Part shown: piece after piece, positions 1-35,279 of the stretch
Layout: every line of letters begins with the position of its first letter
How positions within the stretch are numbered: the stretch's first letter is position 1
DNA from: Bifidobacterium breve
GTDB taxonomy: Bacteria; Actinomycetota; Acidimicrobiia; Acidimicrobiales; Ilumatobacteraceae
Length of the DNA stretch: 35,279 nt
Reading direction: 5' to 3'
Assembly: GCA_945886445.1 (NCBI GenBank)
Contig: CAMCZG010000014.1
Location: 1 to 35,279, forward strand
The notes under the pieces: model-generated
The model's database searches: none
Seen by the model: the letters and a program-made list of their open reading frames with translations, nothing else
Told to the model about the DNA's origin: nothing
Translations under genes and position numbers: made by a program

Positions 1-1
1 A

Positions 2-3000
2 ACAACAGCAGCTGTCCCGTCAACTACACCTAGTGCGCCAACAATTAGCTCAATCACAACATCGAATGCGTCGTTGTCGGTGGCTTTCACTTCTGGCGCA
101 ACAGGTGGGTCAGCGATAACGAATTACAAGTATTCCACTGATGGCGGTACTACATTCAGATTGCGCGCCCCTGGTACTACTGCGTCACCGCTAGTGATTT
201 CAACATTGAGCACGGATGGCACGACAGCGTTGGTGAATGGCACGTCGTACAGTATTCAGATTCAAGGCGTGAACGCTAATGGTGATGGGGCGGCGTCAGC
301 AACAACAGCAGCGACTCCTTTGGCGGCGGTACCTGGAGCGCCGACAACTGTGTCTGGTACCAAAGGAACTGGGGCGTTGACTGTTTCATGGCCGGTGCCC
401 GCAACTAACGGTTCAGCTATTACCGACTATGAGGTTTACATTGGTACCTCTGCAAGCGGTTCATTCACGCTCGTCACTGATGGAGTGTCTACTATTCCTG
501 GTGCAACCGTGAGTGGCCTTACCAATGGAACCCCGTACTACATCAAGGTCGCTGCCGTTAACGCCGTCGGCTCGGGAACGTTGTCATCTGTGTCTGCGGC
601 TATTACGCCTGCGGTGCCTTGCACTTCTGCATGTGCAATAGGCGACATCGGGCCGGCGGGCGGAATCATCTTCATGACGCCAGCAACAGTTGGTAATGCA
701 ACTGGTAAATATTTCGAGGCAGCGCCAGCGGGCTGGAGTGGGCTAGGCATTGATCTTTACATTGCGTGGTGTAATGCAACTTCAACATTGATAGGTACAC
801 CAAGTGCATTGGGTACTGCTATTGGAACAGGTTCTACAAATACCGATGCAATTGTCGCGGTGTGTTCAACGGGTGCTGCGAAATCAGCAAGGGCTTACAC
901 GGGTGGTGGAGTTTCAGACTGGTTCTTGCCTTCAATCGATGAACTGTTGCAGATCTACACCAATCGCGCAGCCATTGGTGGCCTGAGTGCTACAACTTTC
1001 TGGTCTTCCTCGGAATACAACAGCTACCAATCGAAGAACTGGTCATTCCTCACCAATGGAAATGACAACTGGGGCAAGATCTATGGCTGGGGTGTGCGTC
1101 CTGTTCGTTCATTCACCACACCAGGTGCACCAACGTCAGTAGTGGGTACTTCAGGAAATGGACAGGTATCACTTGCTTGGTCTGCGCCCGCTGCAACTAA
1201 TGGCGCAGCAGTCACTGATTATGTTGTTCAGTACTCGTCAAATGCGGGCTCAACATGGTCGACATTTAGCGATTCGGTGTCAACGGCCACCTCATCTGTG
1301 GTGACAGGTCTCACGAATGGAAGCGGTTACATTTTCCGTGTATCAGCGGTGAACGTTGCGGGTGCTGGTTTGAACTCGGCGGAGTCTGGGTCTGTGATTC
1401 CATCAACAACCCCGAGTGCACCAACGATTGGTTCCATCACAACTTCAAATGCATCGTTGTCGGTTGCCTTTACTGCTGGTGATTCTGGTGGCTCAACTAT
1501 TACCAATTACAAGTATTCCACTGATGGCGGTACTACATTCAGATTGCGCGCCCCTGGTACTACTGCGTCACCGCTAGTGATTTCAACACTGAGTAGTGAT
1601 GGCACGACAGCGTTGGTGAATGGCACGTCTTACAATATTCAAATCAAAGCTGTGAATATTGTTGGTGATGGAACTGCAACTTCGAGTACAGCTGCAACTC
1701 CGTCAACCACAGCTGATGCCCCAACCGCGGCGTGGGGAGCAGGTGGAAACACGGTAGTCAATCTGAAATGGACTGCTCCAGCTTCTAATGGTGCAGCAGT
1801 TACTGATTATGTTGTTCAATATTCGAGCAACGCTGGTTCAACTTGGACGACGTTTGTTGATGACACTTCGGCAACGGCATCGGCGACAGTAACCGGACTC
1901 ACGAATAGTACGAGTTACACGTTCCGAGTGGCAGCGACGAATATCTCCGGAACAAGTAGTTACTCAACGGTGACAAGTGAAGTGATACCGAATACCTGCT
2001 CAATTGGTGGTGCGTGTGCCGTGAGCAACATCGGACCTGGTGGTGGTGTGGTGTTCTACGTTGGCACCTCTGTGATTAATGCTGTTAGCGGTATTAGCAG
2101 TGGCGGAACAATTCTGGAATACGGAACTGCGACGACAAAAATCTGGTGCACCGTAATCACTGGTCATGTTGTACCTGGTGCCGATGGCCTTGCAATCGGA
2201 ACTGGAGCTCAAAACACGGCAGATATTGAAGCCGACTGCACTATGGCGGGCACTGCTGCCGACTACGCAGCCAACCTGACGGAAGGTGGCAAGTCGGACT
2301 GGTTCTTGCCTTCGCTCAATGAACTCAATGAGCTTTGTAAGTTTGCGCGAAATCAAACCACGGGTGTCGAGGCGACACTCTGCTCATGGGGCGGGACATT
2401 GCGCGGAGGTTTTTCCACAACTCCAGTAGGTTCTGGTTCGACGGCCGATTACTACAGTTCGTCTGAATATGACTTTAATACTGCTTGGTACATGGTTCTA
2501 GCTAATGCGTATCAGTGGCATATTTGGAACAAGGGGTATACCGGCCACGTAGTTCCAGTTCGTGCGTTTGGTTCCACCTCGGCATTGGCTGTCACTACTC
2601 AACCTGTGGGTGATACTTCGGGCACGGCTTTAGCCACGCAACCTGTGGTACGTATTGTCGATGCTTCGGGCAGCACAACGACGGGTTCAACTGCTTCAGT
2701 CACTGTTACTGCATCGGGTGGAACGTTGGGCGGAACAACAACTGTTGCTGCAGTTAATGGTGTTGCAACATTTACTAACTTGACGCATACAACTGCTGGT
2801 ACGTACACCTTGACTTTTGCCTCCACTTCATTGACATCTGTGACCTCTGCAAGTTTCACAACCGCAGCAGATCTTTGCTCAACTGGCGGAAATTGCGTTG
2901 TAGGGAATACCGGCCCAGGCGGCGGCAAAGTTTTTTATGTTGCCGCCTCTAACTTCACATCCACCGGTTCTGCTTGTGGTACCGCGTGTAAGTATTTAGA

Positions 3001-4357
3001 AGCTGCTCCTATTTCGTGGAGTACCGCGGTGCAAGCAGCGCCAAACGCGCAAACCTCCTGTTCGACCGCGGGGGGAACTGCAGGGTCGGAGACCGCTGAC
3101 CCGCAATGTGTGTGGTCTGGAAACACAAGCACTGCTTTAGGCGCAACTTCGACGGCGATCGGTGGAGGATACGCAAATACTTCGGCGATCATTGGTCAAG
3201 CAAACGGTGGCAACACCGCCGGCAAAGCAGCAACCGTTGCGCGCGGGTATCAGGGAGGCTCAAAAACTGACTGGTACCTTCCTTCCGATGACGAACTGAC
3301 TCAAATGAGGACAAACAATTCCTACCTCGGTGGTTATACGAACGGGACGTATTGGAGTTCTTCGGATTTCATTGCAACCACTGCGTTCCTGCAATATATA
3401 TATAGGTCAGGGTCCGCTAATTCCGATAAAGCCAATTCGAGATATGTGCGCCCGATTCGGGCCTTTAGTGCTCCGAGCACTCTGCAGGTAGTGAACCGAC
3501 CCATCGGGGCGGTTTCAGGGTCGTTATTATCGCAGCAACCGTCTGTTCGGGTGATTGATGCCGCTACGAACACAGTCACGCATTCGAATGCGTCGGTAAC
3601 CGTGACCGCATCAGGCGGCACTTTGGGTGGTACAACAACTGTCACTGCTGTTAATGGTGTTGCAACATTTACAAACTTGACGCACACAACTGCTGGAACC
3701 TACACGTTGACATTTGCTTCAACCTCTCCAGCAACGCTCACGTCAGTCACCTCCTCAAGCTTTACCACAGCAGCAGAATTTAGTAATGGTCACGTCAGAT
3801 TCACCTATATGCAAAAAATGATATACCAACAGGTAGTTGTGTCTGATATGGCGAATACCACATCTCAGACCGTTTCTTTCAAAGTGAGGGATACTGCGTA
3901 TGGACCAGACCCGCTTTCTGTATTTGTCAGCCTATACAACAGTGATGGCAGTGTTCTTGCTACTAGCGTTGAATGTCCACACGCGGCGCTTACGGTTGAC
4001 TACCAAACTTTCTCTTGCGCTATCACGCCAGCATCAGTTTCAGGGACTCTTGCGGGGGGATTAACATGGTCGCAAATTGGGCGTATCACGGTTCAGGTGT
4101 ACGGAGATGACAGCGAAAACTGGGGTGGCAACTACGGTGCACTGGTTGACTATGTAAGCCTCGTCGCTACCAAATCAGACGGTACGTCGTCTGAGCAACT
4201 GCTTAACCATGACTTCAATACCGTTGTGAACTCTGCGCCAAGTAACTGGACTATTTCCAGTGGAACTTGGGCTGCTTGTTCAGGTCTCGGAACAACGTCT
4301 TTGTGTGTCGGGTTTGAAGACACGCCGTATCACGTGAACTACACCACGAGTAGTTGA
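2..4357 (+). CDS. Large modular surface/secreted protein (fibronectin III, Ig-like and DUF1566/Lcl-C-like modules), 5' truncated by window edge
   Basis: The frame is open from base 2. The first ATG/GTG/TTG-type codon (TTG at 74) lies inside a repeat, so the true start is upstream and the visible part is about 1450 residues. Numbering from that TTG, fibronectin III-like repeats occupy roughly 1-180, 350-445, 446-540 and 541-640. Three modules begin at DNA 620, 1998 and 2876. Each has two close cysteines, a GPxGG turn, then SDWFLPS or TDWYLPS-x-DEL/NEL, a W/YxSSS motif and a closing V/I-R/P-PxR. The second half resembles DUF1566/Lcl-C. Two Ig-like repeats follow modules 2 and 3 (DNA about 2575-2870 and 3475-3775). 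The C-terminus looks like a beta-sandwich with an NWTISSGTW motif. No LPXTG signal or terminal membrane helix is visible. I infer an exported adhesin or binding protein; ligand and anchoring are unknown. Confidence 0.8.
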   Translation, partial: TTAAVPSTTPSAPTISSITTSNASLSVAFTSGATGGSAITNYKYSTDGGTTFRLRAPGTTASPLVISTLSTDGTTALVNGTSYSIQIQGVNANGDGAASATTAATPLAAVPGAPTTVSGTKGTGALTVSWPVPATNGSAITDYEVYIGTSASGSFTLVTDGVSTIPGATVSGLTNGTPYYIKVAAVNAVGSGTLSSVSAAITPAVPCTSACAIGDIGPAGGIIFMTPATVGNATGKYFEAAPAGWSGLGIDLYIAWCNATSTLIGTPSALGTAIGTGSTNTDAIVAVCSTGAAKSARAYTGGGVSDWFLPSIDELLQIYTNRAAIGGLSATTFWSSSEYNSYQSKNWSFLTNGNDNWGKIYGWGVRPVRSFTTPGAPTSVVGTSGNGQVSLAWSAPAATNGAAVTDYVVQYSSNAGSTWSTFSDSVSTATSSVVTGLTNGSGYIFRVSAVNVAGAGLNSAESGSVIPSTTPSAPTIGSITTSNASLSVAFTAGDSGGSTITNYKYSTDGGTTFRLRAPGTTASPLVISTLSSDGTTALVNGTSYNIQIKAVNIVGDGTATSSTAATPSTTADAPTAAWGAGGNTVVNLKWTAPASNGAAVTDYVVQYSSNAGSTWTTFVDDTSATASATVTGLTNSTSYTFRVAATNISGTSSYSTVTSEVIPNTCSIGGACAVSNIGPGGGVVFYVGTSVINAVSGISSGGTILEYGTATTKIWCTVITGHVVPGADGLAIGTGAQNTADIEADCTMAGTAADYAANLTEGGKSDWFLPSLNELNELCKFARNQTTGVEATLCSWGGTLRGGFSTTPVGSGSTADYYSSSEYDFNTAWYMVLANAYQWHIWNKGYTGHVVPVRAFGSTSALAVTTQPVGDTSGTALATQPVVRIVDASGSTTTGSTASVTVTASGGTLGGTTTVAAVNGVATFTNLTHTTAGTYTLTFASTSLTSVTSASFTTAADLCSTGGNCVVGNTGPGGGKVFYVAASNFTSTGSACGTACKYLEAAPISWSTAVQAAPNAQTSCSTAGGTAGSETADPQCVWSGNTSTALGATSTAIGGGYANTSAIIGQANGGNTAGKAATVARGYQGGSKTDWYLPSDDELTQMRTNNSYLGGYTNGTYWSSSDFIATTAFLQYIYRSGSANSDKANSRYVRPIRAFSAPSTLQVVNRPIGAVSGSLLSQQPSVRVIDAATNTVTHSNASVTVTASGGTLGGTTTVTAVNGVATFTNLTHTTAGTYTLTFASTSPATLTSVTSSSFTTAAEFSNGHVRFTYMQKMIYQQVVVSDMANTTSQTVSFKVRDTAYGPDPLSVFVSLYNSDGSVLATSVECPHAALTVDYQTFSCAITPASVSGTLAGGLTWSQIGRITVQVYGDDSENWGGNYGALVDYVSLVATKSDGTSSEQLLNHDFNTVVNSAPSNWTISSGTWAACSGLGTTSLCVGFEDTPYHVNYTTSS
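122..205 (+). repeat. 84-bp perfect direct repeat, copy 1
   Basis: This stretch is identical base for base to 1505-1588 and lies in the same reading frame of the large modular gene, 461 codons apart. It encodes part of a fibronectin III-like repeat beginning NYKYSTDGG. Flanking sequence is similar but not identical, so the perfect block suggests recent duplication or gene conversion. Confidence 0.9.
1505..1588 (+). repeat. 84-bp perfect direct repeat, copy 2
   Basis: Second copy of the block at 122-205, inside a fibronectin III-like repeat between DUF1566-like modules 1 and 2. Substitutions begin right after position 1588, giving a sharp edge to the identity. Confidence 0.9.
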
Positions 4358-4428
4358 TGTCTGCGTATCAACGTCTCCGACTGCCACTCCATCGTAAATT
4401 TTCGCTCAGCGTGTACTAAAACTGTCTC

Positions 4429-5715
4429 ATGCGTTTGAGGTGTTGCCTTGTGGTGCTGGTGAGCGCTTTGTGCGTTGTTGGTACTTCTGCACAGTCAAAT
4501 GCATCATCTCGAACATGTGCACTAGGTGGAGTATGCAATGTGGGCGACATCGGCCCCGGTGGCGGAACAGTTATATACGACGCCGGTGAGGTGAAATGGT
4601 GGGGCAGGTACCTTGAGGCGCTTCCGCTCACTCAGGGGCGCGGGTTGTCATGGTCAGTGAAGACAGGGGAGTCGGCCTACACGGGTGAAACAGTATTGCG
4701 ACAAGGCATCGGATGGGGTCGTGAAAATACCACGGCGATTGTTATGCAAAATGGCGAAGGCAAGTATGCGGCGAAGTTTGTAGATGACTTCGTAGTGAAT
4801 GGTAAAAGCGATTGGTTCCTTCCCTCACGCGACGAACTCGATGTGGTCTACAACGCGAGCATCACTGTGGGTGCGCCCAAGGTACTGCCGATGCCGTACT
4901 GGACGTCGTCTGAGAACTCGATGAAGTATGCGTGGTACCAACTCTTCCAAGACGGCACACAATTCACCGATGAAAATAAAGTGGGGCAAAGTATTGGCAA
5001 CAAGCAGCTACGTAAAAGTCAAATGCACACAGGGTCAAGTTTTCCCTCGTTGCCTTTTCATCTTGTTGCCATGAGGTCTTTTCCTGCGGGCACTGGCGCG
5101 AAGCCTTCTGCCGCGTCTGTCAGGTTGACAGGCAACTCATGCTCGAATTCAGGTCCATGCTCTGTGGGCGATATCGGCCCAGCAGGAGGAATTGTTTTCC
5201 ATGATGCGGGGCCACGTAGTGCTGGCGACAGATATTTTGAAGTGGGTCCAGCGGAAACTGAAGTGGCGGGTATTCCCTGGAAACCATTGACCTTTAATGA
5301 TGAGAAGACACCTTTATATATAGGTACACCCAAAGTGTCGGCAAAAGTGCAACGAGTGCTCGCCAAAGCCTTTGGAATGGGGGAAGCCAACACTTCACAG
5401 ATTGTGCAGAGGTATCGCACGGGGAACTACCCGGCAAGGTACGCAAGCACTTTGGTCTTCGGTGGCCTTGACGACTGGTACCTGCCATCGAAAGAAGAGT
5501 TGCGCTTGGTGTATCGCACCTTGGGCACTGCAACTCCACGCCTAGGGAACTTTGGAAAGAGTTTTTATTGGTCCTCGAGCGAATATGACCTCAATAATGC
5601 GTGGACGGTGAACTTCAAAGACGGTCAGGAATTTGATAGAGAAAAGTGGCTTATTCCGAATTCTGCTACAGGTATGAAGGCAATTCGTACGCGTCCAATC
5701 CGCTCCTTTGGTTAG
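4429..5715 (+). CDS. Secreted protein with two DUF1566/Lcl-C-like modules
   Basis: A 428-residue protein beginning with a signal peptide: basic MRLR, a hydrophobic stretch to about residue 18, and a likely cut near TSAQS. It holds two copies of the module found in the upstream gene. Module 1 starts at Cys30/Cys36 followed by VGDIGPGGG, then SDWFLPSRDEL and WTSSE. Module 2 starts at Cys238 followed by VGDIGPAGG, then DDWYLPSKEEL, YWSSSEYD and a closing RPIRSFG. There are no fibronectin or Ig-like spacers, so this is a minimal two-module version of the neighbour. The ATG at 4429 is chosen because it gives the signal peptide; no strong ribosome binding site is seen. The gap to the upstream stop is 71 bases, so co-transcription is possible. 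Function is not known; an extracellular binding role is inferred. Confidence 0.75.
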   Translation: MRLRCCLVVLVSALCVVGTSAQSNASSRTCALGGVCNVGDIGPGGGTVIYDAGEVKWWGRYLEALPLTQGRGLSWSVKTGESAYTGETVLRQGIGWGRENTTAIVMQNGEGKYAAKFVDDFVVNGKSDWFLPSRDELDVVYNASITVGAPKVLPMPYWTSSENSMKYAWYQLFQDGTQFTDENKVGQSIGNKQLRKSQMHTGSSFPSLPFHLVAMRSFPAGTGAKPSAASVRLTGNSCSNSGPCSVGDIGPAGGIVFHDAGPRSAGDRYFEVGPAETEVAGIPWKPLTFNDEKTPLYIGTPKVSAKVQRVLAKAFGMGEANTSQIVQRYRTGNYPARYASTLVFGGLDDWYLPSKEELRLVYRTLGTATPRLGNFGKSFYWSSSEYDLNNAWTVNFKDGQEFDREKWLIPNSATGMKAIRTRPIRSFG

Positions 5716-5759
5716 GTGCGTGAGATTCAGAATGCGAATGGGATATACGATGAAGACTC

Positions 5760-6431
5760 ATGAGCTGCAGTGCCGTCAAAAAAGTAGCTCTTGTTTTGCT
5801 CTTTTCATTCGGCATCAACATGATTCCGGCTTCAAGCGCATGGGCAGCGCCAACGAAAAATCCGTGTAAAGGGTTGCAAGGGGTTCGGCTTCCTGACTCA
5901 GATCAAAATGCATTGAAGGAAGTGCAAATTCGCATTTTGAAATGTGCTGCACGGATCCATAAAGAGCAATTTGGCCTCAAAGAATATGCGCAGTGCGTTC
6001 CCTTTGCGTATGCGCTGATGTATGTATTGCATAACTCTCACCCAAAGGTTTCAAGTTCTGGCGACACGGCGGCATTGTATTTCCAACGTTTGCAGGCCCT
6101 GAAAAAGGCAATTCCTGCAATGGAAAATGCCCGTCCGAAAAATCAAACCCGGCCTTTACTTGTTTGGTGGAAGGACAATATGGAATTCGGACATGTTGGG
6201 GTCTACATCGGTGGCGACCTTTTTATTGACAGCCAAGGTGCATTCTTGCTCGCAACTGAACGTGTCCGTGTAACACAGCCGCGTAAATCGGCTTGGAATA
6301 TTCGCCAGCCGCGACGACAAATTGCTTTTTCTCAAATCATCCAACGCCCGTGGCCCCGAATAATACCTGCAAGGCCCGATGGCTATTCTGTGACGCAAGT
6401 TAATGGTGACTCATGCAGAATATGTCAATAG
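5760..6431 (+). CDS. Small secreted protein, possibly papain-fold (CHAP/NlpC-P60-like)
   Basis: A 223-residue protein with a clear signal peptide (hydrophobic residues about 8-24, likely cleavage after SSAWA). The mature part has a conserved-looking Cys in AQCVPFAYAL and a later His in FGHVGVYIGG followed by FIDSQG. A Cys near the start of a helix, then a His in a GHVxVY strand, is the arrangement of CHAP and NlpC/P60 papain-fold peptidases and amidases that cut cell-wall peptides. The resemblance is by motif only, and the surrounding sequence is not typical, so activity is unproven. It follows the two module proteins on the same strand. Its 3' end overlaps the next gene by 19 bases. A TACGAT box at 5746-5751 lies 8 nt before the ATG. 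Confidence 0.55.
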   Translation: MSCSAVKKVALVLLFSFGINMIPASSAWAAPTKNPCKGLQGVRLPDSDQNALKEVQIRILKCAARIHKEQFGLKEYAQCVPFAYALMYVLHNSHPKVSSSGDTAALYFQRLQALKKAIPAMENARPKNQTRPLLVWWKDNMEFGHVGVYIGGDLFIDSQGAFLLATERVRVTQPRKSAWNIRQPRRQIAFSQIIQRPWPRIIPARPDGYSVTQVNGDSCRICQ

Positions 6432-8062
6432 AGAATCTGAGCGATACTCCGTTACAGAGCGTTTCGTTTTGCGTCATCGACCTTGAAACCACGGGCTCTT
6501 CAGCAAAGAATGGCGGCATTACGGAAATTGGTGCAGTGAAGTATGTGGGCGGTGAAGAAGTAGCGCGGTTTAACACTTTCATTAACCCAGGGCATGCCAT
6601 TCCGCCGTACATTGTGTTGCTGACGGGTATTACCGACACCATGGTGCATAACGCACCTTCAATAGAAGAGGTGCTCCCCGAACTGCTCGAGTTCATTGGT
6701 ACATCAGTGGTTGTTGCTCATAACGCACGTTTCGACGTGGGCTTTATTAATGCGGCACTCATTGAAGATGGCAGAGCAACGCTGAACAACGTGGTTATTG
6801 ACACGGTTTCACTTGCTCGGCGCTTGGTGGGTTCAGAAGTTCCGAATTGCAAGTTGGGAACCTTGGCGGCAAGTTTGCGATTAAAGCACCAGCCTGCGCA
6901 CCGTGCTCTTGACGATGTTCTTGCCACTGGCGACCTATTGCACTATCTCATTGAACGGGCCTCTGGCTTTAATGTGGTCACCCTCGACGACCTCATCATG
7001 CTCCCGTCATTAGGTGCGCACCCTGAGTCGGCAAAATTGTCGCTTACCCAAGATCTGCCGCGCACACCAGGTGTGTATATGTTCGTCGATGCTGGTGGAA
7101 AGATCCTTTACATAGGTAAAGCCACCAACTTGCGCAGTCGAGTGCGTAGTTACTTTGGTGCGGGGGAGACGCGCAAAAAGGTGGGGGCGCTACTGAAGTT
7201 GGTGAAGGGCGTGCACTTTATTGAAACACCCGACCCTGTGACGGCTGAAGTGTTGGAGATACGCCTCATCGGAAAACTGCGGCCTCGGTACAACTTTGTG
7301 GGAACACGTAGCGAGAAGTACTGCTACGTGCGCCTGACGACCGATGAAGAATGGCCACGACTTGTGGTGACCAAGGTGCCTTCCGCAAAGGGTATTTCTA
7401 TTGGTCCCATTTCTACGCGCACGATGGCGAGGGAAATGATTGAGGCCATTGAATCGGTAGTCCCGTTGCGACGATGCACGGTACGTATGGGGCGTAACTA
7501 CGTGGCGTCGCCCGATGCCCCAGTGTGTTCCGCTGCGCAACTTGGGCTTGCGCAGTGTCCGTGCTCGGGTTCGGCCGACCCTGTGAGTTATGCCGCAATT
7601 GTTCAAACGGTGGCCGACGTATTGACGCAAAAGTCGACACATGTTCTTGAGTTGCTTGATGAGAAAATGAAGGAACAATCTGCTGCTCGTCAATTTGAAG
7701 GTGCTGCTCTTATTCGCGATCGCATTCAGACCATCAACACCATTTTGCGACGGCACCGCCAGGCCACAGCGCTGCGCCAGGCGCCGTCACTCACCATCCA
7801 AGCTGGCGACATTGTGTATGAACTGGAGTGTGGTGTGTTGAAGTCGACTTTTGCCGGCACAGCTTTTGTACCGAGTGCCGCTGCCCAACAGTTTGCTCAT
7901 TCCATGCGGATGCCTCGCCTCATGGAAGATATCGAGTCGCTCCTCGCCATGCCAAGTGTCGAAGACGGTGTGGCTGAAGGGCTAGTGCCGTCTCAGTTAT
8001 TGGACGAAATTTTGTGTTTGGCCCGCGTAGCAGAAACGTCTGGTTTTTTCTCTGACAAGTAG
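6413..8062 (+). CDS. DEDDh exonuclease (DnaQ-like) fused to GIY-YIG/UvrC-like nuclease
   Basis: A 549-residue fusion. Residues about 17-185 form a DnaQ-type 3'-5' exonuclease: DLETTG (Asp23, Glu25), VAHNARFD, and a closing HRALDDVLAT with the DEDDh His. Residues about 215-300 form a GIY-YIG endonuclease as in UvrC: PGVYMF, LYIGKATNLRSRVRSYF, and LEIRLIGKLRPRYN. A Cys-rich patch follows (CSAAQLGLAQCPC), then a UVR-like helical pair near EGAALIRDRI. The C-terminal RNase H-like nuclease and HhH of true UvrC are absent, so this is not the housekeeping UvrC. Such fusions are known in Actinobacteria (e.g. Rv2191) and are presumed to act in DNA repair or processing. ATG 6413 is preferred because GGTGA lies just upstream; ATG 6422 is an alternative. 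Both overlap the upstream gene. Confidence 0.88.
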   Translation: MQNMSIENLSDTPLQSVSFCVIDLETTGSSAKNGGITEIGAVKYVGGEEVARFNTFINPGHAIPPYIVLLTGITDTMVHNAPSIEEVLPELLEFIGTSVVVAHNARFDVGFINAALIEDGRATLNNVVIDTVSLARRLVGSEVPNCKLGTLAASLRLKHQPAHRALDDVLATGDLLHYLIERASGFNVVTLDDLIMLPSLGAHPESAKLSLTQDLPRTPGVYMFVDAGGKILYIGKATNLRSRVRSYFGAGETRKKVGALLKLVKGVHFIETPDPVTAEVLEIRLIGKLRPRYNFVGTRSEKYCYVRLTTDEEWPRLVVTKVPSAKGISIGPISTRTMAREMIEAIESVVPLRRCTVRMGRNYVASPDAPVCSAAQLGLAQCPCSGSADPVSYAAIVQTVADVLTQKSTHVLELLDEKMKEQSAARQFEGAALIRDRIQTINTILRRHRQATALRQAPSLTIQAGDIVYELECGVLKSTFAGTAFVPSAAAQQFAHSMRMPRLMEDIESLLAMPSVEDGVAEGLVPSQLLDEILCLARVAETSGFFSDK

Positions 8063-8110
8063 GTGGGCTTGGTCTGCTCGGTACTGTTGAATCAGGCACA
8101 AGGGGGATAC

Positions 8111-9307
8111 ATGTCTGTTGATTTCAGTTTAGATTCACACGATTTTCAAGAGCGACCAGCGGAGTATTTTGAACAACTGCGTGGGCAATGTCCTGTCGCT
8201 CATGCCGACTTGCCAGCACCGTTTTTCGTGGTGTCGCAAAACGCCGATGTGGCTGCCGTATTGCGCGATAGCGATGTGTGGAAGAGCAAGTTTGGTCCGG
8301 GTCTTGCGTACCACGGTGGTGGAGTATTGGTATCGGTTGACCCGCCAAAGCACACCACCGATCGTTTGGCTATTACAAAGATCTTCAAGCCCTCGGCAAT
8401 TGAAGAGATGCGCGGTGACATTGAAGTGCTGGTGAAAGACGTGGTGTCTCAGTTCGCGGCAACCGAAGGTAATGCAGGCGATCTCATTCGTGGAGTAGGA
8501 ATGCCTATTCCGCTTACCATTATGTGTTGGCTACTCGGTACGCCAGTGAGCGATATTGAAAAGTTCCGCCAGTGGGTATTGCCGATGGCAGAAGCAGTGT
8601 CGGCTGTAGATGGGCGCATGGGCGATGTAACGGCGCAGGCGTATAAGAGTTTTGGTGAATACTTTTGGCCACATGTAAAAACTCGTGCTGCTCTCATTGA
8701 GTCTGGTGAAGACGCCCCCGACGACCTGCTTACTCGCTTGCTCACTGTTGAGCGCGATGGTCAGAAGCTCACACAAGAAGACGTGATGGGCTTTTGTCAA
8801 TTCTTGATGGTGGCAGGAAGCGCAACTACCACACTTCTCATTGGCAATGTGATGAGTCGCATTATTGATGACCCCGCACTTGCGGCACGGCTCATTGCCG
8901 ACCCGTCGCTCATTGAAATTGCTGTGGAAGAAAGCCTGCGTATCGATGCACCAGTGCATGGTCTGTTTCGTACCAACGATGAGCCGGTGTGCATGCAAGG
9001 GGTTGATATTCCTGTCGACAGCAAGGTATTGGCACTTTTTGGGTCGGCAAACCTCGATCCCAATGTGTGGGAAAACCCCGAAGAGTTCAGTTTGGAGCGC
9101 GACCCCGTGCAATTGCGCAAGCACTTTGCATTTGGAGTGGGCATTCACTATTGCCTCGGTGCACCACTCGCGCGTATGGAAGCGCAGCTTGCAGTGCAAG
9201 AAATGCTCGCGCGCCTACCAAATTTACAAAGTAACGGCGAGCGCCAACTTGTGAAGGCTGCAGTTCTCAAAGGTTTCGAAGTACTACCAGTGAAGTGGGG
9301 CAATTAA
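8111..9307 (+). CDS. Cytochrome P450
   Basis: A 398-residue soluble bacterial P450. Seen in order: the I-helix AGSATTT (Ala238, Thr239), the K-helix ExxR in EESLR, and the haem loop FGVGIHYCLG with the proximal ligand Cys348, followed by APLARMEAQL. The I-helix acid usual in A/G-G-x-D/E-T is Ala here, while the Thr is kept; this residue normally helps deliver protons for O2 activation. The ATG at 8111 is chosen because AGGGGG lies 4 nt before it and the N-terminus has normal length; a GTG at 8063 would add 16 residues and abuts the previous stop. Its stop codon touches the ATG of the flavoprotein gene, so the two are almost certainly co-translated and may act on one substrate. The substrate is unknown. 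Confidence 0.92.
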   Translation: MSVDFSLDSHDFQERPAEYFEQLRGQCPVAHADLPAPFFVVSQNADVAAVLRDSDVWKSKFGPGLAYHGGGVLVSVDPPKHTTDRLAITKIFKPSAIEEMRGDIEVLVKDVVSQFAATEGNAGDLIRGVGMPIPLTIMCWLLGTPVSDIEKFRQWVLPMAEAVSAVDGRMGDVTAQAYKSFGEYFWPHVKTRAALIESGEDAPDDLLTRLLTVERDGQKLTQEDVMGFCQFLMVAGSATTTLLIGNVMSRIIDDPALAARLIADPSLIEIAVEESLRIDAPVHGLFRTNDEPVCMQGVDIPVDSKVLALFGSANLDPNVWENPEEFSLERDPVQLRKHFAFGVGIHYCLGAPLARMEAQLAVQEMLARLPNLQSNGERQLVKAAVLKGFEVLPVKWGN

Positions 9308-11269
9308 ATGTACGAAAATGTCTTTCAACCACTCAAGGTGGGTGGCATCACTCTCCACAACCGTATTGTGCGCACAGCGCATTCCACCGGTGCGGGCTGG
9401 GTCGACACCAGCGATGCATTTATGGCGTACCACACCGAACGCGCAAAGGGTGGGGTAGCACTTTCCATTTTGGAAATTGCGGGCGTACACCCCAGTGCCC
9501 CAACTCATATTCCTGTGTACGACGATCGTGTATTGGGCGGCTATGAGAAACTGATGGCGTCTATTCGCCCGCATGGCATGAAGGTCTTTCAGCAGTTGTG
9601 GCATGGAGGAAGTGCGACAGGGGTGAACCCTCTCGGTGGTGCGCCGTGGAGCGCAAGCGACATTCCTAACCCACGTACAGGCGTAGTGCCTCGCCCCATG
9701 ACGAAGGCCATGATTGATGAAGTAGTGGCCTCATTTGCTCGTGCTGCTCGACGTGTAAAAGATGGCGGGCTTGACGGTATTGAAATTCATGCTGCGCACG
9801 GTTATTTGGTGGGTCAGTTTCTGTCGCCTGCCACCAACCACCGTGAAGATGAATACGGCGGCACATTTGAAAACCGCAACAGGTTCTTGGTGGAAATTTT
9901 GGAAGCCATTCGCAATGAAGTGGGTGCCGACTTCCCGTTGGGTATTCGCTTGTCAGCCGATGAAGAAGTTCCTGGTGGAATGCGAACAGACGACACAGTG
10001 CAAGTGGCCAAGTATTCAGAACATCTCGTGGACTTCGTCGATGTTTCGCTTGGTAGTTACTACCGCTTTTACAAGCTTTTGTCGACCATGGACGACCCAC
10101 TTGGCTATGAATTGCCCAAGAGCGAAGCAGTGACACGCGAACTATCGGTACCCACCATGGTGACCGGTCGCATTATGACCCTCGACCATGCCGACCATGT
10201 GGTGGGTAGTGGCATTGCCGACATGGTGTCGATGGTGCGTGCGCTTATTGCCGACCCATACCTGGTGGCAAAAGCACGCGATGGCCGCGAAGCAGAAATT
10301 CGCCCGTGCATTGGTTCAAGTCAGGGTTGTGTGGGTCTGCTCATGAGCACTGGCAAAATGGCCTGCGTTGTGAACATTGCTGCAGGTCAAGAACACAAAA
10401 CCGAGTTTGAAGTGCCCGAGAAATCTGCAGTGCGCAAAAAGGTGGTCATTGTGGGTGGCGGGCCAGCTGGCTTGGAAGCAGCGCGTACCGCTGCGCTGCG
10501 TGGACACGATGTAGTGCTCTTTGAAATGCAGAAATCTCTTGGTGGGCAAGTAGCTATTGCGGCTACCGCACCGCATAGAGCCGACATTGGTGCCATTACG
10601 CGTTGGCTAGCTGAAGAGGTAAAACGCTTAGGTGTAGATGTTCGTTTGTCGACGCCAGTTGACCCCGACATCATCAACGAAGAAAAGCCCGACGAGGTCA
10701 TTATTGCAACAGGTTCATCGCCACGCCGCGATGGCTTTCAAGCAGCACGGCCAGCCGAGCCCATTCCCGGAATTGAGATGGCTCATGTATACACACCATG
10801 GGACGTTTTCGGATTTGGTGGTCGCGCGAAAGTGGGTACGCACGCAGTGGTGTTCGACGACACGGGTTCGTATGAAGCAATTTCTGTTGCCGACAAATTG
10901 ATGGAGGCAGGAGCGCATGTCACATTCGTGACTCGCCATGAAACCATTGGTGCAAGTGTTCCGTACCCGCCGGCAACGGTGTTGCCTGCACGTGAACGTC
11001 TCTTTTCTGGTTCTTTTGAATTCTTGCCCACCTCGGCGGTGCGTCGTATTACGCAAGATGCAGTGCATGTGGAAGTAGTGGGCACTGAGCGTCCACGTAT
11101 TTTGCCAGCCGACACGGTGGTGGTGTGTGGGTTTAACTCATCGAACCGTGAACTTGCCGATGCCCTTGCGGGCTCGCCATTCCCCGTGCATCTAGTGGGC
11201 GACGCCAATGGCTCGCGCAGTATTCAAGTTGCAGTACGCGATGCTGCTCTTGTTGCTCGCGCTGTATAG
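9308..11269 (+). CDS. FadH/Old-Yellow-Enzyme-type NAD(P)H:flavin oxidoreductase with Cys-to-Ser change in the Fe-S motif
   Basis: A 653-residue two-part flavoenzyme of the 2,4-dienoyl-CoA reductase class. Residues 1-330 form the FMN TIM barrel: GGITLHNRIV at the start, QLWHGG, and IHAAHGYLVGQFLSP with the active-site Tyr, then REDEYGG. Residues about 380-650 form an FAD/NAD(P) domain starting VVIVGGGPAGLEAA. Between them sits the 4Fe-4S motif. The family pattern is C-x2-C-x3-C-x11-C; here it reads Cys334, Ser337, Cys341, Cys353, so one ligand is replaced (codon TCA in CIGSSQGC). A noncanonical or labile cluster, or none, is possible. It starts directly at the P450 stop codon. These enzymes reduce activated C=C bonds; the substrate cannot be told. 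The gene converges on leuS with only 4 bases between stop codons. Confidence 0.88.
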   Translation: MYENVFQPLKVGGITLHNRIVRTAHSTGAGWVDTSDAFMAYHTERAKGGVALSILEIAGVHPSAPTHIPVYDDRVLGGYEKLMASIRPHGMKVFQQLWHGGSATGVNPLGGAPWSASDIPNPRTGVVPRPMTKAMIDEVVASFARAARRVKDGGLDGIEIHAAHGYLVGQFLSPATNHREDEYGGTFENRNRFLVEILEAIRNEVGADFPLGIRLSADEEVPGGMRTDDTVQVAKYSEHLVDFVDVSLGSYYRFYKLLSTMDDPLGYELPKSEAVTRELSVPTMVTGRIMTLDHADHVVGSGIADMVSMVRALIADPYLVAKARDGREAEIRPCIGSSQGCVGLLMSTGKMACVVNIAAGQEHKTEFEVPEKSAVRKKVVIVGGGPAGLEAARTAALRGHDVVLFEMQKSLGGQVAIAATAPHRADIGAITRWLAEEVKRLGVDVRLSTPVDPDIINEEKPDEVIIATGSSPRRDGFQAARPAEPIPGIEMAHVYTPWDVFGFGGRAKVGTHAVVFDDTGSYEAISVADKLMEAGAHVTFVTRHETIGASVPYPPATVLPARERLFSGSFEFLPTSAVRRITQDAVHVEVVGTERPRILPADTVVVCGFNSSNRELADALAGSPFPVHLVGDANGSRSIQVAVRDAALVARAV

Positions 11270-11273
11270 AAAT

Positions 11274-14105
11274 TTAGAGAACGAAGTTCACCAGACGACC
11301 AGGAACAATAATTTCTTTCTTTGGCGTGTTTCCAGCAAGAAGCTCTTGAACTTTGGCGTCGGCCAGTGCTGCTGCTTTGAGTTCGTCTTGGCTCATACCA
11401 ACGGTCACCACCAGACGTGTGCGTACCTTGCCGTTAATTTGCACAGGAATCTCGATGGTGTCACTTGCCAGCAGCGAAGCATCGGCGGAGGGGAAGTCTT
11501 CATAAGTAATGGTGTCGGGGTTGCCCAAGCGACGCCACAGTTCTTCAGCCATGTGTGGGCAAAGTGGAGCGAGCATTTTGGCGAGAGGTGCAGCTACTTC
11601 TTCGGGGCAGGCACCATGTTCGGCAACGTAAGGAGTGAGCACATTGTTCAGCTCAATGAGTTTTGCAATAGCAGTGTTAAAGCGCAGCGCTTCCATGTCG
11701 GCACGTACGCCATCGATGCAGCGGTGCAGTGCGCGGCGCAGGTCTTCGCTTGCGGCGGCGGCATTGACGTGCGTTTCGCCTGAGTCTTCATTAACTACGT
11801 TGCGCCACAAGCGCTGCAAGAAGCGTTGCATACCGACTACATCGCGGGTGTTCCAGGGGCGGCTTGCTTCAAGCGGGCCTGTTGACATTTCATAGAGTCG
11901 GAAAGTGTCGGCACCGTAGTCTTCGTACATGTCGTCTGGAGTAACGATGTTCTTGAGGCTCTTGCCCATTTTCCCGTACTCGCGAGCAACTTCTTCATTT
12001 TCGTAGAAGTACTTGCCGTCTTTTTCTTCTACGTCTTCAGCAGGAACTGGCTGACCGCGTTGGTCGCGGTACGCGTATGCCTGAATGTAGCCCTGGTTGA
12101 ACAAGCGATGGAAAGGCTCTTCGCTCGATACGTGCCCGAGGTCGAACAGAACCTTGTGCCAAAAGCGTGCATATAAGAGGTGCAGAACTGCATGCTCTAC
12201 GCCACCTACATAAAGGTCAACACCACCGGTGTGGCCAGCGTGCTTGGGGCCCATCCAATATTTTTCAACCTCTTTATTAACGAATGATTCGGTATTGGTG
12301 GGGTCGAGGTAGCGCAGTTCGTACCAGCATGAACCTGCCCACTGCGGCATCACGTTCACTTCGCGCCGATATGTCTGTAGGCCGTCGCCCAGGTCGAGTT
12401 CAACCACTGCCCACTCGGGGGTGCGTGCAAGTGGCGGTATGGGTTCTGTTACTGCATCGTTCGGGTCAAGACCTTGCGGTTTGAAGTCGGCAAGTTCGGG
12501 CAACAAAACTGGCAACTGCTGATCGGGAACTGCATGTGGGTTGCCGTCGGTATCGAACACGATGGGGAAGGGTTCGCCCCAATAACGCTGACGAGCAAAG
12601 AGCCAGTCACGCAGTTTGTAGGTGATTGCAGCTTCTCCACAACCCTGCTGTGTGAGCCACGTGTTCATTGCCGATTTTGCATCTGCAACTGTGTTGAATT
12701 GTGTAAGAGAGATGCTGTCGTTGCTCGAGTTCACGTAAGCGCCATCGCCAACATATGCATTTGGCCAGTCATTGCAGTTGAGCGTGGCATCAATGCCAGC
12801 AGCGGCAAACCAGTCGGGCGTTGGTTGTTGTGTGGCAACAATAGGAAGTTGGTAAGTGCGAGCAAATGCGAAGTCGCGCTCGTCGCCAGATGGCACGGCC
12901 ATAATTGCGCCAGTGCCGTAACCCATTAATACATAGTCGGCAATCCAAATAGGAATGTCTCCACCCGTTACGGGGTTGCGAGCAAATGCACCCGTAAACA
13001 CGCCGGTTTTTTCTCGTGTTTCGTCTTCGTACTGCTCACGCTCTTTTGCAGCGGCAGCAATTTGATATGCACTTACGGCATCGCGATGTTCAGCAGTGGT
13101 GAGCGCATCAACTAAAGGGTGTTCAGGCGACAGCACCAAAAACGTTGCGCCAAACAAAGTGTCGGGGCGAGTGGTGAACACTTCAATTTCTCCAGCTGCA
13201 GAAGCAAAGCGCACGCGGGCACCTTCACTGCGCCCAATCCAGTTGCGTTGCATCAACTTGATGGGTTCTGGCCAGTCGAGGCGATTGAGGTCGTCAAGCA
13301 GTCGGTCGGAGTACGCCGTAATGTTCATCATCCATTGGCGCATGTTGCGCTTGAACACGGGGAAGTTGCCAATGTCGCTGCGGCCGTCGGCGGTGACCTC
13401 TTCGTTAGCAAGAATGGTGCCAAGCCCAGGGCACCAGTTCACTGGTGCTTCGGTGAGATACACCAAGCGCTGAGCATCGACTACTTTGCGTTGTTCATTG
13501 CGAGAAAGGTCTGACCACGAGCAGCCATCGTCAACACTGCGTGTGCCTGAGGCGTACAAATCTTCCAGTTCAGCAATAGGGCGTGCCTTGCCAAGTTCTT
13601 TGTCGAACCAAGAATTAAAGATCTGCAGAAATACCCACTGGGTCCAGCGGTAATAGTTTTCGTCGGTTGTGCTCACGCTGCGTCGTGGGTCGTGACCAAG
13701 ACCTAAGCGCCGTAGTTGGCGACGCATGTTGGCAATGTTGGTCTCGGTGTTCACGCGTGGGTGAATGCCTGTTGCGATGGCGTGTTGCTCTGCAGGCAAG
13801 CCAAAGCTGTCGTAGCCAAGAGCGTGTAAAACGTTGAACCCTGTCATGCGCTTGAAGCGCGCGAATACGTCGGTGCCGATGTAGCCAAGCGGATGCCCAA
13901 CGTGCAGCCCAGCGCCCGAGGGATAAGGGAACATGTCGAGCACAAAGAGTTTTTCGCGGCCTGCTACCTTTTCTAGCTCGGCTAGTGGGCCAGCAGGGTT
14001 CGGAGTATTAAAGGTGGCATTTTCTTCCCAGAAGTCTTGCCACTTGCTTTCCAGGGTTGCGGCAAAGGAGGCGTTGTAGCGAAAGGAGGGGAAATCAGCA
14101 GACAT
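11274..14105 (-). CDS. leuS: Leucyl-tRNA synthetase
   Basis: A 943-residue class Ia synthetase that charges tRNA-Leu. The HIGH motif appears as HVGH at residues 68-71 after [22 protein letters not shown] follows, then the editing (CP1) insertion with [12 protein letters not shown] near residue 310. The KMSKS loop is present as KMGKSLKN near residue 713, with Gly in place of the first Ser. The anticodon-binding and C-terminal domains run to a normal end (PGRLVNFVL). The ATG at 14105 has AGGAG upstream but only 2 nt of spacing, and a TACCAT box at 14115-14120 lies 9 nt upstream, so the leader must be very short. There is no room for a T-box leader: the divergent rbfA begins about 50 bases away. 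Confidence 0.97.
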
Positions 14106-14142
14106 AACTCCTACATGGTAGGGGGCGAAGGGGTGCCGTAGG

Positions 14143-14148
14143 TAGCGT
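14143..14148 (+). promoter_or_regulatory. Candidate -10 box for leaderless rbfA
   Basis: TAGCGT matches TANNNT and ends 7 nt before the ATG at 14156, so transcription would begin at or next to that start codon. No clear -35 is seen. Confidence 0.4.
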
Positions 14149-14155
14149 GGAGCAC

Positions 14156-14581
14156 ATGTCTAAGCCGCGAAAGCGTTCAAGCGGTTCATCTGCCCACAAA
14201 TATCCCCGCGAGGCCCGTCTTAATGAACTCCTTCGCGAGGTCATTGCCGAGGAACTGGTGCGCATCGATGACGAGCGCTTGGCCTTTGTCACTATTACGG
14301 CGATAGATGTTGATGCCGAACTCAACCGCGCCATTGTCTATTACGACTCTCTTGCAGACGAAGCGGGCGACGAAGAAATTCTGACCACACTTGGCGAGCT
14401 GCGCATTCGTATTCAGTCGTCTGTGGGCCGCCAAATTCGTACGAAGAAAACTCCTATTCTCGATTTTCGACCCGACACCGTCATTCGGGCCGCTGCTCGC
14501 ATCGACGAAGTGTTGCGCATCGACCGCGAACGCCGCGAGGCGATGGAAAAAGGCACCTACGTGGTGCCCGACACCGAATAA
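14156..14581 (+). CDS. rbfA: Ribosome-binding factor A
   Basis: A 141-residue protein of the RbfA family, a single KH-fold factor that binds the 30S subunit during 16S rRNA maturation. Recognisable features are an N-terminal basic segment with [17 protein letters not shown], the central [19 protein letters not shown], and a C-terminal [17 protein letters not shown] segment, the typical end of the KH core. The ATG at 14156 is chosen over a GTG at 14147 because a TANNNT box lies 7 nt upstream and the protein then starts MSKPRKR. It is transcribed divergently from leuS and leads into truB 5 bases later, the usual rbfA-truB-ribF order. Confidence 0.93.
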
Positions 14582-14586
14582 CTCAC

Positions 14587-15495
14587 ATGGCAAAGCGGCG
14601 CCCGCCACAGGTGCATGGCCTCGTGCTGATCGATAAGCCTGCAGGAGTCACCAGTCACGATGTTGTGAATACATTGCGCAAATCTTTGGGTGAACGTCGC
14701 ATTGGGCATGCAGGAACTCTTGACCCCGATGCAACAGGAGTATTGGTTGTTGCGGTGGGTCGTGCCACGCGACTGATGCAATTCGTTTCAGGTGCCGACA
14801 AAGAATATGTTGCAGAAGTTGTTTTAGGTTCGCGCACAAGCACGCTTGATGATTCTGGTGAAGTGCTTGAAACTTTCAATATGAGTGCAGTTACCGCAGG
14901 CGATGTGCAGCGCGTGGTGCGCGAGAACTTAACGGGTGACATTTTGCAGGTGCCGCCCATGGTGTCGGCACTGAAGGTTGATGGGAAACGATTGCATGAA
15001 TATGCACGCGAAGGCGTAGAGATAGAACGCAAGGCGCGGCCAGTGAATATTTCTCGATTCGACATAGAGCCAACCGATGACCCATTGGTGTATCGCATGA
15101 GTGTTGAATGTTCTTCAGGAACTTACGTACGTACTTTGGCCGACGACCTTGGTCGTTTACTTGGTGGTGGGGCACATTTGCGTCGCTTGCGCCGCACCCG
15201 AGTGGGGCGCTTCACCGAACAGATGACCTCTGCATTGGAGAGTCCACAATTACTCAGCGAAGTGGGCCTTGTGGAGCACCTTGCACGAGTAGATCTTGAT
15301 GCTGAAACAGCAGATCGTGCGTTACATGGTGCAATGCTGCCCGTCGATGCAGCACTTGGCTGGGTGGGCGATGGCCCATGGAGCGTGTATGGCCCCAATG
15401 AAGTGCTGCTGGGCGTGTACGAACCAACTGCATCACAAACAGGACTAGGCCTGACACTGGCAAAACCAACAGTCGTCATTGCCTTTAGTGGATAG
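14587..15495 (+). CDS. truB: tRNA pseudouridine-55 synthase
   Basis: A 302-residue TruB that makes pseudouridine 55 in the T loop of tRNAs. The N-terminus reads GLVLIDKPAGVTSHDVV, followed by the catalytic motif GHAGTLDPDATG with Asp46. VPPMVSALKVDGKRLHEYAR and a GTYVRTLADDLG segment complete the catalytic core, and a short C-terminal PUA-like region follows. Length and motifs are normal. It follows rbfA by 5 bases. Its end lies within 10 bases of the likely ribF start, so the three genes form an operon. Confidence 0.96.
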   Translation: MAKRRPPQVHGLVLIDKPAGVTSHDVVNTLRKSLGERRIGHAGTLDPDATGVLVVAVGRATRLMQFVSGADKEYVAEVVLGSRTSTLDDSGEVLETFNMSAVTAGDVQRVVRENLTGDILQVPPMVSALKVDGKRLHEYAREGVEIERKARPVNISRFDIEPTDDPLVYRMSVECSSGTYVRTLADDLGRLLGGGAHLRRLRRTRVGRFTEQMTSALESPQLLSEVGLVEHLARVDLDAETADRALHGAMLPVDAALGWVGDGPWSVYGPNEVLLGVYEPTASQTGLGLTLAKPTVVIAFSG

Positions 15496-15505
15496 TGTCT
15501 CCTAC

Positions 15506-16471
15506 GTGATTATTGTTCGTGACTTATCGGTATCGCCATGGCCTGAGAAGCGTTGCGTTCTTACTATTGGCGCATACGACGGCGTGCACCTTGGTCACCA
15601 GGCAGTTATTGCTGCAGTGCGCGAGCAGGCGAAGTCACTCAATGCACTGAGCGTTGTGGTGACTTTCGATAAGCACCCCGCGTCGGTGGTGCGGCCCGAG
15701 TCGGCGCCGCTTTTGTTAACAGATTTAGAGCAGAAAATTGAACTCTTGTCGACAACTGGGGTCGATGCGGTTGTTGTTGTTCCCTTCGATGAAGAACAAG
15801 CAACGGAAAACCCAGAGGCTTTTGTGAAGCGCGTGCTTGTTGACTGCTTGCGTGTGCAACATATTGTTGTTGGCGAAGATTTCCATTTTGGGAAAAATAG
15901 AGGTGGCAATGTTGCTCTTTTGCGCACCGAAGGAGTCAAATATGGTTTCACTACCGGGCCACTCGAACTTTTAGAGCGAGAAGACGGAGTAGAGGAGCCC
16001 ATTAGCTCCACAGCCATTCGTCGTGCACTTCGTGGTGGCGAAATTGACACCGCAACGGCTTTACTTGGGCACCCTTTCGAAGTGCGTGGCCCCGTGGTAA
16101 CAGGCGACCAACGTGGGCGCACTATCGGGTTTGCAACTGCCAATGTTCAAGTTCCGGGCACTATCTGCCTGCCCGCCGACGGGGTATATGCAGGTATTTA
16201 CACCCGCCCGTCAGGGGAGCGCTATGCATGTGCAATCAACCTTGGGCGTCGCCCAACCTTCTATGAGCACAGCAACTCTTCGTTGCTTGAGGCGCACCTG
16301 ATAGATGTATCAATAGATCTATATGGCGAAGATGCAAAAGTTGAGTTCACGCACTTCTTGCGCTCTGAACGAAAGTTCAATGGCCCCGACGCACTCATTG
16401 CGCAAGTGAAACTAGATGTTGATCATGCGCGAGAGCTAATTAAGTCGTTGCCACCTGGCACACGACCATAA
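15506..16471 (+). CDS. ribF: Bifunctional riboflavin kinase / FAD synthetase
   Basis: A 321-residue enzyme that phosphorylates riboflavin to FMN and adenylylates FMN to FAD. The N-terminal nucleotidyltransferase shows TIGAYDGVHLGHQ and ISSTAIRRAL. The C-terminal kinase shows GDQRGRTIGFATANV, where the family motif GFPTAN has Ala for Pro, and later INLGRRPTF. The GTG at 15506 gives a usual N-terminus (MIIVRDLSV). GTG 15488 or TTG 15479 would overlap truB and add 6-9 residues. It ends the rbfA-truB-ribF operon and overlaps the 3' end of the convergent FO synthase gene by 49 bases. It shares this neighbourhood with fbiC and ribE, making a flavin/deazaflavin cluster. Confidence 0.93.
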   Translation: MIIVRDLSVSPWPEKRCVLTIGAYDGVHLGHQAVIAAVREQAKSLNALSVVVTFDKHPASVVRPESAPLLLTDLEQKIELLSTTGVDAVVVVPFDEEQATENPEAFVKRVLVDCLRVQHIVVGEDFHFGKNRGGNVALLRTEGVKYGFTTGPLELLEREDGVEEPISSTAIRRALRGGEIDTATALLGHPFEVRGPVVTGDQRGRTIGFATANVQVPGTICLPADGVYAGIYTRPSGERYACAINLGRRPTFYEHSNSSLLEAHLIDVSIDLYGEDAKVEFTHFLRSERKFNGPDALIAQVKLDVDHARELIKSLPPGTRP

Positions 16472-18792
16472 GTAGTAGTGCGCTGTTCAAGCGTGCGACC
16501 CAAAGGCGAGACGAGTGCGTTGAAGCTGTCTTCGCTCATCTTTTGACCATGGTTTGCACCTGCTGCTCGTGAGATGTTTTCGTCCATGAGTGTTCCGCCG
16601 AGGTCGTTGCAACCAGCGTTGAGCATTTGGCGGGCACCGTCGATTCCAACTTTAGTCCAAGACACTTGGATGTTGTCGATGAGGCCATGGTAGGCAATGC
16701 GCGCAACAGCATGCATCAAAATATTTTCGCGGAATGTTGGCCCGCGACGAGATTTGCGTTGCAAATAAATAGGTGATGCCATGTGCACAAACGGGAGCCC
16801 AACGAATTCCGTAAAGCCACCCGTTTCTTTTTGCAGGTCACGGGTAACCACCATGTGCTTAGCCCAACTGTCGGTGTGTTCCACACTTCCAAACATGATG
16901 GTGATATTGGAACGTAAGCCCACGCTGTGTGCCACGCGATGACATTCGAGCCATTCTTCGGTGTTCACTTTGTCGGGGCACAAGATGGCACGAATTTTGT
17001 CGTCGAGTATTTCGGCAGCGGTACCGGGTAGAGAGGCGAGCCCTGCATCTTTCAAGCGCAAGATATATGTTTCGAGTGATTCGCCCAGTCGTTTTGCGCC
17101 TTCAGTTACTTCAAGAGCGGTGAAGCCATGCACATGCATTTCTGGAACAGCGTCTTTCACTGCACGCGTGACGTCGATGTAATAGTCGCCATCGAAATCG
17201 GGGTGGATGCCACCTTGCAAAGTGACTTCAGTTGCTCCCATTTCCCACGCTTGTGCTGCACGCTGTGCAATGTCGTCGAGCGTGAGCAAATACGGGGTAC
17301 CACGCAAGTTGAGGCTGAGTGGGCCTTTCGAGAAACCGCAGAATTTACATTTGAATGTGCAGACATTGGTGTAATTGATATTGCGGTTGTGCACCCAGGT
17401 GACGGTGTCGCCAACAGCGCGCTTGCGCAGGTCGTCGGCAAATTCAGCAACGGCGTTCATCTCACGGCCACGGGCGCGGAAAAGTGCAACGATCTGTTGT
17501 TCGTTGGGGAGTTCCCCCGATTCAACACCATCGAAAATTTCGCGCAACTCACTAGAAATTTTTGCAACTCCAGGAATGAGTATGGGTGGTTTGTTGTTTG
17601 CGCCTGAGTACCACTGTGTTGAGCGGTGTCCTACTAAGACAACCTCTGCACCGTCGAGTACAACGTCGGCAGCTGTTACCTTTTCTGGCCAAATGGCACC
17701 TGGGTCGTCACGGCCCAGACCTTCCGCATCGGCGCGGTCCATGACGGCAAATTGCACTGCAGGGTCGACCCAGCGAGCAGGCTCACGCACGTAGTCGGGG
17801 TAAATGGTGAGACGTGGTGCGAGTTCGTATCCGCGTTGTGAAGTAACTTCACGTAGTCGTTCGAGTGCTGGCCATGGGCGTTCAGGGTTCACGTGGTCGG
17901 CAGTAACAGGGGAGACGCCACCCCAGTCGTCGATGCCGGCATCGAGCAAAATGCCAAAGTCGTCAGACAAGTTGGGCGGTGCTTGCAAGTGAATGGAATC
18001 GGGCAAAATAAGTCGCGCCATTGCAATGCTCCACAAGTATTCATCTTCTGGGCAAGGAGCTTCGTGTTGCATGCCTGTGCGTGGCTTCGGCAAAAAGTTT
18101 TGCACAATTACTTCTTGTACGTGTCCGTATTTTTCATGCGATGCAGCAATTGCTTCAAGTGCAGCAATGCGGTCTTCGCGGTCTTCACCAATACCGACCA
18201 AGATTCCGGTGGTGAAAGGAATGCTGAGTTCGCCAGCCCACTGCAATGTGTCGAGTCGGCGTTGTGGCACTTTGTCCGGTGCGCCGCGGTGACACGGAAG
18301 ATCATCACGCAGAGTTTCAATCATCATTCCCTGTGAAGGGGATACCTTGCGTAGAAGTGCAAGTTCATCTTCGTAAAGTGCTCCGGCATTTGCATGTGGA
18401 AGCAAACCTGTTTCAGTAAGCACGAGTTGTGCCATGTCGTGCAAATAATGCACGGTGCTGTCGTAACCATTTGCTTTCAACCACTGCGCTGCAATGTCGT
18501 AACGCAATTCAGGGCGCTCGCCAAGAGTAAAGAGTGCTTCGTGGCAGCCTTGCTTGGCTCCGGCCTTAGCAATGGCAAGTACTTGCTCTGCAGAAAGGAA
18601 AGGGTTTTCGAGTCGTGCAGGTGGCTGAGCAAAAGTGCAATAGCCACATGTGTCGCGGCACAACATGGTGAGGGGAATAAACACCTTGGGTGAATAGGTA
18701 ACGCGTGTTCCAAAAAGCGTGTCACGTCGAGCAGAGGCAAGAGCGAGGAGCGTTGGGAGTGGAGTATCTAGCGAGGGTCGCTGGGACAGCAT
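16423..18792 (-). CDS. fbiC: FO synthase (fused CofG-CofH)
   Basis: A 789-residue fusion of two radical-SAM enzymes that make the deazaflavin FO, the chromophore of coenzyme F420, from tyrosine and 5-amino-6-ribitylaminouracil. The CofG half has CRDTCGYCTFAQ (Cys45, 49, 52). The CofH half has CTFKCKFCGFSKG near residue 480, and the end carries GGTLMDENISRAAGANHG. The ATG at 18792 is preferred over an upstream start at 18888 because AAAGG lies about 7 nt before it and the extra 32 residues look unlike the family. A 6-bp palindrome (18814-18828) lies just upstream. Both FO and riboflavin derive from 5-amino-6-ribitylaminouracil, which makes nearby ribE and ribF meaningful. The 3' end overlaps ribF. 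Confidence 0.96.
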   Translation of the reverse strand: MLSQRPSLDTPLPTLLALASARRDTLFGTRVTYSPKVFIPLTMLCRDTCGYCTFAQPPARLENPFLSAEQVLAIAKAGAKQGCHEALFTLGERPELRYDIAAQWLKANGYDSTVHYLHDMAQLVLTETGLLPHANAGALYEDELALLRKVSPSQGMMIETLRDDLPCHRGAPDKVPQRRLDTLQWAGELSIPFTTGILVGIGEDREDRIAALEAIAASHEKYGHVQEVIVQNFLPKPRTGMQHEAPCPEDEYLWSIAMARLILPDSIHLQAPPNLSDDFGILLDAGIDDWGGVSPVTADHVNPERPWPALERLREVTSQRGYELAPRLTIYPDYVREPARWVDPAVQFAVMDRADAEGLGRDDPGAIWPEKVTAADVVLDGAEVVLVGHRSTQWYSGANNKPPILIPGVAKISSELREIFDGVESGELPNEQQIVALFRARGREMNAVAEFADDLRKRAVGDTVTWVHNRNINYTNVCTFKCKFCGFSKGPLSLNLRGTPYLLTLDDIAQRAAQAWEMGATEVTLQGGIHPDFDGDYYIDVTRAVKDAVPEMHVHGFTALEVTEGAKRLGESLETYILRLKDAGLASLPGTAAEILDDKIRAILCPDKVNTEEWLECHRVAHSVGLRSNITIMFGSVEHTDSWAKHMVVTRDLQKETGGFTEFVGLPFVHMASPIYLQRKSRRGPTFRENILMHAVARIAYHGLIDNIQVSWTKVGIDGARQMLNAGCNDLGGTLMDENISRAAGANHGQKMSEDSFNALVSPLGRTLEQRTTTYGRVPGGNDLISSRA

Positions 18793-18937
18793 GAAGAAAC
18801 CTTTTCCGGTAACCGTTCCAAAGGAACGAACTGAGTATGTCTGCCAGCGCTCAACGGCAATGCTTTGGGAGCTAGAAATCCAAGGCACTACCTACATGTC
18901 GAGCAATGAGACTTTAGCGCAGGTGGCTGCAGAGTTG

Positions 18938-19738
18938 TTAGTTCGGGTGCTCGTTCGGGTGCTGGTCTGGAACAGCGGCAAAAAGGGCACGCACATTGTG
19001 ACTATTGAGAGGCAAGCGGTGCCCTGTGCGACTAATGAAGCCCAATTGAACGCCTGAAACCGGGTCGAGCACGGTGAAGAGCTGTTCGTGGCCATCTTTG
19101 TCAACGATGACGTCGGTGAGGAGAGGAACGCCAATGGCCGAGAGGGCCTGCTGTGTAAAGCCTGCATTAAGCACCTCAATAGCAATGTGTTGAACACCCG
19201 AACCATGTTCATCGAGGTGTGCCTGCACTGCAGCATCGTTGCCGGCGCCGAGCAGAACAACTAAAACTCCACCTGCTTCTGCGAGAAACATGTCTTTGTC
19301 GTCGGTGGACGACACGCGGAACCCCATTTGAGTGAAAAACGCACAAGTGGCACTGATGTCGGTCACGGCTACTACAACGTGGTCGATGCGGCACGCCACG
19401 GTGTCGAGGGCGGAAGCGCCGTTCATCTCGGCATCTTTAAGTGGTGCAGTTTCGTTGCGCCCGTGAGCAACTTCTATACGGTGTGTTTCTGCGAGCAGTG
19501 TGCGGAATATTTGTTCTGCAAAGTCGGCATCAACATTTTTGTTAATGGCCCACTGCCTGCGTGTGGTGAGTACTTCACGAACGCGTTGCGGCTGAATGAC
19601 TGCTGCATCTACCTGCGATTTTACGTCGGCTACTTCTTTGCACACTTCAAGTCGACGAGCGAGTAGTTCAACAATGCCCTGGTCAATGCTGTCTATTTCG
19701 TTACGCAGCGCTGACAATTCTTGTGAAATATCGCTCAT
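18938..19738 (-). CDS. Fusion of AroQ-type chorismate mutase-like domain and VOC (glyoxalase/HPPD-like) domain
   Basis: A 266-residue protein. Residues 1-90 are an AroQ helical domain. Against E. coli PheA, Arg12, Arg29, Lys40 and Arg52 align with Arg11, Arg28, Lys39 and Arg51 at a constant offset, but Asp48 is Gln49 and Glu52 is Val53; both normally contact the chorismate hydroxyl. Residues about 115-250 are a single VOC domain starting RIDHVVVAVTD, with HGSGVQHIAIEV and a closing QLGFISRTG. This resembles half of 4-hydroxyphenylpyruvate dioxygenase or a methylmalonyl-CoA epimerase. Two metal-type His are kept, but the usual Glu before the last strand appears to be Gly. The ATG overlaps the ribE stop by 4 bases (ATGA), so they are translationally coupled. 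The tail carries a 12-bp tandem duplication. Catalytic role unknown; a ligand-binding or altered-substrate enzyme is possible. Confidence 0.78.
   Translation of the reverse strand: MSDISQELSALRNEIDSIDQGIVELLARRLEVCKEVADVKSQVDAAVIQPQRVREVLTTRRQWAINKNVDADFAEQIFRTLLAETHRIEVAHGRNETAPLKDAEMNGASALDTVACRIDHVVVAVTDISATCAFFTQMGFRVSSTDDKDMFLAEAGGVLVVLLGAGNDAAVQAHLDEHGSGVQHIAIEVLNAGFTQQALSAIGVPLLTDVIVDKDGHEQLFTVLDPVSGVQLGFISRTGHRLPLNSHNVRALFAAVPDQHPNEHPN
18941..18964 (-). repeat. 12-bp tandem duplication at the 3' end of the chorismate mutase/VOC gene
   Basis: Two adjacent 12-base units differing only at the last base (gttcgggtgctc, then gttcgggtgctg, read on the plus strand). They keep the frame and encode the HPNEHPN tail just before the stop codon. 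Confidence 0.85.
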
Positions 19739-20319
19739 TTTTTTATGTGCGCAGTCAGCAGTCGTTCAACGTGTTTGGCCAGTACATCCATTTCAATGTT
19801 TACTCGGTCGCCTGCGTGGCGCACACCAAGTGTGGTGACCTCGCACGTGTGAGGAATGACTGCAACATCAAATGTGTCGTCGCTCAAGTTGAACGCGGTG
19901 AGACTGATGCCGTCGACCGTGACCGAACCTTTCTCAACGAGATACACCATAAGTTCTGGGGCGATGCGAATGCGTAAGTCGGGAGCAGATTGAACCACTG
20001 TTCCGACGCCATCAACATGGCCAAGCACAATGTGTCCGCCAAGACGCTCACCAAGAGCCATGGGGCGTTCAAGGTTCACCACGGCGCCATCTTCGATGTC
20101 GTTCAAGTTGGTGCGTAAATAGGTCTCTTCACTCACGTCGGCTTCCCACCATGAGGGGTTGGCGGCGGTGTCTGACGACACAAGGGTGAGGCAGCAACCG
20201 TTGACAGCTATGGAAGCGCCGAGTTCGCTGCCTTCGAGCACTGTCGAGGCAGAGATGCGTAATCGGGGTCCGCGCCGCGAGATGACCCGCCCAAGTTCTT
20301 CGACAATTCCTGTGAACAC
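19735..20319 (-). CDS. ribE: Riboflavin synthase alpha subunit
   Basis: A 194-residue enzyme that dismutates two 6,7-dimethyl-8-ribityllumazines into riboflavin and 5-amino-6-ribitylaminouracil. It starts with the classic MFTGIVEELG and has two lumazine-binding halves, each with a xVNGxCLTL- or VDGISLT-type motif and a following LGxRxxxxxVNIE/L strand. The length is normal. The GTG at 20319 has a TAACCT box ending 6 nt upstream, suggesting a leaderless transcript, so there is no room for an FMN riboswitch. The stop overlaps the chorismate-mutase/VOC gene by 4 bases. The usual partners ribBA and ribH are not in this window. Confidence 0.96.
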   Translation of the reverse strand: MFTGIVEELGRVISRRGPRLRISASTVLEGSELGASIAVNGCCLTLVSSDTAANPSWWEADVSEETYLRTNLNDIEDGAVVNLERPMALGERLGGHIVLGHVDGVGTVVQSAPDLRIRIAPELMVYLVEKGSVTVDGISLTAFNLSDDTFDVAVIPHTCEVTTLGVRHAGDRVNIEMDVLAKHVERLLTAHIKK

Positions 20320-20325
20320 GGGGCA

Positions 20326-20331
20326 AGGTTA
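20326..20331 (-). promoter_or_regulatory. Candidate -10 box for leaderless ribE
   Basis: On the minus strand TAACCT is followed by exactly 6 nt and then the GTG start. ACGACA at 20350-20355, 18 bp further up, is a weak -35 match. Confidence 0.45.
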
Positions 20332-20415
20332 CCCGTCGCAGGTTGGTGGTGTCGTGTCTATTCCGTAGCCTGTAGAGGTCGAGCAAGGCCCACCCCAACG
20401 AGAGAAGGGGAGAGC

Positions 20416-20453
20416 GTCGCTCAGATGCCCGTGGCCAATTGGCTGCGAGCGAC
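20416..20453 (+). promoter_or_regulatory. Hairpin in the rpsO 5' region
   Basis: GTCGCTC (20416-20422) pairs with GAGCGAC (20447-20453). Inside it, 20431-20436 pairs with 20441-20446 around an AATT loop. It ends 27 bases before the rpsO ATG. It could be an S15-binding autoregulatory leader, as several unrelated rpsO leaders are. However, a TATATA box at 20460-20465 could place the transcription start downstream of it, in which case it would not be transcribed with rpsO. Confidence 0.4.
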
Positions 20454-20480
20454 CCACGTTATATACAAAGTGAGGCACCC

Positions 20481-20747
20481 ATGCCAGAAAAGGCACCAAA
20501 GCAGACCACCATCGCCGTGCACCAACAGCACGCGACCGATACCGGCTCTCCAGATGTTCAGGTTGCGCTCCTTACCGACCGCATCAATCAATTAACTGAT
20601 CACTTGAAAGACCACCCGAAAGATCACCACTCACGTCGTGGACTTTTGATGTTGGTTGGCCGTCGTCGCCGCATGCTCGATTACGTACGCGACCGTGATG
20701 TTCAGCGTTACCGCGATCTCATCGCAAAACTTGGTCTTCGTCGCTAA
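20481..20747 (+). CDS. rpsO: 30S ribosomal protein S15
   Basis: An 88-residue S15, which binds 16S rRNA early in 30S assembly. Recognisable features are the [20 protein letters not shown] segment, the [25 protein letters not shown] core with the rRNA-binding basic cluster, and the usual end [13 protein letters not shown]. The ATG at 20481 is chosen because GTGAGG lies 5 nt upstream and it gives the family length; an upstream in-frame start at 20439 would add 14 unconserved residues. It is followed by pnp on the same strand after a 217-base structured spacer, the classic rpsO-pnp pairing. Confidence 0.97.
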
Positions 20748-20769
20748 TCAGCGTCGCCCACTCTGGCTA

Positions 20770-20794
20770 GGTATCCCTAAAAGGTGGGGATACC
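20770..20794 (+). other. Hairpin just after rpsO (possible processing site or mRNA end)
   Basis: GGTATCCC (20770-20777) pairs perfectly with GGGATACC (20787-20794) around a 9-base loop, 22 bases after the rpsO stop. No T-run follows, so a simple intrinsic terminator is unlikely. In Streptomyces the rpsO-pnp spacer hairpin is cut by RNase III, and the same role is reasonable here by inference. Confidence 0.5.
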
Positions 20795-20826
20795 ACAAGC
20801 AGAATAGAAACCAGAAATAAAGAAGC

Positions 20827-20913
20827 GAGCAACCGTGAGTCGGTTGTCAGTCGCCTAGCCCGTGGCCCTTGTTGGGTCACGAGATTGCCGACTGGGAACC
20901 GTCATTGTTGCTC
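20827..20913 (+). promoter_or_regulatory. Structured RNA leader upstream of pnp with competing folds
   Basis: Nested pairings visible by eye: 20827-20833 with 20907-20913 (7 bp), 20841-20845 with 20897-20901 (5 bp), 20848-20853 with 20889-20894 (6 bp), and an inner hairpin 20861-20868 with 20874-20881 (8 bp including one G-U). A local hairpin, 20830-20835 with 20841-20846, uses the same strands as the outer two helices, so the two folds exclude each other. The element ends 51 bases before the pnp start. PNPase is known to autoregulate through its leader in other bacteria. A role here is inferred. Confidence 0.6.
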
Positions 20914-20964
20914 ATTTGACCCCGTCTCATCTTTGAGCGCAAACATATATAAAAGGAGGACACC

Positions 20965-23406
20965 ATGGCTGATGCCATCCGCGTGTCTGGTGCCGTTTCA
21001 GGTACCGATAAAACTCTGTCTTTTGAGACAGGAAAACTTGCCCAGCAGTCACAGGGTGCAGTTGTTGCGAGCCTTGGCCGCACCACCGTACTCTCCACCG
21101 CAAACGCCGCAAAAGGTGTTCGCGATGGCATTGACTTCTTCCCACTCACCGTCGACGTAGAAGAGCGTGCTTATGCAGCAGGAAAAATTCCTGGCGCATT
21201 TTTCCGCCGTGAAGGTCGCCCAACAGAAATGGCAATTCTTACTTGCCGTCTCACCGACCGTCCGTTGCGCCCTGCATTCCCCGATGGCTACCGCAACGAA
21301 ACGCAAATTGTTCTCACCATCATTGGTGCCGACCAGGAAAACCCACACGACATCTTGTCCATCAACGCTGCATCTGCATCGCTCATGATTAGTGGTATTC
21401 CATTCGAAGGCCCAATTGGAGCTGTGCGTGTTGCTTACAGCACAGCAGGCGAGTGGATTCCACACCCCACCTTCGAAGAGAGCGAAGCAGCAACATTCGA
21501 ACTCGTTGTTGCTGGTCGTCAGCTCGACGACGGCGATGTTGCCATCATGATGGTAGAGGCCGGCGGCACCGAGAAGAGCTTCTCGTACTATGCCGATGGT
21601 GCACCAAAAGTAAATGAGCCTGTATTGGCAAGTGGTCTTGAGGCATCAAAAAAGTGGATCAAAGAGTCCATTGGTTTGCAGCGCCAACTTGTAGCAAGTG
21701 TTATTGCTACGAAGGGCCCAATTGAGCCACTGAAGTACACGCCAGTTCTTGACTACTCGCCAGAAGTATTTGCCGCTGTAGAAGGTGTAGCCACCACAAA
21801 GTTGGCTCCAGCAGTTGCTATTTCATTGAAGAGTGCTCGCAACGAAGCAATTGATGGAGTAACAACAGAAGCTCTTGCAGCGTTATGTGGAACTTCTGAT
21901 TCACCTGGCGCATTTGCAGGTCAGGAAAAAGCCGTGAAAGAAGCTGTGCGCAGCTTGACCAAGAAATTGGTACGTAAGCGCATCGTTGAAGAAGGTATGC
22001 GTATCGATGGTCGTGGACCTCGCGATCTTCGCCCTGTCACTTCCGAAGTAGGCATTTTGGCTACAGCACACGGAACGGGCCTTTTCCAACGTGGAGAGAC
22101 TCAAGTAATGAACGTGTGCACACTCGCAATGCCACGCATGAATCAGTTGCTCGACACATTGACTCCTGATACCACCAAGCGTTTCATTCATCACTACAAC
22201 ATGGCTCCATGGGCTAACGGCGAAACAGGCCGCGTTGGTTCACCTAAGCGCCGCGAAATTGGCCACGGTGCATTGGCCGAGCGTGCGTTGTTGCCAGTAG
22301 TGCCAAGCCAAGAAGACTTCGCTTACACCATTCGTTTGGTGAGTGAAGTGATGTCGTCAAACGGTTCCACCTCAATGGGTTCGGTCTGCTCAGCAAGCCT
22401 TTCGCTCATGGACGCTGGTGTTCCCATCATTGCTCCTGTTGCTGGTATCGCAATGGGCTTGGTGTTTGCTGAAGGCAAGTACACCACGCTCACCGACATC
22501 TTGGGTGCAGAAGACGCATTCGGCGACATGGACTTCAAAGTTGCCGGTACTGCCGACGCGATTACAGCGTTGCAACTCGACACAAAAATTGAAGGCATTC
22601 CTGCTGATGTTCTTATTGCTGCTCTCGACCAAGCAAAAGATGCACGTCTAGCTATTTTGGAAGTCATGAACGCAGCGCTTTCTGCTCCACGCAGTGAAGT
22701 TGCCGAAACTGCTCCAAAAATTGTTTCATTCACCATTCCGCTCGACAAAGTGGGAGAAGTTATTGGGCCAAAGGGCAAGGTCATCAACACCATTCAGCAA
22801 GAAACTGGTGCCGACATTGCAGTGAGCGACGATGGTGCCGTTGGCATCATCACCATTGGTTCGCCAGACTCTGTGAAGGTGAACGAAGCTCGTGAGCGCA
22901 TCATGGCCATCGTTCAACCACCAACTGCAGACCTCGGTGGCATTTACAACGGTCGCGTTGTGAGCATCACCAAGTTCGGTGCATTCGTCAACATCCTTCC
23001 TGGGCGTGACGGTCTTGTGCACATTTCAAAGTTGGGTAATGGCAAGCGCATCAACAATGTTGAAGATGTGCTTGAACTCGGCCAAGAAATTCAGGTTCGT
23101 GTTGACGACATCGACGACAAGGGCAAGGTCAGCCTCAGCCCCGTTGGCGAAGGCTTCGAATCGAGTGGCGATGCAGCTCCACGCGAAGAGCGTGCACCAC
23201 GTGCTCCTCGCGAAGAGCGTGCTCCACGTGAAGACCGGGCACCTCGTGCCGAGCGCAGCGATGCGCCCGACAACGCAGTGGCTGTGAGCTTTGAAGATGA
23301 GTTCGAAAGTGAACTCTCGGGCGAACTCGGTGACCTCGGCCCCGGCCGTGAAGCCGGTAACCGTGGTGGTGGCCGTGGCGATGACAATCGCCGTCGTCAC
23401 CGCTAA
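20965..23406 (+). CDS. pnp: Polyribonucleotide nucleotidyltransferase (PNPase)
   Basis: An 813-residue phosphorolytic 3'-5' exoribonuclease of RNA decay. It has two RNase PH domains (roughly 10-145 and 340-545) around a helical linker. KH follows from about 584 with VIGPKGKVINTIQ, and S1 covers about 657-728 with GRVVSITKFGAFVNILPGRDGLVHIS. Residues 729-813 form an extra tail of APREERAP-like repeats, then an acidic patch and a GGGRGDD/RRRHR end. This tail is predicted disordered and may bind RNA or partners. The ATG at 20965 is firm because AAAGGAGG lies 5 nt upstream, a near-perfect binding site. It lies downstream of rpsO and of a strongly structured spacer, and a 14-bp hairpin follows its stop. 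Confidence 0.98.
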   Translation: MADAIRVSGAVSGTDKTLSFETGKLAQQSQGAVVASLGRTTVLSTANAAKGVRDGIDFFPLTVDVEERAYAAGKIPGAFFRREGRPTEMAILTCRLTDRPLRPAFPDGYRNETQIVLTIIGADQENPHDILSINAASASLMISGIPFEGPIGAVRVAYSTAGEWIPHPTFEESEAATFELVVAGRQLDDGDVAIMMVEAGGTEKSFSYYADGAPKVNEPVLASGLEASKKWIKESIGLQRQLVASVIATKGPIEPLKYTPVLDYSPEVFAAVEGVATTKLAPAVAISLKSARNEAIDGVTTEALAALCGTSDSPGAFAGQEKAVKEAVRSLTKKLVRKRIVEEGMRIDGRGPRDLRPVTSEVGILATAHGTGLFQRGETQVMNVCTLAMPRMNQLLDTLTPDTTKRFIHHYNMAPWANGETGRVGSPKRREIGHGALAERALLPVVPSQEDFAYTIRLVSEVMSSNGSTSMGSVCSASLSLMDAGVPIIAPVAGIAMGLVFAEGKYTTLTDILGAEDAFGDMDFKVAGTADAITALQLDTKIEGIPADVLIAALDQAKDARLAILEVMNAALSAPRSEVAETAPKIVSFTIPLDKVGEVIGPKGKVINTIQQETGADIAVSDDGAVGIITIGSPDSVKVNEARERIMAIVQPPTADLGGIYNGRVVSITKFGAFVNILPGRDGLVHISKLGNGKRINNVEDVLELGQEIQVRVDDIDDKGKVSLSPVGEGFESSGDAAPREERAPRAPREERAPREDRAPRAERSDAPDNAVAVSFEDEFESELSGELGDLGPGREAGNRGGGRGDDNRRRHR

Positions 23407-23438
23407 ATCTTCCTCAACAAACAAAAACGCAATTCATC

Positions 23439-23470
23439 CACAACCCCGACCGACTACGGTCGGGGTTGTG
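23439..23470 (+). terminator. Strong terminator-like hairpin after pnp that includes the dapB start codon
   Basis: A 14-bp perfect stem, 23439-23452 with 23457-23470, closes an ACTA loop. A short T-run (GTTTTC) follows 2 bases later. It lies 33 bases after the pnp stop and reads as an intrinsic terminator. The dapB GTG (23468-23470) is the last codon of the stem, so read-through mRNA would hide that start. Confidence 0.75.
23455..23460 (+). promoter_or_regulatory. Candidate -10 box for leaderless dapB inside the pnp terminator
   Basis: TACGGT spans the hairpin loop and descending arm and is followed by 7 nt and then the dapB GTG. A transcript starting here would begin at or next to the GTG and lack the ascending arm of the hairpin. 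No good -35 is seen. Confidence 0.4.
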
Positions 23471-24247
23471 ACGTTTTCATCTGAGAATCCCATTCGTGTT
23501 GGTGTAGTAGGTGCAGGGGGCCGTATGGGCGCCACTGTGTGCGATGCCGTTGTTGCCGATCCGCGCTTGGTGCTTGTTGCCGCAGTCGACCCAATGCATG
23601 CTGGCAAAGAATGTCATGGCCTCACCATTGGAGCAGAACTGAAAACTCTCGCCGATGCGCAAGCAGAAGTGGTTGTCGACTTCACAGTTGCTGCAGCAGC
23701 ACGCGTTACTCTGCCGTGGCTCGGTCTGCATGGCATGCATGCAGTAGTGGGCACCACTGGTTTTAACGATGCCGACATGGCAGCGTTTAAGGAATCATTC
23801 ACAAGTAGTAGTTGTCTCATTGCCGCGAACTTTGCCATTGGTGCAGTTCTCATGATGAAATTCGCAGAACAAGCCGCACCGTATTTTGAGACTGCAGAAA
23901 TTATTGAGTTCCATCACAATGCGAAAGCCGATGCGCCAAGTGGAACGGCGATGGTTACTGCGCAGCGTATGGCTGCAGCAAGTAGTGAATGGGCAAAAGA
24001 CCCAACGCAGCATGAAGTTGCTCCCGGTGCACGCGGTGGCGAAGGCCCAGCAGGTATTCGTGTTCATGCGGTACGCATGGTGGGCATGACCGCATCACAA
24101 GAAGTCATATTGGGTACTGCGGGTCAAACACTCGTTATTCGCCACGACTCAAATGATCGTGTGAGTTTTATGCCCGGAGTCGTTCTCGCCTGTAAGCGTG
24201 TCGCAGAAATACCAGGAATTACTCTCGGAATCGACTCACTTCTTTAA
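23468..24247 (+). CDS. dapB: 4-hydroxy-tetrahydrodipicolinate reductase
   Basis: A 259-residue DapB that reduces the DapA product in the diaminopimelate/lysine pathway. Visible features are the N-terminal nucleotide fold VGVVGAGGRMG, the VVGTTGF segment, and the active-site motif IIEFHHNAKADAPSGTA with the catalytic His and Lys. The GTG at 23468 is the only reasonable start just before the Rossmann motif. Longer readings of this frame run into pnp and encode unrelated sequence. The GTG lies in the pnp terminator stem. dapA is 4.7 kb downstream, separated by unrelated genes. The stop overlaps that of the convergent membrane protein in a TTAA. Confidence 0.95.
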   Translation: MTFSSENPIRVGVVGAGGRMGATVCDAVVADPRLVLVAAVDPMHAGKECHGLTIGAELKTLADAQAEVVVDFTVAAAARVTLPWLGLHGMHAVVGTTGFNDADMAAFKESFTSSSCLIAANFAIGAVLMMKFAEQAAPYFETAEIIEFHHNAKADAPSGTAMVTAQRMAAASSEWAKDPTQHEVAPGARGGEGPAGIRVHAVRMVGMTASQEVILGTAGQTLVIRHDSNDRVSFMPGVVLACKRVAEIPGITLGIDSLL

Positions 24248-24861
24248 CCCTCATTCGACCCGTCATGTTCGGGTGGAGCAAGAGGGCGTCGCTTGTTCAT
24301 TTGGAATGCTGAAATGGCAAAGAGCCCCAGCACAATGAACCATTGGTAGCGCTCAATAGATTTCAAGAACCAACGCACTTGGTCTTCAAAGATGTCTCCA
24401 CCAATACGCATGACAATGAGGCGAAAGCAAATAGCAGGAATGATTACTGCAAAAAATTGGCGAATACGCATTTGGCGATGGCCAACGAGCACGCAGACCA
24501 CGTTGCTGCCAGGCATGAAAAACAGCATGAGCCAGCCGGCCTTGTTTACTGCCTTTTCTATCCAACGGTAGAGCGCAGGCATTTCACCAACGTTGTCTTC
24601 CACCCAGCGCACGGTGCGGTCGCCATACCAGCGGCCAACGAAGTACAGAGCAGTAGCTGCAGCCAAAATGCGTAAAAAACCGATGATGAAATAGGGGACG
24701 GGCGAGGTGAAAGGCACCGACCCAAAAAGATTGCGGTTTCGCGACGACATGGTGAGCACAAGCAACGGGTGCTCGTCTACGAGCGCTGGGCCAATATTGG
24801 TGCCAATGGTGCCGAATATGAACAGGAGCGAAGTGAGAGCTAAAACCGTTTTGCGCACCAT
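24244..24861 (-). CDS. DedA/VTT-like membrane protein
   Basis: A 205-residue protein with about four or five hydrophobic segments (near residues 5-25, 55-78, 108-128, 135-155 and 172-190). The central part reads YFVGRWYGDRTVRWVED, later LMLFFMPGSNVVCVLVG, then a helix with FFAVIIPAICFRLIVMRIGG. This layout, a G-rich segment then a re-entrant region ending in an Arg-containing helix, is that of DedA/SNARE-associated (VTT) proteins. Some of these flip lipids such as undecaprenyl phosphate. The match is moderate. The ATG at 24861 is followed at once by GTG (24858). A TAAGTT box lies 6 nt before that GTG, so a leaderless start there is possible. It is divergent from the acyl-CoA ligase by 44 bases. 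Confidence 0.65.
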   Translation of the reverse strand: MVRKTVLALTSLLFIFGTIGTNIGPALVDEHPLLVLTMSSRNRNLFGSVPFTSPVPYFIIGFLRILAAATALYFVGRWYGDRTVRWVEDNVGEMPALYRWIEKAVNKAGWLMLFFMPGSNVVCVLVGHRQMRIRQFFAVIIPAICFRLIVMRIGGDIFEDQVRWFLKSIERYQWFIVLGLFAISAFQMNKRRPLAPPEHDGSNEG

Positions 24862-24893
24862 GGCAACTTATCGCCTCACCCTGCAAGATGCCC

Positions 24894-24899
24894 TACGCT
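24894..24899 (+). promoter_or_regulatory. Candidate -10 box for leaderless acyl-CoA ligase
   Basis: TACGCT is followed by exactly 6 nt and then the ATG at 24906. No clear ribosome binding site precedes this ATG, which fits a leaderless mRNA. Confidence 0.45.
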
Positions 24900-24905
24900 T
24901 GTCGC

Positions 24906-26531
24906 ATGCAAGGACTCATGCAAAATACACCTCTGACTATTGTTCACCTTTTCGACCGCGCAGAAAAATACCACCGCAATAAAACGGTTATTACTGCAAC
25001 CCCGCGGGGGAAAGAGACTGTTACTTATGGCGACTGGGCGCAACGAACCCGCAAGTTGGGCGGAGTGCTCAATAATTTAGGTATTTCTGAAGCGGGTCGA
25101 GTCGCTACGTTTGCATGGAATTCGGCACGGCACTTGGAGTTGTACTTTGCTGCTCCATGTACGGGTCGCGTATTGCACACGTTAAATATTCGCCTCTTTC
25201 CCGAGCAGCTCACCTACATCGTGAACCATGCAGAAGACGAAGTGATTTTTTGCGATCAATCATTGCTCCCGCTTCTTGCTCCGCTTTTCCCGACCTTTCG
25301 TACCGTAAAGCATTTGGTGATTATGAACGATGCTCCAGGTGAAGTTCCGCAATGGCCTGGCGTACAAATACACGACTATGAGGAACTGCTCAGCAAAGCC
25401 TCGCCGGTGGAGTTTTTGGTAACAGACGAAAACCGCGCAGCGAGCATGTGCTACACGAGTGGTACAACAGGTAACCCGAAAGGCGTGGTGTACAGCCATC
25501 GCAGTACGTACCTACACACTTTTGGAGCAATGACGGTTGACAGTCTGGGGGCACGCGAGAGCGACATCATTTTGCCGGTCGTTCCGATGTTCCATGCCAA
25601 TGCGTGGGGCCTCGCACATGCTGCAGTTGCATCTGGCGCATCGCTCATCATGCCTGGTCCAGATCTTTCGGGTAAGGCCATTGCGCAACTCATCGTGGAA
25701 GAAAAAGTCACCGTGGCTGCGGGCGTACCAACTATTTGGATGGGGGTACTTCCCGAATTAAAAGGTCGCGACACTTCGTCGTTGCGCGCCATTCCTTGTG
25801 GTGGTTCTGCGGTGCCGAAAGCATTAAGTGAGGGGTATCGCGAGCAAACAGGGTTACCCATATTGCAAGCGTGGGGCATGACAGAAACAAGCCCCATTGC
25901 CTCCACATGCACGTTGAGTGCCGCCGACTTGTTGTTGCCCATCGACGAACAAGCAGAGTTGCGCACCACAGTGGGTCAAATTAACTTCGGCGTTGAGTGC
26001 CGTGTAGTGGAACCCGACACCATTAACCCGGTTGCGTGGGACGGTGAAACAAGTGGAGAGCTGCAATGTTCCGGCCCGTGGATTGCTGCGAACTATTACA
26101 ACGACGATCGTTCGGCGGAAAGCTTTACCTCCGACGGCTGGTTGCGTACAGGTGACGTTGCCACAATGGACGCCGATGGGCGAGTGCGACTGGTAGACCG
26201 CACGAAAGATCTTATTAAGAGCGGTGGAGAGTGGATCTCCTCGGTAGATGTTGAAAACGAACTCATGGCGCACCCGAAAATTAAAGAGGCTGCGGTAGTG
26301 GGTGTGCCTCACCCGCGGTGGTCAGAACGACCATTGGCATGCATTGTGGTGGAGCCCGGGCAGAGCCTCACCAAAGAAGAAGTGGTGGAGTTCCTAGTGC
26401 CTCGTTTGGCTAAGTGGCAACTGCCCGATGATGTGGTGTTCATTGACGAAGTGCCCAAGACCAGCGTGGGAAAGTTCTCGAAAAAGACGCTCCGTGACCG
26501 TTTTGCTACCTACGAATTGCCCACCATCTAA
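24906..26531 (+). CDS. Acyl-CoA ligase (AMP-binding, AlkK-like)
   Basis: A 541-residue adenylate-forming enzyme that activates a fatty acid to an acyl-CoA via an acyl-AMP. It shows the ATP loop YTSGTTGNPKGVVYSH, then GMTETSP, YYNDDRSAESF and WLRTGDVA, the hinge DRTKDLIKSGGEWISS, and the C-terminal lysine motif KTSVGKFSKKTLR. The start MQGLMQNTPLTI matches the MxGLMQxxPL opening of medium/long-chain AlkK-type ligases, which supports ATG 24906 over ATG 24888. A TACGCT box 6 nt upstream suggests a leaderless mRNA. It lies just before a TetR/diiron unit on the same strand. A shared role in lipid oxidation is inferred, not shown. Confidence 0.93.
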   Translation: MQGLMQNTPLTIVHLFDRAEKYHRNKTVITATPRGKETVTYGDWAQRTRKLGGVLNNLGISEAGRVATFAWNSARHLELYFAAPCTGRVLHTLNIRLFPEQLTYIVNHAEDEVIFCDQSLLPLLAPLFPTFRTVKHLVIMNDAPGEVPQWPGVQIHDYEELLSKASPVEFLVTDENRAASMCYTSGTTGNPKGVVYSHRSTYLHTFGAMTVDSLGARESDIILPVVPMFHANAWGLAHAAVASGASLIMPGPDLSGKAIAQLIVEEKVTVAAGVPTIWMGVLPELKGRDTSSLRAIPCGGSAVPKALSEGYREQTGLPILQAWGMTETSPIASTCTLSAADLLLPIDEQAELRTTVGQINFGVECRVVEPDTINPVAWDGETSGELQCSGPWIAANYYNDDRSAESFTSDGWLRTGDVATMDADGRVRLVDRTKDLIKSGGEWISSVDVENELMAHPKIKEAAVVGVPHPRWSERPLACIVVEPGQSLTKEEVVEFLVPRLAKWQLPDDVVFIDEVPKTSVGKFSKKTLRDRFATYELPTI

Positions 26532-26559
26532 AAAAACTGAGGTTTGTGTGACTTTTGTC

Positions 26560-26587
26560 TTGACAGTGAGACGCTTTTCGTTTTAGT
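26560..26587 (+). promoter_or_regulatory. Promoter of the TetR gene (perfect -35, TTTAGT -10)
   Basis: TTGACA at 26560-26565 is a perfect -35. Sixteen bp later TTTAGT (26582-26587) matches 4 of 6 bases of TATAAT. The GTG start at 26596 is 8 nt beyond, so the mRNA would be leaderless or nearly so. Confidence 0.65.
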
Positions 26588-26597
26588 GTCTCACTGT
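26563..26597 (+). promoter_or_regulatory. Inverted-repeat operator, probable TetR self-binding site
   Basis: Ten-base arms ACAGTGAGAC (26563-26572) and GTCTCACTGT (26588-26597) are perfect reverse complements separated by 15 bp. One arm overlaps the -35 box and the other covers the start site and GTG codon, so a bound dimer would block transcription. TetR-family self-repression is the common arrangement. Confidence 0.7.
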
Positions 26598-27162
26598 GAC
26601 TTCCGACGAAAAACGCGTTCTCGACGCAGCCATGGGCTGTGTGGAACGGTTTGGGTTTAGCAAGGTCACCATTGACGACATCACCACAGCTTCGGGTGTG
26701 TCACGCGCCACTATCTATCGCTTGTTCCCAGGTGGGCGAGAAGTTCTTTTTGAGTCAATGCGTCTGCGCGAATTGGAAGCCTTCTTTTCTCGTTTGCAAA
26801 GTGGCGTAGCGGGTTCACCCAATATTGAAGTACTCCTCACACGTTGCATCGTCTTTTCATCGCGTGAATTGAAAGACGACCAGCACCTTGCGGCGATGCT
26901 TGCCAGCGAACGAGGCGAAGCGCTTGCCAACCTCACGGTCGACGGTGTGCCGCGCATTATTCATGTAGCGACACAGTTCTTTGTGCCGATCGCTGAAGAA
27001 TTCGTATCGCATGAGACCGCAATTCAAATTGTCGATGTACTCGTTCGACTCGTCATTTCATACTTCCTTGCACCGAGTGCACGAGTTGACTTCACCAGCG
27101 AAGACAGTGTTCGCGCGTTCTTAGAATCTTTTAGTTTTCTTAATTATTTAGTACAGCAATAG
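26596..27162 (+). CDS. TetR-family transcriptional regulator
   Basis: A 188-residue one-component repressor. The N-terminal helix-turn-helix (residues about 8-52) reads VTIDDITTASGVSRATIYRLF, the TetR signature, followed by PGGREVLFESM. The rest is a helical ligand-binding and dimerisation domain without recognisable specificity. The GTG at 26596 is the likely start: a perfect -35 and a -10 box place transcription at or near this codon, and an inverted repeat spans the promoter. The stop is 10 bases before the diiron protein gene, which has its own binding site, so both should be one transcript. It probably controls itself and that gene. Confidence 0.93.
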   Translation: MTSDEKRVLDAAMGCVERFGFSKVTIDDITTASGVSRATIYRLFPGGREVLFESMRLRELEAFFSRLQSGVAGSPNIEVLLTRCIVFSSRELKDDQHLAAMLASERGEALANLTVDGVPRIIHVATQFFVPIAEEFVSHETAIQIVDVLVRLVISYFLAPSARVDFTSEDSVRAFLESFSFLNYLVQQ

Positions 27163-27172
27163 GAGAAATACC

Positions 27173-28300
27173 ATGACCGCAATCGAATCTCACAACGCAG
27201 ATATTTTGGGCCGCGCCGATGTCAATGACATCGAGGCCATCTTGGGCGTGACCAATACCGATGTCAACGAAATTACGCATATGGTGAAAAACAATGCCGA
27301 TACTTTGTTTTCTTGGGACTATTCGTTAGCTCGCCCGCAGCTGCGCAAGTTGTATGAAAAAGCAAAAGTGGGGCAGTGGAACGCCACAACCGACCTTCCA
27401 TGGGAAACACCTGTCGATATTGAAGGAACTATTGCAGCCGACCAAGCAGCAATTGGTCGTGGATTCGACATGAGCCTCTATGCCGATACTCCTGTGAAGA
27501 ATTGGGAGCAAAAAGAGTGGCTCGAATTTGGTGTACAGGCACGTAAGTGGAGCCTGTCGCAGTTCTTGCACGGCGAACAAGGTGCACTCATTTGCACAGC
27601 GAAAATTGTAGAAACAGTGCCCTGGTATGACGCCAAGTTGTATGCCAGCACGCAGGTAATGGACGAAGCGCGCCACGTAGAAGTGTTCGCTCGCTATCTC
27701 GATGAAAAGCTTGAAGGTGGCTATCAAATCAATGCACACTTGCGTGCTTTGCTCGACGACATCGTTACCGATAGCCGCTGGGACATGACCTATTTGGGCA
27801 TGCAAATTATGGTGGAGGGTCTTGCCCTTGCTGCATTTGGATACATGCATCAGCTCACGGGCGAGCCGTTGTTGAAGAAACTATTGCGCTATGTCATGAG
27901 CGACGAGGCTCGTCACGTTGCCTTTGGTGTGCTGTCGTTGCAAGAGGTGTATGCGCAAATGAGCGATGCTGAAATTAAAGAGCGTCAAATCTTTGCATTT
28001 GAGGCAAGCTTGCGCATGCGCGACCGTTTCTTGCAGCAAGAAGTGTGGGAGCGCATGGGCATTGACCCGCGTAAAATTATGCCAGTGGTACTCAATGACC
28101 CCACACGCATCTTCTTCCAGCAGATGTTGTTCTCGAAAATTGTTCCGAACTGTAAAAAGCTTGGCTTGCTCGACCGCAACGAATCATGGTTGCGTCGCCG
28201 GTTCGAAGAAATTGGCGTCATCCAGTTCGAAGACTTCGAAGATACGGGTGAAGAGTACATGGCCTTCGAAATTGGCAAAGACATCGCTACGCCTGCCTAA
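27173..28300 (+). CDS. Ferritin-like diiron protein with two Ex28DEARH motifs (putative oxygenase/oxidase)
   Basis: A 375-residue helical protein with two identical-style iron motifs: Glu135 followed after 28 residues by DEARH (Asp164 to His168), and Glu215 followed after 28 residues by DEARH (Asp244 to His248). The E-x28-37-DExRH pattern supplies the carboxylates and His of diiron oxygenases. Two such halves make one four-helix diiron site. Relatives include bacterial multicomponent monooxygenase subunits and R2-like or AurF-like proteins; I cannot say which. The ATG has AGGAGA about 7 nt upstream. It lies behind its TetR gene and an acyl-CoA ligase, so oxidation of an acyl substrate is a reasonable guess. 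No reductase partner gene is seen next to it. Confidence 0.82.
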   Translation: MTAIESHNADILGRADVNDIEAILGVTNTDVNEITHMVKNNADTLFSWDYSLARPQLRKLYEKAKVGQWNATTDLPWETPVDIEGTIAADQAAIGRGFDMSLYADTPVKNWEQKEWLEFGVQARKWSLSQFLHGEQGALICTAKIVETVPWYDAKLYASTQVMDEARHVEVFARYLDEKLEGGYQINAHLRALLDDIVTDSRWDMTYLGMQIMVEGLALAAFGYMHQLTGEPLLKKLLRYVMSDEARHVAFGVLSLQEVYAQMSDAEIKERQIFAFEASLRMRDRFLQQEVWERMGIDPRKIMPVVLNDPTRIFFQQMLFSKIVPNCKKLGLLDRNESWLRRRFEEIGVIQFEDFEDTGEEYMAFEIGKDIATPA

Positions 28301-28373
28301 AAGAGGGCTTAATCCTGCGAATTGGCTAATGAATGCACCGTTCGCGGTGTGAGGTCACTACTCTTGAAGCGTT

Positions 28374-28991
28374 ATGGCTCATCAATCTGACCCCTCATTT
28401 CGTGCCTTTCATGCTCTGCGCATTAAAGGCTTTGCCAAAGTCGACATGGTCGCCGATATCGCTGCAGTCAGCGAACAAGAAGCTGAAGCTCACCTTCAAG
28501 ACCTTTTGTCGCGCGAGTTGGCGCAGTTCCGCGAACAGCGTGCTTTGTGGCAAATTACCCCAGCCGGCAAAGAAGCTCACAAGGCAGCGCTTGCTGCCGA
28601 TACGCCAAGCGAAGTTGCTGGGGCCTTGAAGCCTTCCTACGAAGAGTTTCTGGTCATCAACGAGTCATTCAAGCAGTTGTGTGGTGACTGGCAGTTGAAA
28701 GACGGTGCACCAAATGACCACAGCGACTCTGCATACGACAAAGTTGTCGTTACCCGTTTGGTTGAAATGAATGTGAAGGCCGTGCCAGTAGTAGAAGCCC
28801 TTGGCGCCATCTTGGGCCGCCTCATGCCATACGTGCCTCGTTTGCACTCCACGTCGAAGCGTGTTGTTGGTGGCGAAAACAATATGTTCACCGGTGTGAT
28901 GTGTGGCAGTTACCACGACGTATGGATGGAACTTCACGAAGACCTCATTCTCACCCAAGGAATTGACCGCGCCGCAGAGGGGTCTTTCTAA
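28374..28991 (+). CDS. Uncharacterised protein with winged-helix-like N-terminus
   Basis: A 205-residue protein I do not recognise as a named family. Residues about 8-70 look like a winged helix of MarR type: FRAFHALRIKGFAKVDMVADI, then a second helix ending LLSREL, a strand, and WQITPAGKEAHKAAL. The remaining 130 residues are acidic and helical with NESFKQLCGDWQLKDG and a C-terminal MCGSYHDVWMELHEDL. Similar N-terminal modules accompany PEP/pyruvate-dikinase-type proteins in Actinobacteria, as far as I recall. The stop overlaps the dapA ATG by one base (TAATG), so it is translationally coupled to dapA. A TACTCT box lies 9 nt before the ATG. Confidence 0.6.
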   Translation: MAHQSDPSFRAFHALRIKGFAKVDMVADIAAVSEQEAEAHLQDLLSRELAQFREQRALWQITPAGKEAHKAALAADTPSEVAGALKPSYEEFLVINESFKQLCGDWQLKDGAPNDHSDSAYDKVVVTRLVEMNVKAVPVVEALGAILGRLMPYVPRLHSTSKRVVGGENNMFTGVMCGSYHDVWMELHEDLILTQGIDRAAEGSF

Positions 28992-29893
28992 TGACGCAAG
29001 TGCCGCACTTCGGGCGCGTACTTACTGCCATGATCACGCCGTTCACAGCTGATGGTGAGCTCGATGTCAATGAAGCAGTGAAGCTTGCGATGTGGCTTCA
29101 AGAGCAGGGCAACGATGGCCTTGTAGTAACAGGCACAACGGGTGAAGCATCCACTCTCACCGATGTTGAGAAAATTGCTTTATGGGAAGCGGTTGCGCAA
29201 GCAGTCACCATTCCCGTTATTGCAGGTAGTGCTTCAAATGACACTGCACACAGTGTGCATCTCACCAAGAAGGCCACCGAAGTTGGTGCTGCAGGCATTT
29301 TGGCAGTGGGTCCGTATTACAACCGACCACCGCAATCAGGTATTGCTGCACACATGGGGGCTATTGCCACAGCAACGCATTTGCCAGTGGTGTTGTACGA
29401 CATTCCAGTGCGCACGGGTCGCAAAATTGCCACTGCAAACTTGCTCACTTTGGCAAACGATTACAGCAATATTGTTGCCCTGAAAGATGCTGCTGGAAAC
29501 CCGGCAGAAACTGCATCGGTCATTGCGCAAGCACCCAAGGGTTTTCAGGTGTACAGCGGCGATGACGGGCTCACACTTCCGTTGTTGTCGGTTGGGGCAA
29601 TGGGGGTCGTTGGTGTTGCTACACACTGGTCGGCTCCCGAGCATCAGCTCATGATGAAAGCTTTCTTTGCGGGCAATATGGCGGAAGCACAACGTGTGAA
29701 TGCTCTGCTGCTCGAAAGCTTCGCCTTTGAAACCGGAGATGAATCTCCGAACCCACTACCGAGCAAAGAGATGATGAAGTTGCACGGGTTTGCTGTGGGC
29801 AATGCACGCCTGCCGATGGGCCCAGCAGCATCGTGGGTAGCCGAGCGTGCGGCAGTGGTGAAGAAAAATCTTGAAGCGACGCGCAGCCGTTGA
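28991..29893 (+). CDS. dapA: 4-hydroxy-tetrahydrodipicolinate synthase
   Basis: A 300-residue TIM-barrel aldolase that condenses pyruvate and aspartate semialdehyde, the first committed step to diaminopimelate and lysine. It has TGTTGEASTLTDVEK, YYNRPPQSG, a Tyr in VVLYDIPVRTG near residue 135, and the Schiff-base Lys near residue 165 in IVALKDAAG. The ATG overlaps the previous stop by one base, and its own TGA overlaps the TTG start of RNase J. The dapA-rnj-ftsK order is a familiar actinobacterial arrangement. The pathway partner dapB is nearby but in another unit. Confidence 0.96.
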   Translation: MTQVPHFGRVLTAMITPFTADGELDVNEAVKLAMWLQEQGNDGLVVTGTTGEASTLTDVEKIALWEAVAQAVTIPVIAGSASNDTAHSVHLTKKATEVGAAGILAVGPYYNRPPQSGIAAHMGAIATATHLPVVLYDIPVRTGRKIATANLLTLANDYSNIVALKDAAGNPAETASVIAQAPKGFQVYSGDDGLTLPLLSVGAMGVVGVATHWSAPEHQLMMKAFFAGNMAEAQRVNALLLESFAFETGDESPNPLPSKEMMKLHGFAVGNARLPMGPAASWVAERAAVVKKNLEATRSR

Positions 29894-31572
29894 GTACGAA
29901 TGCATCTGTGAGCACATCAAACGTACGTATTTATTTTCTCGGTGGCCTGGGCGAAATTGGTCGTAACTGCATGGCAGTGGAGCAAGACAATGAAGTTTTG
30001 CTCATCGACTGTGGTCTTATGTTTCCTGACCCAGACATGCATGGAATCGACCTCGTGCTTCCCGACTTCACGTGGTTGCGCGAAAATGCCGAGCGCATTG
30101 TGGGTTGTGTGGCAACACATGGTCATGAAGACCACGTAGGTGGGTTGCAGTTCTTGTTGCGCGAAATGTCGTTTCCGTTGTACGGGTCGGCAGTAACTCT
30201 GGGTCTTGCGCGAAATCGCATTGAAGAAGCAGGGCTCTTAGGAAAGACGACGCTCAATGTTGTGCGCGACGGTGAAATTCGCCGCATTGGCCCTTTTGAC
30301 GTTGAGTTCATTCCCGTTACGCACTCTGTACCGCATGCACACGCCATTGCTTTGCACACCGCACAAGGTGTTGTGCTTCACTCAGGAGACTTCAAGCTCG
30401 ACCTCACTCCAGTAGATGGTCGTCGTACCGACCTTGCTCGCTTGGGTTCGTTGGCACACAACGGCGGCATTCGTTTGCTCATGGCCGACAGCACCAACGC
30501 CGAGGAAAAAGGCCATGCACCAAGCGAGAGCGAAGTTGGCAAGGTGTTGCGCGCATTGTTCGCCGAGAACCGCACCAAGCGCATTATCACCGCAAGTTTT
30601 GCCAGCCATATTCATCGTGTTCAACAAATTGCAGAAGCAGCTATTGCCAGCGGGCGAGTGGTGGCAACCATGGGCAGGTCAATGCAAAACAATGTGCGCA
30701 TGGCACGCGATTTGGGCTTGTTGAACATTCCCGATAAAGCCCTTATTGACATTGCGAAGATCAATGATTATGCGCCAGAAAAGGTCTGCATTATTTCAAC
30801 GGGTTCACAAGGCGAACCAATGGCGGCTTTGTCACTATTGGCACGCGGTGAGAACAAGTGGATCAAAGTGGGCGAAGACGACGTCGTCATTTTGTCGAGT
30901 CACCCCATTCCGGGAAATGAAATGCATGTAGGACGGGTTATTGATGGCTTGCTGCGTTCTGGAGCAGAAGTAGTTCACTCTGGCATCGTCGACGTGCATG
31001 CAACAGGGCACGCACAAGCTGATGATTTGAAGACGTACATGAATGTCACTCAGCCCGAATGGTTTATTCCTATTCACGGCGAATTCCGCCACATGATGGC
31101 AAATGCCAAGTTGGCCCGAACAATGGGTGTTCACCCGCGCAACGTGGTGATGTGTGAAGACGGTGTGGTGGTGGAACTTTCCGCTGAAGGCGTCAAACAC
31201 GTAGGCCGTATTCCCGCAGGCTATTTATATGTCGATGGCGTGGTGGGCGATGTGGGTCAAGGCGTGTTGCGCGACAGAAAGGTTCTTGCTGAAGAAGGCG
31301 TCGTAGTTGTTGTTGTCACCATCGACATCGAATCGGGTGTCGTCATAACTGGCCCAGAAATTATTACTCGCGGTTGGGTGTATGCCCCAGAGGCAGAAGA
31401 TCTTCTTGACGAAGCCTGCGACACGGTTGCTCGGGCAGTAGAGCAGGCTCTGCGTGATGGTGGCCGCGATGTTGTTGCTCTCGAACAAGTAGTACGAAAA
31501 GCCACGGGCAAGTTTGTTGCGGCACGAACCAAACGTAAACCCATGATTGTTCCTGTGGTGATGGAAACCTAA
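29890..31572 (+). CDS. rnj: Ribonuclease J
   Basis: A 560-residue metallo-beta-lactamase/beta-CASP nuclease with endo- and 5'-3' exoribonuclease activity in mRNA decay and rRNA maturation. The zinc motif THGHEDHVGG holds His77, His79, Asp81 and His82; LHSGDFKLD supplies a later ligand; the beta-CASP part includes TASFASHIHRVQQ and ISTGSQGEP. A C-terminal domain follows. The TTG at 29890 overlaps the dapA stop (TTGA), consistent with coupling; GTG 29908 would shorten it by 6 residues and fits the family equally well. With pnp in the same window, two main RNA-decay enzymes are neighbours. Confidence 0.96.
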   Translation: MSTNASVSTSNVRIYFLGGLGEIGRNCMAVEQDNEVLLIDCGLMFPDPDMHGIDLVLPDFTWLRENAERIVGCVATHGHEDHVGGLQFLLREMSFPLYGSAVTLGLARNRIEEAGLLGKTTLNVVRDGEIRRIGPFDVEFIPVTHSVPHAHAIALHTAQGVVLHSGDFKLDLTPVDGRRTDLARLGSLAHNGGIRLLMADSTNAEEKGHAPSESEVGKVLRALFAENRTKRIITASFASHIHRVQQIAEAAIASGRVVATMGRSMQNNVRMARDLGLLNIPDKALIDIAKINDYAPEKVCIISTGSQGEPMAALSLLARGENKWIKVGEDDVVILSSHPIPGNEMHVGRVIDGLLRSGAEVVHSGIVDVHATGHAQADDLKTYMNVTQPEWFIPIHGEFRHMMANAKLARTMGVHPRNVVMCEDGVVVELSAEGVKHVGRIPAGYLYVDGVVGDVGQGVLRDRKVLAEEGVVVVVVTIDIESGVVITGPEIITRGWVYAPEAEDLLDEACDTVARAVEQALRDGGRDVVALEQVVRKATGKFVAARTKRKPMIVPVVMET

Positions 31573-31577
31573 GACAC

Positions 31578-32084
31578 ATGTTGAAGTCAAAAAATCTTTT
31601 GTTAGTCATTGCTCTGGCGGTAGTTGTGTTGCCTGGGTGCGGAAGCAGCAAAGAAGCACTCTCGGTGACTGATATTGATAACGCGGTAGCAGCCGTTGGC
31701 AAGGTTTTGGGTAAGACCCCTGAGTTCTATGAAATCAATGCCACGCCAACTTTGGTAAATCTTTTTGCCGCCGACGGCAAGGGAAACGCCATCAACTTTG
31801 TTTTTGAAAAAGGAAAATTGGCGCAAGAGACCTCGGTAGCCCCAGCGGAGGGCGAGAGTTTCTCCGCTTCAGGAATGGCCTTTAATTCAAAAGTCTTCAC
31901 ACGTGTGCAAAAGGAGCTGCCCGATTCCATCTTGAGGGCCTTCAGCATCATTGGCGACAGCCCCACAGGCGGTGTTCAGTATCGTGTGGTTCTGCAGTCA
32001 GACATGGGCGGTCAGCTTGCTGTTTTTGTTGACCCCACAGGAAAAATCCTCGGAACCGATGTAATGAGCGGGCTCGGCGCCTAA
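31578..32084 (+). CDS. Small lipoprotein, unknown function
   Basis: A 168-residue protein with a lipoprotein signal: basic MLKSK, a hydrophobic run, and a lipobox ending LPGC with Cys21. It should be lipid-anchored on the outer face of the membrane after processing by Lgt and signal peptidase II. The mature part is mixed alpha/beta with no motif I recognise (for example NFVFEKGKLAQET and a closing DPTGKILGTDVMSG). It starts 5 bases after the RNase J stop, so it belongs to the same transcript, and it precedes ftsK by 62 bases. Confidence 0.7.
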   Translation: MLKSKNLLLVIALAVVVLPGCGSSKEALSVTDIDNAVAAVGKVLGKTPEFYEINATPTLVNLFAADGKGNAINFVFEKGKLAQETSVAPAEGESFSASGMAFNSKVFTRVQKELPDSILRAFSIIGDSPTGGVQYRVVLQSDMGGQLAVFVDPTGKILGTDVMSGLGA

Positions 32085-32134
32085 AAACTCCTGCGAACAG
32101 GGTGAGAGTCCCCGATGAGGCAAGACCCCATTGG

Positions 32135-32140
32135 TACCGT
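32135..32140 (+). promoter_or_regulatory. Candidate -10 box for leaderless ftsK
   Basis: TACCGT is followed by exactly 6 nt and then the ATG at 32147. No ribosome binding site is evident; the -35 region is not recognisable. Confidence 0.45.
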
Positions 32141-32146
32141 AGAAAC

Positions 32147-34537
32147 ATGTCGAAGCAGGCCTCGCGCCCGAAAAAAGCTGCTGCTCAACCCACGAAGCGC
32201 ACTAAAGCTTTGCCTAAGCGCAGTGCATTACCTATGCGCGAGCATGCCGCCGTGAAAGCCGCTGTAGGTGGCCGTGAGAATGAGTTTTTAGGTATTGGCA
32301 TTGTGGTCATTGCCGTCTTGGCGGCATTGGCTATTTATCTCGATGTTGCAGGCCCGCTCGGCGATGCTATCGACACTGGTCTTGGCTGGCTCGTTGGTCT
32401 GGGCAGGTTCTTCTTGCCTCCCGCAATCGCACTGCTTGGTGTCACGCTTATTCGTCGTAACGAGTCGGAACATCGCTTGCGTGTAGGAGTTGGTAGCACG
32501 CTCATCGTGTTGTCCATCTTTGGCTTGTTGCACCTTGCACGAGGTGCGGGACACATCACCGCAAGCGTTGATGCATTGAAGCCAGCCGGTGGTTGGATTG
32601 GCGCCATTGTGGGTCAGCCGCTGCGTTCGTTGCTCAGCATTGTTGGCGCGGTAGTGGTGCTTCTCGCCATGCTTCTTGGCGGAGTGCTCATAGCAACAGG
32701 AATGTCGCTTCCCCTGTTACTCAAAAAACTGAGTGGCGGAGTCAATGTTGTTGCGGTGCCTGCATCGCGTGCAGCGAAGAAGGTAATGAACGATATTTCA
32801 ACTGTGTCGAGTGAACGAGAGGCCGAAAGTTCACACTTTTTCGACATTGAAGCAGAAAATGCTGACGAAGAACTTCACGCTTCTGGCCCGGTAGACAATT
32901 CTCATGTTCCCGAGTTCGACCCAGGTGCTCCGCGTCCGCCTCTTTACGACATAGAAAAAGATCAACCGAGACCAGCACGTGTTACTCCAGTAGTAAAAAA
33001 GCCCGAGCCAGCATCTACTGCAACAAACGGAGACGAGTTAGCACTTGGTCCTGCAGCACAACGCGGCAACTGGAAACTTCCCGCAAAATCCATGCTGTCG
33101 GTGACACCAGTGCACGCCATCGACAAAACCGAAGTTGAAGAGCGTGGTCGTCTTCTTGAAGAGTCACTTGCTTCGCACGGCGTAGACATGAAGCTCGTTG
33201 GCATGACCGTTGGCCCGACGGTCACGCGTTACGAGTTGGAACTTGGGCCAGGTGTAAAAGTTGCGCGCGTTACAAGCCTCGACCGCGATATTGCCTATGC
33301 AATGGCAGCAACCGACGTGCGTATTCTTGCTCCTATTCCTGGTCGCTCTGCAATTGGTGTTGAAGTTCCCAACACAACACGTCAACTCGTTTCTTTGGGC
33401 GACCTCATTTCTTCTGCAGAGGCGAAAGCAGCAACACATCCACTCGATGTTGCTGTGGGCAAAGACATTGCGGGTCGTGCAGTGTTCATTAACCTCGCAA
33501 CAACACCTCACTTGCTCATTGCAGGTGCCACTGGTGCGGGTAAGTCGAGCGGGCTGAACTGCATCATTACTTCGTTGCTCATGCGCAGCACACCCGACCA
33601 AGTGCGCCTCATTCTCATTGATCCGAAACAAGTGGAAATGGGCCAGTACGGGCGTTTGCCACACTTGCTTACTCAGCCTGTAACAAACCCGAAAAAAGCT
33701 GCGAATGCTTTGGGCTGGGCTGTGAAAGAAATGGAACGTCGCTACGACTTATTGGTGGAAGTGGGCTTCCGCGACATTGGCGGCTACAACGCAGCATTCG
33801 ACCGCGGCGACCTTCAACCAGCACCCGGTGTAGAAAAAGAATATGAACGCCTGCCATTCATTGTTGTGGTGGTCGATGAGTTAAACGACCTCATGATGGT
33901 TGCTGCGCGCGACGTTGAAGACTCCATTACGCGCATCGCACAAAAGGCTCGCGCAGTGGGTATTCACCTCATCATTGCTACACAGCGCCCCAGCGTCAAC
34001 GTCATCACCGGTGTCATTAAGGCAAACATTCCAGCACGTATGGCCTTTGCAGTGTCGAGCCTCACCGACAGCCGAGTCATTCTCGACCGCCCAGGTGCAG
34101 AGAAACTTGTTGGCAAAGGCGACATGTTATTACTGCCAGGAAACACCAATATTGCTCAGCGTATTCAAGGCTCATGGGTCACCGAAGAAGAAGTGCGTGC
34201 CATTGTGGCGCATTGGCGGCGCCAAGCACCAGAAGTGGTGTACGTCAGTGGCATTGAAGGTGAAGTCACCACAGGCGGCGGCTCAGGGGTCTATGGCGGC
34301 AGTTCTGGCGACGATGGCGACGATGAACTGTTGAAACAAGCAATGGAACTCGTGGTGAACGCTGGCGTTGGCTCTACATCAATGCTGCAACGCAAACTAA
34401 AAGTCGGCTTTGCTCGTGCCGGACGTCTCATGGATCTCTTGGAAGAGCGTGGGGTAGTGGGCCCAGGCGAAGGTTCTAAGGCTCGTTCCGTGCTCATGTC
34501 AATAGAGGAATTTGAACTCCTCCAACAAAACGACTAG
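32147..34537 (+). CDS. ftsK: DNA translocase FtsK/SpoIIIE
   Basis: A 796-residue septum-located motor that pumps chromosomal DNA at cell division. A basic N-terminus is followed by about four membrane helices (residues about 47-190), an acidic/proline linker, the alpha and beta motor domains, and a winged-helix gamma domain (about 725-790) that reads DNA polarity sequences. Walker A is GATGAGKSS near residue 460, Walker B is VVVVDELNDLMM near 572, and ATQRPSVNVITG follows. The gamma domain includes GVGSTSMLQRKLKVGFARAGRLMD. The ATG at 32147 is preferred over GTG 32102 because the longer form adds an uncharacteristic leader and a TACCGT box lies 6 nt upstream. Confidence 0.95.
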   Translation: MSKQASRPKKAAAQPTKRTKALPKRSALPMREHAAVKAAVGGRENEFLGIGIVVIAVLAALAIYLDVAGPLGDAIDTGLGWLVGLGRFFLPPAIALLGVTLIRRNESEHRLRVGVGSTLIVLSIFGLLHLARGAGHITASVDALKPAGGWIGAIVGQPLRSLLSIVGAVVVLLAMLLGGVLIATGMSLPLLLKKLSGGVNVVAVPASRAAKKVMNDISTVSSEREAESSHFFDIEAENADEELHASGPVDNSHVPEFDPGAPRPPLYDIEKDQPRPARVTPVVKKPEPASTATNGDELALGPAAQRGNWKLPAKSMLSVTPVHAIDKTEVEERGRLLEESLASHGVDMKLVGMTVGPTVTRYELELGPGVKVARVTSLDRDIAYAMAATDVRILAPIPGRSAIGVEVPNTTRQLVSLGDLISSAEAKAATHPLDVAVGKDIAGRAVFINLATTPHLLIAGATGAGKSSGLNCIITSLLMRSTPDQVRLILIDPKQVEMGQYGRLPHLLTQPVTNPKKAANALGWAVKEMERRYDLLVEVGFRDIGGYNAAFDRGDLQPAPGVEKEYERLPFIVVVVDELNDLMMVAARDVEDSITRIAQKARAVGIHLIIATQRPSVNVITGVIKANIPARMAFAVSSLTDSRVILDRPGAEKLVGKGDMLLLPGNTNIAQRIQGSWVTEEEVRAIVAHWRRQAPEVVYVSGIEGEVTTGGGSGVYGGSSGDDGDDELLKQAMELVVNAGVGSTSMLQRKLKVGFARAGRLMDLLEERGVVGPGEGSKARSVLMSIEEFELLQQND

Positions 34538-34548
34538 CCGAGCGTCGG

Positions 34549-34554
34549 TAAGAT
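34549..34554 (+). promoter_or_regulatory. Candidate -10 box for leaderless rimO
   Basis: TAAGAT is followed by 6 nt and then the GTG at 34561, in the 23-base gap after ftsK. This suggests a leaderless rimO mRNA in addition to any read-through from ftsK. Confidence 0.45.
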
Positions 34555-34560
34555 ACCGCC

Positions 34561-35279
34561 GTGGCATCTCAGTTTTACGTTGAAACACTCGGCTGCCCGA
34601 AAAACGAGGTTGACTCAGAAAAAATCATGGGTCTCCTCATTTCGGAAGGTCACACGCAAACAAATGATGTGTCGCAGGCTGATTTAGTTGTAGTCAACAC
34701 GTGTGCATTCATTGAAGAAGCACGCCGCGAAAGTATTGACACCATTTTGAACTTGTCCGATCAGCGTAAAACTGGTTCGCGGTTAGTGGTCACTGGTTGC
34801 ATGGCAGAGCGCTATGGCGATGAACTTGCCGCAGAACTTCCTGAAGTAGATCAAGTAGCTGGGTTTGGAGTGTCGGTCACACTTGGGCGCAAGCCAGTGG
34901 CGTTGGGCGCAACGGCAGTGCCCAGCTTCGACCTCTTGAACTTGCCGCGTCCGAAGTCAACTTCGCCGTGGGCGTATCTCAAAATTGCGGAAGGTTGCGA
35001 CCGTTCGTGCGGCTTCTGTGCCATCCCTTCATTCCGCGGTCCACAACGCAGTCGCGATATCTCGTCGCTGTTAACAGAAGTAGAACAACTGCAGGCTCGA
35101 GAAATTGTTTTGGTTGCACAAGACCTCGCCAGTTATGGCAAAGATCGCCCCGATGAATTGGGCGCCGGCTCCATTGTTCCGTTGGTCAACTCGGTTGCGG
35201 CATTGGTTGACCGTGTTCGACTGCTGTACCTATACCCAAGTGATTTAAGCGACGATCTCATTCATGCCATTTTGAATAC
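34561..35279 (+). CDS. rimO: Ribosomal protein S12 methylthiotransferase RimO, 3' truncated by window edge
   Basis: The reading frame stays open to the window end (about 239 codons), so the C-terminal part, including any TRAM domain, is not visible. The N-terminal methylthiotransferase domain starts ASQFYVETLGCPKNEVDSE, the wording typical of RimO rather than MiaB. NTCAFIEEAR and VTGCMAERYG carry the other two cluster cysteines. The radical-SAM motif CDRSCGFCAIP has Cys146, Cys150 and Cys153, followed by FRGPQRSRD. RimO adds a methylthio group to an Asp of ribosomal protein S12. The GTG at 34561 gives the standard N-terminus and has a TAAGAT box 6 nt upstream. Confidence 0.93.
   Translation, partial: MASQFYVETLGCPKNEVDSEKIMGLLISEGHTQTNDVSQADLVVVNTCAFIEEARRESIDTILNLSDQRKTGSRLVVTGCMAERYGDELAAELPEVDQVAGFGVSVTLGRKPVALGATAVPSFDLLNLPRPKSTSPWAYLKIAEGCDRSCGFCAIPSFRGPQRSRDISSLLTEVEQLQAREIVLVAQDLASYGKDRPDELGAGSIVPLVNSVAALVDRVRLLYLYPSDLSDDLIHAILN

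Follow-up and report, generated by a model that had tools for sequence, protein, structure and literature searches.

The rpsO-pnp spacer

The window, a stretch of 35,279 nucleotides, contains an 87-base element upstream of pnp (20827-20913). The original prediction described it as an alternative-fold RNA: four nested helices and a local hairpin competing with them, as might be expected of a switch, of a leader through which PNPase and RNase III control pnp, or of a protein-binding RNA. Which of these is it, and is the structure conserved?

The host genome belongs to the Acidimicrobiia (Ilumatobacteraceae-like), and the named relatives nearest to the window are Acidimicrobiia as well, chiefly Ilumatobacteraceae or Acidimicrobiaceae. 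The neighbouring genes are those originally named. The upstream gene is rpsO, encoding ribosomal protein S15 (20481..20747; Pfam Ribosomal_S15, E 2.6e-36). It is followed by a spacer of 217 nt (20748..20964) and by the polynucleotide phosphorylase gene pnp (20965..23406), an ORF of 813 aa with Pfam domains RNase_PH, PNPase, KH and S1. Both genes and the spacer are on the plus strand, so the element lies on the coding strand. The pnp ribosome-binding site AGGAGG (20954..20959) is outside the hairpin. Elsewhere in the window, a 266-aa ORF on the minus strand (18938-19738) combines a type II chorismate mutase domain (CM_2, E 2e-20) with a glyoxalase/VOC domain (E 7e-10), a fusion that looks unusual.

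The spacer folded as a whole has a z-score of -5.2. A first hairpin, without a U-tract, follows the rpsO stop codon (20770..20794, GGTATCCC..GGGATACC). It had been put forward as a second structured part of the spacer, and both the spacer fold and the comparison with relatives show that it is real. Relatives within the genus have a hairpin at this position, as do about half of the spacers examined from the family, and its sequence varies among them. By analogy with the Streptomyces layout, it is probably the hairpin of the rpsO 3' end. Similar hairpins after rpsO, likewise without a run of T, were observed in several family members.

Structure of the pnp-leader hairpin

The region 20827-20913 is predicted to fold into a single long interrupted hairpin. 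Its minimum free energy is -49 kcal/mol, compared with -26.8 +/- 3.6 in 200 dinucleotide shuffles (z -6.1), none of which was as good. All four helices, of 7, 5, 6 and 8 bp, lie where they had been placed. The outer helix of 7 bp (20827-20833/20907-20913) is formed by the arms GAGCAAC (20827..20833) and GTTGCTC (20907..20913); the former varies between species yet remains complementary to its partner. The core stem consists of a lower helix of 5 bp (20841-20845/20897-20901) and an upper helix of 6 bp (20848-20853/20889-20894), or 7 bp if the adjoining wobble U20847.G20895 is counted. In the alignments the 5' arm of the core, CGGTT-G-TCAGTCG (20841..20853), is near-fixed, and it faces the 3' arm CGACTGG-G-AACCG (20889..20901); G20846 and G20896 are the two halves of a conserved G.G mismatch. 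In the window genome and in the relative L088, position 20902 is T, whereas close relatives have A; this costs a pair immediately beyond the core stem and shifts the local register.

Above the core there is an internal loop (20854..20860 on the 5' side and 20882..20888 on the 3' side), which is 7/7 in the window and 4/4 in L003, L096 and L104. Its 5' side corresponds in the alignment to the [4/4] loop cut by RNase III in Streptomyces (PMC10126417), and may be cut here as well. The apical helix of 8 bp (20861-20868/20874-20881) with its 5-nt loop forms the apical hairpin (20861..20881), which is variable in sequence and length and shows strong covariation.

Conservation and covariation

Altogether, 80 named contigs and another 58 loci supplied rpsO-pnp spacers. 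In folds of family members the same hairpin lies 30-116 nt before pnp, and its core (GGUUGUCAGUCG ... CGACUGGGAACC) hardly changes; this middle stem, with its conserved G.G mismatch, is near-invariant in sequence. Two outcomes that would have refuted the original prediction, a spacer that is not conserved and outer helices without covariation, were looked for, and neither was observed. The element is indeed kept at the same slot in the relatives. As for compensatory changes, the outer and apical helices covary, whereas the core stem is nearly fixed in sequence.

With the structure fixed, 93.7% of the cells are paired in an alignment of 26 family sequences, where 7 pairs are changed on both sides and 35 double-change cells are observed. 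The corresponding values for 53 sequences are 91.0%, 10 pairs and 110 cells. The paired percentage and the number of double-change cells were matched by 0 of 500 shuffles for both sets, and the covariation score of the 26 sequences was likewise reached by 0 of 500, these counts not being probabilities, as the aligned sequences share kinship. When the register was slid, the fraction of paired cells dropped to about 23-48%. The outer helix was assessed by swapping flanks between genomes, with no pairs picked by eye. The own 5' and 3' outer flanks yield -15.4 kcal/mol versus -11.5 kcal/mol for swapped flanks in 30 family genomes, and -17.9 versus -13.9 kcal/mol in 44 genomes of the wider set (0 of 5000 permutations in each case).

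Covariation comes chiefly from the apical helix, the outer helix and a few core pairs (columns 16-72 of alignment A2; columns 4-80 and 14-70 of alignment A3). The core pairs are less informative, as the stem they form is for the most part constant or changes on one side. In the 53-row alignment, whose rows were partly selected by the core, the core stem has about 26 positions, of which 10 are invariant and several others are conserved in more than 90% of rows; the core mismatch is G.G in 47 of the 53 rows. Since many rows were retrieved by the core pattern, which did not include the apical and outer helices, core conservation is somewhat inflated. The same alignment contains 94 G.U cells versus 38 A.C cells, an excess that favours the pnp mRNA strand. 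The element 20827-20913 is a conserved RNA structure.

Distribution

Two covariance models were constructed, R1 from the 26 family sequences and the broader R2 from the 53 sequences, with no Actinomycetia included. The hairpin is close to its own reverse complement, and both models therefore give scores on the opposite strand too. In the genome of the window, R1 finds the element itself (E 3.6e-15) and its reverse complement, and the next place has E 1.67; there is thus one confident copy. R1 also recovers Acidimicrobiia held out from the model. In whole-genome scans it matches 45 of 119 genomes of the class (E 0.01 or better) and 24 of 149 genomes of the phylum (E 0.1 or better), while R2 at E 0.001 matches 67 and 41 of them, respectively.

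All fetched R1 loci with E below about 0.0018 are immediately followed by pnp and flanked by rpsO on the far side, except that rpsO was not detected in three; the fetched loci without pnp have E 0.0019 or worse. In all 12 newly fetched R2 loci the element occupies the same slot. By the covariance models, the element is found in the rpsO-pnp spacer of most Acidimicrobiia and of other classes of the phylum. However, three family members (L004, L102, L138) seem to have no element in this spacer, and the match in L107 is only weak; these cases count against the leader reading given below. The spacers of L102 and L138 are short (about 77 and 103 nt). The locus L033 is labelled Bifidobacterium breve; its pnp gene and leader element look like those of Acidimicrobiia, and it is probably a mislabelled metagenome bin.

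Candidate function

By analogy with Streptomyces, it is likely that the element is the Acidimicrobiia pnp-leader hairpin, a branch of an actinobacterial family, acting in cis and cut by RNase III for autocontrol of PNPase. Of the mechanisms originally suggested, this one fits best: the RNase III hairpin of Streptomyces has this slot and layout, compensatory changes are seen in the outer and apical helices, and the genome encodes RNase III (G000:C6:22111-22746; TIGR02191, E 6.3e-66, over the cut-off); the cutting itself is transferred from Streptomyces. A search of this incomplete genome for 23S rRNA, whose processing stems could show whether the core is a general RNase III signal, gave nothing.

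According to a review (PMC10126417), RNase III of S. coelicolor cuts both sides of the [4/4] internal loop in the rpsO-pnp intergenic hairpin, and in the rnc null mutant PNPase activity is up 2-4 fold and the transcripts are longer-lived. Staggered cuts have been mapped in a paired part of the P. acnes pnp leader (PMC3848588). By the Streptomyces model, RNase III would bind the long stem of the pnp leader and would cut in the internal loop on top of the conserved core, around 20854-20860 and 20882-20888. In the read-through transcript, the cut would split the rpsO part from the pnp part, leaving 3' ends open to attack by PNPase. An excess of PNPase would then shorten the half-life of the pnp message.

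RNase III has little sequence requirement, and thus cutting alone does not explain the near-fixed core stem. One possibility, which we consider unlikely, is a sequence-specific protein-binding RNA: PNPase (via KH/S1), S15 or another regulator would read the near-fixed G.G core stem and block or recruit, and cutting by RNase III would be secondary. The invariant core positions exceed the needs of pairing, the mismatch is G.G in most rows, and the stem of the Actino-pnp family is near-fixed too. However, the selection of rows by the core pattern inflates this conservation, and with the ribosome-binding site outside the hairpin, binding alone would have no obvious output. A broader version, to which we attach little weight, is a phylum-wide pnp-leader RNA with a stem read by sequence, in which the actinobacterial RNase III, PNPase or a further protein recognises GGUUGUCAGU / ACUGGGAACC together with the G.G mismatch. 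If so, this core would be a sequence-specific double-strand recognition element, more than a duplex substrate.

A metabolite or temperature switch between the local hairpin at 20830-20846 and the long stem is very improbable. The local hairpin (20830-20835 with 20841-20846) does exist, with -6.8 kcal/mol when taken alone, and in folds of the growing chain it forms earliest and lasts to about 70 nt of transcript. As a competitor it fails: its pair probabilities are about 1e-8 to 1e-10, and the fold forced to hold it has -34.8 versus -49.0 kcal/mol, about 14 kcal/mol worse. Nor is it conserved: counting any equivalent with 5 bp or more, it is present in 5 of the 30 family members and in 6 of the 44 other relatives, where about 4.6 would be expected by chance over all 74. 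Two folds of comparable stability, jointly conserved, are therefore not what energies and occurrence in relatives indicate, and the alternative-fold reading was rejected. There is no conserved loop suited as an aptamer. Neither fold has an obvious output, as the structure does not include the ribosome-binding site and is not followed by a U-tract; in the predicted fold the ribosome-binding site and the start codon are unaffected. The Actino-pnp family was also classed as not a switch by Weinberg et al. (PMC2864571). In the folding model, the local hairpin is at most a folding intermediate.

A transcription terminator or a mobile-element palindrome, suggested by the long GC-rich inverted repeat between two genes, is hardly credible: the sequence following 20913 is ATTTGACC, not a U-tract, no plus-strand terminator-like site was found in 20350-21000, the genome has a single confident copy, the G.U bias points to the plus strand, and the slot is fixed through the phylum.

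Relation to Actino-pnp and other known systems

No described RNA family fits the element in Rfam searches of the window at gathering score and of the spacer and the loci of 74 relatives at permissive thresholds. Weak matches to sR35 and CcsR1, below the cut-off and on the other strand, were taken as chance. The obvious candidate is Actino-pnp (RF01688). It has no match in the window at the gathering score (47.7 bits) or anywhere in the genome, none in 20700-21000 at E up to 10, and none in 20 Acidimicrobiia loci at E up to 5, which counts against placing the element in the same family of RNase III-cut leaders. Judged by the criterion that Rfam itself applies, the window element falls outside Actino-pnp.

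RF01688 matches Streptomyces, Amycolatopsis, Micromonospora and others at the rpsO-pnp slot, and all 10 matches over the cut-off are between rpsO and pnp. Among the same 149 phylum genomes, it matches 11, a set disjoint from that matched by R2. Applied to 25 Actinomycetia loci, R2 gives nearly all of its best matches at the Actino-pnp site and in register, the best being L036 (E 3e-5), where RF01688 scores 59 bits. However, these sites are also the strongest hairpins of their spacers and the reverse strand often has an equal score, so the likeness may partly reflect the strongest spacer hairpin.

The two elements share the slot, as pnp leaders on the coding strand between rpsO and pnp, and the layout: a lower helix, a 1x1 mismatch, a helix of about 5 bp, a small internal loop and a variable apical hairpin. 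Their 5' core arms agree in 8 of 11 letters (CGGUUGUCAGU / CGGUCCUCGGU) and the 3' core arms in 6 of 11, with the arms in register and the changes paired. On the other hand, the mismatch is C.A in Actino-pnp and G.G in the Acidimicrobiia element, the internal loop is 3/3 or 4/4 in the former and commonly 7/7 with isolated possible pairs in the latter, and the outer covarying helix is additional in the window element. Common descent of the two is likely but not proven, judging from the sequences. Our best reading is a pnp-leader hairpin that is spread across much of Actinomycetota, with the element as its Acidimicrobiia branch and Actino-pnp as its Actinomycetia branch. That a covarying element occupies this slot in Acidimicrobiia as well as in further classes points to an early origin of the control within the phylum, and to an Rfam Actino-pnp family that covers one branch only. 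The constancy of the stem sequence itself is the point of interest, and two distinct fixed stems in one slot provide a natural test of why the sequence of a duplex substrate should be conserved.

The control device itself is known, and it is its probable Acidimicrobiia form that current RNA catalogues have missed. For E. coli, the textbooks describe how PNPase controls itself via a leader hairpin, and such control has been demonstrated in Streptomyces. In E. coli a leader hairpin also precedes pnp in the rpsO-pnp operon, the likeness to the window being one of arrangement; autocontrol there acts via the ends cut by RNase III, as cited in PMC10126417 and PMC3848588. The RNase III site is described in PMC10126417 as the stem below the internal loop in E. 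coli and as the [4/4] loop in S. coelicolor. The latter is the closer parallel: it has the same operon order, a hairpin after rpsO and a second one before pnp, the second with an internal loop above the lower stem as in the window element (PMC5872136, PMC10126417). The first hairpin of the window lacks a U-tract, unlike that of S. coelicolor; cutting, established for the S. coelicolor hairpin, would by analogy extend to the pnp-leader hairpin of Acidimicrobiia.
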